DNA of 64,000 bases. It comes from Haloplanus sp. GDY1 (GTDB taxonomy: Archaea; Halobacteriota; Halobacteria; Halobacteriales; Haloferacaceae). The position numbers and the translations under genes were made by a program. This document shows, in pieces, positions 1-64,000 of this stretch (position 1 is the first letter of the stretch; the number at the start of each line of letters is the position of its first letter). The notes under the pieces are model-generated. The model worked only from the letters and a program-made list of their open reading frames with translations. It searched no databases and was not told the DNA's origin. The DNA lies in contig NZ_CP098514.1 in NCBI RefSeq assembly GCF_023703775.1, positions 2,329,998 to 2,393,997 of the forward strand. The letters are read 5' to 3'.

Positions 1-490
1 CCGTCGTCTCCCGGTGAGCCCGCGGGTTCGCCGCGTTCTCGAACTGCCGGGCGAGGACGGCGTCGTCCGCCGCCGCCAGTTCCTCGGCCCGGCGGTTCGC
101 GCCGCCCATCCCCTCCTCGGCCGGCGTCACCTCCAGGTCCGCGCCGAGGGCCGCGAGGACCGTCCGCCGCTCCTCGGACATCGACTCCGGCATCGCGAGG
201 GTGCAGTCGTACCCCCGGGCGGCCGCCACCGCCGCCAGCCCGATGCCCGTGTTGCCGCTGGTGGCCTCCACCACCGTCCCGCCCGGCGGCAGGTCGCCCG
301 CCCGCTCCGCGGCGTCGATCATCGCCCGCGCGATGCGATCCTTGACCGAGTAGGGGTTGGCCGCCTCCACCTTCCCGAGCAGGTTGTCGGCGAAGCCGTC
401 GAGGCGGACCAGCGGCGTGTCGCCGATCAACCCCTCGACGGAGTCGACCACGTCCGGGCCACGCCGCTCGGCCGTCGTGGAGTCGCTCAT
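1..490 (-). CDS. cysK: Cysteine synthase (O-acetylserine sulfhydrylase type), 3' part cut by window edge
   Basis: PLP-dependent beta-replacement enzyme making cysteine from an activated serine and sulfide in the cytoplasm. The 163 visible residues contain NPYSVKDRIA with the expected PLP lysine at residue 50 and the phosphate/substrate loop TSGNTG at 77-82, both diagnostic of the CysK/CBS family. The ATG at 490 gives a normal N-terminus (MSDSTTAERRGPDVVDSVEG). The gene runs off the left edge, so the C-terminal half is missing from view. It lies 50 nt downstream of the RecJ-like gene on the same strand and may share its transcript. Close relatives use O-phosphoserine or cystathionine, so the exact substrate is inferred. 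Confidence 0.88.
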   Translation of the reverse strand, partial: MSDSTTAERRGPDVVDSVEGLIGDTPLVRLDGFADNLLGKVEAANPYSVKDRIARAMIDAAERAGDLPPGGTVVEATSGNTGIGLAAVAAARGYDCTLAMPESMSEERRTVLAALGADLEVTPAEEGMGGANRRAEELAAADDAVLARQFENAANPRAHRETT

Positions 491-540
491 GGACGCGGCT
501 ACCCCGCCGCCACCGGTAAGCGTTGACCCGAACCGGTTCG

Positions 541-2037
541 CTACCCGAGTTGCTCGCCGACGATCCGATCCGCCTCGGCCACGAACGCCTCGCGCTCGGC
601 GGCGGGGATGGTCGCCCCCGCGGCCACGTCGTGCCCGCCGCCGTCGCCGCCGACGGCCCGCGCCGCCTCCCGCATGACCGCCGAGAGGTCGAGCCCCCGC
701 CGGACCAGCGCGTGTGAGCCGCGGGCTGACACCTTCACCTCCCCGCCCCCGCTCTCGCTCCCCTCACCGCTCCCCGCCACGCTCGCGAAGGCGACGATGG
801 GCAGGTCACGGCGCACGCCGTCCGCGCCGAGGGCCATCCCCGCGACGATGCCGACGATGGTCTCCCGGATCCGCGTGCCCGCGTCGAACCACTGGACGTG
901 CTCCTCGACGGTCACGCCCTCCGACTTCACGAGTTCCAGCCCCTCAGAGAGGTTCTTGCGGTGGTTGCGCAGGAGCGTCCGGGCGCGCTGCAGGGCCTCG
1001 CCCCTGTCGCCCAGACACACCGCGAGCCCGACGTCCGCGCGCTCGTAGCGAGCCGTCGCGTTCAGCAGGGTGGAGAACTCGCTCACGTCGCGCAGTTCCG
1101 TCCCCTCCGCCTCGGCGGTGAGCGTGTAGGTCGTCCCGATCAGGTCGTTCACCCGGTCGGCCGGGACGCCGCTCGCCACCGCGCGCTTGAGCAGGGCGCT
1201 CGCCACCGTCCGCCGGTCGTCGTCGGTGAGGTCGACCCATCGCTTCCACCCGCCGCCACCGGCGTCGCCGGTCGCCCCGGGCGTCCCCGACGCATCGCCG
1301 TCGACACGGAGGTCGGCGTCCAGTTCCGAGAGGAAGGACACCGCGCCGGCCTCGTCGCCGGTGATCCCCGGGATCCGCACGTCGCTCGCGTACTGAAGCA
1401 GTTTCGGGAGCGGGCGGGTCTGCCGGCCGTACATCGCGAGGTCCGTCCCCTCCGCGAGGACGCCCGCCTCGATGCCCTCGGCGACGACGCCCTCGTTGGC
1501 GCCGGTGAGGCCGTCGACCCCGCCCTGCATGTCGCCGACGGCGCCGACGACGGCCAGCGCCGCCAGGTCGCGGTTGTCGACGCCCTCCGGTTCGAGGGCG
1601 CGCGCGAGGACGTACGCCGCGCCGGCCCCCGAGAGTTCGCTCGCGCCGTCGAGCCCCACGAGCAGCGGGTTGCAGTGGTACTCGACCTCCGCGTCCGCCG
1701 GCTGGTGGTGGTCGGCGATCACGGGGGTGAAGGCGTCGTCGTACTCGGTGACGACGTCGAGTTGGCCGCTCCCGAAGTCGGTGAACAGGACGGTGTCGTA
1801 GTCGGTCGCCGCGATGGAGCGGATCGCGTCCTCGTCGAGCTGTTTCTCGAACACCGTCTCGAAGGGGATCCCCGCGCGTTCCAGCGCCGTGGCGGCGACG
1901 GCGGCGCTCGTCAGGCCGTCGGCGTCGATGTGGGAGGCGAGCAGGACGGCGTCGGCCGCCCGGAGGCGGTCGGCACACCTCGCCGCCCGCTCCGCGAGTT
2001 CGGGCACGGGACCCATCGTCGTCGGTTCGGTCGCCAT
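541..2037 (-). CDS. RecJ-like DHH-family phosphoesterase / single-strand exonuclease
   Basis: 498-residue DHH/DHHA1 protein of the archaeal RecJ/GAN type, expected to hydrolyse phosphodiester bonds of single-stranded DNA or RNA with Mn2+. Visible motifs are ASHIDADG near residue 35 (motif I), FTDFGSG near 87 (motif II), IADHHQP near 107 (the DHH signature) and GAVGDMQGG near 165. A DHHA1-like C-terminus carries the Gly-rich GGDGGGHDVAAGA segment near 470. The ATG at 2037 lies 16 nt after the hemD stop codon, so it probably ends the hemL-hemC-hemD transcript. Haloarchaea carry several RecJ paralogues, and which one this is cannot be told here. Confidence 0.85.
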   Translation of the reverse strand: MATEPTTMGPVPELAERAARCADRLRAADAVLLASHIDADGLTSAAVAATALERAGIPFETVFEKQLDEDAIRSIAATDYDTVLFTDFGSGQLDVVTEYDDAFTPVIADHHQPADAEVEYHCNPLLVGLDGASELSGAGAAYVLARALEPEGVDNRDLAALAVVGAVGDMQGGVDGLTGANEGVVAEGIEAGVLAEGTDLAMYGRQTRPLPKLLQYASDVRIPGITGDEAGAVSFLSELDADLRVDGDASGTPGATGDAGGGGWKRWVDLTDDDRRTVASALLKRAVASGVPADRVNDLIGTTYTLTAEAEGTELRDVSEFSTLLNATARYERADVGLAVCLGDRGEALQRARTLLRNHRKNLSEGLELVKSEGVTVEEHVQWFDAGTRIRETIVGIVAGMALGADGVRRDLPIVAFASVAGSGEGSESGGGEVKVSARGSHALVRRGLDLSAVMREAARAVGGDGGGHDVAAGATIPAAEREAFVAEADRIVGEQLG

Positions 2038-2053
2038 CGGGGATAAACCCTCG

Positions 2054-2803
2054 TCAGCGTCCCCGGAGGCGGGCGACCGTCTCCCGGGCCAGCGCCTCGA
2101 ACGTCGCCTCGTCCGGCACCACGTCCACGTCGATGCCCTTCCCCGCGGCCGTCTCGCGCGTCGGCTCGCCGATGACGCCGACGACGGCGGCGTTCAGGCC
2201 CGCGACCGCCGCGTCGCGGATCCCGCGCTCCGCGGCGGCGTCGAGGAAGTGTTCGACCGTCAGCGACGAGGTGAAACAGGCGGCGTCCAGGTCACCGGCC
2301 GCGGCGAGCGCCGCCGACTCGCCGGCCCCCTCCGGGCGGATCAGCCGGTAGAGCACCGTCTCGTGGACGTCGGCGCCGGCCGCCCGGAGGCCGTCGAGCA
2401 GGACGGGACTTCCGTGGTCGCTCCGTGCCACCTCGACCGTCGCGTCCGCGGCCCGGTCGGCGAGCAGGTCGACCAGCCCCGTCGAGGAGAACTCCTCGGG
2501 CACCAGATCCACGGCGTAGCCCGCCGCCTCCAGCGCCTCGGCGGTCTTCGGGCCGATGGCGACGACGGTCGCTCGTCCCGGCTCCCACCCCGCCGCCGCG
2601 ACGAGTTCCGCCCCCGTCTTGCTCGTGAACACGGCGTAGTCGGCGTCACGCGGCGTCTCGCCCGTCGGCTCGACCGCGAGCATCGGGTCGCCGACCGCCT
2701 CGGCGCCCAGTTCGTCGAGGCGGGCTCGGGCCGCGGCCAGTCGGTCGTCGTCGGGGCGGAAGACCGCGACGCGCGGGCGGTCGCCGTCCGTCCCCCCGGT
2801 CAC
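2054..2803 (-). CDS. hemD: Uroporphyrinogen-III synthase
   Basis: Closes and isomerises hydroxymethylbilane to uroporphyrinogen III, the branch point to siroheme, heme and cobalamin. The 249-residue sequence has the two-lobed HemD pattern (RVAVFRPDDDRL at the N-terminus, VFTSKTGAEL near 60, VVAIGPKTAEAL near 85, CFTSSLTVEHFL near 175, and VVGVIGEPTRETA near 205). HemD is poorly conserved in general, so the context matters. The chosen start is GTG at 2803, which overlaps the hemC TGA in a GTGA arrangement and indicates translational coupling. The same frame stays open upstream as far as 3331, but that portion only mirrors hemC and is Arg-rich. Confidence 0.9.
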   Translation of the reverse strand: MTGGTDGDRPRVAVFRPDDDRLAAARARLDELGAEAVGDPMLAVEPTGETPRDADYAVFTSKTGAELVAAAGWEPGRATVVAIGPKTAEALEAAGYAVDLVPEEFSSTGLVDLLADRAADATVEVARSDHGSPVLLDGLRAAGADVHETVLYRLIRPEGAGESAALAAAGDLDAACFTSSLTVEHFLDAAAERGIRDAAVAGLNAAVVGVIGEPTRETAAGKGIDVDVVPDEATFEALARETVARLRGR

Positions 2804-3894
2804 TCCGACGCCCCCGTCCCCGCGTCCGCCTCCTCGCGGGCGCGCTCGACCAACGCCGCCGCGCCCTCCTCGCGCAACTCGGCGGCGAGCGACGCCGCCG
2901 CGTCGGCGTGGTCCGTGATCGGCAGGTCGGCCGTCCGCTCGACGCCCTCCTCGCCGTCGAGGGAGAGCACCTGCACCGTGACGTGGACGTACTCCCCCTG
3001 GACGACGGCGTAGACGCCGATGGGGGCGATACAGCCGCCGCCGAGTTCCGCGAGGATCGTCCGCTCGACGGTCGTCTCGACGCGCGTCACGGGGTCGTCG
3101 ATCCGGTCGTGGATCGTTCCGGTCATCTCGCCGTCGGCCCGGGCGGTCACCGCGATGGCGCCCTGCCCCGGCGCGGGGACGAAGGCGTCCCGGGGGAGCC
3201 GGGTCGTCTCGACGGTCCCCAGCAGGCCGCTCCGCTCCAGTCCCGCCTCCGCGAGGACGACGGCGTCGTACTCCCGGTCGACCGCTCGCTCCATCGCGCT
3301 CCGCTCCAGTTCCGAGAGCCCGTCGAACCACTCGTCGACCGACCGATCGAAGGCGTCGTCCCCGTCCGCCTCCGCGGCCTCCAGTCGCCGCTCGTGTTCC
3401 CGCTGGAGGCTCGGCGCCAGCAGTTTCTCCAGCCGGGTGTCGACGTTGCCACGGAGCGGTTCGATGTCGAGATCCGGCCGTGCCCGGCGCAACTGCGCGC
3501 CCCGCCGGAGCGACGAGGTGCCGACGACGGCGCCCTCCGGCAGGGCCTCCAGTTCCGCCCCGTCGGGCGTCACCAGCACGTCGCCCGCGGGCGCGCGCTC
3601 CGGGACGCCGGCGACCACGAGGTCCTCGGGCGACTCCGTGGGCATGTCCTTCATCGAGTGGACCGCGGCGTCGACGTCCCCGTCCAGCACCTTCTCGTCG
3701 AGGGCGCGGACGAACGCTCCCGTCTTGCCGAGGCGGTGGATGAGTTCGTCCCGGATCTCGTCGCCGCGGGTCGACACCTCCACCGTCTCGACGGTGCGCC
3801 GCGGCCCGTCGAGGCGCTCGCTGACGCTCGCCGCCTGTCGGCGGGCGAGGTCGGATCCGCGCGTCGCTAGCCGTATGGTCCCGCGCGTGCTCAT
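2800..3894 (-). CDS. hemC: Hydroxymethylbilane synthase (porphobilinogen deaminase)
   Basis: Polymerises four porphobilinogens into hydroxymethylbilane on a covalently bound dipyrromethane cofactor. The N-terminus TIRLATRGSDLARRQA, the segment VHSMKDMPTE near 80, GTSSLRRGAQLRR near 123, GNVDTRL near 147 and LAELGGGCIAPIG near 285, which holds the cofactor-binding Cys, are all typical. At 364 residues it is longer than the bacterial enzyme (about 310). The extra length is an acidic insert around residues 155-200 (EAAEADGDDAFDRSVDEWF), as in haloarchaeal relatives. It sits 35 nt downstream of hemL and is coupled to hemD by overlap. Confidence 0.95.
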   Translation of the reverse strand: MSTRGTIRLATRGSDLARRQAASVSERLDGPRRTVETVEVSTRGDEIRDELIHRLGKTGAFVRALDEKVLDGDVDAAVHSMKDMPTESPEDLVVAGVPERAPAGDVLVTPDGAELEALPEGAVVGTSSLRRGAQLRRARPDLDIEPLRGNVDTRLEKLLAPSLQREHERRLEAAEADGDDAFDRSVDEWFDGLSELERSAMERAVDREYDAVVLAEAGLERSGLLGTVETTRLPRDAFVPAPGQGAIAVTARADGEMTGTIHDRIDDPVTRVETTVERTILAELGGGCIAPIGVYAVVQGEYVHVTVQVLSLDGEEGVERTADLPITDHADAAASLAAELREEGAAALVERAREEADAGTGASE

Positions 3895-3929
3895 ATCCGA
3901 CGTCTCGCTCCCGAGGGTGAAAAGCCCCG

Positions 3930-5264
3930 CTATAGCGCCTCCTGATACGCGTCCAGCGTCCGCTGGATGTCCTCCTCCGTGTGGGCGTAGCTCACGAACT
4001 GCGCCTCGAACTGGTTGGCGGTGAGGAAGATCCGCCGATCCTTCATCTCCTGCCAGAACACCCGCTCCCAGCGGTTGGTCTCGGCGGCCGCCACGTCCGC
4101 GCCCGTCTTGGGACAGGCGTCGAAGTTGGGGCAGTCCTCGCGCTGGCGACAGCCGGCTTCACAGCGCCCCTCGCCGCCCTCCCCGTCGCGGGTGAAGATG
4201 GTCTTGAAGATGCTCCCGGTGCCGACGACGGTGTACTCCGGGGCCTGCTCCTCGAGGATGTCGGTGATCCCCGCCCGCAACCGCTCGCCGAGCGCGTTCA
4301 CGTGGTCGTAGACGTCGTTCTCGGCGGCGTACCGGAGGGTTTCGAGGCCGGCGGCCATCGTGACGGGATGGCCCGAGAAGGTGCCCGACTGGAACACGTC
4401 GCCGCCGGGGGTGAGGTGTTCGACGATTTCGGCACGGCCGCCCACGGCGCCGACGGGGAAGCCGCCGCCGACGATCTTCCCAAGCGTCGTCAGGTCGGGC
4501 GTGACGCCGAACTCGCTTTGCGCACAGCCGAGGCCGCCGACGCGGAAGCCGGTGATGACCTCGTCGAAGATCAGCAGCGCGCCGTGTTCGTCACAGAGTT
4601 CGCGGAGCGTCTCGTGGAAGCCGTCGACGGGCATCACCACGCCCATGTTGCCGAGGATGGGTTCGGTGAGGACCGCGGCGATGTCGTCGCCGTGTTCCTC
4701 GAACACGTCCGCGACGGTGTCGGGATCGTTGAACGGGACGGGGATGGTGTGTTCGGCGAAGGACTCGGGGATGCCCGGCGAGGAGGGCGTCGCGCCCTCG
4801 GGGCCGCCCTCGACGAGCGTCGACTCCTGGGCGCCGTGGTAGCCCCCCTGCATGACGACGATCTTGTCGCGCCCGGTGTAGGCCCGCGCGAGGCGGACCG
4901 CCGAGACGGTCGCTTCGGTCCCCGAGTTGACGAAGCGCAGCATCTCGACCGAGGGGACGTGCCGGGTGACGAACTCCGCGAGGTCGACCTCGACCTCGGT
5001 GGGCGCGCCGTACATCGGCCCCGAACTGACGTGTGACTGCACCGCCGCCTCGACCGGATCGGGGAGGTCGTGGCCGTACAGCAGCGGGCCGTAGCCCATC
5101 ACGTAGTCGAGATAGCGGTTGCCGTCGGCGTCGACGACGTGTGCGCCGTCGCCACGCTCGACGAAGAAGGGGTACGGCATCGACGCCCGCACCGACGAGT
5201 TGACGCCGCCGGGCAGCACCGACAGCGCCCGGTCGTACAGTTCCCGCGATTCGTCGTGGTTCAT
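3930..5264 (-). CDS. hemL: Glutamate-1-semialdehyde 2,1-aminomutase
   Basis: PLP enzyme that converts glutamate-1-semialdehyde to 5-aminolevulinate, the C5-pathway entry to tetrapyrroles. The 444-residue protein starts [14 protein letters not shown] and shows [37 protein letters not shown] and [15 protein letters not shown] with the PLP-binding lysine. The reading frame is open further upstream, but the ATG at 5264 gives the family-typical N-terminus. Near residues 365-385 there is a Cys-rich insert ([18 protein letters not shown]) absent from bacterial HemL, which could hold a metal. It heads the hemL-hemC-hemD-recJ-like series; hemA is not in the window. Confidence 0.95.
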
Positions 5265-5359
5265 ACCTACCGCTGTGTGCGGCGTCGGAAAGAATGTACT
5301 GGGTCGCGAAAAGGAGTCCACACCGGTGCTCACCGCGGGCCGCAGTCGAGGGCGGAGTC

Positions 5360-7033
5360 TCAGACGGCGTCGGGTCCCTCCTTGCCGGTGCGGACCTGGA
5401 TGGCGTTCTCGACGGGCAGGATGAAGATCTTGCCGTCGCCGGGTTCGCCCGTGTTCGCGCTCTCGCGGATGGCGTCGGCGACGTCTTGGGCGGGCACGTC
5501 CGCGACCACGCACTCGATTTTGACCTTCTGGTGGAGGTCGACCGTGTACTCCTCGCCGCGCCACTGGCCCTTCTTCGCGGGCTGGGACCCGCGGCCGGAG
5601 ACGTTCGTCACGGTGATCGAGGGCGCGCCCACCTCGGCGATGGCCTGTTTCACGTCGCCCAGCTTCTCCGGGCGGAGCATCGCGACGACCATCTTGATCC
5701 CGCTGCCGCCGTCGGTGCGGACGGGTTCGCCGCCGTCGGTGCGGATCTCCTGGCTCTGGCCGCCGTCGGTGCGGATCTCTTGGCTCTGGCCGCCGTCGGG
5801 AACCACGTCGGGTTCGCCGAACTCGGGGTAGGTGTTGACTCCGTGTTCGGCCACGTCGAGGCCCTCACGCTCGTGTTCGGGCGAGACGCGGGCCTGGCCC
5901 ATCGCCTTGATGACGCCGAACACCAGCGCCGTCGCGGCTATCGTCCAGGCGCCGATGACGACGACGCCGGCGAGCTGGCCGACGAAGCTCACGGAGTAGC
6001 CGGGGACGGCAAAGAGCGGGAAGAGGACCGCGCCGAGGACCCCCGCGCTGCCGTGGACGGGGAAGACCGCACACACGTCGTCGATCTTGAGGCGCTTCTC
6101 GACGAACTCGAAGACGACGGGGAGCTGCGCGCCGGCGAGCCCGCCGATCACGAGGGCGCCGATCCAGGTGATCGCGTTGGTGTTGCTGGTGATGCCGACC
6201 AGCCCGGCGAGCATGCCGTTGGCGACGTAGAGGGTGTCGACCTTGCCGGTCTTGCCGAGCGAGGCCGCGCCGGCGCCGATGGCGCCCGCGGCCATGCCCA
6301 TCGTGGTCGTGAGGGCGACGCGACCGAGCTGGTCACCGAGCAGGCCGCCGTCGCTGAAGATGGCTGACGTGCCCACGTTGAAGCCGTACCAGCCGAAACA
6401 GAGGATGAGCGTCCCCAGCACCGCGAAGGTGAGCGAGTGGCCGGGGATGATGTTCACCGAGCCGTCCTCGTTGTAGCGGTCCATCCGGGGGCCGAGGACC
6501 CACGCGGCCGTGAGGCCGGCGATGCCGCCCATGCCGTGGACGATCATGCCGCCCGCGAAGTCTTGGAAGCCCGGACCGATCGTCGTCAGGAAGCCGCCGG
6601 CCCAGGTGAGACCGGTGACGACCGGGTAGATGACCGCCGAGAGCAGGACGGTGTAGGCGACGTACGCGCGGAGCTTCGCGCGACCCGCCACCGCGCCGCT
6701 GACGATGGTCGCCGCCGTCATGGCGAACACCGCGCCGTACAGCCAGCCGACCCAGCCCGCCGAACTCCCGGTGATGTAACCGAACGGGTTCGAGCCGCCG
6801 CCGACGATGGTCGAGACGCCGGCGCCGATCAGGAAGTAGACGATGACGCCCACGCTCCAGGTCAGCATGTTCTTCGTCAGCTGGTTGGCGACGTTCTTCG
6901 AGCGCACCTGCCCCGCCTCCAGCATGGCGAAGCCAGCGTGCATGAAGAAGATGAGGAAGCTGACGGTGAGGATCCAGGCGTTGTTGACGCCGGCCGTGAT
7001 CGCCGACGGGTCGATCTGGAGCGGCGTCAGCAT
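5360..7033 (-). CDS. Ammonium transporter fused to a PII signalling domain (Amt-PII)
   Basis: 557-residue fusion. Residues 1-400 are a complete Amt/MEP/Rh ammonium channel ([17 protein letters not shown] at the N-terminus, then about 11 membrane helices). A linker of about 40 residues contains the repeated unit [10 protein letters not shown] twice plus a shorter GGEPVRTD. Residues 445-557 are a full PII/GlnK domain ([21 protein letters not shown]-loop GQWRGEEY, C-terminal [17 protein letters not shown]). At the position of the uridylylated Tyr51 of enteric PII there is Trp, so that modification is not expected. Normally Amt and GlnK are separate neighbouring genes; here both occupy one frame. 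A strong Shine-Dalgarno match (GGAGGTG, near 7040) precedes the ATG. The intergenic distance from hemL is 95 nt. Confidence 0.92.
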
Positions 7034-7331
7034 CCGGCCACCTCCCCTGACGGTACTTCGCTATCGGTGCTTGGACAGACGTTCGCGTTTCCGAATTCTT
7101 CTACCATGTTCGTTCTCCGAGTTGCGATAGAAGCTACTGTTACGACATAGTATAAGGATTGGCGTTTACAAATGTCTATATATCAGGGGTCGCGTGAATG
7201 TTCGTCCGATTTAATAGCAGATAAGGGTTGTATAAGGACGTAAAATCGGCACTCGGCGGACAATTGTTGCCGGATAACTCCACGAACGTTGTGTCGGACT
7301 ATCTATACTTCCGCGGGCGGCCGCGGGCCGG
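7034..7331. promoter_or_regulatory. AT-rich intergenic region carrying the amt-PII promoter and leader
   Basis: This 298-bp gap between hemB and the amt-PII gene has no convincing ORF. The part next to amt-PII holds a GGAGGTG ribosome binding site on the minus strand. Further up, 7140-7220 is notably AT-rich, with TATA-like tracts (CTTATACTATG on the minus strand around 7146-7156, and tatatat near 7182). Unlike many genes in this window, amt-PII therefore seems to have a leader of roughly 80-100 nt. Nitrogen-dependent control is likely from family knowledge but no specific operator was recognised. Confidence 0.5.
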
Positions 7332-8315
7332 TCACCGGCAGTCGGGCGCCACGTCCTCCGCGAAGTACGTCACGATCAGGTCGGCGCCGGCGCGCTTGAG
7401 CGAGAGCAGGGACTCCCTGGCCGCGGCCTCCAGGTCGAGCCAGCCCTTCTCCGCCGCGGCGTGGAGCATCGCGTACTCGCCGCTGACGTTGTAGGCGGCG
7501 ACGGGCCGGTCGAACTCCCGGCGGACGGCGCTCACCACGTCGAGGTAGGGGAGGCCGGGTTTGACCATCAACACGTCGGCGCCCTGCTGTACGTCGAGGC
7601 GGACCTCCCGGAGCGCCTCCCGGCCGTTCGCGGGGTCCATCTGGTAGTGGCGCCGGTCGCCGAAGGCGGGCGCGCCGTCGGCGGCGTCGCGGAACGGGCC
7701 GTAGAAGGCGCTCTCGTACTTCGCGGCGTAGGACATGATCGCCACGTCGGCGAAGCCGGCGTCGTCGAGGGCCGTCCGGATCGCCCCGACCATCCCGTCG
7801 GTCATGCTGGAGGGGGCGACCACGTCGGCCCCCGCTTCGGCGTGGGAGACGGCCGTCCGCGCGAGGGGATCGAGGGTCGCGTCGTTGTCGACGGTCAGGG
7901 TCGGATCGTCCCGGGCGTCGGCCTCCAGCATCCCGCAGTGGCCGTGGTCGGTGTACTCACAGAGACAGACGTCGGTGATGACCGTCGCGTCCGTCTCCGC
8001 GGTGACGGCCCGCGTCGCCCGCTGGACGACGCCGTCCGCCGCCCAGGCGCGCGAGCCCTCGCTGTCCTTCGACTCGGGGATCCCGAACAGGATGACTGCC
8101 TCGACGCCCGTCTCCGTGATCTCCTCGACGCGGGGGACCGCCTCGTCGACGGGGACCCGTTCGTGGCCGGGCATCGACTCGATGGGCACCCGTTCGTCGG
8201 TCGTCGCGTCGACGAACACGGGCGCCACGAGGTCGGCCGCGCGGAGTTCGGTCTCGCTGACCAGCGAGCGGAGGCCGTCCCGGCGCAGTCGCCGGGGGCG
8301 GTCTGCCTGATCCAT
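7332..8315 (-). CDS. hemB: Delta-aminolevulinic acid dehydratase (porphobilinogen synthase)
   Basis: Condenses two 5-aminolevulinates to porphobilinogen. The 327-residue protein has the zinc-binding segment DVCLCEYTDHGHCG near 118, the Schiff-base lysines in SYAAKYESAFYGPFR near 190 and LMVKPGLPYLD near 245, and the C-terminal VTYFAEDVA. Cys in the metal site marks it as a zinc-type rather than Mg-type enzyme. It is on the same strand as the other hem genes but separated from them by amt-PII and a 298-bp gap, so it is probably its own transcription unit. DedA starts 67 nt away on the opposite strand. Confidence 0.96.
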   Translation of the reverse strand: MDQADRPRRLRRDGLRSLVSETELRAADLVAPVFVDATTDERVPIESMPGHERVPVDEAVPRVEEITETGVEAVILFGIPESKDSEGSRAWAADGVVQRATRAVTAETDATVITDVCLCEYTDHGHCGMLEADARDDPTLTVDNDATLDPLARTAVSHAEAGADVVAPSSMTDGMVGAIRTALDDAGFADVAIMSYAAKYESAFYGPFRDAADGAPAFGDRRHYQMDPANGREALREVRLDVQQGADVLMVKPGLPYLDVVSAVRREFDRPVAAYNVSGEYAMLHAAAEKGWLDLEAAARESLLSLKRAGADLIVTYFAEDVAPDCR

Positions 8316-8382
8316 ACGGGCGCCTCGCCCGGGACGGTCAAAACCCCGTCGCTCCCGCTCACGACGCGCACACGCAACCGAT

Positions 8383-8931
8383 ATGGTCCCCCGCGGTGCA
8401 GAGGGTGACGTGTCCGTCCCGCTCCAGGTCGCGCAGTTGCCCGCCTCCCTCCGCGAACTCCTGGCCGCCGACTACGGCCTGCTGGTCCTCTTCGGCGTCT
8501 TCGTCCTCGAAGGGGCGATGTTGCTGTACGTCGTGCCGAGCGAACTCGTCGTCCCGGGGGCGCTCGCCCTCCTCGGGGGGACGGTGACGAACGCGGTGGT
8601 CGTCGTCGCCGTCGCCGTCGCGGGCGCGACGGTCGGCCAGTTCGCCCTGTTCACCGTCGCCAAGCGCGCCGGCCGGGAGCGCCTGCTGGCGTCGCGCTGG
8701 TTCCGCGTCAGCGACGACGCCCTCGACCGCTTCGAGGGCTGGTTCGACCGCTGGGGACCGGTGGTCGTCCCCGTCAGCAACACGCTCCTGTTCACGCGGG
8801 GGATGGTGACGGTTCCCGCCGGCCTCGCCGGGATGGACGACCGCCGGTTCGTGGCCCTGTCGGCGCTCGGAACCCTCTCCTTCGAGTCGATCCTGGCCGG
8901 ACTGTACCTCTGGTTCGGGACGGTGCTGTGA
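8383..8931 (+). CDS. DedA/SNARE-associated family membrane protein
   Basis: 182-residue integral membrane protein with 4-5 hydrophobic segments. The family-typical region LLVLFGVFVLEGAMLLYVVPSELVVPGA is followed by GATVGQFALFTVAKRAG. A re-entrant-like segment DRWGPVVVPVSNTLLFTRGMVTVPAG contains the acidic/Arg pattern of DedA proteins. DedA proteins are proposed lipid scramblases or half-transporters for proton-linked membrane homeostasis. The ATG at 8383 is used; an in-frame GTG at 8410 (VSVPLQVAQLP) would also fit. Divergent from hemB. Confidence 0.82.
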   Translation: MVPRGAEGDVSVPLQVAQLPASLRELLAADYGLLVLFGVFVLEGAMLLYVVPSELVVPGALALLGGTVTNAVVVVAVAVAGATVGQFALFTVAKRAGRERLLASRWFRVSDDALDRFEGWFDRWGPVVVPVSNTLLFTRGMVTVPAGLAGMDDRRFVALSALGTLSFESILAGLYLWFGTVL

Positions 8932-8951
8932 GCGGGACGAGGAGAGAGACG

Positions 8952-9116
8952 CTACTCGGTGCGGTCGATGTCGATCTTCTCGCGCAGGGCGGCGAGGTCG
9001 TCGGACTCCGCGAGTTCCTCCAGCCGCTCGCGGAAGTGATCTTCGCAGAGGCCGACGCGGATCCCCTCCTTCTCCGCCGCGTAGGCGGCCTCGCGATCAC
9101 AGTAGTGGCAGTTCAT
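8952..9116 (-). CDS. Small zinc-finger protein (resembles haloarchaeal DUF6757)
   Basis: 54-residue protein MNCHYCDREAAYAAEKEG... with a CxxC (Cys3, Cys6) and a CEDHFRERLEELAES segment, so a single zinc site of the type C-x2-C...C-x2-H is likely. The rest is acidic helix. I start it at the ATG at 9116, because residues encoded further upstream overlap the end of the next gene and look non-coding. Function unknown; the family name is from memory and should be treated as tentative. Converges on dedA. Confidence 0.72.
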   Translation of the reverse strand: MNCHYCDREAAYAAEKEGIRVGLCEDHFRERLEELAESDDLAALREKIDIDRTE

Positions 9117-9141
9117 ACCCGCGGTAGGTGCTCCCTCCGGT

Positions 9142-9933
9142 TTAACCCTGCGCATCCGGCAGACGCGACGCGACGCGCTCGTATCCCGCGGCGTCGAGGC
9201 CCGCGATCCCCAGCCGCCGGTCGTGGGCGTCGCTCCCCCCGGTCGCCAGGAGGTCGCCCGCCTCGATCACCTCGTCGAGACGCGCCTCGTCGACCGGCCC
9301 CTCGTACGGGTAGTACCGCTCGATCCCGTCCAGCCGCGGCGCGAGTTCGAGCGCGGCGTCGGGGTCGGCGTACCGGAACGGGTGGGCCAGCGAGACGACC
9401 GGACAGGCCTCGCCCAGCAGTTCGAGGCCGCGGTCCACCGACGGCACCTCGCGGGGGACGTAACACGGCCCGTCGTCGCCGATGAACCGCTCGAACGCGC
9501 CCGCGTAGTCGCAGTCGGCGTCGCTCTCCTCGACCGCCCGTGCGACGTGCGGGCGCCCCACGCCGGGTTCGAGGGCGACGTTCAGATCGACGCCGAGGCG
9601 GTCCTCGATCCGTTCGGTCATCCGCCGCGCCCGGTCGATCCGATCGGCCTGCAGGCGGTCGAGTTCCGCCCGGAGCGCCGCCGTCTCCGCGACGCCGTAG
9701 CCGAGCAGGTCGATCCGTCCCCATCCCGTCTCGACCTGGAGTTCGATCCCCCGGATCACCGTCACGCCCTCGCGGACGGTCACCGGCGCCCCAAGGTCCG
9801 GGTGGAGGCGGTCGTGGTCGGTGACGGCGACGGCCTCGACGCCCGCCCGCCGCGCGGCCGCCGGGAGCGCCGAGAGGGGTAGTCGCCCGTCGGAGACGGG
9901 TGTGTGTACGTGCAGATCCGCGACCACGTCCAT
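9142..9933 (-). CDS. PHP-domain metal-dependent phosphoesterase
   Basis: 263-residue PHP protein starting MDVVADLHVHTPVSDG, i.e. the HxH motif 1 at residues 8-10. It continues with AVTDHDRLHP near 40, GIELQVE near 65, SLAHPFRY near 180 and GSDAHD near 235, which together make the trinuclear metal site of the family. Relatives include RNase AM / 3',5'-nucleotide phosphatases and histidinol phosphatases, so it is likely a nucleotide or sugar phosphatase; the substrate is not determined. The ATG at 9933 was chosen since upstream sequence in frame is Arg-rich and unlike the family. Confidence 0.85.
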   Translation of the reverse strand: MDVVADLHVHTPVSDGRLPLSALPAAARRAGVEAVAVTDHDRLHPDLGAPVTVREGVTVIRGIELQVETGWGRIDLLGYGVAETAALRAELDRLQADRIDRARRMTERIEDRLGVDLNVALEPGVGRPHVARAVEESDADCDYAGAFERFIGDDGPCYVPREVPSVDRGLELLGEACPVVSLAHPFRYADPDAALELAPRLDGIERYYPYEGPVDEARLDEVIEAGDLLATGGSDAHDRRLGIAGLDAAGYERVASRLPDAQG

Positions 9934-10068
9934 GTCCTCCCCTCGCCACCGCCGCCGATAGACCTTCCGCCCGCACGCCACCCGCGTGGGACCGTCTCAC
10001 GCGGCACCGATTCTCAATTAAGGATGATTAAAGACTTGACCGGAACTAAGGTCGTACATGGAAAACCA

Positions 10069-10078
10069 TTATAGTTAT
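10069..10078 (+). promoter_or_regulatory. TATA box of the DUF5789 gene
   Basis: The AT-rich element TTATAGTTAT is centred about 26 nt upstream of the ATG at 10099 in an otherwise GC-rich gap. This spacing is the standard archaeal TATA-to-start distance for a leaderless mRNA and supports the ATG at 10099 over an in-frame GTG at 10084. Confidence 0.6.
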
Positions 10079-10098
10079 CGACCGTGTGGAACCCGGTG

Positions 10099-10383
10099 AT
10101 GAAGTTCAACGGCACCGGCGAAATGATCGAAGCCCTCGAATACCCGACGACGACAGACGAAATCATCGACGACCACGGCGAACACGAACTCGAACTCCAG
10201 CGCGGGACCGAACGCGTCGGCGAGGTCCTCGAACGACTGGAGACCGAGGAGTTCGAGACGCCCGAGGACGTCCGCCTCTCGGTTCGCTCCGCGGTCGGTC
10301 ACAAGGCCATCGGCCGTCGCTTCTACAGCGACCGCGATCCGACCGCGCTCGGCGAGTCCGGGCCGACGCCGCTGTCGCTATAG
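10099..10383 (+). CDS. DUF5789 family protein
   Basis: 94-residue acidic haloarchaeal protein beginning MKFNGTGEMIEALEYPTTTDE and ending with GHKAIGRRFYSDRDPTALGE. I recognise it as the DUF5789 family (small conserved haloarchaeal proteins, unknown function). No signal peptide or membrane segment. A TATA box 26 nt upstream sets the start. The gene converges on the DUF5784 gene and their last codons overlap by 6 nt. Confidence 0.8.
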   Translation: MKFNGTGEMIEALEYPTTTDEIIDDHGEHELELQRGTERVGEVLERLETEEFETPEDVRLSVRSAVGHKAIGRRFYSDRDPTALGESGPTPLSL

Positions 10384-11370
10384 GTTCAGTTCGAGCGGAA
10401 CCGCTCCCTTCGTGTACCCCATCGTTCTCCCGTCAGGCCGGAGCCGATAGACCACCGCCGGTCGGTGGCCGACGTCCGGCCGCTCCCCGTCGATAGCCAG
10501 CCAGTCGTCGTCGGGGAACGACGAGCAGTCCACGAACAGCACCACGCCGCCCGCGTGTGCCGATAGCTGGCCGTCCGTCTTCGTCTTCGCCGTGTCGCGC
10601 ACCGCTGCCGCCGGCGTCCCCGCCGAGCGCCGGTTCGGCGGGAGCGGTCGCGTCACCTCGACGAGCGGCTGTTCGCCGCCGTCGGTGCGCGCCTGGAAGT
10701 CGATGGAGTGTCCCGTCGTCACCTCGATCTCGGGCCGGGGATCGTAGCCCGCGTCCACGAGGAGTTTCGCGGCGTGGAACTCGCCCATCGTCGCCGCCAT
10801 GCGCGTCAGATCCAGTCGTTCCGAGGTGCCGAGTTTGCCCGCCATCGTCTCGCGGTCGTCGTCGAGGACGCCCGTCGACAGGAACTCCTCGTAGAACGCC
10901 AGCGCGTCGTCCCGGTCGGCGTCCGGGAACCCCGCGGCGTGGTCGTCGAAGAACTCGCGTGTCGTCCACCGGCCGTCCTTCGAGAGGAAGACGGGCAGGA
11001 AGAACCACGAGAGGTGCGGGTACGGTTCGAGCCAGGGGGACTGTTCGTGCAGTTCCGCGAGGAGTTCCCGCTCGGCCCAGTCGGCGACCGGCCCGGGCAC
11101 CTCGGTGAAGCCGTACTTCTCGGTTCGCCAGAGGCTCGACGGCGTCTCCGTGTTGCCGAGCCAGTAGCCGCCGTCGTCGTTCCAGCAGAAGAGCGCGGTG
11201 TCGCCGTTGTCGACGTCGAACCGGCGGGCCGCGTAGCCGTCCGGGGGCTTGAACCACGGGCGACGGCTGGTCGCGCCCAGATTGTCGTCCAGGGGCTCGA
11301 ACACCTCGGCGCGGACGCGGCCGTCCGTCCAGCGACCGGGGGCGTGTCGAAACCGAAGGGGTCGTGCCAC
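10378..11370 (-). CDS. DUF5784 family protein, possible nuclease-like fold
   Basis: 330-residue soluble protein restricted to haloarchaea as far as I recall (DUF5784). Its N-terminal half is rich in Trp, Phe and Tyr (FEPLDDNLGATSRRPWFKP, YPHLSWFFLPVFLSKDGRW). The C-terminal part has HSIDFQART followed after a short turn by PLVEVTRPLPPNRR, then KTKTDGQLSAHAGGVVLFVDCSSF. That order (D, then E-x-T/K on adjacent strands, then a basic helix and a hydrophobic strand) resembles a PD-(D/E)XK fold, but this is only my pattern reading. Overlaps the DUF5789 gene tail to tail by 6 nt. Confidence 0.78.
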   Translation of the reverse strand: MARPLRFRHAPGRWTDGRVRAEVFEPLDDNLGATSRRPWFKPPDGYAARRFDVDNGDTALFCWNDDGGYWLGNTETPSSLWRTEKYGFTEVPGPVADWAERELLAELHEQSPWLEPYPHLSWFFLPVFLSKDGRWTTREFFDDHAAGFPDADRDDALAFYEEFLSTGVLDDDRETMAGKLGTSERLDLTRMAATMGEFHAAKLLVDAGYDPRPEIEVTTGHSIDFQARTDGGEQPLVEVTRPLPPNRRSAGTPAAAVRDTAKTKTDGQLSAHAGGVVLFVDCSSFPDDDWLAIDGERPDVGHRPAVVYRLRPDGRTMGYTKGAVPLELNL

Positions 11371-11432
11371 GCCGGTAGTACGACCCCGGACGATTTACGC
11401 GTTCCGCGTCGCTCCGTCCGAAACGTCCGTTA

Positions 11433-11443
11433 CATATATATTC
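11433..11443 (+). promoter_or_regulatory. TATA box of the DUF5786 gene
   Basis: A run of alternating T and A followed by TTC is centred about 31 nt before the ATG at 11469. It is the only strongly AT-rich tract in the gap between the two divergent genes. Confidence 0.55.
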
Positions 11444-11468
11444 GGAGGTATCAAAGCCAACGTGTACC

Positions 11469-11642
11469 ATGTCAATGGGTGCCTATGACGAGGACGAACA
11501 CGAGCGGCGCGCGCAGAAAACCGGGCAGGTCGACGCGGACTTCGACGACGACCGGTCGGAGTTCCGAGGGACCCTCTCGTACGAATCCGGCGACTCCACC
11601 GAGGCGCTCCTGGACCAGTTCAAGCAGCTCCAGGGCGAATGA
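11469..11642 (+). CDS. DUF5786 family small protein
   Basis: 57-residue acidic protein MSMGAYDEDEHERRAQK... ending LLDQFKQLQGE, a conserved small haloarchaeal family (DUF5786). No cysteines or membrane segment. It starts 98 nt from the divergent DUF5784 gene. A TATATATATTC tract at 11433-11443 lies about 31 nt upstream of the ATG, fitting an archaeal TATA box. The function is unknown. Confidence 0.82.
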   Translation: MSMGAYDEDEHERRAQKTGQVDADFDDDRSEFRGTLSYESGDSTEALLDQFKQLQGE

Positions 11643-11645
11643 CGC

Positions 11646-12398
11646 CTATTCGTTCCGTCCGAGCAGGACCGTAGCCGCCGTCGACACCGCCGCCACGGCG
11701 ACGACGTGACCGACCACCGCACCGACCAGCAGCGGGTCCCCCCACACCACCGGCACGAGCGCCAGTTCCAGCAGTGCGAACCCCGCGGTCGCAGCGTCGA
11801 TCCGGCGACACCGCCGTGCCGTCTCGCCGTCGACCCGATAGCGCAGCGACCGCCACAGCGACACCAGCGCCGTCCACCACGCCGTCCCCGAGCGATAACA
11901 GACGTCCCAGAGCAACAACAGCGCCACGAACACCACGGGCGCGGGCGGATCGCCCCCGGCGCCGATCAGCGCGGCCAGCGGCGTCGGCCGCCCGCCGGCG
12001 AGCAGGTAGGTCGTCAGCGCGGCGAAGGAGAGCACCCCGAACAGCACCTCGACGCTCGACCCGAACAGGAGGCGGCTGTGGGCCGACGGCAGGTCGACCC
12101 CGCGTGCCGCCGCGCCGATCCGAAGCATGGCGACGCTCCCCGCCGCCGCGACGGCGACGGCGACGGTTCCCGCCGCGAGGGCCCGTCCCGACAGGCCGTA
12201 GCCGACGCCGACCCCGAGGACGAGCGCCTCGAAGACGGCGACCTGGACGGCCACGGCTCCCCGTGCGGTGAGTCCCAGCCCCGGAATCCCGCCGACGAGC
12301 CCCTCGTACACCCACGTGTCCCCGAAGGTCGGGTCGCCGTCGACGGCCGGGGGGCGGTCGTCCGGTGGCCGTCCCCCGCCGTCGTCGCCCCCCGTCAC
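11646..12398 (-). CDS. Multi-pass membrane protein of unknown function
   Basis: 250-residue protein with about 6 hydrophobic segments, e.g. AVAVQVAVFEALVLGVGVGYGL, VLFGVLSFAALTTYLLAG, VVFVALLLLWDVCYR and VGHVVAVAAVSTAATVLL. The N-terminal 25 residues are a soluble Gly/Asp/Pro-rich stretch. The GTG start at 12398 overlaps the TGA of the upstream SDR gene in a GTGA arrangement, so the two are translationally coupled. I do not recognise the family. The coupling hints that it works with the SDR-type NAD(P)-binding protein, which itself may act on membrane quinones or lipids. Confidence 0.72.
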   Translation of the reverse strand: MTGGDDGGGRPPDDRPPAVDGDPTFGDTWVYEGLVGGIPGLGLTARGAVAVQVAVFEALVLGVGVGYGLSGRALAAGTVAVAVAAAGSVAMLRIGAAARGVDLPSAHSRLLFGSSVEVLFGVLSFAALTTYLLAGGRPTPLAALIGAGGDPPAPVVFVALLLLWDVCYRSGTAWWTALVSLWRSLRYRVDGETARRCRRIDAATAGFALLELALVPVVWGDPLLVGAVVGHVVAVAAVSTAATVLLGRNE

Positions 12399-13303
12399 GC
12401 CGGCGCCGCGTCGGCGCGCGGTCCCTCCCGTGAGAGCGCCCGCCGAACGGCCTCGTCGAACGGCGTCGGCTCGACCGGCACCAGGTCGCGGAGCCGGTCG
12501 TCGCGGACCACGACCGGGTTCTTCAGCCCCGCGATCAGCGCCCGGGCGACCCGCGGGGAGACGTCGGTCATCAGTCCCACCCAGTACGCCGACAGCCGCG
12601 GCGTCAACACCGGAACCGGGAGGACGATCGGTTCGCGGCCCAGCTGTCGACCCGTCCGGCGCAGCATCTCCGCGTAGGTCAACACCTCCGGTCCGCCGAT
12701 TTCGTAGGTCTCCCCGGCCGTCTCGGGGACGTCGAGGACGCCGACCAGGTACGCGATGGCGTCGTCGATGGCGACCGGCTGACACGGCGTCCGCACCCAC
12801 CGCGGCGTCACCATCACCGGCAGTCGCGTGGCGAGTTGGCGGATGGTCTCGAAGCCGGCGCTCCCGGCGCCGACGACGATGGCCGCCCGCAGCGTCGTGA
12901 GCGCGTACGTCCCGGTCGCCAGCACCCGCTCGACCTCGCGGCGCGACCGGAGGTGCGTCGAGAGGTGGTCGCGGTCCTCGCCCAGGCCGCCGAGGTAGAC
13001 CACCCGCTCGACGCCCGCGTCGCTCGCGGCCCGCGCGAACCCCGACGCAGCCTGCCGGTCCCGCGCCGCGAAGTCGTCGCGAGCCGTCATCGAGTGGACG
13101 AGGTAGTACGCCGCGTCCACGTCGAGAGCGGCCGCGTACGACGGCGGGTCGAGCAGGTCACCCTCGACCACCCGGACGCCCGGCGGCGGGTCGTAGCGCC
13201 CGGCGTCGCGGACGAGGACGGTCACCTCGTGGTCCGCGTCGACGAGGGCGGGCACGAGACGGCGGCCGACGAACCCGGTGGCTCCGGTCACGAGTACGCG
13301 CAT
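12395..13303 (-). CDS. NAD(P)H-binding atypical SDR / NmrA-like epimerase
   Basis: 302-residue Rossmann protein starting MRVLVTGATGFVGRRLVPAL, which holds the TGATGFVG dinucleotide-binding loop. It continues with VVEGDLLDPPSYAAAL and AAYYLVHSM, typical of the atypical extended SDRs (complex I 39-kDa-like/NmrA group) widespread in haloarchaea. The classical YxxxK catalytic pair is not evident, so an isomerase, reductase or purely regulatory role is possible. It is coupled to a membrane protein by a 4-nt overlap, and may act at the membrane. Confidence 0.82.
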   Translation of the reverse strand: MRVLVTGATGFVGRRLVPALVDADHEVTVLVRDAGRYDPPPGVRVVEGDLLDPPSYAAALDVDAAYYLVHSMTARDDFAARDRQAASGFARAASDAGVERVVYLGGLGEDRDHLSTHLRSRREVERVLATGTYALTTLRAAIVVGAGSAGFETIRQLATRLPVMVTPRWVRTPCQPVAIDDAIAYLVGVLDVPETAGETYEIGGPEVLTYAEMLRRTGRQLGREPIVLPVPVLTPRLSAYWVGLMTDVSPRVARALIAGLKNPVVVRDDRLRDLVPVEPTPFDEAVRRALSREGPRADAAPA

Positions 13304-13515
13304 ACCTCCCCGAAGGGCGGGCGGGGGATTAACCGTTCGCGGTCGGCGGCGCCACGGACCCCGCGACGCGGCTTCAGGCTCACCCTGACGGTGGGCGTCG
13401 TCCCCCGACCGACCGTTAGTCCCCGATTACCTATCCTCCCCGACCGCGTATCGGGAGCCGTGTCAGTGACCTCGTCCCCCCTCGATTGGCGGTTCGACAC
13501 CGGCGGTGACGCCCC

Positions 13516-14370
13516 GTGACCGACGACGCTCCCGCGGAGGAGGGTGAGGACTCCTCCCGCCGCCGTCTGCTCGCCCTCTTCGGCGCCGTCCTGCTCGCCG
13601 TCGTCGGCGCGGGGACCGGCGGGTCGAACCCCCTCGCCGGCGACGACGACGAGGTGTCGGGGCCGAACCTCTCCGTCGAGTACCGCGTGACGCCGGACCG
13701 CCCCGTCCCGACGCCCACGCCGACGCCGGGTGGTGGCGACGGGGCCGGCGCGACCGGTCCGACCCGCCCGCCGTCCGACGACGCCACCGCGCCGCCGTCC
13801 GACGACGCCACCACGCCGCCGTCCGACGACGCTACCGACGACGCCACCCCCGACGGCGACCGATCCGTCGACGGCGGCGACCGCCCCGTCCGCGTCGCGT
13901 CGGCGCCGTCGAGCGAACTGATCGCGTCCGCGATCCCGCCCGTCTCGCTCGCCGACGTCTCCCCCGGCGACGGCGGGGTCGTCGACCTCTCGCTCTCGCT
14001 GTCGGGGACGCCCGCCCGTCTCTTCGTCCGGGGCACCGCGACCGACTTCGAGGAAGGTGGGGTGACCGAGGCCGAGCGGCCGGACGACGACTCGGCGGGC
14101 GAACTGCAGGCGCACGTGCGCGTCCGCCTGTGGTACGACGCCGACCGCGACGGTGCCGTCGGCGCCGGCGACCGGCTGATCTACGAGGGGCCGCTCGCCG
14201 GCCTCGACGCCGTCTCCGGGTGGACGCCCCTGACCGACGCCTGCGTCGGGCCGGGCACCCACACGGTCCGCTTCCGGTGGGACCTGCCGGCGGACGCGCC
14301 GAACGTCGTCCAGACGGACTCGGCGTCGTTCTCGCTGGGCGTCGCCGCCGACGCGAGCGAGTGCGCGTGA
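13516..14370 (+). CDS. Secreted acidic protein with Tat-like signal and PPSDDAT repeats
   Basis: 284 residues from a GTG start. Residues 13-37 (SSRRRLLALFGAVLLAVVGAG) look like a twin-arginine signal or N-terminal anchor. Then comes a low-complexity Pro/Thr/Asp spacer with the heptad PPSDDAT three times (a 21-bp DNA repeat at about 13768-13830). The C-terminal 150 residues form a beta-rich domain (LADVSPGDGGVVDLSLSLSG, VRLWYDADRDGAVGAGDRLIYEG) that resembles haloarchaeal TasA/SipW-associated surface proteins. DADRDGAVGAGD looks like a calcium-binding loop. Exact function unknown. Confidence 0.72.
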   Translation: MTDDAPAEEGEDSSRRRLLALFGAVLLAVVGAGTGGSNPLAGDDDEVSGPNLSVEYRVTPDRPVPTPTPTPGGGDGAGATGPTRPPSDDATAPPSDDATTPPSDDATDDATPDGDRSVDGGDRPVRVASAPSSELIASAIPPVSLADVSPGDGGVVDLSLSLSGTPARLFVRGTATDFEEGGVTEAERPDDDSAGELQAHVRVRLWYDADRDGAVGAGDRLIYEGPLAGLDAVSGWTPLTDACVGPGTHTVRFRWDLPADAPNVVQTDSASFSLGVAADASECA

Positions 14371-14426
14371 CCGCAGGGGGTGCGCGTGACCGCAGGGCTT
14401 TCCCCGCTTCCCCGCGGACTCCGCGT

Positions 14427-14636
14427 ATGAGCTCCGACCCCTGTGACGGCTGTGGGACGGAGGTTCCCGTCGCGGGCGGCGCCGGGGACTTCTGGACGTT
14501 CGACGCGGCGACCACCGGCGGCGTCACGCTCGAACTCGCGGACGGGACCGAACACTTCCTCTGTTTCGACTGCATCGAGCGACTCCCCGACGACCGCGAG
14601 GTGACGGCGGCCGACGTGGCGGCGCTGTCGGAGTAG
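14427..14636 (+). CDS. Small two-CxxC zinc protein (resembles DUF7561)
   Basis: 69 residues, MSSDPCDGCGTEVPVAGGAG... with CDGC near the N-terminus and CFDC near residue 50, a likely zinc ribbon or knuckle. The C-terminal part, ERLPDDREVTAADVAAL, is an acidic helix. It is 56 nt downstream of the secreted protein gene on the same strand. Function unknown; the family label is tentative. Confidence 0.72.
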   Translation: MSSDPCDGCGTEVPVAGGAGDFWTFDAATTGGVTLELADGTEHFLCFDCIERLPDDREVTAADVAALSE

Positions 14637-14723
14637 GGCGTCGACGGACCGGTTCGCCGCCGGTGGACGACGGGCGGCGGGTCCGTTCGACAGTATTACT
14701 TGCGCCGCCCGGCAGGGGTCACC

Positions 14724-16568
14724 GTGGACCCCGAGCGAATCCTCCCCTCGTTCCCCGCGCCCTCGTTCCGCGGCAACCAGCGCGAGGCCCTGGCGGACAT
14801 CCGTGACGCCTTCGCCGCGGGCAACGACGCCGTGCTGGTTCGCGCCCCGACCGGGAGCGGGAAATCCCTGCTCGCGCGCGCCGTCGCCGGTGCGGCCCGG
14901 ACGCCCGAGGAGGCCGATCCGGCCCAGGCGACCGGCGCCTACTACACCACGCCGCAGGTGTCGCAACTCGACGACGTGGCCGCGGACGAACTCCTCGACG
15001 ACCTCAACGTGATCCGGGGCAAGTCGAACTACACCTGCATCCTCCCCGACGAGACGACGACGCCCGTGGACCGGGCGCCCTGCGCCCGCGAGTCGGGCTA
15101 CGACTGCTCGATCCAGCACCGGTGTCCGTACTACGCCGACCGCGCCGTCGCCTCGAACCGCGCCGTCGCGGCGATGACGCTCGCCTACTTCATGCAGACC
15201 GCCGGCTCGGAGGTGTTCGGCAAGCGCGACGTCGTGGTGATCGACGAGGCCCACGGCCTCGCGGAGTGGGCGGAGATGTACGCCACCGTCGACCTGCGGC
15301 CGTCGACCGTCCCCGTGTGGGACGACGTGGGGGTTCCCGACCTGGCGTCGGCCGACGACCCCCTCGACCGCACGGCACGCTTCGCGGAGACGCTCGCCGA
15401 CGTCTGCGAGCGCGCGGCGTCGGATCTGACCGCGAGCGCCGAACTGACGCCGGCCGAGGCCGCCCGCCGGGACCGCCTGCAGGACCTCCGCTCCGACCTC
15501 GCGTGGTTCGTCTCCGACTACCGCGACCCGACCAGCGCGACCACTTGGGTCGTCGACCAGCCCGACGGCGCGGGGACCCCCATCACCATCAAGCCGCTTG
15601 ACCCCGGGCGCTACCTCCAGCACACCGTCTGGGACCGGGGGGACACGTTCGCCCTCCTCTCGGCGACCATCCTCGACAAGGCGGCGTTCTGTCGCGGCGT
15701 CGGCCTCGACCCCGCGAACGTCGCCCTCGTCGACGTCCCCCACACCTTCCCCCTCGACAACCGGCCGCTCTACGACGTGACCCAGGGGAAGATGACCTAC
15801 GAGCGCCGGGACGAGACGCTGCCGGACGTGGCGCGCCTGCTCGTTCGCCTCATGGCCCGTCACCCGGCGGAGAAGGGGCTCGTCCACTGTCACTCCTACG
15901 CGATCCAGGAGCGCGTCGCCGACCGCCTCGCCGACTTCGGCGTCGACGCCCGCGTCCGGAGCCACGACCGGGAGAATCGGGACCGGGCGCTGGAGGCGTG
16001 GACGGCGAGCGACGACCCCGACGTCTTCCTCTCGGTGAAGATGGAGGAGGCGCTGGACCTGCGGGGCGACCTGGCCCGTTGGCAGGTGCTCTGCAAGGCG
16101 CCCTACCTCAACACGGGCGACTCGCGGGTCGCCCGCCGCCTCGACGACGGCCAGTGGGCGTGGTACTACCGGGTCGCCCTCCGGACGGTGATCCAGGCCG
16201 CCGGCCGCGTCGTCCGCGCGCCGGACGACCACGGCGCCACCTACCTCGCGGATTCGAGCCTGCTGGACCTGTTCGACCGCGCCCGGAGCGACATGCCAGA
16301 CTGGTTCGCCGACGCCGTCGACCGAATGGACCGCCCGGACCTCCCCGACTTCGACCCCGCGGCGGCGCTCGCCGGCGTCGACGGATCACCGAACGCGAGT
16401 CGCGGATCCGCCGGCCGGTCGGCGTCCCGAGGTGCGTCCGGCGGGCGCCGGGCGTCCGGCGGGGCGGGCGGTACCCCCCGCGGCGGCGCCGACGGGTCCG
16501 GCACTCCCGACCCCGCTGGCGACGACGACGCGGACGACCACCCCCTCTCCGACGTGTGGGGGGAGTGA
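14724..16568 (+). CDS. XPD/DinG-like superfamily 2 helicase with Fe-S cysteines
   Basis: 614-residue DNA helicase. Motif I is APTGSGKSLLARA and motif II is VVIDEAHGLAEW (DEAH). Between them lie four cysteines (SNYTCILPD, APCARE, YDCSIQ, HRCPYY) spaced as in the 4Fe-4S domain of XPD/DinG. Motif III/IV regions (LLSATILDKAAF, GLVHCHSYAIQERVA) and motif VI (QAAGRVVRAPDDHG) follow. The last 70 residues are a disordered Gly/Ala/Ser/Asp tail. It likely unwinds DNA 5'-3' in repair or R-loop processing. The GTG at 14724 is chosen; an in-frame TTG at 14700 is less likely. Confidence 0.87.
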   Translation: MDPERILPSFPAPSFRGNQREALADIRDAFAAGNDAVLVRAPTGSGKSLLARAVAGAARTPEEADPAQATGAYYTTPQVSQLDDVAADELLDDLNVIRGKSNYTCILPDETTTPVDRAPCARESGYDCSIQHRCPYYADRAVASNRAVAAMTLAYFMQTAGSEVFGKRDVVVIDEAHGLAEWAEMYATVDLRPSTVPVWDDVGVPDLASADDPLDRTARFAETLADVCERAASDLTASAELTPAEAARRDRLQDLRSDLAWFVSDYRDPTSATTWVVDQPDGAGTPITIKPLDPGRYLQHTVWDRGDTFALLSATILDKAAFCRGVGLDPANVALVDVPHTFPLDNRPLYDVTQGKMTYERRDETLPDVARLLVRLMARHPAEKGLVHCHSYAIQERVADRLADFGVDARVRSHDRENRDRALEAWTASDDPDVFLSVKMEEALDLRGDLARWQVLCKAPYLNTGDSRVARRLDDGQWAWYYRVALRTVIQAAGRVVRAPDDHGATYLADSSLLDLFDRARSDMPDWFADAVDRMDRPDLPDFDPAAALAGVDGSPNASRGSAGRSASRGASGGRRASGGAGGTPRGGADGSGTPDPAGDDDADDHPLSDVWGE

Positions 16569-16604
16569 CCCGCCCTCCTTCGGCAACCGTTCCCGTACGT
16601 AGCG

Positions 16605-16629
16605 CCCACGAACCCTCCGATTCCGTGGG
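16605..16629 (+). repeat. Hairpin-forming inverted repeat downstream of the helicase gene
   Basis: CCCACGAA and TTCCGTGGG face each other across an 8-nt loop, giving an 8-bp stem with one bulge, 37 nt after the helicase stop codon. It could stabilise the helicase mRNA end. It lacks the oligo-T run usual for archaeal terminators, so its role is uncertain. Confidence 0.35.
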
Positions 16630-16690
16630 CTGCGGTTCCATCTCACGGAAGCCTTAGGACCGCGCGCCGGGTAGCTTCGGGTGGCCCCCG

Positions 16691-16882
16691 ATGAGCACCC
16701 ACTCGTTTCGAACGGCGTTGACCCTGTACCGTAGCGGAACCCTCTCCCTCGCGCAGGCGGCGCGACAGGCGGGCTGTTCGGAGACGGCGATGGCGTCGGC
16801 GCTCGGGGCGCGGACGCGCTCCCGCCGTGCGCGGATCGACGACGCCGACGCGTCCGACCGTCGCCTCCTCGTCGACGTCTAG
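16691..16882 (+). CDS. Small HTH-like protein (resembles DUF7317)
   Basis: 63 residues. MSTHSFRTALTLYRSGTLSLAQAARQAGCSETAMASAL reads as a compact helix-turn-helix (LSLAQAARQAGCSE as turn and recognition helix), followed by a basic ARTRSRRAR stretch. It resembles short haloarchaeal HTH proteins that occur near other genes without a fixed partner. Converges on nmd3 with a 4-nt overlap of the ends. Its target is unknown. Confidence 0.7.
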   Translation: MSTHSFRTALTLYRSGTLSLAQAARQAGCSETAMASALGARTRSRRARIDDADASDRRLLVDV

Positions 16883-17985
16883 TCGGGCAGGACGTGGAGG
16901 CCGGCCCGCGTCTTGACGACGGTCGTCGTCTCGGCGTCCGCGTCGAAGAAGTCCGGTCGCGGCACCGTCTTCGCCTCGTAGGTCTCCGGATCGAGCACCT
17001 GCACCGCGTGGTCGTCCTCGACGGTCACCACCGTCGTCTCGACGGCGTCGTCGCGGGTGGCCAGCCGTCGGGCGTCGCGGTCCTCGTCGTCGAACGGCTC
17101 CTCGTAGGCGTCGCCGGAGGCGAGGCGGATCCCCTTCAGGTTCCCGCTCACGCTCCGGACGAGGACCGGCCCCTCGCCGTCGTCGGGGTCGATCACGTCC
17201 CCCGGGGTGAACTTCGGCAGTCGCACCGCGTAGGTGACGCGGTACACCTCGTTGCCGTCGCCGTCCTCGGTGACGAGGGTGGGGTAGCTCTCGACGCTCC
17301 CGCCGAGTTCGCGGACGATGCGCCGCGACACCTCCTCCCCCAGCCCGGTGGTCGAGAGTTTCACGTCCGGCCCGTCGTCGGTCTCCTTCACCTCGGTGAC
17401 GAAGGCCTCCCGGTCGCCGTCGCCCTCCTTGTCGGCGACGTGCGATTCGGCGATTTCGACCGCGCGGGATCGCTCCTCGGGGGTGGGCGTCCGGTCGGTC
17501 GCCCGCACCTGGACGGTGCTGGCGTAGTAGCCGCCGGCGATGCGCCCACACCGGTCGCAGGTCCCCCGCGAGATCTTGACGGGCACGACGACCGCCTCCT
17601 CCAGCGGCGTCTCGCGGACGATTCCCGTGAACTGGCAGTGCATCCGGATGGTGTTCTCGTCGACCTGTTCGGGGTCGACCGCCCAGGTGACGTTCCGGGC
17701 GTCGACGTGGACGCCGAGCGCCTCCCGCACCTCGTCGACGGCGACGTCGGTGTAGTCGCGGGCGTCGACGTCCGTCCAGCGGTTCCCCCGGTGGACGGCG
17801 CCACACCCCGAACACACCAGCACCTCGATCCGGTCGGGGGCGTCCACGAGCGCGAAGTCCTCGAAGTAACAGGCGTCACAGAGCCGGCGGTCCCGGTCCC
17901 GCGGTTCGCCGGGCAGCGGCTCCGCTCGCGTCGGCACCGGATCGCCACAACGCGGACAGAACTCCCGGGACTCGGCGTCGGTCAT
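16879..17985 (-). CDS. NMD3-family protein, archaeal
   Basis: 368 residues homologous to the N-terminal and central parts of eukaryotic NMD3, the 60S export adaptor. In archaea its role is probably in large-subunit ribosome handling. N-terminal treble zinc sites are evident: EFCPRCGDPVP, RLCDACYFED, VLVCSGCGAVHRG and GTCDRCGRIAGGYY. A C-terminal beta region (FTPGDVIDPDDGEGPVLVRSVSGNLKGIRL) follows. I start it at the ATG at 17985; an ATG 14 codons upstream (MSRRLTATSDY) is possible. A TATA-like GCTTAACC at 18010-18017 on the minus strand, 29 nt upstream, supports 17985. Confidence 0.85.
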   Translation of the reverse strand: MTDAESREFCPRCGDPVPTRAEPLPGEPRDRDRRLCDACYFEDFALVDAPDRIEVLVCSGCGAVHRGNRWTDVDARDYTDVAVDEVREALGVHVDARNVTWAVDPEQVDENTIRMHCQFTGIVRETPLEEAVVVPVKISRGTCDRCGRIAGGYYASTVQVRATDRTPTPEERSRAVEIAESHVADKEGDGDREAFVTEVKETDDGPDVKLSTTGLGEEVSRRIVRELGGSVESYPTLVTEDGDGNEVYRVTYAVRLPKFTPGDVIDPDDGEGPVLVRSVSGNLKGIRLASGDAYEEPFDDEDRDARRLATRDDAVETTVVTVEDDHAVQVLDPETYEAKTVPRPDFFDADAETTTVVKTRAGLHVLPD

Positions 17986-18050
17986 CGACGCCTCGTAGTC
18001 GCTCGTGGCGGTTAAGCGCCGCGACATCGCCCGCCCGCCCGAGCGACGTT

Positions 18051-18174
18051 GCCGACGAAGTCGCGCCGACAAGCCCCGCGGCAGAGCCGCGCCGACAGAT
18101 CCCGCGACGGAGTCGCGCCGACAAGCCCCGAGACGGAGTCGCGCCGACAAGCCCCGCGACGAAGTCGCGCCGAC
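18051..18174. repeat. 26-bp tandem repeat array with internal palindromes between divergent genes
   Basis: Four full 26-bp units at 18065-18090, 18091-18116, 18117-18142 and 18143-18168, with partial units on each side (18051-18064 and 18169-18174). Units begin GCCGACAAGCCCC and end GCGAC-NNN-GTCGC. The first full unit has GCGGC-AGA-GCCGC instead, a paired change that keeps the palindrome; the third has one mismatch. The array lies exactly between the core promoters of nmd3 (TATA at 18010-18017) and htpX (TATA at 18177-18186). Confidence 0.9.
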
Positions 18175-18176
18175 AA

Positions 18177-18186
18177 CGTTTAGCGC
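18177..18186 (+). promoter_or_regulatory. Core promoter of htpX-pspAB
   Basis: ACGTTTAGCG is centred 26 nt upstream of the htpX ATG at 18207 and directly abuts the last partial unit of the tandem array, consistent with a leaderless transcript. Confidence 0.5.
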
Positions 18187-18206
18187 CGCCCGCCTGTACT
18201 TCGCAC

Positions 18207-19079
18207 ATGGAGTGGAAACCCGACTGGGGGCTTCGGGGTCGGATGGTCCTGACCATGTTCCTCCTCTTTGCCCTCTACATCGTCTTCGTCGCCGTCCTCT
18301 CTCGGTTCGTGGGGCTGTTCGGTATCGTCATCGTCCTGGGGCTGTTCTCGCTCGGCCAGTTTTTCTTCAGCGACCGCCTGGCGCTGTACAGCATGGGGGC
18401 GAGTCGCGTCGACGCCGACGAGTACCCGAAGCTCCACGCCACGATCGGCCGCCTCTGTCAGCAGGCCGACCTGCCGAAGCCGGACGTCGCCGTCGCCGAC
18501 ACGCGCGTGCCGAACGCCTTCGCCGCCGGCCGGTCGCAGAAGCACTCGACGGTCTGTGTCACCCGGGGGCTGCTCGACGTCCTCGACGAGGACGAACTCG
18601 AGGGCGTGCTGGCGCACGAACTCGCCCACGTCAAGAACCGGGACGTGATGGTGATGACGATCGCCTCCTTCCTCTCGACCATCGCCTTCATGATCGTTCG
18701 CTGGGGGTGGCTGTTCGGCGGCGGCCGCAACCGACAGGGCGGTGGCGGCGTCGTGGTCGCCGTCCTCGTCTCCCTGGTCGTCTGGATCGTCTCCTTCGTC
18801 CTGATCCGGGCGCTCTCGCGGTACCGCGAGTACGCCGCCGACCGCGGCGGCGCCGCCATCACGGGCAACCCGACGGCGCTCGCCTCCGCGCTGCTCACCA
18901 TCTCCGGACGGATGGACCGCGTCCCCCAGGAGGACCTCCGCGAGCAGTCGGAGATGAACGCCTTCTTCGTCATCCCCATCCGGAGCGGGTTCGTCGGCCG
19001 GGTGTTCTCGACGCACCCCCCGACCGAGCGACGCGTCGAACGCCTCCGCGAGATGGCTGCGGAGATGGAACGGCGATAG
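18207..19079 (+). CDS. htpX: HtpX-like M48 zinc metalloprotease
   Basis: 290-residue membrane protease for turnover of damaged membrane proteins. Two N-terminal helices (MVLTMFLLFALYIVFVAVLSRFV and FGIVIVLGLFSLGQFFF) precede the zinc motif HELAH in EGVLAHELAHVKNRDVMVM. The third ligand Glu lies in RYREYAADRGGAAITG, and C-terminal FSTHPPTERRVERL is the family tail. Two more membrane segments sit between. The stop codon directly abuts the pspAB ATG, so the two are co-translated. Haloarchaeal HtpX is essential or near essential in Haloferax by published work, as far as I recall. Confidence 0.93.
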   Translation: MEWKPDWGLRGRMVLTMFLLFALYIVFVAVLSRFVGLFGIVIVLGLFSLGQFFFSDRLALYSMGASRVDADEYPKLHATIGRLCQQADLPKPDVAVADTRVPNAFAAGRSQKHSTVCVTRGLLDVLDEDELEGVLAHELAHVKNRDVMVMTIASFLSTIAFMIVRWGWLFGGGRNRQGGGGVVVAVLVSLVVWIVSFVLIRALSRYREYAADRGGAAITGNPTALASALLTISGRMDRVPQEDLREQSEMNAFFVIPIRSGFVGRVFSTHPPTERRVERLREMAAEMERR

Positions 19080-19691
19080 ATGGGACTGTTCGACTCCCTC
19101 CGGTCGGCCCTCGGGTTCGGCGCCGAGGCCGACGCCACGCGCGAGGCCGACCCCGAGGACCTGTTCGGGATGTCGACGGCCTACCTCACAATGGAGGCGG
19201 ATCTCGATTTCGCTCCCGTCGGCGCCGCCGCCCTCTGTTTCTCCTCGGTCGACAGCACCGACTTCGCGGGCGCCGTCGACGACGTGGAGGCGATCCTCCG
19301 TGCCGGCGAGGAGGACACCGGGACGACCTTCCGCCGCCACGAGGACGACCACGGCTACCACTGGGTCGTCCTCGAGGACAGCGATCCGGAGGATCTGGTG
19401 ACGAGCGTCCACTTCGCGGCCGACACGTTCGTCGAACGGGGGTACGGCTCGCGACTCCTCGCGGCGGTCTTCGGGTTCGAGCGCCCCCGCGACGACCGGC
19501 GAGCGTACTGGGTCTACTCCTTCCGTCGGGGCGCGTACTACCCCTTCGTCCCCACCGGCGACCACGAGCGCGACAACGGGAGCGAGTTCAAACTGGCCTC
19601 GGTCCTCGACGGCGAACTCGACGTCGAGGACGACGAGCGCTACTGGTACCCGCTGTGGCCCGACCGGCCGGGCGGTCACCCGTGGGAGTGA
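19080..19691 (+). CDS. pspAB: PspA-associated protein PspAB
   Basis: 203 residues, MGLFDSLRSALGFGAEADATREADPEDLFGMSTAYLTMEADLDF, matching the PspAB family of actinobacteria and haloarchaea. Conserved points include GAAALCFSSVDSTDF, YHWVVLEDSDPEDLVTSVHFAADTF and RRGAYYPFVP. It begins at the base after the htpX stop codon. PspAB and HtpX are a recurrent pair linked to envelope stress; no PspA gene is in the window. Biochemical role unknown. Confidence 0.85.
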   Translation: MGLFDSLRSALGFGAEADATREADPEDLFGMSTAYLTMEADLDFAPVGAAALCFSSVDSTDFAGAVDDVEAILRAGEEDTGTTFRRHEDDHGYHWVVLEDSDPEDLVTSVHFAADTFVERGYGSRLLAAVFGFERPRDDRRAYWVYSFRRGAYYPFVPTGDHERDNGSEFKLASVLDGELDVEDDERYWYPLWPDRPGGHPWE

Positions 19692-19794
19692 GCGCGGCGT
19701 GACGCCCCGTCTTCGGGCTTGAACGGCCGGCTCGACGCCCCCGAGAGCCCCCTCGCCGGCTCCCCATTTCCACTTCCACTCCGGTGTTAACGAG

Positions 19795-19804
19795 GCTTTA
19801 TGTG
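19795..19804 (+). promoter_or_regulatory. TATA box of radA
   Basis: GCTTTATGTG centred 28-29 nt upstream of the radA ATG. The same TTTATGTG core stands at the same distance before rfcS (51567-51574). Confidence 0.6.
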
Positions 19805-19827
19805 CGGAGGGGCACAAGCCGAGGCAC

Positions 19828-20859
19828 ATGGCAGAAGACGACCTCGAGAACCTTCCGGGCGTCGGGCCGGCGACGGCGGACAAACTCGTCGAAGCGGGCT
19901 TCGAGAGCTACCAGAGCATCGCGGTCGCCAGTCCGGCGGAACTCTCCAACACGGCGGACATCGGCGAGTCGACGGCGAGCGACATCATCAACGCGGCCCG
20001 CGACGCCGCGGACGTGGGCGGCTTCGAGACGGGGGCGACCGTCCTCGAACGCCGCGAGCAGATCGGCAAGCTGACCTGGAACGTTCCCGAGGTCGACGAC
20101 CTGCTCGGCGGCGGCGTCGAAACGCAGTCGATCACCGAGGTGTACGGCGAGTTCGGCGCCGGCAAGTCCCAGGTCACCCACCAGCTCTCGGTCAACGTCC
20201 AGCTTCCAGAGGAGTACGGCGGCCTCCGCGGCAGCGCCATCTTCGTCGACAGCGAGGACACCTTCCGTCCCGAACGCATCGACGACATGGTCCGTGGCCT
20301 CGACGACGAAACCATCCAGGCGACGATGGACGACCGCGGCATCGAGGGCTCGCCCGGCGACGAGGACGCGATGGAGGAACTCGTCACCGACGTCCTCGAC
20401 AAGATCCACGTGGCCAAGGCGTTCAACTCCAACCACCAGATCCTGCTCGCGGAGAAGGCAAAGGAGCTCGCGAGCGAACACGAGGACACCGAGTGGCCCG
20501 TCCGCCTGCTCAACGTCGACTCCCTCACCGCTCACTTCCGCGCCGAGTACGTCGGCCGGGGCGAACTCGCCGAGCGCCAGCAGAAGCTCAACAAACACCT
20601 GCACGACCTCATGCGGATCGGCGACCTCTACAACACCGCCGTCCTCGTCACCAACCAGGTCGCCTCGAACCCCGACTCCTACTTCGGCGACCCGACCCAG
20701 CCCATCGGCGGCAACATCCTCGGTCACACCTCGACGTTCCGGATGTACCTCCGGAAGTCGAAGGGCGACAAGCGGATCGTCCGCCTCGTCGACGCGCCGA
20801 ACCTCGCCGACGGCGAGGCCGTGATGCGCGTCCAGGACGAGGGACTCGTCCCCGAGTAA
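19828..20859 (+). CDS. radA: DNA repair and recombination protein RadA
   Basis: 343-residue archaeal RecA/Rad51 recombinase that forms filaments on single-stranded DNA for strand exchange. Helix-hairpin-helix N-terminus ([20 protein letters not shown], residues 5-24), polymerisation and linker region, Walker [10 protein letters not shown] near 110, Walker [17 protein letters not shown] near 230, and L2/ATP cap region [20 protein letters not shown] near 272. No intein. A leaderless promoter is placed 28 nt upstream. The sufU gene converges and ends on the next base. Confidence 0.97.
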
Positions 20860-21279
20860 CTACTCCTCGGTCGTCGTCTCCTCGATGTCGAGTTCGCCCT
20901 CGTGGATCTTCGCCCCGTCCTGAACCACCTTCTCGGCCAGGACGGCACACTTGATCCGCATGGGACTGATGTCGACGCCGAGCATCTCCACCACGTCGTC
21001 GCGGTCCATCTCCGCGAGTTCGTCGAGCGTCGTGCCCGGGAGTCGCTGGGTGAGCATGCTCGCGCTCGCCTGACTGATGGCGCAGCCGTCGCCGGAGAAA
21101 CTGACGTAGTCGATGGTCTCGCCGTCGTCGTCGAGGCGGACGTCCATCTTGATCGTGTCGCCACACGACGGGTTCTCACCGACGTGGGAGAACGTCGGAT
21201 CCTCGAGTTCCCCGTGATTCCGGGGGTTCTTGTAGTGATCGAGGATCTGCTGTCGGTACATGTCCGAGCCCATTCCCAT
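20860..21279 (-). CDS. sufU: Fe-S cluster assembly sulfur-transfer/scaffold protein SufU (IscU/NifU-N type)
   Basis: 139 residues with the three conserved cysteines of the IscU/SufU fold: NPSCGDTIKMDV near 40, FSGDGCAISQASASML near 65, and RIKCAVLAEKVV near 110. The 18-21 residue insertion between the second and third Cys (PGTTLDELAEMDRDDVVEML) marks the SufU type, which in bacteria relays sulfur from SufS as a zinc protein. In haloarchaea it supports the Suf machinery. Start ATG at 21279; an internal ATG (MYRQQILDHYKNPRN) is a possible alternative. No other suf gene is adjacent. Confidence 0.93.
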   Translation of the reverse strand: MGMGSDMYRQQILDHYKNPRNHGELEDPTFSHVGENPSCGDTIKMDVRLDDDGETIDYVSFSGDGCAISQASASMLTQRLPGTTLDELAEMDRDDVVEMLGVDISPMRIKCAVLAEKVVQDGAKIHEGELDIEETTTEE

Positions 21280-21341
21280 AACTGCGTCCGGGTAGGGCGC
21301 TTTTACCTAAAAGGATTCCGGGGTACGAGGCGTGTAGGCGC

Positions 21342-22328
21342 TCAGACGGCGACCGTCCGGCCGCTGTCCTCGTAGGCCGCCAGCAGTTCGCGGTACCGGT
21401 TGCGGATGGTGACCTCGCTGATGTCCGCCACCTCGCTCACCGCCTTCTGGGTGATCTGCTCGTTGGTCAGCAGCGGCGCCGCGTAGACGGCGGCGGCCGC
21501 CAGCCCGACCGGGTTCTTGCCGCTGTGGACGCCGCGCTCCTTGGCCGCGTCGAGCATCTCCCGGGCCAGCCGTTCGGCCTCGTCCGACAGGTCGAGTTCC
21601 GAGGCGAACCGGGTGACGTAGCTCACCGGATCGGCGGGGGCGACTTCGAGACCGAGTTCCCGAACCACGTAGCGGTAGGTGCGCTTGAACTCCTCCTCGT
21701 CGACCCGACTGACGCGGGCCATCTCGTCGATGGTCCGCGGGACGCCGGCCTGTCGGGCGGCGGCGTAGAGGGCGCTGGTGGCGACGCCCTCGATGGAGCG
21801 GCCGGGCAGCAGGTCGTCCTCCAGCGCGCGCCGGTAGATGACCGAGGCGGTCTCGCGGACGTTCTCGGGGAGGCCCAGCGCCGAGGCCATGCGGTCGATC
21901 TCGCCGAGGGCCTGTCGCAGGTTGCGCTCCTGGTGGTTGCGGGTCTGGAACCGGCGGTTCCAGGTGCGCAGGCGCTGCATCTTCTCGCGCTGAGTGGCCG
22001 AGAGCGCCTTGCCGTAGGCGTCCTTGTTCTGCCAGTCGATGGTGGTCGACAGCCCCTTGTCGTGCATCATCTTCGTCGTGGGCGAGCCGACCCGGGCCTT
22101 CTCGTCGCGCTCCCGGGCGTCGAAGGCCCGCCACTCGGGGCCGCGGTCCACCTCGTCCGCCTCGACGATGAGGCCACACTCGCTACAGGCCGTCTCGCCG
22201 TGTTCCTCGTCGGTCACCAGCGCGCCGCCACACTCGGGACAGACGTGTTCCGCCTCCCGTTCGGTCGTCGATTCCTCCCGTTCTCGAACGCCGGTACTCC
22301 CGGACGTCCACGCGCGTGTCTCTGACAT
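21342..22328 (-). CDS. tfb: Transcription initiation factor TFB (TFIIB homologue)
   Basis: 328 residues. N-terminal zinc ribbon (VCPECGGALV at about 29-38 and ACSECGLIVE at about 48-57), B-finger/reader region GPEWRAFDARERDEKARVGSP, then two cyclin folds (from LRQALGEIDRMASAL, and from PADPVSYVTRFASEL). The HTH of the second repeat, EVADISEVTIRNRYREL, contacts the BRE. It recruits RNA polymerase to TBP-bound promoters. Haloarchaea encode many TFB paralogues, and which one this is cannot be read from sequence alone. A long upstream gap with a palindrome suggests it is regulated. Confidence 0.95.
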   Translation of the reverse strand: MSETRAWTSGSTGVREREESTTEREAEHVCPECGGALVTDEEHGETACSECGLIVEADEVDRGPEWRAFDARERDEKARVGSPTTKMMHDKGLSTTIDWQNKDAYGKALSATQREKMQRLRTWNRRFQTRNHQERNLRQALGEIDRMASALGLPENVRETASVIYRRALEDDLLPGRSIEGVATSALYAAARQAGVPRTIDEMARVSRVDEEEFKRTYRYVVRELGLEVAPADPVSYVTRFASELDLSDEAERLAREMLDAAKERGVHSGKNPVGLAAAAVYAAPLLTNEQITQKAVSEVADISEVTIRNRYRELLAAYEDSGRTVAV

Positions 22329-22380
22329 GATGGGGTGGTCGCCACGGACGGCCGACGCGGGGGATCCAGCCGTCGTAGCT

Positions 22381-22418
22381 CCTTAACGAGTCGTTAGGTA
22401 GTAAAACATATAAGTATT
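22381..22418 (-). promoter_or_regulatory. tfb promoter with a 13-bp palindrome at the likely start site
   Basis: On the minus strand TACTTATATGT (22407-22417) is a strong TATA box. About 20-28 nt downstream of it lies TAACGA-G-TCGTTA (22384-22396), extended to near-symmetry by CCT/AGG on the flanks. The palindrome sits where transcription should begin, as expected for a repressor or autoregulatory operator. The tfb ATG is a further 55 nt downstream, so the transcript has a leader. Confidence 0.5.
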
Positions 22419-22606
22419 TCGCAGAAATGCACGGAACGTCATAACCGTGTCGGTTCTTGACGCGACGCCAATCCGTCACGATCGGTTGTGAAACGAACTC
22501 ACTGATAAATCATTGGGTCGGGTGCGAGGCGCGCGGGACGGTCCCGCCGGTCGTCGGTCGGCCGAGCGGAGAAGTGCGGCGGTCGTGAGCGGCGACGGAG
22601 CGGCGG

Positions 22607-23350
22607 TCAGTCGCTCTGGATGCGCGGCGCGAGCATGAACGTCACGTTGCCGAGGCCCTCGGCGAACTCGTAGTGGAGTTTCACCGGGAACTCCTCGCCG
22701 AGTTCGATGGTCACCTCGGCGTCCCCGGGGATCGCCTTGTTCATGTCCTTGAGGTAGTCCAGCGAGAACAGCGAGTCCGCCGGACCGGCCTCCAGCGCGA
22801 TGAGGTCGTCGGTCCCCAGTTCGAAGTCCACGTCGTCGGTGTCGCCCTCGGCCTCGATGTGGAACGTCTCCGCCGCCTCGTCGACGCGGAGGTTGATGTG
22901 ATCCGACACCATGTCGGCGGCCGTGATCCCGCGGTCGAGCTGGTTGCCCTCGACGACGATCCGGGCCGGCAGGTCGAGGTCGGGGATGTCCGGCTCCTGT
23001 CGGATCGAGTCCGGATCGATCAGCGCGAGCGTATAGGAGAGGCCGTCGATGCGGATGTGGAGTTTGCGGGTCTCCTCGTCGAGTTCGAGGTGGACCAGGT
23101 CGCCGGCGTTCCCCATGCCCGCGATGTCCTCCAGCCGAGTGAGGTTGACGCCGATGACGCCGCCGTCCGCCTCGTAGGATTCGAACGCCGCCGAATCCAG
23201 CGAGAGGTCGACCATCCCGACGTTCGCCGGATCGACCGCCCGAATCGACAGGCCGTCCTCGTTGAGTCGCACCTTGCACTCGTCGACCAACACGCTCACG
23301 GAGTCGAGGGCGTCCCGGAGCGTCGACGCGCTCACGATGGCCTTGAACAT
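22607..23350 (-). CDS. pcn: DNA polymerase sliding clamp (PCNA)
   Basis: 247-residue homotrimeric clamp that tethers replicative polymerases and repair enzymes. Typical sequence elements are [47 protein letters not shown] (the conserved D/N-rich central loop), [18 protein letters not shown], the interdomain linker near [11 protein letters not shown], and the C-terminal [12 protein letters not shown]. It has the low-Lys, high-Asp surface of halophilic PCNA. The clamp loader small subunit is in the same window (51598) but not linked. Confidence 0.97.
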
Positions 23351-23374
23351 GTATCCAGTGGTACGCCCCGGGCG

Positions 23375-23383
23375 TTAAAAATA
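23375..23383 (-). promoter_or_regulatory. TATA box of pcn
   Basis: TATTTTTAA on the minus strand, centred 29 nt upstream of the pcn ATG in GC-rich flanks; consistent with a leaderless mRNA. Confidence 0.6.
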
Positions 23384-23571
23384 CCCGCTGTTCGCCGCGG
23401 GCGAGCGCGCGCCGCCGCGGCCACGTGACCCGGCCGCCGTCGTCACGTCACGCCCCGGACCGGGGCACGGCAGTTCGCAATGTTTATGACGGCTCCTCGC
23501 TCGACGAAGGAAACTTGGTTAACCAGGCATACGGTCTATGAACCTCCGTCATAATCCCACTAACGGATTCC

Positions 23572-24225
23572 ATGGGTGTCATCGTAGAACTACAGATACC
23601 GACTCACCAGTTCGAATTCGGGCGCCGATTCCCGACACAGTCGGGGGACGCGGCGGAGTTCGAGCGGGTGAGTGCGCGGGGGGATGCTTCCGTCCCGGTT
23701 TTCTCGTTCTCGGAGCCTGCCGACGGTCGACTCGAAGAGGGCGATCCGTTCGCGGACGCGGACGGCTACCGACTCGAATTCGTGGACGCACCCGACGACC
23801 ACGAACTCTGTCTCGTCTCGTGGCGCCCCGAGGCCGATCCCTTCTTTCGGCTCCTCGACGACCACGGTGGCTCGATCCGTCGCGGAACCGGCGATTCCGA
23901 GGCGTGGACGTTCGAGGCGGAGTTCCCGAGCCACGACGACTTCTCGACCTTTCGGTCGGCCGCCGAGGACCTCGACACGTCCGTCGAGATCCGGCGCGTC
24001 TACAACCCGACGAGTACGGGCACCGGCGCCTGGTACGGGCTGACACCCCGTCAGCGCAGGACGCTCGAACTCGCCGTCGAGCGTGGCTACTACGACATTC
24101 CCCGCCGGTGTACGACCATCGAACTCGCCGACGAACTCGGCATCTCCGATCAGGCCGTGACCGAACGGCTTCGCCGCGGCATCGTGACGTTCGTAACCAA
24201 CGCCCTGCTGTTCGCCGAGGAGTGA
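23572..24225 (+). CDS. Bat-type helix-turn-helix (HTH-10) regulator
   Basis: 217 residues. The N-terminal 150 residues form the bacterioopsin-activator-type GAF/HTH-associated domain (VIVELQIPTHQFEFGRRF, VYNPTSTGTGAWYGLT). The C-terminal HTH-10 domain begins LTPRQRRTLELAVERGYYDIPRRCTTIELADELGISDQAVTERLRRG and ends VTNALLFAEE. These are common haloarchaeal one-component regulators without a known ligand. Divergent from pcn, with a 221-bp gap. A Shine-Dalgarno match is not obvious. Followed 82 nt later by another HTH gene. Confidence 0.88.
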   Translation: MGVIVELQIPTHQFEFGRRFPTQSGDAAEFERVSARGDASVPVFSFSEPADGRLEEGDPFADADGYRLEFVDAPDDHELCLVSWRPEADPFFRLLDDHGGSIRRGTGDSEAWTFEAEFPSHDDFSTFRSAAEDLDTSVEIRRVYNPTSTGTGAWYGLTPRQRRTLELAVERGYYDIPRRCTTIELADELGISDQAVTERLRRGIVTFVTNALLFAEE

Positions 24226-24307
24226 CAGCCGGAGTGACAGTATTTCTATCCAATACCTTCTTGAGTGTTCCCGTCGAACCCGGAGTCGCGTTCCTGGGGG
24301 GGAGCAG

Positions 24308-24673
24308 ATGAACGGATCCAACGCCAACACACACGACGCGACGGCGGTCGACGAATCGGGGTGTGACCGAACCCGCGACGCCGAGGCGGAACGGCTGGAC
24401 GCGGTCTTCGACGTCCTGGCGGACGCGCGCAGGCGACGCATCCTCCGCGTCCTGATCGACGCCGACGAGGACGCGACGACCGTCCCGGCGCTCGCCGAGG
24501 CGCTCTCGGCGCGCGAACCCGAGCGGCCGCCGACGGACCGACTCGTCGTCTCGCTCAGACACGTCCACCTGCCGAAACTCGACGCGTCGGGGGTCGTCGA
24601 CTACGCCCCCGACCGCTCGCGGGTTCGCTACGAGGGGGCGCCGCTCGCCGAACGACTGCTGGCGCAACTCTGA
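24308..24673 (+). CDS. Winged-HTH regulator (DUF7344 / ArsR-like)
   Basis: 121 residues. After a 28-residue acidic leader it reads LDAVFDVLADARRRRILRVLIDADEDATTVPALAEAL, the winged-helix N-terminus of the haloarchaeal DUF7344 family. RLVVSLRHVHLPKLDASGVVDYAPDRSRVRYEG follows, i.e. the recognition helix and beta wing. Targets are unknown. It lies downstream of the HTH-10 gene on the same strand and may be part of a regulatory pair. Confidence 0.85.
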   Translation: MNGSNANTHDATAVDESGCDRTRDAEAERLDAVFDVLADARRRRILRVLIDADEDATTVPALAEALSAREPERPPTDRLVVSLRHVHLPKLDASGVVDYAPDRSRVRYEGAPLAERLLAQL

Positions 24674-24911
24674 GCCCGTCGCCGGCGGGTCCGACCGGCC
24701 GTTCCGGATCGACCGGAGCATGAACGCGGATCCGTCGGCCGCCCCGTGGCGGCCCGCGACACCGACGGTGAGGGACGCACGACGGGACGAGTACTACAAC
24801 TACTCGGCCCGGTCTGTTGTGACTACTAACTGACCGCACTCACCGCCCGCTTCGCTCGCCGGTGACGGAGCAAATGGATCGTCCCGCGGTTCTGGTGGAC
24901 GAAGGGCAGTA

Positions 24912-25373
24912 TCAGCCGTCGATATATTCGTTCAGCGTGTCAAACTCCTCTGGGGAGAGGATGACCTCCCCGGTAACGTCGTCAACGTCCTCGAAGTCGT
25001 CGTCGAGCGTCAGAATCGTCCGTACCCCTTCCTCGAGGGCGACTCGTGCGTAATACCCGTCCCAGCCGTCGATGTTGTACTCTGCCGCCAGATCGAATCC
25101 TGCCCTGACTGTCGACTCTGGCAGTTCGTCGTACCAGTGAACTCGGCTCGCGTCCGCGAAATTCCCCATCAGACGAGAGGCATCAGCGTTCGAAAACCCG
25201 TAGTAGTTCGTCAGAACGACGTGAGCACCGAAGAGGGCCGGATACGGCACGACGGCGTCGATGGTACCCTCGATGGCATCTTTCACGTACGAGAGTGCCG
25301 TCTCGCTGACGGGCGTTCCCGCGTGGGCGAGGGCGACCACACCGACGTCGAAGAGATATGGGCCATCACTCAT
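24912..25373 (-). CDS. PIN-domain toxin (VapC-like)
   Basis: 153 residues with the PIN acidic set: LFDVGVVALAH (Asp9), the mid helix, DGWDGYYARVAL (Asp around 115) and TLDDDFEDVDD (Asp cluster around 130). It is a likely Mg-dependent RNase. The ATG at 25373 lies within the last 8 nt of the AbrB-type antitoxin gene, the usual vapBC coupling. The frame is open further upstream but overlaps the antitoxin. Its base composition is lower in GC than the housekeeping genes, as for the following 3 kb. Confidence 0.85.
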   Translation of the reverse strand: MSDGPYLFDVGVVALAHAGTPVSETALSYVKDAIEGTIDAVVPYPALFGAHVVLTNYYGFSNADASRLMGNFADASRVHWYDELPESTVRAGFDLAAEYNIDGWDGYYARVALEEGVRTILTLDDDFEDVDDVTGEVILSPEEFDTLNEYIDG

Positions 25374-25668
25374 CGGCAGCGTCGCTGGTCGCTTGACGGC
25401 GGATCGTCTCGGCGTGATCCGCTGCAATCGGATGCATCTCCTCGTCGGGGGCGTCGCGGTCGGTCGCCGCCTCGGAGATGAGCTGTTCCATCCGCTCGAT
25501 AACCGTCTCGGGATCGTCTTCAGGCTCGACGACTGCCTTCCCGCCTTCCTCGCGGATGTCGACTTCGGTCCCGGGCTCGATTCCGAGGCGTTCTCGCACC
25601 TCCTGTGGCAGCACGATCCGCCCCTTGGAGTCCACCGTGACCATATTCCCACTATTAGTGGGAATCAC
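25366..25668 (-). CDS. AbrB/SpoVT-type antitoxin (VapB-like)
   Basis: 100 residues. The N-terminal swapped-hairpin domain reads VTVDSKGRIVLPQEVRERLGIEPGTEVDIREEGGKAVVEPED, followed by an acidic helix (PETVIERMEQLISEAATDRD) that would wrap the PIN toxin. ATG at 25668; a second ATG eight codons in (MVTVDSKG) is also possible. It is the first gene of a two-gene operon with the PIN toxin, overlapping by 8 nt, and is expected to autorepress its promoter. Confidence 0.87.
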   Translation of the reverse strand: MIPTNSGNMVTVDSKGRIVLPQEVRERLGIEPGTEVDIREEGGKAVVEPEDDPETVIERMEQLISEAATDRDAPDEEMHPIAADHAETIRRQATSDAADE

Positions 25669-25772
25669 ATGAGTGTTTTGCCGACCTGTAACACAACCAC
25701 TCTGATTACCTGAACGCCGTCGAACTCAGGCCGTGGAATCCTCGTTCTCGTCGGGTTCGAGCCGGATACGAT

Positions 25773-25910
25773 TCACGCCAGTTGGTTCGTCGTACGCCCG
25801 GTCGCTCGAATAAGTCGAAACCGCTCGCCGTACCGGTCACACACCGCCTTCGGGATCGTCACTCTCCCCTGCTCGTCCGTCCGTACTTCTCCACCCCTAT
25901 CCGAAATCAC
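25773..25910 (-). pseudogene. Truncated AbrB-type antitoxin remnant
   Basis: On the minus strand a frame reads VISDRGGEVRTDEQGRVTIP and continues KAVCDRYGERFRLI before running into unrelated sequence and a stop. This matches the start of VapB antitoxins of the EQGRVTIPKAVRDRYGERFRL type, but the C-terminal toxin-binding half is gone and no PIN gene follows in frame. GTG at 25910 could still start a 45-residue product. It occupies most of the 312-bp gap between the two intact toxin-antitoxin pairs. Confidence 0.6.
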
Positions 25911-25980
25911 GAATGGAGGACAGGTAGTCTCAGTTCTCGCCCTCTCGGTGACAGCGGGTTGACGGAGCTGTCTCTCCCGG

Positions 25981-26469
25981 TCAGTCCCCGAGTTCGCGGA
26001 GCTTCTTCTGTACCTGCGAGTAGACCTTCGGATGCAGGTTCATCCCCTCGTCAACGAGATCGTACAGGAGGTCGGTCGCCTCGTCTGCTGTCAGGTCACC
26101 GTTCTTGGTACAACTGAGCAACAGCGTCGTCACCCACCAGCACTCGACGCCGTGGCTCCGGGCGACCTCGATCGGCCCCTTGTCGTTGGCGAGGAGGATC
26201 TCCTCGTCGTCTTCTGCCAGCAGGATCACCGACGCGTCGGCCACCGCGATTCCCTCCATCGACGCTACGTTCTCGGATCGAGTCGGCGTGTCGTGAACGG
26301 TCACGTCCGCCAGAAATCCCTCGAGAGTCGCGGTACCACGCTTCCCCTCGGTGAGAACTTCCGCTCGGATCTCTTCGGTCGTCCGAACCTCGTCGAAGGC
26401 GGTCGGGATGAGATCGAGCCGGCCGACCCACGCGAGCGGAATCAGCGCGGAGGAGTCGACGACGACCAT
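25981..26469 (-). CDS. PIN-domain toxin of the UPF0175-partner type
   Basis: 162 residues beginning MVVVDSSALIPLAWVGRLDLI (Asp5, PIN motif 1). It continues with EIRAEVL (motif 2 Glu), GIAVADASVILLAEDDEEILLANDKG (acidic motif 3/4) and HGVECWWVTTLL. This is the DUF3368-like PIN group usually encoded after a UPF0175 protein. Its ATG at 26469 shares one base with the TGA of the upstream gene. A C-terminal helical tail (HPKVYSQVQKKLRELGD) is longer than in VapC. Confidence 0.85.
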   Translation of the reverse strand: MVVVDSSALIPLAWVGRLDLIPTAFDEVRTTEEIRAEVLTEGKRGTATLEGFLADVTVHDTPTRSENVASMEGIAVADASVILLAEDDEEILLANDKGPIEVARSHGVECWWVTTLLLSCTKNGDLTADEATDLLYDLVDEGMNLHPKVYSQVQKKLRELGD

Positions 26470-26762
26470 CAGATGCGGTCGAGGTCGCGCTCGAGGTCGT
26501 CGGTCGTGTACCCGATGTCGATGCCTTCCTCGGCCGCCAACGTCAGCATCTCGACGTACGAGACGTCCGCGAGTTCCGCTGCCTTTCGCAGAGTGGTGCT
26601 GTGATCGCGAAGCTGATCCAGCGCCCGCTCCCTGCGCCAATCGTCCAGCCCCTGTCGGATGAGTCGCCGAAGCACCTCCGACCGGTCGGCACTCATCTCC
26701 TCCTCCAGTTCAGCGAGTGCCTCTTCGTCGTCTTCCGGTATGCGCGTGGTGACCGTCTTCAT
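26469..26762 (-). CDS. UPF0175/ribbon-helix-helix antitoxin
   Basis: 97 residues. The N-terminal MKTVTTRIPEDDEEALAELEEEMSADRSEVLRRLIRQGL is a ribbon-helix-helix. The C-terminal half (KAAELADVSYVEMLTLAAEEGIDIGYTTDDLERDL) is the UPF0175 signature. It would neutralise the downstream PIN protein and repress the operon. Candidate operator repeats lie immediately upstream (26763-26804). Confidence 0.87.
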   Translation of the reverse strand: MKTVTTRIPEDDEEALAELEEEMSADRSEVLRRLIRQGLDDWRRERALDQLRDHSTTLRKAAELADVSYVEMLTLAAEEGIDIGYTTDDLERDLDRI

Positions 26763-26804
26763 CGTTACGATCCACTACGTTACGATACAGAATAGATGTA
26801 ACGG
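26763..26804 (-). promoter_or_regulatory. Candidate operator and promoter of the UPF0175-PIN operon
   Basis: CGTTACGAT occurs twice in direct orientation (26763-26771 and 26778-26786, 15-bp spacing) and its core is inverted once more as GTAACG (26799-26804). The TATA-like TATTCTGTATC on the minus strand (26786-26796) lies 28 nt upstream of the start. The repeats thus bracket the TATA box and the leaderless start, as expected for an autorepressing RHH antitoxin. Confidence 0.55.
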
Positions 26805-26875
26805 ACAGTCACGCCCCTGTGTTCCTCAAAAGGTAGAAGGTGGGTTTCGTCTCTCCCGGAACAGGCGCCTGTGAG

Positions 26876-27120
26876 CTACTCGGCTGATGGACTGTTCGAT
26901 GGCTCAGCCGACAATCGGTCGCGGTCGTGCGGCGCGTCGACGTCGATATCCGGGCCGATGGGCGTGATCTCGCCCTGATAGTAGCCCTGACCTTGATGTG
27001 CCTCGTCCGCACCGTCGCCGCGACACCGGGCGTCCCGTAGAGGCCGCGTAGGTACGGCCAGAGGCGCTCGTACTGGTGGAGGTACTGCCTGTCGCACTTG
27101 AAGGCCGTGTGGTGAGTTCA
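26876..27120 (-). pseudogene. Remnant of an ECM4/YqjG-type glutathione transferase
   Basis: Read on the minus strand, one frame gives HHTAFKCDRQYLHQYERLWP, then YLRGLYGTPGVAATV and RHIK. After a frameshift near 26990 the next frame gives GYYQGEITPIGPDIDVDAP and HDRDRL before a stop at 26876. Together these are the C-terminal end of the haloarchaeal glutathionyl-hydroquinone reductase-like family (pattern ...LWPYLRDLYxTPGVAATVxxxHIKxxYY...GPDxDFxAPHDRD). The N-terminal two thirds are missing and the frame is broken, so it is not functional. Confidence 0.7.
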
Positions 27121-27224
27121 GCAGAGCGATCCGATAATTCCCTGGAGAACTCCCGATTCGAACGCACATATGGAGAATCGACGTGTGAGAGCAGTAGCGA
27201 TTTGGGAGTCGATCCCTGCTTCTG

Positions 27225-27752
27225 TCAGCAAACGTCTTCTGCATCCACGTCGATCGAGAGTTCGCCCATAATACCGATTTCGACCAGAATACTCGGACAG
27301 TCCACGTCGGTCTGTATCCGAGTGGATGTTACCTGCTTCCCACCAGCTGGGTCATCCGCCTCAGCGCGAGCGTGGAGCGCATAGTTCCCGGGTGACTGAA
27401 CGGGATTTTTCCACGAGTGCATGTCGATTTCCTCGTTCCCGTCATCGTCTCGGTCGGCCATCGGTCGCGTTGGATGTGTTTCCCAGAACACCACCTCGTT
27501 ATCGGTTACGTCTTCGATAACGACATCGAAGACAACTGGGCTATCGCCGAGATTCTTGATCCACACCTCCGCAATGGAGACGAGTTTCGACTCTCGGGTG
27601 AACTCCGAGACAGACAAGCACCCGGAAAGCGGAGTCGAGAGTGCGGTTCCGGCGGACAGCAGTAGCATCCGGCGCGACTGGGTGGAGGGCACAGTCGTGT
27701 ACTCATCTCGATTCGATATGAATTCTGGGCTAGGACACACCTGACCGAACAT
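27225..27752 (-). CDS. Putative lipoprotein, unknown function
   Basis: 175 residues from the ATG at 27752. SRRMLLLSAGTALSTPLSGCLS at about residues 25-46 is a Tat-like signal with a lipobox (LSGC), so it should be exported and lipid-anchored. The mature part is a beta-rich acidic domain (SIAEVWIKNLGDSPVVFDVVIED, NYALHARAEADD, CPSILVEIGIMGELSIDVDAEDVC). This pattern is seen in several orphan haloarchaeal lipoproteins. No close family recognised. It lies in the low-GC accessory stretch without an operon partner. Confidence 0.65.
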   Translation of the reverse strand: MFGQVCPSPEFISNRDEYTTVPSTQSRRMLLLSAGTALSTPLSGCLSVSEFTRESKLVSIAEVWIKNLGDSPVVFDVVIEDVTDNEVVFWETHPTRPMADRDDDGNEEIDMHSWKNPVQSPGNYALHARAEADDPAGGKQVTSTRIQTDVDCPSILVEIGIMGELSIDVDAEDVC

Positions 27753-27978
27753 AGCTATCGAGCGAAAAAGAGGGTGAGCCGAATCCTGCTCGAGGTGAGT
27801 ACGGGATGGGTGCTGTGTACACGGCAACGGCTACACAACTACTCGATCGCCGTCAGCAACGCCGTGACCGATATAGCGTGTAATCATCACCGGAAATACC
27901 GTATTTTCTCTATCCCGATCCCGAAGCAGCCGATAGAACGTGCCTGCGAATTGGTCAGCCGTTTACAGTTTCGGGGAG

Positions 27979-27986
27979 TTTATATC
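27979..27986 (+). promoter_or_regulatory. TATA box of the small membrane protein gene
   Basis: TTTATATC centred 28 nt upstream of the ATG at 28010 suggests a leaderless transcript and gives the main support for the start chosen. Confidence 0.6.
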
Positions 27987-28009
27987 AAACACCACTCGAA
28001 CTGGTTTTG

Positions 28010-28246
28010 ATGCCCTCCACAACGAATGAACTACTTAGATCGGTTCGCCATCTGCTCCTCATAATCGTATTTTTGCTCGGACTTGGAGTCGCGGCACTCG
28101 GTGATATCGCTGTTGCGGTACGTGGTTACACGACAGGGATATCGACTGCTGCTCGCTCAATCGGAGGTGTAGTCGTACTTGCAGGAGTTGTGCTTTTCTT
28201 TTACACAATGCTTCGACCAAGTGCGAACCAAGACTCGGCGAACTAA
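28010..28246 (+). CDS. Small two-helix membrane protein, unknown
   Basis: 78 residues with two transmembrane helices (HLLLIIVFLLGLGVAALGDIAVAV and AARSIGGVVVLAGVVLFFYTML) and short polar ends. A TATA box 28 nt upstream of the ATG supports expression. The GC content and codon use are lower than the core genes. No family recognised. It is flanked by the orphan lipoprotein and the Nudix remnant. Confidence 0.6.
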   Translation: MPSTTNELLRSVRHLLLIIVFLLGLGVAALGDIAVAVRGYTTGISTAARSIGGVVVLAGVVLFFYTMLRPSANQDSAN

Positions 28247-28423
28247 GTTCACCGAGTGGTTCGTGGCTCGCTTGTATCGACCGATCTGATCTGACCGAAT
28301 GGGAAACTGATTTTGTACGAGATACGCGCCCTCTATTCGGCAGGACTGCTGATCTCTGTCACCTATCGATGGTTTCAACGAGGCCGAACAGCGAGTTCTC
28401 GGTTTGACTCGTCGATGCGCCTG

Positions 28424-28691
28424 TCAGTCGAGGAGCGCGTCAGTGACGATCCGCTCGTGGTCGAAGCCCATCTTTGGCAGATCGGCCGGGTCGAACGGTC
28501 CCACCTGCCGGCTTCCTCACTCACCTCGCGGACACGGGCCTCTCGTGCGGTTTCGTCGGGGTCGACAAGACCGCCCGGAAGCACCCGACTACCCTCGAAG
28601 GGTGAGTGTGTCCGTTCGAGGAGCATCACCTCCCCGCCGGGCACGATCACCGCGTCGGTCGCGAGTGCTCGAACCGTGACGCTGCCGACAC
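28424..28691 (-). pseudogene. Nudix hydrolase remnant with internal deletion
   Basis: On the minus strand, one frame reads VGSVTVRALATDAVIVPGGE, LERTHSPFEGSRVLPGGLVD and PDETAREARVREVSEEAG, an intact Nudix box (G-x5-E-x7-REVxEEAG). The sequence then jumps directly, in another frame, to GPFDPADLPKMGFDHERIV and TDALLD-stop, which is the C-terminal end typical of haloarchaeal Nudix proteins. The roughly 45 residues between are missing. This is a decayed copy, inactive or at best a truncated product. Confidence 0.65.
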
Positions 28692-28794
28692 CATCCGATG
28701 TCCCTTTCCGCTTCGACGGCGTTTCCCCCCGTATGAACGCGAATTCGCCGGCAGTTCCCCCGCGGAACGTATCACGGAATTTGGTGAGGGACGT

Positions 28795-29559
28795 ATGACG
28801 GACCGGGACGAGTACTACAACCGCTCGAAACAGGAGGGGTATCGCGCCCGGTCGGCCTACAAACTCAAGCAACTCGACGAGGCCGCGGGGCTGTTCGCCC
28901 CCGGGGACGTCGTCGTCGACCTGGGCGCGGCCCCCGGCGGGTGGCTCCAGGTCGCCGCCGAGGCCGTCGGCGAGGGTGGGACCGTCGTCGGCGTCGACCG
29001 CCAGCGGATCCGCCCGCTCGATCACGACGCCGTCGAGACGATTCGCGGCGACATGACCGAGGCGGAGACCGTCGATCTCCTCCGCGAGGCGGTCGGTTCG
29101 GCCGACGCCGTCGTCTCGGACATGGCCCCGAACATGACCGGCGAGTACTCCGTGGATCACGCCCGGTCGATCCACCTCGCCCGACAGGCCCTCGGGGTCG
29201 CACGCGACCTGCTGTCCCCCGGTGGCGACCTCGTGGTCAAGGCCTTCGACGGCCCGGACCTCGCCGACCTCCGGGCCGAGATGGAGGAGTCCTTCGAGTA
29301 CGTGCGGTCGATCCGCCCGGACGCCTCCCGGGACTCCTCCTCGGAGGTGTACCTCGTCGCCAAGGGCTATCTCACCGCGCCGGTCGCCCCCGGCGACGAA
29401 CTCGTCGTCGAGATCAGCGACGAGGGCGACGAGGGCGACGGCATCGCCCGCGTCGACGGGTTCACCGTCTTCGTCCCCGACGCCGAGGTTGGCGACCGGG
29501 TGGCGGTGCGGATCGACGACGTGAAGCCGCGATTCGCCTTCGCCGAACGGCGCGACTAG
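28795..29559 (+). CDS. rlmE: 23S rRNA (uridine-2'-O-) methyltransferase RlmE with TRAM domain
   Basis: 254 residues. The FtsJ domain is MTDRDEYYNRSKQEGYRARSAYKLKQLDE, SAM motif VVDLGAAPGGWLQVA, and catalytic tetrad residues in RSAYKL (Lys), SDMAPNMTG (Asp), LVVKAF (Lys) and SSEVYLVAKG (Glu). It modifies the universally conserved U in the A-loop of 23S rRNA. The C-terminal 60 residues (APVAPGDELVVEI, GDRVAVRIDDVKPRFAFAE) are a TRAM RNA-binding domain, a fusion usual in haloarchaea. The ATG at 28795 fits the family start; upstream in-frame sequence overlaps the Nudix remnant. Confidence 0.95.
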   Translation: MTDRDEYYNRSKQEGYRARSAYKLKQLDEAAGLFAPGDVVVDLGAAPGGWLQVAAEAVGEGGTVVGVDRQRIRPLDHDAVETIRGDMTEAETVDLLREAVGSADAVVSDMAPNMTGEYSVDHARSIHLARQALGVARDLLSPGGDLVVKAFDGPDLADLRAEMEESFEYVRSIRPDASRDSSSEVYLVAKGYLTAPVAPGDELVVEISDEGDEGDGIARVDGFTVFVPDAEVGDRVAVRIDDVKPRFAFAERRD

Positions 29560-30290
29560 TTCTGCTCGCTCGCCGTCGCAGCGGCCTTCGCGGCCGCGTC
29601 CGCCCGCGATCGCACGAGGCCGACCACGGCGTAGACGAACGGCGTGTCGACGAGGGCGATGAGCAGTTTGAGGAGGTACTGGCCGAGCATCAGGCCGACG
29701 ACGACCGACCACGGCGTCGGGCTCCCCAGACCCGCGTACGTCGGGAGCAGGTAGAAGGCGACGCCGACGAAGATGACGGTGTCGATGGCCTGACTCGTCC
29801 CCGTCGAGACGATGTTCCGGAGCCAGAGGAAGTCGCCCTCGGTCGCCTCGCGGAGGCGGTGGAAGACGATCACGTCCCAGTTCTGGCTGACGAGGTAGGC
29901 GAGCAGGCTCCCGGCGACGATGTTCGTGCTCGCGCCGAGGACGGCCGCGAAGGCGTCGGGGGCGACCGGCGAGTTCCCCGCGGCCGGCGCGAGGATGGTC
30001 GACCACACCAGCGCCAGCAACACGAAGTTCATCGCGAAGCCGACGTTCACCATCACCTGCGCCGCCCGCCGACCGTACAGTTCGGCGTAGCAGTCCGAGG
30101 CGAAGAAGGTGAGCGCGTACGCGAGCGCCGCCCCGGGGAGGAACACCGTCTCGCCGATCCGCGGCAGCGGCGTCGGCAGCGGGATCGCCAGCACCTTCGA
30201 GGCGGTCAACTGTGCGGTCACCAGGGCCGTGACGAAGAGCGCGAGGATCGCGACCCGCCCCACCGGCCACGCGTTCCGGTCGGCGCTCAT
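29556..30290 (-). CDS. Queuosine-precursor-type transporter (YhhQ/DUF165 family)
   Basis: 244-residue membrane protein with about 7 helices. Family landmarks are LTASKVLAIPLPTPLPRIGETVFLPGAALAYALTFFASDCYAELYG near the N-terminus, SLLAYLVSQNWDVIVFHRLR, and SQAIDTVIFVGVAFYLLP. In bacteria YhhQ imports preQ0/preQ1. In archaea the same 7-deazaguanine goes into archaeosine at tRNA position 15, so salvage of preQ0 is the likely role. The ATG overlaps the stop of a short RHH gene (ATGA), indicating coupling. Tail overlaps rlmE by 4 nt. Confidence 0.88.
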   Translation of the reverse strand: MSADRNAWPVGRVAILALFVTALVTAQLTASKVLAIPLPTPLPRIGETVFLPGAALAYALTFFASDCYAELYGRRAAQVMVNVGFAMNFVLLALVWSTILAPAAGNSPVAPDAFAAVLGASTNIVAGSLLAYLVSQNWDVIVFHRLREATEGDFLWLRNIVSTGTSQAIDTVIFVGVAFYLLPTYAGLGSPTPWSVVVGLMLGQYLLKLLIALVDTPFVYAVVGLVRSRADAAAKAAATASEQN

Positions 30291-30463
30291 TCCTCGGACT
30301 CCAGCCGTCCGTGTCGGGCGTCGATGTCGTCGAGCAGATCCAGGTGCTTGCGGATCGACGCCCTGATCGCGTCGCTCCGGTTCACGAACTTCCCGTCCTC
30401 GCCCACGTGCTCGTCCAGATCCGCGAGCAGTTCGTCGGGCACCTCGACGCTGATCTTGGTCAC
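30287..30463 (-). CDS. Ribbon-helix-helix protein coupled to the YhhQ-type transporter
   Basis: 58 residues from GTG: TKISVEVPDELLADLDEHVG is the strand and first helix, and KFVNRSDAIRASIRKHLDLL the second helix of a CopG/MetJ-type fold. The acidic C-terminus is LDDIDARHGRLESEE. Its stop overlaps the transporter ATG by 4 nt, so the two form one unit; it may regulate the transporter gene itself. The 156-bp gap to the divergent enolase-like gene contains an inverted repeat CCACG...CGTGG (30489-30505) near its start. Confidence 0.8.
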   Translation of the reverse strand: MTKISVEVPDELLADLDEHVGEDGKFVNRSDAIRASIRKHLDLLDDIDARHGRLESEE

Positions 30464-30587
30464 GCCGATCCCCCTCTTCGTCCCGCGGCCACGCGCCGGC
30501 CGTGGTGTGCTTGTCGTACTCTCATGGTGTTCGCTGGGGAATACTCGGAGGACTCGACGTTTAAATTCGACGGATTCGGGGGCACAA

Positions 30588-30594
30588 CTATACC
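30588..30594 (+). promoter_or_regulatory. TATA box of the enolase-like/glycerate kinase operon
   Basis: CTATACC centred 29 nt upstream of the ATG at 30620, inside the divergent gap with the RHH gene. Confidence 0.5.
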
Positions 30595-30619
30595 GCCGGC
30601 CCGCGGACGGTCGAACGAC

Positions 30620-31891
30620 ATGCCAGCCGCTCCAATCGAGCGCATCGACGCCAGGGAGATCCTCGACAACCGACTGGAGCCGACCCTGCGGGTGACCGTC
30701 GAGACGCCGGCCGGGAGCGGTCGGGCCGACGTCCCCCGCGGCCGCTCCCGGGGGACCCACGAGGCCCTCGACCTCCGGGACGGCGACGACCGATATCGGG
30801 GTCGCGGGGTCAGGCAGGCGGCCGCGAACGTCGAGGAGCGCATCGCCCCCGAACTCGTCGGCCGCGACGCGACCGCCCAGCGGGCCGTCGACGCCGCCCT
30901 CGCCGACCTGGACGACCCCGACGATCCGCTCGGGGGGAACGCCCTCACCGGCGTCTCGCTCGCCGTCCTGCGGGCGGGCGCGGCCGCGACCGACCGTCCC
31001 CTCTATCGGTACGTCGGCGGCGCGGACGCCCACGTCCTCCCGCTCCCCTTCTTCGACCTGATCGAGGGCGGCGAACTCGCCGGCGGCGACCTCCCCTTTC
31101 AGGAACACCAGGTGGTGCCCGTCGGCGCGGACTCCGTCGCCGAGGCCGTCCGGATGACCGCCGAGGTGTACTACGAACTCGGCGACATCGTCCGCGCGGA
31201 GTACGGCGAGGCGTCGCTCAACGTCGGCGCCGAAGGGGGGTACAACCCCGTCGGCGTCGACGACCCGCGGACGGCCTTCGACCTCGAACTCCGGGCCGTC
31301 GAGGAGTGTGGCTACGGCGGCGAGTTCGCCCTCGCGGCGGACGTGGCGGCGTCGCACTTCTACGACCCCGAGACGGGGACCTACGCGCTGCTCGGCGAGC
31401 GGATGACCCGGGCGGACCTCCTCGACTTCTACGAGGACCTCGTCGCCACCTACCCAGTCGTCTCCCTGGAGGACCCCCTCGACCAGGACGACTTCGACGG
31501 CGTCGCCGCGCTGACCGACCGCCTCGACGTGCAGGTGATCGGCGACGACCTGTTCGTCACCTCCGCCGACCGACTCCGGCGAGGGATCGACCGCGGCGCC
31601 GCGAACGCCCTCCTGTGGAAGGTGAACCAGGTCGGCACCGTCACCGACGCCGTCGACGCCGCGCGACTGGCGACCCGGAACGGCTACGCGGTCCAGGTGT
31701 CCGAGCGCTCCGGCCAGACCCCCGACACGTGGCTCGCCGACCTCGCCGTCGGACTCGGCGCCGGCCAGATCAAGACCGGCGTCACTCGCGGTGAACGCAC
31801 CGAGCAGTACAACCGGCTCCTGGAAATCGAGGCCGAACTCGGCGACGTCGCCGCCTTCGGCCCGCCGGCCGACGGCGCGCTCGATCCATGA
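30620..31891 (+). CDS. Enolase-family protein (divergent phosphopyruvate hydratase paralogue)
   Basis: 423 residues with the full enolase fold. Retained are the metal ligands (AADVAASHFY, VVSLEDPLDQDD, VIGDDLFVTS), the Glu of GAEGGYNP and QEH, the general-base Lys in LLWKVNQVGTVTDA and the Lys of QIKTGVTRGERT. Two active-site elements differ from canonical enolases: the SGASTG loop is RGRSRG, and the His of the GSHAG segment is Leu (GGELAGG). Typical haloarchaeal enolase differs in sequence, so this looks like a second copy. It overlaps glycerate 2-kinase by 4 nt, so a 2-phosphoglycerate to PEP role is plausible; action on a related acid is possible. Confidence 0.85.
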   Translation: MPAAPIERIDAREILDNRLEPTLRVTVETPAGSGRADVPRGRSRGTHEALDLRDGDDRYRGRGVRQAAANVEERIAPELVGRDATAQRAVDAALADLDDPDDPLGGNALTGVSLAVLRAGAAATDRPLYRYVGGADAHVLPLPFFDLIEGGELAGGDLPFQEHQVVPVGADSVAEAVRMTAEVYYELGDIVRAEYGEASLNVGAEGGYNPVGVDDPRTAFDLELRAVEECGYGGEFALAADVAASHFYDPETGTYALLGERMTRADLLDFYEDLVATYPVVSLEDPLDQDDFDGVAALTDRLDVQVIGDDLFVTSADRLRRGIDRGAANALLWKVNQVGTVTDAVDAARLATRNGYAVQVSERSGQTPDTWLADLAVGLGAGQIKTGVTRGERTEQYNRLLEIEAELGDVAAFGPPADGALDP

Positions 31892-33237
31892 CGACGGTCC
31901 GCAACCGGTCGGCGCTCACCGATCACGGCAACCGCGAGGCCCGGGCGGACCTCCTCGACGTCGCCGAGGCGGCCGTCGACGCCGTCCACCCGCGGCGGAC
32001 CGTCCCCGCCGCCGTCGAGCGCGACGGCGACCGCCTCCGGATCGGCGACCGGACCTTCGACCTCGCCGCCGTCGACGACGTGTACCTCGTCGGCGCGGGC
32101 AAGGGGTCGGCCGCCGTCGCCGCCGAACTCGCCGCCGTCGTCGGCGACCGACTCACGGACGGACTCGTCGCCGAGAAGGCGGGCGGCGAGGCGGACGTCG
32201 ACGGCCTCACCGTCGTCGGTGCCGGCCACCCCGTCCCCGACGAGACGAGCCTGCGGGCCGGGCGGCGAGTCCGGGAACTGGCCGACGCGGCCGGCCCCGA
32301 CGACCTGGTGCTCGCCGCCGTCACCGGCGGCGCGTCGGCCACGCTCGCCGCCCCGGCCGGTGACCTCTCCCTTGACGACCTGGCGGCGACGACCGACCGG
32401 CTCCTGAACGCCGGCCTCCCCATCGACGAGATCAACGCGGTCCGGAAACACTGCTCGACGATCAAGGGCGGCCGACTGGCCCGGCGGGTCGCGCCCGCCA
32501 CCCTCGCGACGCTCGTCGTCGTCGACGAACCGGCGGGCGAGCCCTGGGGGCCGACCGTCGGCGACGACACGACGTTCGCGGACGCGCTGTCCGTCCTCGA
32601 CCGCCACGACCTGACCGACGCCGTCCCGGCCGCCGTCCGCCGTCACCTCCGCCGAGGCGCCGAGGGGAGCCACCCGGAGACGCCGCCGCGGACCGTCCCC
32701 GCCGGCCACGTCGCCGTCCTCGCGGGCCCGACCGACGTCGTCGAGGCCGCGCGGGACCGGGCGGCCGAACTCGGCCACGAGCCGCTGATCCTCTCCTCGA
32801 CGGTGGAAGGCGAGAGCCGGACGGCCGCCACCTGTCTGGCCGCCGTCGCCCGCGAGGCGTCGACGCACGGACGGCCGGTCGCCCCGCCCTGCGTTTTGAT
32901 CTCGGGCGGCGAGACCACCGTGCAGGTCGGCCCGGACGCCGGCGAGGGCGGGCCGAACCAGGAGTTCGCCCTCGCGTCGGCGCTCGCCCTCGCGGACGAC
33001 CCGTCGGTCACGACGCTCGCACTGGGGACCGACGGCACCGACGGACCGACGGACGTGGCCGGCGGCCTCGTCGACCACACGACCGTCTCACGCCTCGATG
33101 CGGCGGGGATCGACGCCGAGGCCCACCTCCGGCGGCACGATTCGACGGCGGCGCTCCGGGCCGTCGACGACGCGGTGGTGACCGGGCCGACGGGGACGAA
33201 CGTGATGGACCTCCGCCTGACGCTCGTCGGGGGTTAG
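31888..33237 (+). CDS. Glycerate 2-kinase (DUF4147/MOFRL family)
   Basis: 449-residue class II glycerate kinase producing 2-phosphoglycerate. The N-terminal DUF4147 part has VYLVGAGKGSAAVAAEL, GAGHPVPDETSLRAGRRV, LAAVTGGASATLAAPAG and EINAVRKHCSTIKGGRLAR (catalytic Lys region). The C-terminal MOFRL domain has CVLISGGETTVQV, GGPNQEFALASAL and ALGTDGTDGPTDVAGG. The ATG overlaps the enolase-like stop (ATGA), so its product would be the direct substrate of that enzyme. Converges on tatCt with a 4-nt overlap. Confidence 0.92.
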   Translation: MTTVRNRSALTDHGNREARADLLDVAEAAVDAVHPRRTVPAAVERDGDRLRIGDRTFDLAAVDDVYLVGAGKGSAAVAAELAAVVGDRLTDGLVAEKAGGEADVDGLTVVGAGHPVPDETSLRAGRRVRELADAAGPDDLVLAAVTGGASATLAAPAGDLSLDDLAATTDRLLNAGLPIDEINAVRKHCSTIKGGRLARRVAPATLATLVVVDEPAGEPWGPTVGDDTTFADALSVLDRHDLTDAVPAAVRRHLRRGAEGSHPETPPRTVPAGHVAVLAGPTDVVEAARDRAAELGHEPLILSSTVEGESRTAATCLAAVAREASTHGRPVAPPCVLISGGETTVQVGPDAGEGGPNQEFALASALALADDPSVTTLALGTDGTDGPTDVAGGLVDHTTVSRLDAAGIDAEAHLRRHDSTAALRAVDDAVVTGPTGTNVMDLRLTLVGG

Positions 33238-35411
33238 GCCTTCGCCGTCTCGCCCCTGGAGAGGTCGCGCCGGCCACCGAGCGTCACCACGAACAGGACG
33301 GCGAGGCCGACGCCGTAGGCGACCATCAGCGGGATGGTGACGAGGAACATCGTCATCACGTCGGCGGGCGTGGCGACGGCGGCGAAGGCCATGATCCCGA
33401 CGGTCACCTCGCGCCAGCGGCTCCGCATCGACCGGTAGGAGACGCCGGCGGTGTTGAGCAGGAGCATCAACACCGGGACGTCCGCGAGGAGGCCGATGCC
33501 CGCGGTGGTGAAGAAGATGAGCCAGAAGAAGTTGCTGATGCGGTAGGCGATGACCATGTCCGCCCGGGCGCCGTCGGCCACCAGATAGGAGATGACGTTG
33601 GGCGCGACGACGGTGTAGCCCAGGGCGAACCCACCGAACAGGCCGACGACGAGGGCGACGGTCCACCCGAAGATGACGTTACGGTTCCCGCGGACGAAGC
33701 CCCGATCCCGGAGTGCCGGCCACGCGTAGTACGTCACCATCGGGAGGGTGACGAGGACGGCGATCAGCGTCGAGAACTTCACTTCGAAGATCAGCGCCTC
33801 CATCGGATGGAGGGCGACGACGTCGATCTGGTTGTTCTCGACCACCTGCTCCGGCATCTGCGAGAGGAACTGGTCGAACACGCGGCCGATGCCGCCGGTG
33901 TAGAGCCAGCCGAACGTCCCCGCGAGGACGATGCCGAACACGGCGGCGATGCGGAAGGCCCGCGAGGTGAGCGAATCGAGGATGAAGGCGACGTCGGCGT
34001 AGTAGCCGCCGATGTCGTCCTCGTCTTTCTCGCCGCCGGTGAACTCGTCGAGGAAGGTGCCGCCGGCGCGACTCGCCCGGTCGCCGAGTTCCTCGGTCGT
34101 CGACTGCGTCCCCTCGTCCCCGTCTTTCGCTTCCCGTAGCTCCTCGGCCTCGTCGAACCGCTCGAAGATGGCGCGGGCCTTCTCCTTGTCGCCGGCGTCG
34201 ACGGCGTCGCCGGCCATCTCCGTCGCCTCCGCCTCGCTCAACTCGGCGAAGGCCTCCGGCGGCGCCGCCCGGATCCCGTCGGCGTCGAGTTCCGACAGGT
34301 CGATCTCGGTCGGGTCGCCCACCTCGATGGGTTCGACCGCGGCCTCGAGTTCGGCGTAGACGTAGTACATGAACCCGCACACCCCGGCGAGGAGGGCGCC
34401 GAGCGCCGTCCAGACCGCGAGCCCCGCCGTCTCGGAGACGGGCAGGGTCGCCCCCGGGGCCAGGAGGCGTCTGCTGCTTCCCATCCACGCCAGCAGGTCG
34501 TTGGCGAGGGGGCGGCCGCCGTAGGTGTAGAAGGCATAGACCAGCAGTCCGCCGACGCCGCCGACGCCGAGGATGACGTTCCAGTGGCGGCCGGCGGCGG
34601 TCCACACGTCGATCCGTTCGCTCCCGCGCTTGGCCGTCACCACCACCTTCGTCAGATAGAGGCTGAAGCCGTAGAGGACGAGCATCGGGATGGCCCACAT
34701 GATCTGCGTGAACGGATCCGGCGGCGTGAAGAGCGCCCCGAAGGCGAACATGGCGACGACGGCGTAGCGCCAGCGGTCACGGAACGTCTCGTAGGGGACG
34801 ATTTCGGCGTACGCGAGGGCGCTCATCGCCAGCGGCAGTTGCGCCGCGAGGCCGAACGAGAGGGTGAGCAGGAAGATGAACTGCGCCCAGAGGACGATGG
34901 AGTAGGTGGGAGTGAAGCCCGCGGCGATGGCGTTGTTCGCGAGGAAGGCGAACATCACGGGGAAGAAGACGGCGTAGCCGTAGGTGAGGCCGGTCACGAA
35001 CAGGGCGGCCGACAGCAGGCCGCCGGCGACGAGTTTCCACCGCGACACCGGCACCGACGGCCACAGCCCGCGTTCCACGAGGGCGTCACGGGAGAAGTAG
35101 ACGAAGACGGGGAGCCCGACGATGATGCCGACGACGAGGCCGATTTTCGCCTGCAGGAGGATCACGTCGAACGGCGTCTGGGCGATGATCACGAGTTCCC
35201 TCGCGGTCGCCTCGGACATCTTCGACTCGGTGATCGACCGCAGGAACTCCCAGATGTAGAGCCGGAGGGCGTAGAACGACCCGATGAACCCGACGAGGAA
35301 GACGATGAACACCTTCTGGAGGTCCTTCTGGGCGGAGCGGAGCATCGCACCGGCCGTCTCCCGCCCGGCGTCCAGCGTCCGACGGGTGTCCTCATCGAGC
35401 GCGCTCGACAT
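33234..35411 (-). CDS. tatCt: Twin-arginine translocase subunit TatC, double-length form (TatCt)
   Basis: 725 residues containing two TatC-like domains. The first runs about 25-240 (VFIVFLVGFIGSFYALRLYIWEF, FGLAAQLPLAMSALAYAEIVPYETFRDRWRYAVVAMFAFGALFTPPDPF). The second runs about 470-715 (IAAVFGIVLAGTFGWLYTGG, IFFTTAGIGLLADVPVLMLLLNTAG, SRWREVTVGIMAFAAVATPADVM). They are joined by extra helices and an acidic soluble stretch of about 100 residues. It recognises twin-arginine signals; the double form is specific to haloarchaea, where it is essential in Haloferax by published work. Divergent from tatCo with a 112-bp gap. Confidence 0.93.
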   Translation of the reverse strand: MSSALDEDTRRTLDAGRETAGAMLRSAQKDLQKVFIVFLVGFIGSFYALRLYIWEFLRSITESKMSEATARELVIIAQTPFDVILLQAKIGLVVGIIVGLPVFVYFSRDALVERGLWPSVPVSRWKLVAGGLLSAALFVTGLTYGYAVFFPVMFAFLANNAIAAGFTPTYSIVLWAQFIFLLTLSFGLAAQLPLAMSALAYAEIVPYETFRDRWRYAVVAMFAFGALFTPPDPFTQIMWAIPMLVLYGFSLYLTKVVVTAKRGSERIDVWTAAGRHWNVILGVGGVGGLLVYAFYTYGGRPLANDLLAWMGSSRRLLAPGATLPVSETAGLAVWTALGALLAGVCGFMYYVYAELEAAVEPIEVGDPTEIDLSELDADGIRAAPPEAFAELSEAEATEMAGDAVDAGDKEKARAIFERFDEAEELREAKDGDEGTQSTTEELGDRASRAGGTFLDEFTGGEKDEDDIGGYYADVAFILDSLTSRAFRIAAVFGIVLAGTFGWLYTGGIGRVFDQFLSQMPEQVVENNQIDVVALHPMEALIFEVKFSTLIAVLVTLPMVTYYAWPALRDRGFVRGNRNVIFGWTVALVVGLFGGFALGYTVVAPNVISYLVADGARADMVIAYRISNFFWLIFFTTAGIGLLADVPVLMLLLNTAGVSYRSMRSRWREVTVGIMAFAAVATPADVMTMFLVTIPLMVAYGVGLAVLFVVTLGGRRDLSRGETAKA

Positions 35412-35492
35412 AGTTCACCGAACCCGTCTCGCCGTCATCAATCTTTTCTCTCCGGCGCCGAGACGACCGCGCGCTCGCTCGATGGAAAAAGG

Positions 35493-35500
35493 CCTATAAC
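35493..35500 (+). promoter_or_regulatory. TATA box of tatCo
   Basis: CCTATAAC centred 28 nt upstream of the tatCo ATG in the short gap between the divergent tatC genes. Confidence 0.6.
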
Positions 35501-35523
35501 AGCCGGGGGGATAGTTCGAGTGA

Positions 35524-36912
35524 ATGGCTGAGGAATCGGAGTCGGAATCGCCGTCCGGGGGGGCGGCGGACGGCGATTCGTCGGATCCGGCGGACGAGGC
35601 CACCACCGAGTCCGACAGCCGCGAGGCAGGGGGGACGGCCGACGACGCGGCCGACCCCGCCATCGACCCCGAAACCGACACCGTCTACTCGCCCGAGGAC
35701 GCTCCGGAGGCCGGCGGCTCCATCGACGACTTCCTCGACGACGACTCGGTCGCCGCCACCGACGCGACGGCGCCGGAGGGCGCGACCGGTCGGGACGACC
35801 CCTTCGACATCGACGAACGCCGGAGCGTCTCCGACGCCATCGGCGCGCCCGCCCCGGACGAGGAACTCGCCGACGACCCGGACCTCGAACTCGCCGCCGA
35901 CGTGGCCGACGACGACGCTCCCGACGACGCCCCCCGGACCGACCGCGAGACGGGGGCGGACGCGGCCCCCCAGGAGTGGACCCGCGAGGCGGCGTCCGAG
36001 TCGGTCGTGGAACCGGACGACGAGTCGGTCGTGCAGACGGGAGACGATCCCTGGGAGGAGTCGGAGGCGGTGGCCGCCGACTCGGCGACCGAGACGCCCC
36101 CGTCGCAGCCCGCACCCAGCCCTCCCGTCGAGGAGTCCGACGACCTGGACGACGACCTCGACGACGGCCTCGTCGGCGCGAGTCCGGCCTCCGACGAGGA
36201 GATGCCGCTCGCGGCCCACATCGAGGAGATGGTGCAACGACTCGCCGTCGTCCTCGTCGTCGGCGGCGTCGTCGCCCTCGCCGTCTTCCCGGTCGCCGAC
36301 CGGATCATCAACTACCTCTGGAACGCCCACATCCCGGGCGCCGCGACGAACCCGAACCTGCGGCCCCGGCTGTACGGCCCGCTCGAACTCCTGATCACCG
36401 AACTCAAGGTATCCGCCCTCGCCGGCTTCGTCGTCGGCCTCCCCATCGCCGTCTACGAGACGTACCTCTTCATGCGCCCCGGACTCTTCCCCCGCGAACG
36501 CCGCTACTACCTCGCCGCCGTGCCGACCAGTCTCGTCCTCGCACTGATCGGCGTCGGCTTCGCCCACTTCGTCGTCCTCCCCGCCATCTTCCTGTACTTC
36601 ACCGAGTACACCGAGGAGTCCGTCGAACTCATCGCCTTCGGACTCAAGGAGACGTTCGGCCTCATCCTCGTGCTCATGGGCTACATGGCCATCGTCTTCC
36701 AGATTCCACTGTTCATCATGCTCGCGATCATGATGAACCTCACCACCCGGGAGTGGATGGAGAGCCGGCGCCTGCTGTTCTGGGGTGGCTTCCTCGGGCT
36801 CTCCTTCCTCGTCAGCCCCGACCCGACCGGCATGGCCCCCATCATCGTCGCCGCGACGATGATCACGCTGTTCGAGGGGACGCTCGCCCTCCTCCGGTGG
36901 ACGGGCAACTGA
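35524..36912 (+). CDS. tatCo: Twin-arginine translocase subunit TatC with long acidic N-terminus (TatCo)
   Basis: 462 residues. The first 220 are a disordered Asp/Glu/Ala/Pro/Ser-rich extension. The TatC core starts EMPLAAHIEEMVQRLAVVLVVGGVVALAVF and has six helices, with AGFVVGLPIAVYETYLFMRPGLFPRERRYY and EYTEESVELIAFGLKETFGLILVLMGYMAIVFQIPLF. The conserved Glu and FxRPGLFPxER cytosolic elements are present. It is the single-domain partner of tatCt and handles many of the Tat substrates that dominate haloarchaeal secretion. The acidic extension is much longer than in bacterial TatC. Confidence 0.92.
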   Translation: MAEESESESPSGGAADGDSSDPADEATTESDSREAGGTADDAADPAIDPETDTVYSPEDAPEAGGSIDDFLDDDSVAATDATAPEGATGRDDPFDIDERRSVSDAIGAPAPDEELADDPDLELAADVADDDAPDDAPRTDRETGADAAPQEWTREAASESVVEPDDESVVQTGDDPWEESEAVAADSATETPPSQPAPSPPVEESDDLDDDLDDGLVGASPASDEEMPLAAHIEEMVQRLAVVLVVGGVVALAVFPVADRIINYLWNAHIPGAATNPNLRPRLYGPLELLITELKVSALAGFVVGLPIAVYETYLFMRPGLFPRERRYYLAAVPTSLVLALIGVGFAHFVVLPAIFLYFTEYTEESVELIAFGLKETFGLILVLMGYMAIVFQIPLFIMLAIMMNLTTREWMESRRLLFWGGFLGLSFLVSPDPTGMAPIIVAATMITLFEGTLALLRWTGN

Positions 36913-37009
36913 GCGGCTCCCCTGCCAACAGTTCACGAACGAACCCGCGGGGTGTCGTCCACTCGCGTCCCGAGGAACGCTCTTGTAGGGGACGGTCCTA
37001 CCCCGCCCC

Positions 37010-37639
37010 ATGACGACCGTCTTGCTCGCCCGCCACGGCGAGACGACGTGGAACCGCGAGGGCCGCCTGCAGGGGTGGGCGCCGACCCCGCTGACCGACC
37101 GCGGCCACGAGCAGGCGCGGGCGCTCGCCGCCGCCGTCGCCGACGACTACGACGTGGACCGGGTGCTCGCCTCCGACCTGCGGCGGGCCAGACAGACCGC
37201 CGCCCACCTCGCCGACCACGTGGGCCACGACCCCGCCTTCGAATCCGCGTGGCGCGAGCGGGACTTCGGCCGCTACCAGGGGCTCCCCTGCGAGGCGGTG
37301 TTCGAGGAGCACGACCGTTTGTCGCTCTCGCGGGCGGGGCGTGCGGCGGTGGACGCCCGACCGGAGAGCGGCGAGAGCCTCCGCGACGTGCGCGAGCGCG
37401 TCCTCTCCGGCTGGGAGCGGGTACTCGCCGAGAGCGGGCCGGACGAGACGGTGGCCGTGGTGAGCCACGGCGGGCCGCTCCACCTGCTCCTCGGCGCCGT
37501 CGAGGACCGCGGGGTCGTCGACGCCATCGTCGAGGGCGAACAGCACAACTGCGGGCTGAACGAACTGCGCGTCGCCGACGGGGAGGCGCGACTGGTCGCG
37601 GAGAACCGGACGGAGTTCCTCGACGCCCTCTCGGCGTGA
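37010..37639 (+). CDS. Histidine phosphatase family protein (phosphoglycerate-mutase-like)
   Basis: 209 residues starting TTVLLARHGETTWNREGRLQGW, holding the catalytic RHGE motif at residues 8-11. ASDLRRARQTAAHLA carries the second Arg, ERDFGRYQGL the acid, and VAVVSHGGPLHLLL the second His. In archaea such proteins are cofactor-dependent mutases or, more often, general phosphatases, and the sequence does not decide. Independent transcription unit. Confidence 0.88.
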   Translation: MTTVLLARHGETTWNREGRLQGWAPTPLTDRGHEQARALAAAVADDYDVDRVLASDLRRARQTAAHLADHVGHDPAFESAWRERDFGRYQGLPCEAVFEEHDRLSLSRAGRAAVDARPESGESLRDVRERVLSGWERVLAESGPDETVAVVSHGGPLHLLLGAVEDRGVVDAIVEGEQHNCGLNELRVADGEARLVAENRTEFLDALSA

Positions 37640-37657
37640 GCGCCGTGGCGTCGGCGG

Positions 37658-38530
37658 TCAGTTCCCGCCGGTGGGGTACTCCTGGGCGAACACGTCCTCG
37701 ACGACGGGGTCGTCGTCGGCCTCCCCCTCGGGACTGACGCTCCCCGTCCGGTAGCCGTGCAGGTCGAGGGTCACGTGATCGAAGCCGACGTCGGTGAGGT
37801 GTTCGCGGGCCGCGCGGACGAACTCCCGGTCGAGGGCGGCGTCGAGTTCGTCGGGAGCGACCTCGATGCGCGCGAGGCCGTCGTGGTCGCGGACCCGGAA
37901 CTGCGAGAAGCCCCACGTCCGCAGGAGGCGCTCGGCCTTCTCGACGCGCGTCAGTCGCTCCTCGGTCACCTCCAGCCCCGTCGGGATGCGCGAGGAGAGA
38001 CACGCCATCGAGGGCTTGTCCGCGACGGAGAGGTCGTACCGCTCGGCCGCCTCCCGGACCTCCGATTTGGTCAGGTCGTGTGCCAGCAGCGGCGAGAACA
38101 CGTCGAGTTCCTCGACGGCGCGCAGGCCGGGACGGTGGCCCTCCCCGGGATCCGAGGCGTTCGTCCCGTCACAGACGGTGCCGATGCCGAGGTCGCGGGC
38201 GACGTCGTACATCTTCCCCAGTCGCATCGTCCGGCAGTGGTAACACCGGTCGTCGCCGTTCGCGACGAAGTCGGGGTCGTCGAGTTCGGAGAAGGTCACC
38301 GTCTCGTGGCGGATGCCGATCTCCTCGGCCACCCGGACCGCGTCGTCGAGTTCGTCCGCGGGCAGCGTCTCGCTTCTGGCCGTGCAGGCCACCGCGTCGT
38401 CCCCGAGGGCGTCGTGGGCGAGTGCGGCGACGACCGCCGAGTCGACGCCGCCGGAGAAGGCGACGAGGACGCCGTCGCGCTCCGCGAGGTCGTCGCGGGC
38501 GGCGTCGAGTTTCGCATCGAGGGAGGTCAT
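37658..38530 (-). CDS. larE: ATP-dependent sacrificial sulfur transferase LarE
   Basis: 290-residue PP-loop enzyme with VLVAFSGGVDSAVVAAL at about 21-37, later ETVTFSELDDPDFVANGDDRCYHCRTMRLGKMYD, VCDGTNASD, and PSMACLSSRIPTG, where the Cys is the family's sulfur donor position. LarE adenylates the carboxylates of the pyridinium biscarboxylate made by LarB and inserts sulfur, before LarC adds nickel. Four Cys (the CYHC pair, VCDG, ACLS) leave open a cluster-bearing variant. larB lies 7.2 kb downstream on the other strand. The ATG at 38530 is used. Confidence 0.92.
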   Translation of the reverse strand: MTSLDAKLDAARDDLAERDGVLVAFSGGVDSAVVAALAHDALGDDAVACTARSETLPADELDDAVRVAEEIGIRHETVTFSELDDPDFVANGDDRCYHCRTMRLGKMYDVARDLGIGTVCDGTNASDPGEGHRPGLRAVEELDVFSPLLAHDLTKSEVREAAERYDLSVADKPSMACLSSRIPTGLEVTEERLTRVEKAERLLRTWGFSQFRVRDHDGLARIEVAPDELDAALDREFVRAAREHLTDVGFDHVTLDLHGYRTGSVSPEGEADDDPVVEDVFAQEYPTGGN

Positions 38531-38620
38531 TGCACCCCCGTACCGCGCCGACGGTGAAAAGCGCGTTGACGGGGGAAGATTCATCCCACCGTCGCGTCAA
38601 TTCAGCGTACGGAGGGGAGT

Positions 38621-38881
38621 ATGCCAGCAAAGACCGGGGCCTCACACGCGCTGTCAGCCTTCGTCAGCCTGATCGTCGGGACGATGCTCTCGAAGTACAT
38701 CTGGACCTACACGCCGCCGCTCGCCGAGGCCGGCGCCGTCGCCGGCCGCCACCTCTCGGCGGTCGTCGGCACGCCGCTGTCCCGCGACGTGACCGGCGGA
38801 CTCGTCGTCGTCCTCCTCCTGTCGTTCGTGTGGGGCGTCCTCTATCACTTCGCCCGGCACGGGGACGGGGACGGGAACTGA
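38621..38881 (+). CDS. Small haloarchaeal membrane protein, unknown
   Basis: 86 residues with two hydrophobic segments (SHALSAFVSLIVGTMLSKYIW and VTGGLVVVLLLSFVWGVLYHFA) and a short acidic tail. A GGAGGGG element stands 6 nt before the ATG, suggesting a Shine-Dalgarno-type start. No known domain. It stands between larE (divergent) and the MutS-like gene (50 nt downstream). Confidence 0.7.
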   Translation: MPAKTGASHALSAFVSLIVGTMLSKYIWTYTPPLAEAGAVAGRHLSAVVGTPLSRDVTGGLVVVLLLSFVWGVLYHFARHGDGDGN

Positions 38882-38930
38882 TCCCCGCGACCCGCAACGT
38901 TTTGCCGGATGGGGCGATACTCGTGCCCGC

Positions 38931-40910
38931 ATGGAACTCACGGCCATCCCGGGCGTCGGGGAGAAGACGGCGGCCGCGCTCGCTGACCTCGACGACCCCG
39001 AACGGGCGCTCCGGGAGGGCGACGTGGCGGCGCTCGCCGGGGCGCCGGGAATCTCGCCCGGGCGTGCCGCCGCCATCGCCCGCGCGGCCGTCCGGCACGA
39101 ACACGGCGCCGACGGCGAGTTCCTCGCGACCGACCGCGCCCGCGACGTCCACGAGCGGCTCCTCGACCTCCTGCGTGAGCGCACGGTCACCGACTACGCC
39201 GCCAGCCGGGTGGCGACGTTCGTCCCAACCGGCGCCCAGTCCCGGATCGAGGAGGTCCGCGACCTCGTCGACCGGGCGACGGCCCGCGAGGTCGACCCCG
39301 AGACGCTGGACGCGCTGGCCGACGTCGAACCCCTGACGGATCCGCCGCCGACCCGGGTTCGGGACCGCTGTCTCGCCACCGCGGACGCCGAGCGCTACGC
39401 CGCGGCCGAGGAGGCCGTCCCCGAACTCTCCGTCGAGGTGGTCGACGACGCCCGCGACCTGGCGGAACTCGCCCGGTCGTACGCGACGGTGATCGCGCTG
39501 GACGAGTCGTTCGCCGGCGTCGACGTGACCGGCGACGTTCGCGTCCGTCCCGACGCCCTCGCGAACCCCACGGAGGTGGTGCCCGAGCGCCTCCTCGCTT
39601 TCTTCGCCTCCAACCGCGACGCCCTGCTCGCGGCGGCCCGCGTCCACGACGCCGCGGGGATGGCCCCGCCCTGTGACCTCGACGCGCTCCGGGACGCCCT
39701 CTCGCGACTCGACGACGACGGCACGCCCGTCGGCGACGACGAACTCGACCGCCTCACCGACGCCGTCGACGACCTGGACGCCGCGGTGGGCACCGCCGAG
39801 TCCGTCGCCAACGACCACCTCCGGACCGCCATCCGCGAGCGCGACGTGACCATCGAGGGGACGGACTTCCTCTCGCTGGTCGAGCAGGGCGCCCGCGTCG
39901 ACGCCCTGCTCTCCCGGGAACTCGCCGACGAGTTCGACCGCGCGGTCGAGAAGGCCCGCGATCACCTGATCGACAGCCTCGACCTGGCCGACGAGGCGGA
40001 CCTGGCCGAACGGGTCTTCGGCGGCGAGCCCACCTTCCCCCTCGAACACGACGAGGAGGCCGTCTCGCGGCTCCGCACCGAACTCACGGCGGCCCGTGAC
40101 CGCCGGGCCGCGCGGCTGAAGGCCGACCTGGCCGAGGACCTGGGCGCGCTCCGCGACCCCGCCGAGGACCTGGTCCGCGCCGCGCTGGAGCGCGACGTGG
40201 AACTGGCGATCGCCCGCTTCGCCGCCGACTTCGAGTGTACGCTCCCCCGCATCGACGACGAGGTGTCGGGCGTCGCCGTCGAGGGCGGCCGGTCGCCGCT
40301 GCTGGACGTGGCCTTCGAGGACGTCGAGCCCGTCGATTACGCCGTCTCGGGCGTGACGCTCCTCTCCGGGGTCAACAGCGGGGGGAAGACCTCGACGCTC
40401 GACCTGCTGGCGCTGGTGACGATTCTCGCACACATGGGGCTGCCGGTGCCGGCCGAGTCGGCCGAAATCGAGCGCGTCTCCGAACTCCACTACTACGCCA
40501 AGAGTCAGGGCACCCTCGACGCCGGCGCGTTCGAGGCGACGCTCCGCGATTTCGCCGACCTGGCGACCGGAACGGACTCGCGGCTCGTCCTCGTCGACGA
40601 ACTGGAGAGCATCACCGAACCCGGTGCGAGCGCGAAGATCATCGCCGGCATCCTCGAATCCCTGGACCGGGGCGACGTGACGGCCGTCTTCGTCTCCCAC
40701 CTCGCGGGCGAGATCCGCGACGCCGCGGGGATCGACGTGGCCGTCGACGGCATCGAGGCCGTCGGACTGGTCGACGGCGAACTCCGGGTGAACCGCTCGC
40801 CCGTGACCGACCACCTCGCGCGGTCGACGCCCGAACTCATCGTCGAGAAACTGGCGACCGACGAGGGGGAGGACGCCGAGTTCTACAGCCGGCTTTTGGA
40901 GAAATTCTGA
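38931..40910 (+). CDS. MutS-related ATPase with N-terminal helix-hairpin-helix
   Basis: 659 residues. The N-terminus MELTAIPGVGEKTAAALADL is a helix-hairpin-helix DNA-binding motif. A long helical lever region follows, with AVEKARDHLIDSLDLADEADL. The C-terminal MutS domain V ATPase has Walker A LLSGVNSGGKTSTL, the MutS-type aromatic segment SELHYYAKSQGTLDAG, Walker B RLVLVDELESITEPG and AVFVSHLAGEIRDAAG. There is no mismatch-recognition domain I or Smr nuclease domain, so it fits the archaeal MutS-related group. A branch-structure or recombination role is plausible but unproven. Confidence 0.87.
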   Translation: MELTAIPGVGEKTAAALADLDDPERALREGDVAALAGAPGISPGRAAAIARAAVRHEHGADGEFLATDRARDVHERLLDLLRERTVTDYAASRVATFVPTGAQSRIEEVRDLVDRATAREVDPETLDALADVEPLTDPPPTRVRDRCLATADAERYAAAEEAVPELSVEVVDDARDLAELARSYATVIALDESFAGVDVTGDVRVRPDALANPTEVVPERLLAFFASNRDALLAAARVHDAAGMAPPCDLDALRDALSRLDDDGTPVGDDELDRLTDAVDDLDAAVGTAESVANDHLRTAIRERDVTIEGTDFLSLVEQGARVDALLSRELADEFDRAVEKARDHLIDSLDLADEADLAERVFGGEPTFPLEHDEEAVSRLRTELTAARDRRAARLKADLAEDLGALRDPAEDLVRAALERDVELAIARFAADFECTLPRIDDEVSGVAVEGGRSPLLDVAFEDVEPVDYAVSGVTLLSGVNSGGKTSTLDLLALVTILAHMGLPVPAESAEIERVSELHYYAKSQGTLDAGAFEATLRDFADLATGTDSRLVLVDELESITEPGASAKIIAGILESLDRGDVTAVFVSHLAGEIRDAAGIDVAVDGIEAVGLVDGELRVNRSPVTDHLARSTPELIVEKLATDEGEDAEFYSRLLEKF

Positions 40911-40992
40911 CACGACGGCGGACGCGCGTCCGACGGCCGCAGGACGCCGTCTGACGGCCTCGCGGCAACTGTTAAGTGGGCCGACGAGCGAG

Positions 40993-42126
40993 GTGAAACT
41001 GATGACAGACGACCCCGACGAGGGGATGCTGTCGTGGGACGAGTCCGTGTTTCGGGACGAACACGTCTTCGAAATCGACTACGTGCCCGAGACGTTCGAC
41101 CACCGCGAGACGCAACTGGAGAACCTGAAGTACGCCCTGCGTCCCGCGGTGCGTGGCTCCCGCCCGCTCAACACGATGGTCCGGGGGCCGCCGGGGACCG
41201 GCAAGACAACCGCCGTTTTGAAGCTGTTCGGCGAACTCTCCGGCCAGCCGGGGGTGCGGACCGTCCGGGTGAACTGCCAGCTCGACTCGACGCGCTACGC
41301 CGTCTTCTCCCGCGTGTTCGAGCACGTCTTCGACTACGAACCCCCCTCGTCGGGCATCTCGTTCAAGAAGCTGTTCGGGCAGATCACCGACCGCCTCGTC
41401 GACGACGACGAGGTGCTGGTCGTCGCGCTGGACGACGTGAACTACCTGTTCTACGAGAACGAGGCCTCCGATACCCTCTACTCGCTGCTTCGCGCCCACG
41501 AGGGATCGGCCGGGACGCGCATCGGCGTCATCGTCGTCTCCTCCGATCTGGGGCTGGACATCATGGAGGAACTCGACGGGCGCGTCCAGAGCGTCTTCCG
41601 GCCCGAGGAGGTGTACTTCCCCGTCTACGACGCCGACGAGATCGTCGACATCCTCGGCGAACGGGTCGACCGCGGCTTCCACGACGGCGTGGTCGGGACG
41701 CAGGAACTCGACCGCGTGGCCGAACTCACCGCCGAGAGCGGCGACCTCCGGGTCGGCATCGACCTGCTGCGTCGCGCCGGCCTCAACGCCGAGATGCGCG
41801 CCAGCAAGACGGTCAGCGTCGAGGACGTCGAGGAGGCCTACGACAAGTCGAAGTACGTCCACCTCTCCCGGTGTCTGCGCGAACTCACGGAGTCCGAACG
41901 GGCGCTGGTCGAGACCATCGCCGAACACGACGGCCAGCAGGCCGGCACGGTGTACGAGGCGTTCCACGAGTCGACGGGGCTCGGCTACACCAGATACTCC
42001 GAAATCGTCAACAAACTCGACCAGTTGGGCGTCATCGAGGCCGACTACGCCGACGTCGAGGGCCGGGGACGCTCCCGGTCGCTCACCCTCTCCTACGACG
42101 CCGAGGCGGTTCTCGACCGGCTGTGA
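40993..42126 (+). CDS. Orc1/Cdc6-family replication initiator paralogue
   Basis: 377 residues. The AAA+ module has Walker A RGPPGTGKTTAVL near 67 and Walker B VLVVALDDVNYLFYE, followed by sensor 1 IVVSSDL. The C-terminal winged helix starts SRCLRELTESERALVETIAEHD. TTG/CTG-type alternatives aside, translation may start at the internal ATG at 41002 (MTDDPDEGM). Haloarchaea have many Orc paralogues, not all tied to origins. The 82-bp upstream gap is GC-rich with no visible ORB repeats, so I do not call an origin here. Confidence 0.9.
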   Translation: MKLMTDDPDEGMLSWDESVFRDEHVFEIDYVPETFDHRETQLENLKYALRPAVRGSRPLNTMVRGPPGTGKTTAVLKLFGELSGQPGVRTVRVNCQLDSTRYAVFSRVFEHVFDYEPPSSGISFKKLFGQITDRLVDDDEVLVVALDDVNYLFYENEASDTLYSLLRAHEGSAGTRIGVIVVSSDLGLDIMEELDGRVQSVFRPEEVYFPVYDADEIVDILGERVDRGFHDGVVGTQELDRVAELTAESGDLRVGIDLLRRAGLNAEMRASKTVSVEDVEEAYDKSKYVHLSRCLRELTESERALVETIAEHDGQQAGTVYEAFHESTGLGYTRYSEIVNKLDQLGVIEADYADVEGRGRSRSLTLSYDAEAVLDRL

Positions 42127-42184
42127 CCCGGCGTCGCGATCGCCGGAACACATTTACCCGCTCGATCCCGCTTGCGAAGCGAGC

Positions 42185-43543
42185 ATGGGTTGGGATGGGT
42201 TCACACGGCGCACGTACCTCGCCGCCGTCGCGGGGGGACTGACCGCCGGCTGTGGGGGGCGTGCGGACGAGGCGCCGACGCCGTCGGCGACCGCCACGGC
42301 CGAACCGATCAAGACGGAGTCGCCGGAGCCGACCGCGGAGGCGGCGGCCTCGCTCGGCGCGGCGTTCGAGCGGGGGTCGGGGACCTGTGCGCTGGACGCG
42401 GCGGCCATCCCCGACGGCACGTGGCCGATGACCCACCACGACCCCGCCGGGACGAACGCCGCGCCCGCGGTCAACGGCCCCACCGAATTCCCGCTCAACG
42501 AGCGCTGGACCATGTCGGCGCTCGAAGCGCAGGTCACCTTCCCCGTGGCCGACGACCGGTTCGTCTACCTCGTGGCGGCCGACCCCGACACCGACCCGAG
42601 CGTCCCGGTTTCGGCCGTGCTGTGTCACGACCCCCGACGCAACGGCGAGATCCAGTGGCGCCGTCGGGTCGACGCCGTGCCCATCGGCCCGCCGGTCACC
42701 GCCGACGGGACGGTGTACGTCGCCTTCGGCACCCCGGAGAGCGCGCGCGTCCAGGCCATCGACCGCGCCGACGGGTCGCTCCGGAACGTCTACGACCTCC
42801 CCGGCCGGTTCGTGGGCGGCCTGGCGACCGCCGGCACGAGCCTGGTGATGCCGACGGAGGACGCCTACCGCGTCGTCGACGCCCGCACGGGCGAGCACTG
42901 CTGGTCCTTCGCACCGAACGCCCTGCGGGGGAGCGAGCGCCGGGACCGGAAGATCCGCGCGGCCGCCGTCGCCGACGGCGCCGCGTTCGTCGGCACCGGC
43001 TATCCGGACGGCCAGCCGACGACCGGGGTGGGTCACCTGTACGCGGTCGATCCCTCCATCCCCGGGATGCGGTGGCACGCGCCCGTGGACGGCCCGGTCG
43101 GCCGCGTCGCGGCCGCCGAGGGCGCCGTCGTCGCCACGACCGGCAACGGCGTCGTCGGCTTCGATCCCCGGGCGGGCGAGCGGCTGTGGGCCGCCACCGC
43201 CGAGTCGTCCGTCCGCCCGGCCACGCTCGCGGTGGCGGACGGCGTCGCCGTCTACGGCACCCGGCGGACGCTCCACGGCCTCGACGTCGCGACGGGGGCC
43301 GAGCGCTGGTCGCTCCCCTTCGGCGTGCGCGGCGACGTGATCGTCGTCGGCGACGTCCTCTACGCGGTCGGGCGGACGGACCCGACGAGCCAGCGCATCC
43401 TCCTCGCCGCCGTCGACGCGGGGACGGGCACCCCGCGCTGGCAACAGGAGATATACGACCCCATCGTCGACGTGATGGCGGCCGGCGGCTACCTCTACAG
43501 CATCACCTCCGACGGCCGCCTGTTCGCGTTCAGCAGCGTCTAA
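42185..43543 (+). CDS. PQQ-like beta-propeller Tat lipoprotein
   Basis: 452 residues. The signal FTRRTYLAAVAGGLTAGCGG combines a twin-arginine motif with the lipobox TAGC, so it is exported by Tat and lipid-anchored outside. After a Thr/Pro/Glu linker there are 6-7 blades of the PQQ-repeat type (GTVYVAFGTPESARVQAIDRADGSL, AAAEGAVVATTGNGVVGFDPRAGERLWAA, HGLDVATGAERWSL, LLAAVDAGTGTPRWQQ). Members are scaffolds in envelope assembly or sugar/PQQ binding; here the function is unknown. Tail overlaps the next minus-strand gene by 4 nt. Confidence 0.87.
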   Translation: MGWDGFTRRTYLAAVAGGLTAGCGGRADEAPTPSATATAEPIKTESPEPTAEAAASLGAAFERGSGTCALDAAAIPDGTWPMTHHDPAGTNAAPAVNGPTEFPLNERWTMSALEAQVTFPVADDRFVYLVAADPDTDPSVPVSAVLCHDPRRNGEIQWRRRVDAVPIGPPVTADGTVYVAFGTPESARVQAIDRADGSLRNVYDLPGRFVGGLATAGTSLVMPTEDAYRVVDARTGEHCWSFAPNALRGSERRDRKIRAAAVADGAAFVGTGYPDGQPTTGVGHLYAVDPSIPGMRWHAPVDGPVGRVAAAEGAVVATTGNGVVGFDPRAGERLWAATAESSVRPATLAVADGVAVYGTRRTLHGLDVATGAERWSLPFGVRGDVIVVGDVLYAVGRTDPTSQRILLAAVDAGTGTPRWQQEIYDPIVDVMAAGGYLYSITSDGRLFAFSSV

Positions 43544-44127
43544 CTCGGTGGCTCCGATCGGCCCACCGACCCGGCCTCGGCCCGCTCGCCGCCCGCCAGC
43601 CGCCGTCCCGCCTCGACGATCAGCAGGTCGAGGACGGCGAAGCCCGCGCCGGCGAGCGCGCCGACCAGCGCCGAGACGGGCATCCCGCCCACCGCCAGCG
43701 CGGCGACGAGGAGGGGTTCGCGGACGATCACCCCGACGGCGACCAGCAGGACGAGCAGGAAGCCGACGCCGGTGATCGCTCCCCACGTCGCGCCGGGGAC
43801 GACCGTTCCCCGGAGCCCCCGGAGATCCGTCGCGGCCAGCCACCGGCGGTTCGTCCACCACGTCAACACCCAGAGCGCGAGATAGAGCCCGAGGCCGGTC
43901 ACGGTGCGGACGCCCTGGAGGAGCGATCCGAGCGCGTCGACGGCGTAGAGCAGGAGGACGGGACCGACCACCAGCGTCGCGGCGTGAAACGAGGCCAGCG
44001 TCCACGCGAGGAGGGGGTCGGCCCCCGACGCCCGCCCCTCGTCGGCCGCTCCCTCGGTCGCCCCGTCGTCGGGCCCCTCGACGCTTCCGGCCTCGCCGTC
44101 GGCCGCTTCGCCGCCCGCCTCAGCCAT
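43540..44127 (-). CDS. Membrane protein of unknown function, downstream of copD
   Basis: 195 residues. An acidic Gly/Ala/Glu N-terminus of about 35 residues is followed by four hydrophobic segments (FHAATLVVGPVLLLYAVDALG, VTGLGLYLALWVLTWWTNRRW, GATWGAITGVGFLLVLLVAVGVIV, LLVAALAVGGMPVSALVGALAGAGFAVLDLLIV). Its ATG overlaps the end of the CopD-like gene by 8 nt, so they form an operon. No recognised family. A role alongside CopD in the membrane is suggested only by coupling. Confidence 0.72.
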   Translation of the reverse strand: MAEAGGEAADGEAGSVEGPDDGATEGAADEGRASGADPLLAWTLASFHAATLVVGPVLLLYAVDALGSLLQGVRTVTGLGLYLALWVLTWWTNRRWLAATDLRGLRGTVVPGATWGAITGVGFLLVLLVAVGVIVREPLLVAALAVGGMPVSALVGALAGAGFAVLDLLIVEAGRRLAGGERAEAGSVGRSEPPS

Positions 44128-44539
44128 GCGCCAGCACCTCCGCGAGACCGACGACGGCGACGAGGGCGACGGCCGTGAGGGCGTAGGCGCGTTCGAGCGG
44201 CGCCGCGGCGGCGTCCCGGTCGCGGGCGGCCACCACCGTCGCCGTCCGGACCGCCGACCCGACGAGGACGGCGAGGACGAGGCCGAGTTTGGCGACCAGC
44301 GCCGCCCCCCACGGGCCGCGGGGGATGGCGGGCGCGAGGGCGCCGAGGTTGCCGACGCCGGTCATGGCGAGGACGCCGAGCGCGCCCCAGAACGCGCCCT
44401 CGTAGCGCCCCGCGACGACGAGGGCCGTCGTCGCGTCGGCGGTTCGGCTCACCCACCACGCGAGCGCGGTGCCGCCGAGGGCGACGGCCATCGCCAGGAG
44501 GTGGAGCCAGCGGACCAGCAGGTGTGAGAGGGGGACCAT
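44120..44539 (-). CDS. CopD-family membrane protein
   Basis: 139 residues with four helices and the CopD-type HLLVRWLHLLAMAVALGGTALAWW N-terminus, where the conserved His of the family sits. AMTGVGNLGALAP, AALVAKLGLVLAVLVGSAVRTATV and YALTAVALVAVVGLAEVLAHG follow. CopD proteins are implicated in copper import or heme-related membrane processes. The frame continues upstream but only as the antisense of rpiA; the ATG at 44539 fits. Coupled to the following membrane protein gene. Confidence 0.8.
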   Translation of the reverse strand: MVPLSHLLVRWLHLLAMAVALGGTALAWWVSRTADATTALVVAGRYEGAFWGALGVLAMTGVGNLGALAPAIPRGPWGAALVAKLGLVLAVLVGSAVRTATVVAARDRDAAAAPLERAYALTAVALVAVVGLAEVLAHG

Positions 44540-44635
44540 ACCGGCCCCCGACGGCCCGGGGCCACCTATACGTTCGGCCGGCGTCTCACGGCCCGGACCA
44601 CGGCGCTTTTGACCGCTGCCCCCGCAGCGGTGGGC

Positions 44636-45328
44636 ATGAAGACGCACGGTGGCTCGGACGCGGCGAAGCGTCGTGCGGGGGAACACGCCGCGGATCTGGT
44701 GGGTGAGGGCGACGTCGTCGGCCTCGGGACGGGCAGCACCGCCGCCCACGCCATCCGGGCGCTGGGGCGTGCGGTCGACGCCGGCCTCGACGTGCGGGGG
44801 GTGGCCACCTCCTACGCCGCCCGCGACCTGGCCCGCGAGGTGGGGGTGCCGCTCGTCGACCTCGACGCCGTCGAGCGCATCGACGTCGCCATCGACGGCG
44901 CCGACCAGGTGAGCGACGACCTCGACCTGATCAAGGGGGGCGGCGCGGCCCACGCCCGCGAGAAGGTGGTCGACGCCGCCGCGGACCGGTTCGTCGTCGT
45001 CGTCGACCCCTCGAAGGAGACGGACCGTCTCGACGGCGCGGTCCCGGTCGAGGTGTTGCCGGACGCCCGGGCGACCGTCCGCCGAGCGATCCGCGACCTG
45101 GACGGGACGCCGACGCTCCGGGCCGCCGAGCGGAAGGACGGCCCCGTGGTGACCGACAACGGCAACCTGGTGCTGGACTGCGAGTTCGGGGTCGTCCCCG
45201 ACCCGGCGGCGCTCGCGTCCGAACTCGCGGCGCTGCCGGGCGTCGTCGCTCACGGCCTGTTCGTCGGCCTGGCCGACGAGGTCCACGTGGGACACGCCGA
45301 CGGCGTCCGCGTCCGGACGGCCGACTGA
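44636..45328 (+). CDS. rpiA: Ribose-5-phosphate isomerase A
   Basis: 230 residues interconverting ribose-5-phosphate and ribulose-5-phosphate for nucleotide precursor supply. Signature elements are VVGLGTGSTAAHAIRAL at the phosphate loop, DVAIDGADQVSDDLDLIKGGGAAHAREKVV (catalytic Asp/Glu/Lys set), and FVVVVDPSKETDRL. The ATG at 44636 gives the family start (MKTHGGSDAAKRRAGE); an in-frame ATG nine codons upstream is less likely. A monocistronic unit. Confidence 0.95.
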   Translation: MKTHGGSDAAKRRAGEHAADLVGEGDVVGLGTGSTAAHAIRALGRAVDAGLDVRGVATSYAARDLAREVGVPLVDLDAVERIDVAIDGADQVSDDLDLIKGGGAAHAREKVVDAAADRFVVVVDPSKETDRLDGAVPVEVLPDARATVRRAIRDLDGTPTLRAAERKDGPVVTDNGNLVLDCEFGVVPDPAALASELAALPGVVAHGLFVGLADEVHVGHADGVRVRTAD

Positions 45329-45375
45329 TCGGCGTCGCTATCCGGTCGCGAAAAATCGAAGAACTGCGGACCGAC

Positions 45376-45543
45376 TTACAGGTCGCGCGGCTGGACGGTC
45401 TTTCGGTCGTTCTGCTCGGCACGCCGGGCGGCGTCCGCGAGCAGTTCCTCGACTTCCTCGTCGAGGGCATCGTAGAAGTCCGAAGCGACGTTCTTGTCCT
45501 GGAGCGCTTCCTTGACGGCGGCTTTGACGATGAGGTCTGCCAT
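45376..45543 (-). CDS. DUF1931 histone-fold protein
   Basis: 55 residues: MADLIVKAAVKEALQDKNV, SDFYDALDEEVEELLADAAR, RAEQNDRKTVQPRDL. This is the archaeal DUF1931 family, whose second half, with RKTVQPRDL, is the histone-fold dimer edge (as in DNA-binding histone-like proteins). It is likely DNA-associated. A clear leaderless promoter (TTATTAATAA, 45565-45574) stands 26 nt upstream. Converges on rpiA. Confidence 0.85.
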   Translation of the reverse strand: MADLIVKAAVKEALQDKNVASDFYDALDEEVEELLADAARRAEQNDRKTVQPRDL

Positions 45544-45564
45544 ACGAGGGGAACATACCCACCC

Positions 45565-45574
45565 TTATTAATAA
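45565..45574 (-). promoter_or_regulatory. TATA box of the DUF1931 gene
   Basis: A nearly symmetric TTATTAATAA centred 26 nt upstream of the ATG at 45543; one of the clearest leaderless promoters in the window. Confidence 0.65.
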
Positions 45575-45629
45575 GATTTCCCAAATCGGCCGCACGTACC
45601 GCCACAGGGGCCGTTCTCGCGCGTTTCAT

Positions 45630-45650
45630 CCCAGATACATAAATACTGGG
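45630..45650 (+). promoter_or_regulatory. larB promoter with inverted repeat around the TATA box
   Basis: CCCAG and CTGGG flank the AT tract ATACATAAATA, so the TATA box (45635-45645) sits inside a 5-bp inverted repeat. The larB ATG at 45696 is about 55 nt downstream, leaving a short leader. The flanking symmetry is a plausible repressor site but no regulator is identified. Confidence 0.45.
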
Positions 45651-45695
45651 GCAGAAAATCGACACCTACGAGTAGCTCACGGTCGGACGGCCGGT

Positions 45696-46454
45696 ATGCG
45701 CGAGGTTCTAGACGCGGTTGCGGCGGGGGAGCTGTCGCCGGCGGAGGCGGAGGCCCGACTCGCCGGCTACGCCACGACCGACGCCGGACGATTCGACGCC
45801 GCACGCGAGCGCCGCCGGGGCATTCCCGAGGCGGTGCTCGCGGACGGCAAGACGCCCGACGAGGTGGCCTCGATGGCCGACGCGGCGCTGGAGACGACGG
45901 GCCGGGTGGTCGTCACCCGTGCCGAGGACGCCCACGTCGCGGCCGTCACGGACGGCCTGTCGGCCGAGGCGACGGTCGACCACGACGAACGCGCCCGGAC
46001 GCTCGTCGTCGAGGCGCCGGGGTTCGAGGCGCCGACCATCCCGGCGACGGTGGCCATCGTCACCGCGGGCACCTCCGACGCGGCGGCGGCGGGCGAGGCG
46101 GCGACGCTCGTCCGCGCCGTCGGCGCGACGGTCGACCGCGTCGACGACGTGGGCGTCGCCCACCTGGGTCGGATCGTCGACAACCTCGAAACGGTGCGCG
46201 CGGCGGACGTGGCCGTCGTCGCCGCCGGCCGCGAGGGAGCGCTCCCGACGGTGGTCGCCGGCCTCGTGGACACGCCGGTGATCGGGCTGCCGGTGTCGAC
46301 GGGCTACGGCTACGGCGGCGAGGGCGAGTCGGCGCTGGCGAGCACGCTCCAGTCCTGTACCGCCCTCTCGACGGTCAACATCGACGACGGCTTCTCGGCG
46401 GGGGCGCAGGCCGGGCTGATCGCCCGGGCCGTCGCCGCCGCCCGCGAGGAGTGA
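45696..46454 (+). CDS. larB: Nickel pincer cofactor biosynthesis protein LarB
   Basis: 252-residue carboxylase/hydrolase acting on nicotinic acid adenine dinucleotide to make the pyridinium biscarboxylate precursor of the nickel pincer nucleotide. The C-terminal PurE-like domain shows VAIVTAGTSDAAAAGEAATLVRAVG, VDDVGVAHLGRIVDNL, AADVAVVAAGREGALPTVVAGLVDTPVIGLPVSTGYGYGGEGESAL and STVNIDDGFSAG. The N-terminus MREVLDAVAAGELSPAEAEARL is typical. larE is nearby at 37658; larC and the racemase larA are absent from the window. Confidence 0.94.
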   Translation: MREVLDAVAAGELSPAEAEARLAGYATTDAGRFDAARERRRGIPEAVLADGKTPDEVASMADAALETTGRVVVTRAEDAHVAAVTDGLSAEATVDHDERARTLVVEAPGFEAPTIPATVAIVTAGTSDAAAAGEAATLVRAVGATVDRVDDVGVAHLGRIVDNLETVRAADVAVVAAGREGALPTVVAGLVDTPVIGLPVSTGYGYGGEGESALASTLQSCTALSTVNIDDGFSAGAQAGLIARAVAAAREE

Positions 46455-46534
46455 TCGGCCGGCGGAACGCGAAGATATCGTCCCTTTCACGCGGGGTTTC
46501 TGGACGAACGGTCAGCACAGGCGCACGCGCGCGC

Positions 46535-46588
46535 AACCCATTTAGGTGTGGGTTCCCAACCCGCGATACCGGCACCGGTGGTAGCCGG
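46535..46588 (+). promoter_or_regulatory. Leader region with nested inverted repeats upstream of the zinc-ribbon gene
   Basis: AACCCA (46535-46540) pairs with TGGGTT (46549-46554), which alternatively pairs with AACCC (46558-46562). A further ACCGGC/GCCGGT pair lies at 46569-46588. The TATA-like TTTAGG sits in the first loop. The mutually exclusive stems could act in transcription or in a structured leader; evidence is only the symmetry. Confidence 0.3.
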
Positions 46589-46595
46589 TTCAATC

Positions 46596-46745
46596 ATGGC
46601 ACGCTGCGATCACTGCGGGTCACACGTCTCGGAGCGCTTCGCACGGGTGTTCGCCGACGCGAGTGGGCGCATCCTGGCCTGTCCGAGCTGTTCGGCCAAC
46701 GCCGGCATCGCCGAAGCCTCCCGACGCCGCACCCCGAACGCGTAA
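46596..46745 (+). CDS. Small zinc-ribbon protein (resembles DUF7563)
   Basis: 49 residues, MARCDHCGSHVSERFARVFADASGRILACPSCSANAG, with two CxxC knuckles 26 residues apart, a classical zinc ribbon. Small haloarchaeal proteins of this form are abundant and often regulatory or nucleic-acid-binding. The ATG at 46596 is preferred since upstream in-frame sequence contains the inverted-repeat leader. Confidence 0.75.
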   Translation: MARCDHCGSHVSERFARVFADASGRILACPSCSANAGIAEASRRRTPNA

Positions 46746-46828
46746 CCACTGCAGCGCCGTTCGACCACCACGCGAAGCCACCTTCCACGCACCGGCGACT
46801 ATAGGTACGGCCCGCGTGTCCCACGACC

Positions 46829-47080
46829 GTGCACTACGTCTACGTCCTCGAATGTGCCGACGGCACCTACTACACGGGCTACACGACCGACGTGGAGCGA
46901 CGCGTGGCCGAACACGACGCCGGCGAGGGCGCGAAGTACACCCGCGGTCGGACGCCCGTCGAACTCGTCCACACCGAGCGCTACGGGACGCGCTCGGCGG
47001 CGATGTCCCGCGAACACGAGATCAAGTCGCTGTCGCGCCCGGCGAAAGAACGGTTGGTCACCGACGCGGACGGCGAGTGA
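46829..47080 (+). CDS. GIY-YIG nuclease superfamily protein (UPF0213-like)
   Basis: 83 residues from [32 protein letters not shown] contains the GIY-YIG strands (YVYVLEC and YYTGYT) and the Arg of motif 2. [15 protein letters not shown] and [15 protein letters not shown], with a conserved Glu, follow. Such short stand-alone proteins are common, and some act as structure-specific endonucleases; the biological role here is unknown. Confidence 0.87.
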
Positions 47081-47097
47081 CCGCCCGCGTCGCCCGC

Positions 47098-47259
47098 CTA
47101 GATGCGGTTGATCTGCCGTACCTCGGTCCCACCACACGCCGAACACGACGGATCGTCGACGTCCGCTCCCACGTCGAACGTCTCCCCACAGCCGTCACAC
47201 CGGTAGACGACGCGTTCGTCCGCGGTGAACATCCGCTTCAGGGTTTCGACGATTGCCAT
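47098..47259 (-). CDS. Small zinc-ribbon protein (FmdB/rubredoxin-like ribbon)
   Basis: 53 residues: MAIVETLKRMFTADERVVYR, CDGCGETFDVGADVDDPSC, SACGGTEVRQINRI. Two CxxC pairs 17 residues apart make a compact zinc ribbon after a short amphipathic helix. This matches a frequent haloarchaeal family of unknown function. It ends against the GIY-YIG gene, in the 310-bp gap before the phosphohexomutase. Confidence 0.78.
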   Translation of the reverse strand: MAIVETLKRMFTADERVVYRCDGCGETFDVGADVDDPSCSACGGTEVRQINRI

Positions 47260-47390
47260 GTCGCCTCCCCTCCCCGTTCCGAGCTACCGCGTGCCACGGT
47301 AACACGCTTTCGCCCGCCCCGTGAGAGTGGACGTTCGTCCACCGACCGTCCGACGCCCACCTTTTTCCCACCGCCGGTGGAGGTCACCGT

Positions 47391-48758
47391 ATGGACGCCA
47401 TCTCCTTCGGCACGGACGGGTGGCGCGCCCGTCTGGACGCGTTCACCGACGAGCGGGTGCGGATGGTCGGGCAGGCGGTCGCCGACTACCTCGCGGACGA
47501 GGGGGCGCACGCCCCGGTCGCCGTCGGGTACGACGCCCGCGCGACCTCCGAGGGGTTCGCCGAATCGCTGGCCGACGTCCTCGCGGCCAACGGCGTCGAC
47601 GCCGTCCTCCCCGAGCGGGACTGTCCGACGCCCGTGATCGCGTGGTCGGTCGTCGACCGCGACCTCGCCGGGGCGCTGATGGTCACCGCCTCCCACAACC
47701 CCCCCGAGTACAACGGCGTGAAGTTCATCCCGTCCGACGGCGCGCCGGCCCTCCCCGAGGTGACCGACGCCATCGAGGCCCGCCTCGCCGAGCCCCGCGC
47801 CGACGGCCCCAGGGGGTCGGTCGAGCGCGCCGACCTCGTCTCCGCCCACGCCGCCCACGCCCGCGACCTGACCGGTGCCGACCTCTCCGGACTGACGGTC
47901 GTCTACGACGCGATGCACGGCAGCGGTCGCGGCGTCACCGACGCCCTCCTCGACTCCGCGGGCGCGACCGTGGTCCGCCGCCGCTGCGAGCGTGACACGT
48001 CCTTCGGCGGCGTCCCCCCCGAACCGAGCGCGGAGCATCTGGGCGGCCTCGTCGAGGCCGTCGACGCCCACGACGCGGATCTGGGGATCGCGAACGACGG
48101 CGACGCCGACCGCCTCGCGGTCGTCACGCCGAACCGCGGGTTCCTCGACGAGAACCTGTTTTTCGCCGCCCTCTACGACGCCCTCCTGGAGGACGATTCG
48201 GGACCCGCCGTCCGCACCGTCTCCACCACCTTCCTGATCGACCGGATCGCGGCCGCCCACGGCGAGGAGGTGATCGAGACGCCGGTCGGCTTCAAGTGGG
48301 TCGCCGAGGCCATGGTCGCCGAGGACGCCCTGATCGGCGGCGAGGAGTCCGGCGGCTTCTCCGTTCGCGGGCACGTCCCCGAGAAGGACGGGGTGTTGAT
48401 GGCGCTGCTCGCCGCCGACGTGGCCGCCGCCGACCCGCTCGACGACCGGGTGGACCGCCTGCTCGACGCCCACGGCGACGTCGTCGCCGACAAGGTGAGC
48501 GTCGACTGCCCGGACGACCGGAAGGCGGCCGTCGTCTCCGCCCTCGGCGACGACATCCCCGACGTCGTCGCCGGGCGGGCCGTCGAGGACGTGGTGACCC
48601 TCGACGGCTTCAAGCTCCTGTGTTCGGACGGCTCGTGGCTGCTCGTCCGCCCCAGCGGCACCGAACCCAAGATGCGGGTCTACGCCGAGGCCGAGAGCCG
48701 CGAGCGGGTGGACGCCATCCTCGACGAGGGGCGGGACCTGGTCGTCGCGTTGGTCTGA
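47391..48758 (+). CDS. Phosphoglucomutase/phosphomannomutase family protein
   Basis: 455-residue alpha-D-phosphohexomutase. The catalytic serine loop is LMVTASHNPPEYNGVKF near 100, the metal loop GIANDGDADRLAVV near 235, the sugar-specificity loop IGGEESGGFSVRG near 315, and the phosphate-binding loop LLVRPSGTEPKMRVYAE near 420. Whether it serves glucose, mannose or glucosamine phosphates (for glycan precursors) is not decided by the loops alone. Monocistronic. Confidence 0.93.
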   Translation: MDAISFGTDGWRARLDAFTDERVRMVGQAVADYLADEGAHAPVAVGYDARATSEGFAESLADVLAANGVDAVLPERDCPTPVIAWSVVDRDLAGALMVTASHNPPEYNGVKFIPSDGAPALPEVTDAIEARLAEPRADGPRGSVERADLVSAHAAHARDLTGADLSGLTVVYDAMHGSGRGVTDALLDSAGATVVRRRCERDTSFGGVPPEPSAEHLGGLVEAVDAHDADLGIANDGDADRLAVVTPNRGFLDENLFFAALYDALLEDDSGPAVRTVSTTFLIDRIAAAHGEEVIETPVGFKWVAEAMVAEDALIGGEESGGFSVRGHVPEKDGVLMALLAADVAAADPLDDRVDRLLDAHGDVVADKVSVDCPDDRKAAVVSALGDDIPDVVAGRAVEDVVTLDGFKLLCSDGSWLLVRPSGTEPKMRVYAEAESRERVDAILDEGRDLVVALV

Positions 48759-48807
48759 TCGCCTCGCGCCCGAAGGCTTTACACCCCGCTCCCGGTACTG
48801 CCGGCCG

Positions 48808-50049
48808 ATGACGTCGCTCCGGTCGCTGCTCGTCAACCGCCGCGTCGACGCCGGCGTCGCGTGGGCCGTCACCGCGGCCCTCCCGGCGGCCGCCGTCGCC
48901 CTCGTCCGTCTGGGCGAACCGGACTGGGCGGCGCTCGCGCTCCTCGCCGCCGGCGTCGCGACGCTCGTCCCGGCGCTCGCGGGCGATCCCACCGTCACCG
49001 TCCCCGGCGAACTCCTGGCGCTCGCCGCCCTCCCCTTCGTGGTGCGGGCGGCCGGCCTGTTCCCGGGCGTGACGACGTTCCTGGCGATGGCGGCGCTGAC
49101 GCTCCTCGTCGTCGTCGTCCTCGACGCCTTCACCTCGCTGTCGATGACGCCGCGGTTCGCCGCCGTGTTCGTCGTCGTCGCGACGATGGCTCTCGCGGGC
49201 GCGTGGACCGTCGTCGTCTTCGCCGCGGACGTGCTGTTCGGGACGGCGTTCGTGACCGGGCGGACGGAACTGATGTGGGACCTCGTCGCGGCGACGGGCG
49301 CGGGCGTCCTCGCCGGCGTCGTCTTCGACCTGTACGTCGAACACTCGGATCGGATCGGTCGCCTCTCCCGCGCCGCCGCCTCGCGTCGCGACCCGAACGG
49401 CGACCGCTCCGACCGCGACCGCCTGGACGCCGACCGACGCCACGTCCTCGCCGTCCGGGGACTGCAGTTTTTCCTCGCCGCCATCGCCGCCTGGGCCGCC
49501 GTCGCGGGCAACGTCACCCTCCTTCTCAACAGCGCCGTCCCACTCGGCCTCACGCTGCTCCCCGCGCTCCTGCGCCGGGAGTACGGGTACACGATGGACG
49601 CCGGGCTGGTCGTCTGGCTGACGCTCGCGTCGGCGTTCCACGGCGCCGGCGCCGCCGGCCTCTACACCGCCTTCGGGTGGTACGACAGCCTCGCACACTC
49701 GCTGTCGGCGTCGCTGGTGGCCGTCGGCGGCTACGCCGTCGCCCGGGCCGTCGAGCGACACTCCCGCAGCGTCGACTTCGACCGGCGGTTCCGGGCGGCG
49801 TTCGTCGTCCTGTTCGTCCTCGCGGTCGGCGTCGGCTGGGAGATCCTGGAGTTCGCCAGCGGCGGTCTGTCGGCCGTCCTCGGCGGCGAGGCGCTGCTGG
49901 CACAGTACGGGACTGCCGACATCGTCAACGACCTCGTGTTCAACGCCGTCGGTGCCCTCCTGGTGGCTGGCGGGAGCACCGCCCGCTTCGAGACGCTCGC
50001 CGGCCGCCTCGCCGGTCGCCTCGGCGTCGTCGTCCACGGCAGCGAGTGA
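48808..50049 (+). CDS. Multi-pass membrane protein (C-terminal YjdF/DUF2238-like region)
   Basis: 413 residues with about 10-11 hydrophobic segments. The C-terminal half has AFGWYDSLAHSLSASLVAVGGYAVARAVE, VLFVLAVGVGWEILEFASGG and YGTADIVNDLVFNAVGALLVAGG. That is the order of conserved His, Trp-Glu and Asp positions seen in YjdF/DUF2238 membrane proteins (YDxxxH...WExxE...DxxxD). The N-terminal half has no clear relative. Function unknown. Confidence 0.7.
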   Translation: MTSLRSLLVNRRVDAGVAWAVTAALPAAAVALVRLGEPDWAALALLAAGVATLVPALAGDPTVTVPGELLALAALPFVVRAAGLFPGVTTFLAMAALTLLVVVVLDAFTSLSMTPRFAAVFVVVATMALAGAWTVVVFAADVLFGTAFVTGRTELMWDLVAATGAGVLAGVVFDLYVEHSDRIGRLSRAAASRRDPNGDRSDRDRLDADRRHVLAVRGLQFFLAAIAAWAAVAGNVTLLLNSAVPLGLTLLPALLRREYGYTMDAGLVVWLTLASAFHGAGAAGLYTAFGWYDSLAHSLSASLVAVGGYAVARAVERHSRSVDFDRRFRAAFVVLFVLAVGVGWEILEFASGGLSAVLGGEALLAQYGTADIVNDLVFNAVGALLVAGGSTARFETLAGRLAGRLGVVVHGSE

Positions 50050-50070
50050 GGGCCGCCGCCGAAGTCGACA

Positions 50071-50079
50071 TTTCCATAG
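50071..50079 (+). promoter_or_regulatory. TATA-like box upstream of the 13-codon leader ORF
   Basis: TTTCCATAG is centred about 27 nt before the ATG at 50102. This places a leaderless start at that ATG and not at the GTG at 50140 of the larger gene. Confidence 0.4.
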
Positions 50080-50101
50080 TCCTCCGTCCCCGAGCCCCGG
50101 T

Positions 50102-50143
50102 ATGGACGCGGCCGACACCGACCCGCGGGTGATCGACGCGTGA
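50102..50143 (+). other. 13-codon leader ORF overlapping the next gene
   Basis: ATG at 50102 opens MDAADTDPRVIDA, whose TGA overlaps the GTG start of the following membrane protein (GTGA). With the TATA-like box 27 nt before the ATG, a leaderless mRNA would begin at this peptide and reach the next gene by coupled reinitiation. A one-base indel in the assembly that splits the true N-terminus is the main alternative. Confidence 0.4.
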
Positions 50144-50832
50144 GCGGCGCCCACCGCTCCCGGGTTCGGCGCCTGCTCGCGGCCGAGACGGCCGCCATCC
50201 GGTGGTGGCTGCTCGTCGTCGCGGCCGAACTCGCCCTCGTCACCGCCTACCTCGCCGTCTCCGACGTGATCGTGACCGAACCCCGGTACGTCGTCTACCC
50301 GTTCGTCTGGATCAACGTCGGCGTGTGGGCGATGCTTCGAACGGCGACGCCGAGCGTCGACCGCCGGCAGTGGGCCGTCGCGGCTGCCCTGTCGGGGGGG
50401 TACCTGTTGCTCCTGCTGGTGGTCGGCGGCACCCTCCAGCTCGGAATCGGCGGCCCGCTCGCCGGCGGCGCCGTCGCCTCGATCCACTGGAACATTCCCG
50501 GGTTGGGACCGATCATCGTCTACGGGACGCCCCGGGTTCGCCTGTCGATCATCCCGTTCAAGGTGATCGGATACGTCGCCATGTCCTACCTCGTCTACGC
50601 CCGCCTGCTCGACGCGACCCGGGCGGTGCTCTCCGGCGTTCTGGGACTGTTCTCCTGTGTCGGCTGTGCCTTCTCGCTCCTGTTGCCCCTGCTCGGCGCG
50701 ACGACGCTGTTCGGCTCGACGCTCACCGGCCTCTCGTGGGACCTCTCGACGCTCGTCTTCCTGCTCACCGTCGCCCTGCTCTACTGGGCCGACGAGGTGG
50801 GGGTCGCGGTTCGGCGGCGGCTACCGCTGTGA
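50140..50832 (+). CDS. Haloarchaeal membrane protein, unknown function
   Basis: 230 residues, about 6 helices (WWLLVVAAELALVTAYLAVSDVI, RYVVYPFVWINVGVWAML, WAVAAALSGGYLLLLLVVGG, AVLSGVLGLFSCVGCAFSLLLPLLGATTLFG, LSTLVFLLTVALLYWADEVG). The CVGC motif inside a helix could bind metal. GTG start coupled to a 13-codon leader ORF. Related proteins occur near cytochrome or halocyanin genes in other haloarchaea as far as I recall, but nothing here confirms it. Confidence 0.75.
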   Translation: MSGAHRSRVRRLLAAETAAIRWWLLVVAAELALVTAYLAVSDVIVTEPRYVVYPFVWINVGVWAMLRTATPSVDRRQWAVAAALSGGYLLLLLVVGGTLQLGIGGPLAGGAVASIHWNIPGLGPIIVYGTPRVRLSIIPFKVIGYVAMSYLVYARLLDATRAVLSGVLGLFSCVGCAFSLLLPLLGATTLFGSTLTGLSWDLSTLVFLLTVALLYWADEVGVAVRRRLPL

Positions 50833-50894
50833 ACTACCCTACCCTACTCGCTCCCGTTGGTCGCTCGCTGAGGAAGGTGGCTTAGTGCCTCAAT

Positions 50895-51515
50895 TCAGCT
50901 CGATTCAGCTAACCGCCCGCGGAGGCGGTCGCCGTCCCCCGCCGGTTCGATCTCGAACCCCAGCGACTCGTAGAACGGCCGGACGCCGGGGTCGAACTCG
51001 GCGACGAGACGCTCCCGGCCCCTCGCGGCCGCCGACACCAGCGCGGTGCCGACGCCCCGGTCCCGCCACCGGCGGCGCGTCGCCACCGCGGTCACCCGGT
51101 CGCCGTCGCACACCAGCGCCCCCACCACTCGGTCCTCGACGGTCGCGACGAGCACCTCGTCGCTCCCGATCCGCTCTCGCACCGCCGCGGCGTCGGTTTC
51201 GAGCATCGCGCCGTCGAGCACCCGCACGACGTCGAGGCCCTCGTCGGCGGCGGCGCGGACCCGCACGCGGTCGTCGACGGCCGGCTTCCCGCCCCCGACG
51301 TCCGCCCCCGCGCCCCCCTTCACCAGTCGGAGGACCCGCACCTCGCGCTCGAAGTCGACCGGGCGATCCTCGGGGACGGGCGCGTCGTCGACGAGGACGG
51401 CCGCCTCGTGGGGGCTGAACCCCCGCTCCCTGAGCAGGTCGCCGTACGTGGCGTCGGCGTCGAGGTCCACCGTCCGGGTCCCCTCGCCGACCACCTCGAC
51501 ACGAACCGTCGGCAT
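50895..51515 (-). CDS. Ubiquitin-like SAMP2-type domain fused to a GNAT acetyltransferase
   Basis: 206 residues. Residues 1-68 are a beta-grasp domain very like SAMP2 (VRVEVVGEGTRTVDLDADATYGDLL, FSPHEAAVLVDDAPVPEDRP) ending in VLRLVKGG at 61-68. In the free modifier the terminal Gly-Gly is used for attachment; here it runs on through GAGADVGGGKP. Residues 85-206 are a GNAT domain with acetyl-CoA loop RRRWRDRGVGTALVSAAAR and tail FYESLGFEIEPAG. The fusion is intact with no frameshift. It may release a SAMP by cleavage or use the beta-grasp as a binding module. Confidence 0.85.
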   Translation of the reverse strand: MPTVRVEVVGEGTRTVDLDADATYGDLLRERGFSPHEAAVLVDDAPVPEDRPVDFEREVRVLRLVKGGAGADVGGGKPAVDDRVRVRAAADEGLDVVRVLDGAMLETDAAAVRERIGSDEVLVATVEDRVVGALVCDGDRVTAVATRRRWRDRGVGTALVSAAARGRERLVAEFDPGVRPFYESLGFEIEPAGDGDRLRGRLAESS

Positions 51516-51566
51516 GGTCGAGGGGAGACGGTCGACGGCCCTGAAGCTTCGGATCCTCTCGGGGAG

Positions 51567-51574
51567 TTTATGTG
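51567..51574 (+). promoter_or_regulatory. TATA box of rfcS
   Basis: TTTATGTG centred 27-28 nt upstream of the ATG at 51598; same core as the radA promoter. Confidence 0.55.
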
Positions 51575-51597
51575 CCGACCGGCCCCTTCGTTCCTAC

Positions 51598-53874
51598 ATG
51601 AGTGAGGCCGAGGGGTCGTCGGCGGGACGGGAGATCTGGATCGAGAAGTACCGCCCGGAGACCCTCGACGACGTGAAGGGACAGGACGACATCGTCGACC
51701 GCCTGTCGAGCTACATCGACCGCGACGACCTGCCGCACCTTTTATTTTCAGGCCCAGCTGGCGTGGGAAAAACCACCTGCGCCACGGCCATCGCCCGCGA
51801 GGTGTACGGCGACGACTGGCGGGGCAACTTCCTCGAACTCAACGCCTCGGACCAGCGCGGCATCGACGTGGTGCGCGACCGGATCAAGAACTTCGCGCGC
51901 TCCAGTTTCGGGGGGTTCGACTACCGGATCATCTTCCTCGACGAGGCCGACTCGTTGTGCGTGCCGCCGGGAACCGAGGTGGTTACGGGATATCCGTCGA
52001 GCCCCGAGGTAAAACCGATAGAGGAGGTGAACGAGGACGGTGAACCGATCCCGTCCGTCGATTTCGAGACGAACGAGATCCAGTCCGACGAGGGGCGACT
52101 GGTTGATTCCGGCGTCGCGGACTTCTTCGAGGTCGAACTGGAGGACGGGCGGACGACCGTGGCGAGTCCGACACATCCGTTCTTCGTCGTCGACGAGGAC
52201 GGCCGACTCGTCGAAACGGAGCTACGGGATCTGTCGCCGGGGGACGAGATCGCGGATTTCAGCGACGAAATCGGCGTGTCACGGTGTGACATCTGTGACG
52301 CCTGGACCGGGGGACGGTTCTGTTCCGTCGACTGCAAGAACGAGGGACACAGCCGCGAGATGCGTGGTGAGAAGAATCCGATGTACGGGACCACGTGGTC
52401 GGCGGAGCGGCGAGGAAAGATCGTCGAGAAACTCTCTGACGGACGACTTGCGGGCGATAACAACCCGAACTACGGGGGAGAATTCCACGGGATCCATGTC
52501 TGGGAGATGGACGAGGAGACGGTGGAGCGGGTCCGCGAAACGATCAGCGAGATGCGTTCCGGCACTCCGTGGGAGGAGTGGGTCGTCGACGCCGATCCCG
52601 AGCGGGTCAAAGAGGACATCGGGGCTGCCTCGGCCGAGTGGTGGGCAGATCTCGACGACGACGAACGAGCCGATATCATCGAAAGAAGCGTCGAGAACTG
52701 CGATTATCCGGTCTGTGATATCAGCGGCGACGACAACCCGATGCGTGACCCCGAGGTCGCACGGAAGGTCTCGGATGCACTGCAAGGGCACGAGCCCACA
52801 GGTGGCAACGTCAGACACAGCGATGAACTCGGCCATCTCGTCCGATCCGACTGGGAGTACGAAGTCGGGATGGCCCTACAGGACGCCGGCATCGAATACG
52901 AGTACGAGCCCTCGTTCGAACTCTCCGAATCGGTGTATCATCCTGACTTCTTGATCGACGATACGGTCATTGAGGTCAAGGGAGTCGCCGAACTGTGGGG
53001 ACAGACCGAGAAGGTAGAGGAGTTTCTGGACACCTACGGCGACGAATATACGTTCGTCGTCGTCGGGGACGATGACCTCCCACATCACGAACACTACGAC
53101 CGAGCGGACTTCGAGCCTGGCGTTCTCTCGGACGGTGGTCTCCGAGCGGTTCGCACCGTGGGCATCGAGCGCATCGACTACAGCCACCGTGGCAAGGCCT
53201 ACAACATCAGCATGGAGGGAACGCCCAACTTCATGCTCGGCAACGGGGTTCTGACCCACAATACCGACGACGCCCAGTCGGCCCTCCGCCGAACCATGGA
53301 GCAGTTCGCGGACAACACCCGCTTCATCCTCTCGTGTAACTACTCCAGCCGGATCATCGACCCCATCCAGTCGCGGTGTGCCGTCTTCCGGTTCTCGCCC
53401 CTGCCCGACGAGGCCATCGCGGCGCAGGCGCGGGAGGTCGCCGACGCGGAGGGTATCGAGATGACCGACGCCGGCCTCGACGCCCTGGTCTACGCCGCGG
53501 GCGGCGACATGCGCCGCGCGATCAACACGCTGCAGGCCGCGGCGACGACGGGTGAGACGGTCGACGAGGAGGCGGTCTACACGGTCACCAGCACCGCCCG
53601 TCCCGAGGAGATCGAGTCGATGGTCGAGGCGGCCATCGAGGGGGACTTCCCCCGTGCCCGCTCGACGCTCGAAACCCTCCTGGTCGACGCGGGGATGGCC
53701 GGCGGCGACGTGATCGACCAGCTTCACCGCTCGGCGTGGGACTTCGACCTCGACGACCGCCGGACGGTCCAGTTGATGGAGCGGCTGGGCGAGGCCGACT
53801 ACCGGATCACCGAGGGCGCCAACGAGCGGGTGCAGTTGGAGGCGCTGCTGGCGTCGCTTGCGCTGGAGGAGTAG
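51598..53874 (+). CDS. rfcS: Replication factor C small subunit, interrupted by an intein
   Basis: 758-residue precursor for the clamp-loader small subunit that loads PCNA. Extein residues 1-120 carry [20 protein letters not shown], Walker [14 protein letters not shown], and Walker [11 protein letters not shown]. Extein continues at Thr556 as [39 protein letters not shown] (sensor 1 and SRC motif). Splicing would give a normal 323-residue RfcS. The intein sits right after the Walker B DEADSL, a known RFC insertion site. ATG at 51598, with in-frame upstream sequence being antisense of the GNAT fusion. Confidence 0.94.
51958..53262 (+). mobile_element. Intein in rfcS with a PD-(D/E)XK-type homing nuclease instead of LAGLIDADG
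   Basis: 435-residue intein. Splicing blocks: Cys1 in [13 protein letters not shown] (A), [12 protein letters not shown] with the block B His, [16 protein letters not shown] (F) and NGVLTHN ending in His-Asn before Thr+1 (G). Between them no LAGLIDADG pair is seen. Instead there is a Cys4 knuckle ([17 protein letters not shown], residues 110-126), NUMOD3-like segments ([20 protein letters not shown] near 138; [18 protein letters not shown] near 259), and a nuclease signature [19 protein letters not shown] (Asp330), VIEVKG (Glu339, Lys341). DNA is lower in GC than the exteins, suggesting horizontal arrival. Confidence 0.85.
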
Positions 53875-53930
53875 GGAGCGGGGCGGTCCGTCGCAGCGGC
53901 CGATTATCATCCGCGATACGAGATGCGTTG

Positions 53931-53940
53931 CGTATATACT
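53931..53940 (+). promoter_or_regulatory. TATA box of the globin-coupled transducer gene
   Basis: CGTATATACT centred 27 nt upstream of the GTG at 53963; supports that GTG as a leaderless start. Confidence 0.65.
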
Positions 53941-53962
53941 GGTCTGCGGATCACGCCCCCTC

Positions 53963-55420
53963 GTGACGGACCTCAAAATCACGGAGCGGGAGCGGGAGGA
54001 CGTGAGTGGGGAGCGGCTCACCGATCGGATCGGCATCGACGACGGGGAGATCAACTGGCGGAAGGATTTCACCCAGTTCGACGGCGACGACGAGGAGCGA
54101 CTCGCGGAACTGTCACACGTGTTCGAGACGGTCGCCGACGACCTGGTCGAGGAGTTCTACGACCACATCCAGTCGTACTCGCAGTCGGTCGCGATTCTGG
54201 ACTCGTCGTCGAAGTCGGTCGAGGCGCTGAAGCGGAGCCAGACGGAGTACCTGAAGGATCTGGGACGGGGCGACTACGGCCAGTCGTACTTCGACCGTCG
54301 GGCCCGGATCGGGAAGATTCACGACATGCTCGATCTGGGACCCAAAATCTATCTCGGCGCGTACTCCGTCTACTACGAGGGGATCCTCGACGCCATCGCG
54401 ACGGACGTCAAAGAGGAGATGGGAGACCAGTCCGTCGACGAGGCCGTGGATCGGGTCGTCGAGCGCTCCCTCTCGGCGCTCAAGCTCATCAACCTCGACC
54501 AGCAGATCGCGATGGACACGTATCTCCACTCGTACACCGAGCAGATCGAGTCGGAACTGGAGCGCCAGCAGTCGGTCGCCGAAGACGTCGAGTCCGCGGT
54601 CGCCGAACTCCACGACGCGTCCGCGGAGGTCGCCCAAAGCACCAGACAGATCGGCCACATCACGGAGGACCAGGCGACCAACATGACGGAGATTTCGGGC
54701 GAGATATCCAGCCTCAGCGCGACGGTCGAGGAGGTGGCGTCGACCGCGAACGAGGTGGCGGCGACGAGTGCGCGGGCGGAGGAGCTCGCCGCCGACGGCC
54801 GGGACTCCGCCGAGGACGCGATGGCGGTGATGGACGAGGTCGGTGTCGCCGCCGAGGACGTCACCGAGGACGTCGAACACCTCAAAACGCGCATCGACGA
54901 CATCGACGAAGTCGTCGAGGTGATCGACGACATCGCGGACCAGACGAACCTGCTCGCGCTGAACGCTTCCATCGAGGCCGCCCGGGCGGGCGAGGCGGGC
55001 GAGGGCTTCGCCGTCGTCGCCGACGAGGTGAAGTCGCTAGCCGAGGAGTCCCAGCGCCAGGCCGGACGGATCGAGACGATGATCGACGAGATTCAGGCGG
55101 AGACGGCGAACACCGTCGACAGCCTCGAGACGACGACCGACCGGCTCGACGTCGGCGTCGAACGGGTGGCGTCGGCAATGGAGCTGCTGGACGACATCGA
55201 CGACGCCGTCACCGAGGCGTCCAGTGGCATCGCGGAAGTCGCCGACGCGGCCGACGACCAGGCCGCAAGCACCGAAGAACTCGCGTCCATGATCGACCAG
55301 GCGAGCACGCAGGCCGCTCGGATCGAGAGCGAAGTCGACGACATCGCGACCGCCAATCGGGAACAGACGGGGCGGCTCGACGACATCGCCGACACCGTCG
55401 AGGAGTTGACCCGGAGCTGA
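53963..55420 (+). CDS. Globin-coupled chemotaxis transducer (HemAT-like)
   Basis: 485 residues from GTG ([18 protein letters not shown]). Residues about 30-185 are a protoglobin heme domain, with [27 protein letters not shown] carrying the proximal His. The rest is a soluble MCP signalling domain with the hairpin tip [42 protein letters not shown]. There are no membrane segments, so it senses oxygen in the cytoplasm and signals to CheA for aerotaxis. Methylation helices flank the tip. The chemotaxis genes are elsewhere. Confidence 0.93.
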
Positions 55421-55497
55421 GCCGCGGTGATCCGCCGGGACCAGTCACGACGCCGCGTGTCGCCCCACGGGACCCGCCGAGCCGCCTTCCCGGAACT

Positions 55498-55507
55498 GTT
55501 TTAGGCG
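55498..55507 (+). promoter_or_regulatory. TATA box of alaS
   Basis: TGTTTTAGGC centred 28 nt before the alaS ATG, in the standard leaderless position. Confidence 0.5.
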
Positions 55508-55529
55508 GAGACGGGCCAAAGAGGGTGTA

Positions 55530-58298
55530 ATGAGCGAACTCGAAGACGCCTACCGCCTCGACTACTTCGAGGAGGAGGGGTTCACACGCCAGGAGTGTTC
55601 CTCGTGTGGGGTTCACTTCTGGTCGCGTATCGAGCGCGACACCTGCGGTGAACCCCCCTGTGACGACTACGCGTTCATCGGCTCCCCCGGGTTCGACGAG
55701 GCGTACACGCTCGAGGAGATGCGCGAGGCGTTCCTCTCTTTCTTCGAGGATCACGACCACGAGCGCATCGACCCCTACCCCGTCGCGGCGAACCGCTGGC
55801 GGGACGACGTGCTGCTGACGCAGGCCTCCATCTACGACTTCCAGCCGCTGGTCACGTCCGGCGAGACGCCGCCGCCAGCCAACCCCCTGACCATCTCCCA
55901 GCCCTGCATCCGGATGCAGGACATCGACAACGTGGGCAAGACCGGCCGGCACACGATGGCCTTCGAGATGATGGCCCACCACGCGTTCAACACCCGCGAG
56001 GACGCCGAAGACGACTACGCCTACGAGGGCGAGGTGTACTGGAAGGACGAGACGGTCCGGTACTGCGACGAGTTCTTCGCGTCCATGGGCGTCGACCTCA
56101 CGGAGATCACCTACATCGAGGACCCGTGGGTCGGCGGCGGCAACGCCGGCCCGGCGTTCGAGGTGATCTACCGTGGCCTCGAACTCGCCACGCTCGTCTT
56201 CATGTCGATGGAGCAGGACCCCGACGGCGAGTACGAGATGAAGGACGGTAACCGCTACAGCCCGATGGACACCTACATCGTCGACACGGGCTACGGGCTG
56301 GAGCGGTGGACGTGGATGAGTCAGGGGACGCCGACGGTGTACGAGGCCGTCTACCCCGAGATGATCGACTTCCTCACGGAGCACGCGGGGATCGACCACT
56401 CCGACGAGGAGCGGGACCTGATCCGCGAGGCCGCCCGCCTCTCGGGCTATCTCGACGTCGACGAGGTCGAGGACCTCTCCTCGGCCCGCGCGGAGGTGGC
56501 CGAGGAACTCGGCGTCGACGCCGCCGACCTCACCGCCCTCCTCGAACCCATGGAGGACGTCTACGCCATCGCCGACCACTGCCGGACGCTCGCGTACATG
56601 CTCGGCGACGGCATCGTCCCCTCGAACGTGGGCACGGGCTACCTCGCCCGGATGGTGCTCCGGCGGACCAAACGCCTCGTCGACGGCCTCGACATCGACG
56701 CCCCGCTCGACGAACTCGTCGACATGCAGGCCGAGCGCCTGGGGTACACCAACCGCGACACCATCCGCGACATGGTGCGCACCGAGGAGCGCAAGTACCG
56801 CGAGACGCTCGAACGCGGGTCGCGGAAGGTCGAGAGCATCGCCGAGGAGTACGCCGAGCGGGACGAGCCCATCCCCCGGGAGACGCTGATCGAACTCTAC
56901 GACTCCCACGGCATCCAGCCGGACATGGTCGCCGACATCGCGCGCGAACACGGCGCCGCCGTCGACGTGCCGGACGACTTCTACGGCCTGGTCGCCGCCC
57001 GCCACGAGAGCGGGGGCGGCGCCGAGTCGTCGACGGAGCGCGACGACCGACTGGCCGACCTGCCCGAGACGGAGCGCCTCTTCTACGACGATCAGGAGCG
57101 CACCGAGTTCGAGGCGGTCGTCCTCGACGTGTTCGAGCGCGAGGAGGGGTACGACGTGGTGCTCGATCAGACCATGTTCTACCCGGAGGGCGGGGGCCAG
57201 CCGGCCGATACGGGGATCCTCTCGACCGACGAGACGACCGTCGAGGTGACGGACGTCCGACGGCGCGACGGCGTGGTCCTCCACCGGACGACCGGCAATC
57301 CCGGGAAAGGCGAGTTCGTCCGCGGGCGGATCGACGCCGACCGCCGGTTCAGCCTGATGCGACACCACACCGCGACCCACGTCGTCGGCCACGCCGCCCG
57401 GGAGGTGCTCGGCGACCACGTCCGACAGGCCGGCGCGCAGAAGGGCACCGACCAGTCGCGCCTCGACGTCCGCCACTTCCGGCGGATCAGCCGCGAGGAG
57501 GTCAAGGAGATCGAACGCGTCGCCAACGAGATCGTGACCGACAACCTGCCGGTCACCCAGGAGTGGCCCGACCGCCACGAGGCCGAGGCCGAACACGGCT
57601 TCGACCTCTACCAGGGCGGCGTCCCGCCGGGACAGCAGATCCGACTCATCCACGTCGACGACGATGTGCAGGCGTGTGCGGGCACCCACGTCTCGCGGAC
57701 GGGCGACATCGGGGCGATCAAGATCATCAAGACGGAGCCGATCCAGGACGGCGTCGAGCGCATCGTCTTCGCGGCCGGCGAGGCCGCCATCGAGGCGACC
57801 CAGCGGACCGAGGACGCCCTCTACGCGGCCGCCCACACCCTCGACGTCTCCCCCGACGCGGTGCCCGAGACGGCCGAACGCTTCTTCGAGGAGTGGAAGG
57901 AGCGGGGCAAACAGATCGACCGCCTGAAGGAGGAACTCGCGGAGGTGCGCGCGGCGGCCGCCGACGCCGACGAGGTGGACGTGGGCGGCGTCCCGGCCGT
58001 GATCCGGCGGATGGACGCCGACGCCGACGAACTGCGCGCGACGGCGAACGCCATCGTCGACGAGGGATCGGTGGCCGTCCTCGGGAGCGCCGCGGGCGGG
58101 AGCGCCCAGTTCGTCGTCGGCGTTCCCGACGACGTGGACCTGAACGCCGGTGACGTCGTGGGCCGCCTCGCGAGTCGCGTCGGCGGCGGCGGCGGCGGCC
58201 CCCCCGACTTCGCGCAGGGCGGCGGCCCCGACGTCGACGCCCTCGACGAAGCCCTCGACGAGGCGCCCGACGTGCTCCGGGCGATCCGGAACGCCTGA
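55530..58298 (+). CDS. alaS: Alanyl-tRNA synthetase
   Basis: 922 residues. Archaeal-type N-terminal extension ([32 protein letters not shown] with a zinc knuckle), class II catalytic core ([41 protein letters not shown]), tRNA recognition region, editing domain with [28 protein letters not shown] and [17 protein letters not shown] (zinc ligands), then a coiled coil and DHHA1 domain ending FAQGGGPD. It charges tRNA-Ala and hydrolyses mischarged Ser/Gly-tRNA-Ala. One copy, intact. Confidence 0.97.
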
Positions 58299-58335
58299 CC
58301 GGGCCGATATCATCAGTGAAACTGACAGCCGAGTA

Positions 58336-58344
58336 TTGATATAC
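58336..58344 (+). promoter_or_regulatory. TATA box of the small membrane protein gene at 58366
   Basis: TTGATATAC centred 26 nt before the GTG at 58366; decides that start over an overlapping frame. Confidence 0.6.
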
Positions 58345-58365
58345 GATCGCGACGACAGTTCCCCC

Positions 58366-58617
58366 GTGAAATCGTCGTCGCGCGTTCCGAGCGCCTCGGC
58401 GCTGTCGGTGTACGGCCTGCTCGCCGCGGGCGCGCTGGCGCTGGTCAGCGTCTCGCTCCCCGGCGGATCGCTGCTGAAGCAGGTGTCGCCCGCCGCCCTG
58501 GTGACCGGTACGAACCCGATCGACCTCCCGTCGCTCGCCTTCGGCGGCGGACTGCTCGCCGTCGGCGTCGCGGCCGTCGCCCTCGGCCTGGCGCTGCTGT
58601 TCGCTCGCGTGTCCTAA
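58366..58617 (+). CDS. Small membrane protein, unknown function
   Basis: 83 residues from GTG (KSSSRVPSASALSVYGLLAAGALALVSVSL). Two hydrophobic segments (YGLLAAGALALVSVSLPGG and LAFGGGLLAVGVAAVALGLALLFARV) are separated by a 25-residue polar loop. A TATA box 26 nt upstream supports the start. 26 nt downstream lies the alpha/beta hydrolase on the same strand, so it may be cotranscribed. No family recognised. Confidence 0.68.
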   Translation: MKSSSRVPSASALSVYGLLAAGALALVSVSLPGGSLLKQVSPAALVTGTNPIDLPSLAFGGGLLAVGVAAVALGLALLFARVS

Positions 58618-58642
58618 GTCCACCCGGAACGTAGCCCCGCCC

Positions 58643-59416
58643 ATGCCCACCGCGTCCAACGGCTCCGTGTCCCTCTACTACGAGACCGACGGCGACTCCG
58701 ACCGCGAGACGGTCGTCTTCCTCGGCGACGCGGGGTACGGCGCCTGGCAGTGGGGCTGGCAACACGCCGGTCTGACGGGCCCCTTCGAGACGCTGGTGAC
58801 CGACCTCCGAGGCGCCGGGCGCTCCGACGCCCCGCCCGGGCCCTACGCCGTCGACGACCTCGTCGCCGACGTGCAGGCCGTCCTCGCCGATCACGGGACC
58901 CGACGGGTCCACGTCGTCGGCGCCGGCCTCGGGGGGATGGTCGCGCTCGAACTCGCGCGGGTCTCCTCGCGGCCCCGGTCGCTCGCCCTCCTCGGCACCG
59001 CCCCCGTCGGCGCCGGCTTGACGCTCGACCCGCTGTTCGGCGCGCCCGACGACCCCGACGCCCTGGAATCGTCGCTCGCGGCCGCCCTCTCCCGGGAGTT
59101 CCTCGACTCCCATCCCGACGCCGTCGAGCGGATCGTCGACTGGCGCGCCGCCGAGGACGCACCCCGGGAAGCGTGGGCGGCCCAGGTCGCCGCCGTCGAG
59201 GCCTTCGACGTCTCGGATCGCCTGTACGAGATCGACGTTCCGGCGCTGGCGTTGCACGGCCGCGACGACGCCGTCTGGCCGATCGAGCGGGGGCGCCGCC
59301 TCGCTGAGGGACTGCCGCGCGGGGAGTTCGTCCCGCTGGACGGCGGCCACCTGATCGGGATCGAACGCTCCCGCGCCGTGAACGACCGATTGGCCGGCTT
59401 CTTCGACGGCCGGTAG
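58643..59416 (+). CDS. Alpha/beta-hydrolase fold protein with Gly in place of the nucleophile Ser
   Basis: 257 residues with the alpha/beta-hydrolase layout: VVFLGDAGYGAWQWGW (oxyanion region), VTDLRGAGRSDAPPGPYAVDDL, elbow VHVVGAGLGGMVALELA, then HGRDDAVWP (acid) and DGGHLIGIE (His). The nucleophile elbow is usually GxSxG but here reads GAGLG, so the serine is replaced by glycine. The acid and His remain. It may be a non-hydrolytic binding protein or use another residue. A candidate hairpin (GAGCC/GGCTC) follows at 59423-59436. Confidence 0.82.
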   Translation: MPTASNGSVSLYYETDGDSDRETVVFLGDAGYGAWQWGWQHAGLTGPFETLVTDLRGAGRSDAPPGPYAVDDLVADVQAVLADHGTRRVHVVGAGLGGMVALELARVSSRPRSLALLGTAPVGAGLTLDPLFGAPDDPDALESSLAAALSREFLDSHPDAVERIVDWRAAEDAPREAWAAQVAAVEAFDVSDRLYEIDVPALALHGRDDAVWPIERGRRLAEGLPRGEFVPLDGGHLIGIERSRAVNDRLAGFFDGR

Positions 59417-59455
59417 GCACAAGAGCCAACAGGCTCGACCCCCTTCGTTCGACCG

Positions 59456-60160
59456 ATGAGTCGCCCCCGTCTCGCGCTACTGGACGCCTCCCACGGTGCC
59501 GACCACACCCGCCGCAACTTCCGGCGGGAACTGGACGCCGACCTGGCGGAGTTCGACGTGACCGCCGGCGACCTCCCGCCCGGGTTCGCGTACGACGGCG
59601 CCGTCGTGACCGGGTCGCGGGCCTCCGTCTACTGGGACGAGCCGTGGATCGACGACCTGCTCGACTGGATCGGCGAGGCCGCCGACCGCGGACTGCCCAT
59701 CCTGGGCGTCTGTTACGGCCACCAGGCGCTCGCCACGGCCCTCGGGGGGCGCGTCGAAGCGATGGACGACATCGAGATCGGCTACCGCGAGATCGACCGC
59801 GCGGACGACCCGCTGTTCGCGGGCGTCGACGCCCCGCTCGTCGCCTTCGAGACCCACTCGGATCGGGTGGTCGACCTCCCGCCCGGCGCGACGCTCCTCG
59901 CCGAGAACGAGCGGGGGGTGCAGGCGTTCCGCCGCGGCGACTGCTGGGGCGTGCAGTTCCACCCGGAGTACGACCGCGACAGCGCGGAACGGGTCACGCG
60001 CCGGAAGGACCTCCCCGAGGAACGCATCGCGGCCGTCGTCGACGGCATCGACGACGACAACTACGCCGCGGCCTGCCGGACCAAGACGCTGTTCGACAAC
60101 TTCACCGAGTACGTGCGGCGGGTGGCCGAGGACGAGGGCGTGGCGGCGTCGGACGCGTAG
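59456..60160 (+). CDS. Class I glutamine amidotransferase (GMP synthase-like)
   Basis: 234 residues with GLPILGVCYGHQALATALGG (nucleophile Cys), AFETHSDRVVDLPPGATLLA and WGVQFHPEYDRDSAERV (His/Glu of the triad). It lacks the GMP synthase ATPase half, so it is a stand-alone GATase of the kind found beside unknown substrates (e.g. gamma-glutamyl or carbamoyl chemistry). C-terminal acidic helix NFTEYVRRVAEDEG. 39 nt after the hydrolase gene, same strand. Confidence 0.88.
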   Translation: MSRPRLALLDASHGADHTRRNFRRELDADLAEFDVTAGDLPPGFAYDGAVVTGSRASVYWDEPWIDDLLDWIGEAADRGLPILGVCYGHQALATALGGRVEAMDDIEIGYREIDRADDPLFAGVDAPLVAFETHSDRVVDLPPGATLLAENERGVQAFRRGDCWGVQFHPEYDRDSAERVTRRKDLPEERIAAVVDGIDDDNYAAACRTKTLFDNFTEYVRRVAEDEGVAASDA

Positions 60161-60282
60161 TTCGTCGACGATACGACCGTGTCGATCGGATCGACCCGAG
60201 GTCTCCGATCCCCACCCGACGGCAGAATCGGCGGCCGACGCGAGTCCGTGCGCCGTTCGGTCGCCCGGCGTTCGGACCCCCC

Positions 60283-61107
60283 TCACGCACCCGGAGCGAA
60301 CGCCGCCGGCGAGCGCTCGAACTCAGCCAGTCGGTCACCGCAACCGGTGCAGGTGACCGCGACGACGTCCGCCGACCGACAGCACGACTCGACGGTGTCG
60401 TCCGACGCGGTCGTCTCGCTTCCACAGACCGGACACGTCGCCGCGAGGCCGCGGATCCGCGCCGTCAGGTCCGCCCGCACCACCCGGTCGAGGTCGGCCC
60501 AGGCGTCGCCGTCGAGGGTCAGTTCGGCTGCGACGTCGGCGACGAGGGCGGTCCGCGACGGCCAGTCGCCGGCCCACTCGCCGTCGACGGCGAGGGTCAC
60601 GCCGCCGTCCGCGTCGTCGACGGCGACGCGCTCGGGGGCGACCGACAGCGCCTCGGCGGCCGCCTCCCGGACCGCCGCGTCGTCGCCGGCGAGTCGACCG
60701 GCGGCCGTCGACCACGACGCCCGGAACGACGCGGACAGCGACGGCTCGTCGGGGTGCGCGAGCACCCCGAGTTCGACGAGCATCTCGGTCGGGTCGTCGG
60801 TCGCCGAGACCGACCCGTTCGGGACCGCGAAGCCGCCGCGTCGGGGCCGGGACTTCCCGAACGCGGCGAGCAGCCGATCCGGCAGATACCGTCGGGTCAG
60901 CCGCGGGGTCCCGGGGACGACGTACCCCCTGAAGCCGATGACCGCGAGGCCGCCACACGCGACGGCGACCCCGGCCGGAAGGGCGACGGCCCCGATCAGG
61001 GCCGCCGCGGCGCCCACCAGCGCCACGTTGATCGCGGTACACGGATAACAGCGGTTCTCGCCGATGTACGCCGGTTCCCGAAGTCGGTCGACGAGGGATC
61101 CCGTCAT
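60283..61107 (-). CDS. Haloarchaeal membrane-anchored protein with C-terminal zinc ribbon
   Basis: 274 residues. The N-terminus MTGSLVDRLREPAYIGENRCYPCT has a CxxC, followed by a two-helix hairpin (INVALVGAAAALIGAVALPAGVAVACGGLAVIGF). A soluble acidic region spans about residues 100-225. The C-terminal AATCPVCGSETTASDDTVESCCRSADVVAVTCTGCGDRLAEF gives a CxxC...CC...CxxC ribbon. No known domain recognised. Divergent from phnD with a 199-bp gap. The ATG at 61107 is preferred over an upstream one giving an Arg-rich start. Confidence 0.75.
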   Translation of the reverse strand: MTGSLVDRLREPAYIGENRCYPCTAINVALVGAAAALIGAVALPAGVAVACGGLAVIGFRGYVVPGTPRLTRRYLPDRLLAAFGKSRPRRGGFAVPNGSVSATDDPTEMLVELGVLAHPDEPSLSASFRASWSTAAGRLAGDDAAVREAAAEALSVAPERVAVDDADGGVTLAVDGEWAGDWPSRTALVADVAAELTLDGDAWADLDRVVRADLTARIRGLAATCPVCGSETTASDDTVESCCRSADVVAVTCTGCGDRLAEFERSPAAFAPGA

Positions 61108-61276
61108 TCGTCGATCCCTGCGGCCCGAGCCGACAAATCGCTGACGGGGGACGACACCGTTTGGCACCCCACGTCGTCGTACTGCCGTTCGAACGATATA
61201 TAGAAAACATACGGATCGGTTCGAAAATGTTCAGAAGTGACCGGTATCGAGCGGAACTTGCCAGTCATATAAACTA

Positions 61277-61288
61277 TTTTTTAAAAAT
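61277..61288 (+). promoter_or_regulatory. TATA box of the phnDCE operon
   Basis: A T5A5-like run (TTTTTTAAAAAT) centred 26 nt upstream of the phnD ATG; the 199-bp divergent gap also has two TTCGAA sites (61190-61195 and 61220-61225). Confidence 0.6.
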
Positions 61289-61306
61289 CCTTCCCGGGTG
61301 TAACCG

Positions 61307-62500
61307 ATGTCAGAGGACCACAGTTCCCGACGGCGGACGTTCCTGAGTAGTTCCGCAGCCGCGATCGCCGCCGGACTCGCCGGGTGTGCCGGCGGCGTCG
61401 GCGGTGGCGGTGGCGGCGGTGGCGGGAGTGGTAGCGGCGGCAGCGATGGCAGCGGTGGCAGCGGCGGCAGCGACCCGAAACTGGCGGAGGCGAGCGCCTT
61501 CGATCCGGCGGAGCCGGCCTGGCGGGAGAACAACTACCTGTCGGCGCCGCTCGTCGAGGCGGGGTACGAGCGCGGAACGCAGGCCGACCTCGAACGGATG
61601 GGGAGCCGGGAGGTCGAGGAGATTCCGCACGGCGACCCGGTCAGGGAGCCCCCCGAGGACGAGAGCGAGCTGCTCGATCCAGACACGCTCGTCTTCACGG
61701 AGAGCCCGAGCGAGGACGTCCAGGGCCGCTACGCCGAGGACTTCCAGGCCGTCTTCGACCGGATCGAGGAGGAGACGGGCAAGCCGGTCGAGTTCAACAG
61801 CGTCAACAGTTACGCCGCCTCGGTCGAGGCGATGCGCTCCGAGCGGGCCCACATCGCGAACTTCTCGACCGGGACGACGTGTTTCGCGGTCAACCTCGCG
61901 GGCGCGGTGCCCTTCGCCGCCGGCATCGCGCCGGACGGCTCCTTCGGGTACCGCCTGTTCGCGACGACGCGGGCGGACGCCAGCAGCATCCGTAGCGTCG
62001 AGGACTTCGCGCGGGACGAGGTGAAGATGGCCCACGCCGAACCCGCGTCGAACTCCGGCCACCAGGCGCCCTCCGCGCTGTTCGACCAGTACTTCGACGT
62101 GACCGCCGGCGAGGACTACGAGATCAACTTCTCGGGCGGCCACTCCCAGACCACCCGGGGGATCGCCGCCGGCGACTACGACGCCGGCCCCATCTGTTCG
62201 ACCTGTTTCAAGGACACCGTCGAGGCCGACAGCAACCTGAGCTTCGACGACTTCAAGGTCGTCTGGGCGTCCGACCCGTTCCCGAACGGTCCCGTCGCCT
62301 TCCGCTACAACCTGCATCCCGACATCGTCGAGGGGATCCGGACCGCCTGGCTCGAGACCGACTTCGAGGGCACGTCGTACGCCGAGCGCACCGGCTACGA
62401 CGAGTACGTTCCCATCGAGTACCGGCGACACTGGTACAACATCATGGTCATCCAGCGGTACAACGGCGTCGAATACACCCAGAGTGCCCTCGGCGAATGA
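61307..62500 (+). CDS. phnD: Phosphate/phosphonate ABC transporter substrate-binding protein
   Basis: 397-residue Tat lipoprotein: [24 protein letters not shown] combines twin-arginine and lipobox (LAGC). A Gly/Ser-rich linker follows, then a type II periplasmic binding domain ([106 protein letters not shown]). It binds phosphonate, phosphite or phosphate outside the membrane. Overlaps phnC by 4 nt (ATGA). Confidence 0.93.
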
Positions 62501-63339
62501 CGCTCGAAGTGTCCGATCTCAGGAAGACGTACTCGACGGGCGACGAGGCGCTGAAAGGCGTCAGCCTCTCGATCGAGGGCGACGAGACGATGGCGATGAT
62601 CGGACCGAGCGGTGCGGGCAAGAGCACGTTCGTCAGATGCGTCAACCGACTCACGGAGCCCAGCGGCGGCAGCGTGCGTCTCGACGGCACCGAACTGACG
62701 GCCCTGGCGGACGACGAACTCCGCGAAGCACGGCGAAACATCGGGATGATCTTCCAGGAGTACAACCTGGTCGAGCGGCTCACCGTGATGGAGAACGTCC
62801 TCACGGGGCGGCTGGGCTACGTCTCACCCTGGCGTGCGTTTCGACGGAACTTCCCGCCCGATGACGTGGAGCGGGCCTACGAGATCCTCGACCGCGTCGG
62901 CCTTGACGGTATGGAGAACAAGCGGGCGGACGAACTGTCGGGCGGGCAGCGCCAGCGGGTGGGCATCGCCCGGGCGGTCATCCAGCAGCCGAAGATCCTG
63001 CTCGTCGACGAGCCGACCTCCAGCCTCGATCCCGAGACCTCGAACACCGTGATGCGACTGCTCACCGACATCGCCGCCGAGCGGGAGGTCCCCGTGCTGA
63101 TCAACATCCACGAGGTCGACCTCGCACTGGAGTACGCCGACCGCGTCGTCGGCCTCCACGACGGCGAACTCGTCTTCGAGGGCACGCCCGCAGACATCGG
63201 CGACGAGACGCTCGATCGGGTGTATCGGGGCGCCGAGGTGCCGGATTCGGGCACGTCCGGGTCCACGTCCTCGGGGACGGAGGACGCGCGACCCGCCGTC
63301 GGGGCGGATCCGGAGCGGTCGGTACCGGGTGGCTCCTGA
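62497..63339 (+). CDS. phnC: Phosphonate ABC transporter ATP-binding protein
   Basis: 280-residue ABC ATPase. Walker [16 protein letters not shown] near 35, Q-loop [19 protein letters not shown], signature [19 protein letters not shown], Walker [19 protein letters not shown] and the His switch [14 protein letters not shown]. The PhnC-type insert [17 protein letters not shown] is present. The last 40 residues form an acidic Ser/Gly-rich tail. Between phnD (4-nt overlap) and phnE (1-nt gap). Confidence 0.95.
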
Positions 63340-63340
63340 G

Positions 63341-64000
63341 ATGGCGACCGACGAGCGAACCTGGCGGCGGCCGACGGCGTTCCGCCGGCGGGAGATGAAG
63401 TGGGCCGTCTACGCCGGCATCGTGGCCTTCTTCCTCTGGTCGGCGTGGGGGATCGGTCTCGATCTCTCCCGCGTCGTCCGGGGGGTCGGACGCGGTGCGA
63501 CGCTGCTCGGTGACTTCCTGCCACCGGACGCCACGCCCCGGCAGACACAGCGCATCGTGGACAAGATGGTCGAGAGCGTCGCCATGGCGATGGTGTCGAC
63601 GGTGACGGGGATCGTCCTCAGCGTTCCGATCGCGTTCATGGCGGCGGAGAACCTCTCTCCGAAACCGCTGTACTACCTCAACCGCGGATTCATCTCCATC
63701 TCGCGGGCGTTCAACGCCATCATCGTCGCCATCCTCGTGGTGAAGGCCGTGGGCCTCGGCCCCCTCGCCGGCATCATCACGATCACGTTCAAGACGGTCG
63801 GCTTCTTCTCGAAGCTGTTCGCCGAGGACATCGAGGACATCGACATGGGCAGCGTGGACGCGGTGCGTGCGGCCGGCGCCTCGCCGGTCCAGACCCTGCT
63901 CTACGGCGTCGTCCCGCAGATCGTCCCCCGGTTCGCCGGTCTCAGCGTCTACCGCTGGGACATCAACATCCGCACCTCGACCATCGTCGGCATCGTCGGC
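63341..64000 (+). CDS. phnE: Phosphonate ABC transporter permease, partial
   Basis: Begins with ATG at 63341, one base after the phnC stop, and runs off the right edge (220 codons visible). Visible are helix 1 (KWAVYAGIVAFFLWSAWGIGL), the permease core (VAMAMVSTVTGIVLSVPIAFMAAENL, SISRAFNAIIVAILVVKAVGLGPLAGIITI), and the cytoplasmic EAA-type loop SVDAVRAAGASPVQTLLYGVVPQIVPRF. It forms the transmembrane channel with PhnC and PhnD. The C-terminal end lies outside the window. Confidence 0.93.
   Translation, partial: MATDERTWRRPTAFRRREMKWAVYAGIVAFFLWSAWGIGLDLSRVVRGVGRGATLLGDFLPPDATPRQTQRIVDKMVESVAMAMVSTVTGIVLSVPIAFMAAENLSPKPLYYLNRGFISISRAFNAIIVAILVVKAVGLGPLAGIITITFKTVGFFSKLFAEDIEDIDMGSVDAVRAAGASPVQTLLYGVVPQIVPRFAGLSVYRWDINIRTSTIVGIVG

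Follow-up and report, generated by a model that had tools for sequence, protein, structure and literature searches.

The window, that is, the whole 64,000 nucleotide stretch of Haloplanus sp. GDY1 DNA which was analyzed, contains at positions 50895-51515 of the minus strand an open reading frame of 206 amino acids with an ATG start, in which a SAMP2 domain is followed by a GNAT domain within a single open frame. The features of this gene and of its divergent neighbor are as follows:

51312..51515, minus strand: SAMP2 (ThiS/Urm1-like beta-grasp modifier), residues 1-68, identified with PF21965, NF041919 and PDB 2l32/4hrs
51312..51317, minus strand: Gly67-Gly68, predicted JAMM1 cleavage site (after Gly68); invariant in 12/12 Haloplanus, supported by codon changes and pLDDT <50
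51270..51311, minus strand: residues 69-82, a variable linker; most other species have a shorter one, and the alignment shows no alignable conservation
50898..51269, minus strand: GNAT N-acetyltransferase, residues 83-206, identified with PF13508, PF13673, PF00583, Foldseek and invariant motif residues
51516..51597, no strand assigned: 82-nt intergenic region that separates the divergent fusion and rfcA genes, from the sequence and ORF positions; promoter inferred
51598..53874, plus strand: rfcA (replication factor C small subunit), intein-interrupted divergent neighbor, identified with Pfam

The intein of rfcA is inserted between the Walker B region (LDEADS) and TDDAQ and carries NUMOD3-like motifs. 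Judged by eye only, its stretch PDFL..VIEVKG resembles a PD-(D/E)XK or Vsr-like nuclease and not LAGLIDADG. rfcA has no part in the mechanism of the fusion.

A first-pass annotation of this DNA had claimed that the first 68 residues of the protein are SAMP2-like and end in KGG, and that the chain continues into a GNAT domain; both claims were confirmed. Residues 3-65 matched the Pfam SAMP2 family PF21965 (E 2.8e-24, 85.7 bits with a cut-off of 27), residues 3-68 matched the NCBIfam SAMP2 family NF041919 (95.3 bits with a cut-off of 70), and the top PDB match of the fusion protein was Haloferax SAMP2. Taking a curated cut-off together with a full-length domain as the requirement for family membership, residues 1-68 qualify as SAMP2. 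Past the sequence ...VRVLRLVKGG, whose KGG ends at residue 68, the frame contains no stop before the GNAT domain, where residues 119-188 matched PF13508 (E 2.5e-9, 37.8 bits with a cut-off of 27) and both PF13673 and PF00583 also scored above cut-off. The acetyl-CoA motif R/Q-x-x-G-x-G/A is intact as R151-D-R-G154-V-G156, with R151, G154 and G156 invariant in an alignment of 12 Haloplanus species. The GNAT fold was also found by Foldseek, although its neighbors were generic (YjaB, NatC catalytic subunit, Ard1, EctA) and did not identify the substrate class of the GNAT.

The fusion was sought in 40 related genomes and then across the whole Haloplanus genus. The same open SAMP2-GNAT fusion was present in all 12 Haloplanus genomes examined, the other 11 being 65-81% identical to the one described here. 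Each of these 12 genomes encoded exactly one SAMP2 above the family cut-off and none encoded a second; a whole-genome search of the source genome, which is 99.5% complete, found no stand-alone SAMP2. The supposition that the fusion might be the only source of SAMP2 was thus borne out. Additional SAMP2 matches were all below cut-off (13 bits in the source genome, 20.3 bits in G001). The ThiS-family matches of the source genome were considered as candidates for a second SAMP2 and rejected, as those read were of the SAMP1 type, ending in GG-MR (G000:C1:2701085), GG-A (1851067) and GG (265529). Short tails after GG therefore also occur on SAMP1-family proteins (source-genome paralogues L114, L115 and L113).

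As encoded, the Haloplanus SAMP2 does not have a free C-terminal Gly-Gly, since 138 more residues follow it. Activity of UbaA and of SAMPs requires a free C-terminal Gly (PMC4443979). The Gly-Gly of the Haloplanus SAMP2 is free for adenylation by UbaA only once the chain is cleaved, and cleavage has not been demonstrated. What the gene does have is the architecture of a linear ubiquitin-like (Ubl) precursor, namely an N-terminal Ubl with an internal Gly-Gly directly ahead of an unrelated passenger or tail.

Selection at the junction was analyzed in a codon alignment of the 12 Haloplanus fusions. While the whole SAMP2 domain had accumulated 153 synonymous and 140 nonsynonymous changes, the KGG codons had accumulated 10 synonymous and no nonsynonymous changes, and the two Gly codons alone 8 and none. 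Taking a neutral expectation of 2 nonsynonymous per 1 synonymous change, the chance of 8:0 at the Gly codons is about 1.5e-4. The fused genes of Halorussus gave the same picture at KGG (5 synonymous, 0 nonsynonymous). In contrast, the first residue after GG had undergone 5 nonsynonymous changes in Haloplanus and 2 in Halorussus, and the Haloplanus linker varied in both length and sequence. The AlphaFold model (mean pLDDT 90.7) shows two well-folded domains, and only at residues 67-74 did pLDDT fall below 50; the fold thus does not keep the GG in place. This is the pattern of a functional C-terminus with dispensable sequence behind it, and the Haloplanus fusion therefore satisfies a further expectation for a precursor, that the Gly-Gly be conserved by selection and the sequence after it not.

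In most other haloarchaea SAMP2 ends in KGG-stop, and a separate gene close behind on the same strand encodes the same GNAT. Among 258 SAMP2 loci read (duplicates included), the GNAT start lay no more than 250 nt behind SAMP2 in 138 and no more than 1.2 kb behind in 203; in G018 just a stop and a start codon separate the two genes. The SAMP2-GNAT association was previously tabulated by Makarova and Koonin (PMC2948915, Table 1). As the two genes are close same-strand neighbors elsewhere, loss of the stop codon between neighbors of a conserved SAMP2-GNAT operon is the most likely origin of the fusion. In Halorussus and three other genera SAMP2 is fused to a different neighbor, an AhpC/TSA-redoxin (Pfam AhpC-TSA, E 3.3e-18), with KGG joined in frame to the redoxin (Halorussus loci L086, L087, L089, L096, L098, L024, L125, L148, L179 and L204; further loci L124, L268, L029 and L173). 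In Halorussus the GNAT gene comes after the SAMP2-redoxin fusion. A single origin for all fusions was rejected in favor of several on the basis of gene trees: fusions of Haloplanus, G035 and G131 were separate in the GNAT tree, which required three changes (at least two forced by well-supported branches), and the redoxin tree required four, at least two of them forced. Both trees were quick ones and L017 was on a long branch. On these sequence data the SAMP2-GNAT fusion arose more than once, appearing at least three times, and the exact number of origins remains unsure.

Many haloarchaeal SAMP2 proteins carry tails of 2-24 residues after GG. Of 201 distinct SAMP2 domains, 136 stopped at GG, 37 had a short tail and 28 a large fusion; because the sampling favored loci with long reading frames, these counts are not population frequencies. 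The GG was retained in all 201 domains and in every fusion, and none of 221 genomes classified was without it. The commonest first codon of the tails was TCG. Tails of 16-24 residues without a recognizable domain followed KGG at L032 (G025), L253 (G059), L246 (G278) and L271 (G381), and such tails may have arisen from simple loss of a stop codon. At L287 of the Halorussus relative G288, within the genus of the fused genes, SAMP2 reads KGG-AV-stop and the redoxin is a separate gene; this arrangement looks like a reversal, or fission, of the SAMP2-redoxin fusion.

Genes that would use and process such a SAMP2 were found. UbaA, the E1, was present in 12/12 Haloplanus genomes, the source genome included, and the source genome also encodes NcsA, with a zinc ribbon at its C-terminus. 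In Haloferax, wobble thiolation of tRNA-Lys(UUU) requires SAMP2, UbaA and NcsA (PMC4048286). The JAMM1 desampylase (NF041370) of the source genome is encoded at G000:C1:1923011-1923409 (190.9 bits, cut-off 130), and its MPN+ metal/catalytic motif E..HS/THx7SxxD is intact, as GFYHSHPESPARPSATD with an upstream Glu. JAMM1 was detected in 11 of the 12 Haloplanus genomes; the exception, G005, is a 79%-complete draft that has the fusion. A second JAMM family, JAMM2, also occurs in these genomes. On a small contig of the source genome (G000:C3:78740-83453; L120:241-4954) there is an apparent type II CBASS operon, with a 778-aa protein whose E1 and JAB domains were both found by HMM, and with CD-NTase-like and TIR-SAVED-like proteins recognized by eye.

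Of 391 haloarchaeal genomes, 96 lacked JAMM1 (NF041370), about a quarter, spread over several families, and this provided a natural experiment. Only genomes with a SAMP2 C-terminus that had been read were counted, and G005 was left out as incomplete. An extended SAMP2 was found in 70 of 174 genomes with JAMM1 (46 tails, 24 fusions) and in none of 47 without it (Fisher p 1.8e-9). The association persisted at genus level (27/58 with JAMM1, 0/19 without; p 6.8e-5) and when JAMM1 status was shuffled within families (genus level, p 6.7e-4). As the JAMM1-lacking genomes read belong to six families, several losses were sampled, and the preferential fetching of long-frame loci applied equally to both groups. 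Such an association is to be expected if JAMM1 matures the extended SAMP2 and its absence makes an extension lethal or costly. The requirement that a processing protease be encoded, and be associated with the precursor form, is thereby met, and this association is the strongest evidence for the precursor reading. It is nevertheless a correlation, and genera in one family are not fully independent.

HvJAMM1 has been demonstrated by mass spectrometry to cut a linear SAMP1-MoaE fusion exactly after Gly in vitro, and it also cuts this fusion in vivo in Haloferax in a GG-dependent manner (PMC4443979). Before HvJAMM1 cleaves it, the artificial SAMP1-MoaE fusion has no activity (PMC4443979), and it shows that a Ubl with its C-terminal Gly enclosed in a fusion cannot be thiocarboxylated before cleavage. 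Pyrococcus JAMM1 cuts at SAMP2 regardless of what is attached to it, as cited in PMC8832034.

We consider it highly likely that the Haloplanus protein is a linear Ubl precursor which JAMM1 cuts after Gly68, freeing SAMP2 and GNAT, although cleavage has not been demonstrated. All SAMP2 in Haloplanus would be made as the SAMP2-GNAT fusion, and a zinc protease of the HvJAMM1 type, acting in trans, would cut it after Gly68. The predicted product is a SAMP2 with a C-terminal Gly-Gly that could be adenylated by UbaA and would then serve tRNA thiolation with NcsA as well as protein SAMPylation; the same cut would yield an active GNAT enzyme. Maturation of the precursor by JAMM1 would be the reason why cells tolerate the fusion, as they do the short tails or the redoxin passenger in other haloarchaea. 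The architecture, the sole-copy status, the selection on KGG, the finding of the pathway genes and the link between extensions and JAMM1 are computed results. That the chain is cut in the cell, exactly which bond is broken, and that the GNAT functions once released, with acetyltransferase activity, are inferred. So are the tRNA thiolation role and the lysine conjugation of the Haloplanus SAMP2, for which the partner genes UbaA and NcsA are present. That JAMM1 is the cutting enzyme is likewise inferred from correlation and not from mechanism, given that JAMM2 is also present.

The first-pass annotation had offered two options for the fusion, either a precursor that a JAMM protease cuts or an enzyme with a built-in docking domain. 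If the chain were never cut and the SAMP2 part permanently brought the GNAT to UbaA, NcsA or JAMM1, the intact domain fold and the gene neighborhood of SAMP2 and GNAT, which suggests a functional link (also PMC2948915, Table 1), would be accounted for. The cell would, however, be left without free SAMP2 although UbaA and NcsA are retained, and permanent docking does not explain the invariance of a KGG that is disordered in the model, the joining of unrelated passengers at the identical point, or the absence of extensions where JAMM1 is absent. We regard docking as improbable; the sole-copy SAMP2, the pathway genes, the selection on GG, the disordered linker and the JAMM1 association together favor the cut precursor. 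A regulated variant of cleavage is harder to dismiss. Here the uncut fusion would be stored inactive, with SAMP2 blocked and the GNAT perhaps inhibited, until JAMM1 cuts it at times of stress and activates both. The inactivity of artificial SAMP1-MoaE before HvJAMM1 cleavage (PMC4443979) offers a precedent, and the redoxin passenger of other genera would suit a link to oxidative stress. There is no evidence of an uncut form accumulating, however, and the many SAMP2 proteins with short, domainless tails point to housekeeping maturation rather than to a switch; we judge such regulation unlikely, though it is not excluded.

The separate proteins might also be made without proteolysis, if translation at the junction involved recoding, termination or an internal start. 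In the source gene a run of six G crosses the KGG codons (AAG GGG GGC) and start codons for the GNAT are present downstream, but the G run is not conserved, with other species using GGC, GGT and GGA, the nearest +1-frame stop is 19-73 codons away and that in the other frame at least 74 codons, and no in-frame start codon of the linker is conserved. With no conserved signal at the junction, production by frameshifting or an internal start was rejected, and we give a translational route only a very slim chance. Even less credence can be given to an error of assembly or sequencing or to gene decay. The ancestral layout of two genes parted by a stop would be compatible with either, but both are refuted by the agreement of twelve independent genomes and by purifying selection on both domains.

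Cleavage of the precursor by JAMM1 may be of wider relevance. We lean towards the view that haloarchaeal SAMP2 is broadly of the precursor type, and that housekeeping maturation by JAMM1, probably of SAMP1 too, let lineages repeatedly graft on different enzymes as passengers co-produced at a 1:1 ratio, making a sole-copy SAMP2 dependent on JAMM1. The GNAT and AhpC/TSA-redoxin passengers are then possibly coupled functionally to SAMP2. The usual description has SAMPs produced in their final form and JAMM1 acting to deconjugate them. With the sole SAMP2 locked in a fusion genus-wide, and no extension in the JAMM1-lacking genomes surveyed, maturation is likely a JAMM1 duty. On this view Haloplanus, unlike Haloferax, is predicted to lose both SAMPylation and the wobble thiolation of tRNA when jamm1 is lost. 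The fusions also offer natural substrates for studies of JAMM specificity, and the identity of their passengers hints at which enzymes may take part in the SAMP2 pathway.

Eukaryotic ubiquitin is encoded only or partly as N-terminal fusions to ribosomal proteins, which are cut after Gly-Gly. If the reading proposed here is true, the Haloplanus fusion is an archaeal parallel of these; it differs in that the eukaryotic fusions are cut by cysteine-protease DUBs and carry ribosomal proteins as passengers, whereas Haloplanus has no source of SAMP2 other than its fusion. In Fubi-S30, too, an N-terminal Ubl is carried on an unrelated passenger and both are released after Gly-Gly (PMC10611586). The orthologous Haloferax volcanii SAMP2 (HVO_0202) has the same KGG terminus and an operon-type link to the GNAT (arCOG04721) but is a free protein of 66 residues with a stop right after GG. 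The Caldiarchaeum precursors CsUb (matured by CsRpn11) and CsSAMP (CsJAMM) also have residues after Gly-Gly and JAMM-family maturation (PMC6043591), and their extensions are comparable to the short haloarchaeal SAMP2 tails. Unlike the Haloplanus fusion, the CsUb extension is nine residues long without an enzyme, in a different archaeal lineage with a dedicated Rpn11. The thaumarchaeal Ubl-Cgi121 protein is similar as an archaeal Ubl fused to a tRNA-modification-related protein (PMC2948915), although both the Ubl and the passenger are different.

The Ubl-MoaE proteins (MoaD-MoaE, with the pairs Deinococcus DR2607/DRJAMM and artificial SAMP1-MoaE/HvJAMM1) share with the Haloplanus fusion an N-terminal beta-grasp Ubl, a Gly-Gly, an enzyme joined head to tail and a JAMM protease in the genome (PMC4443979, PMC8832034). 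Ubl-MoaE is cut exactly after Gly, a cut which for Haloplanus is inferred. In Ubl-MoaE the passenger MoaE is the direct partner of the Ubl, which is MoaD/SAMP1, whereas the Haloplanus Ubl is SAMP2, of the Urm1/ThiS branch, with a GNAT as passenger and a redoxin in other genera. Archaeal Ubl-MoaE fusions have been reported from Crenarchaeota only (PMC4443979). No report of natural SAMP2-GNAT or SAMP2-redoxin fusions was found in our literature search, whose coverage was incomplete, with most subscription journals missing. The precursor principle is already known; what appears to be new is the natural fusion of SAMP2 to enzymes and the dependence of such fusions on JAMM1.
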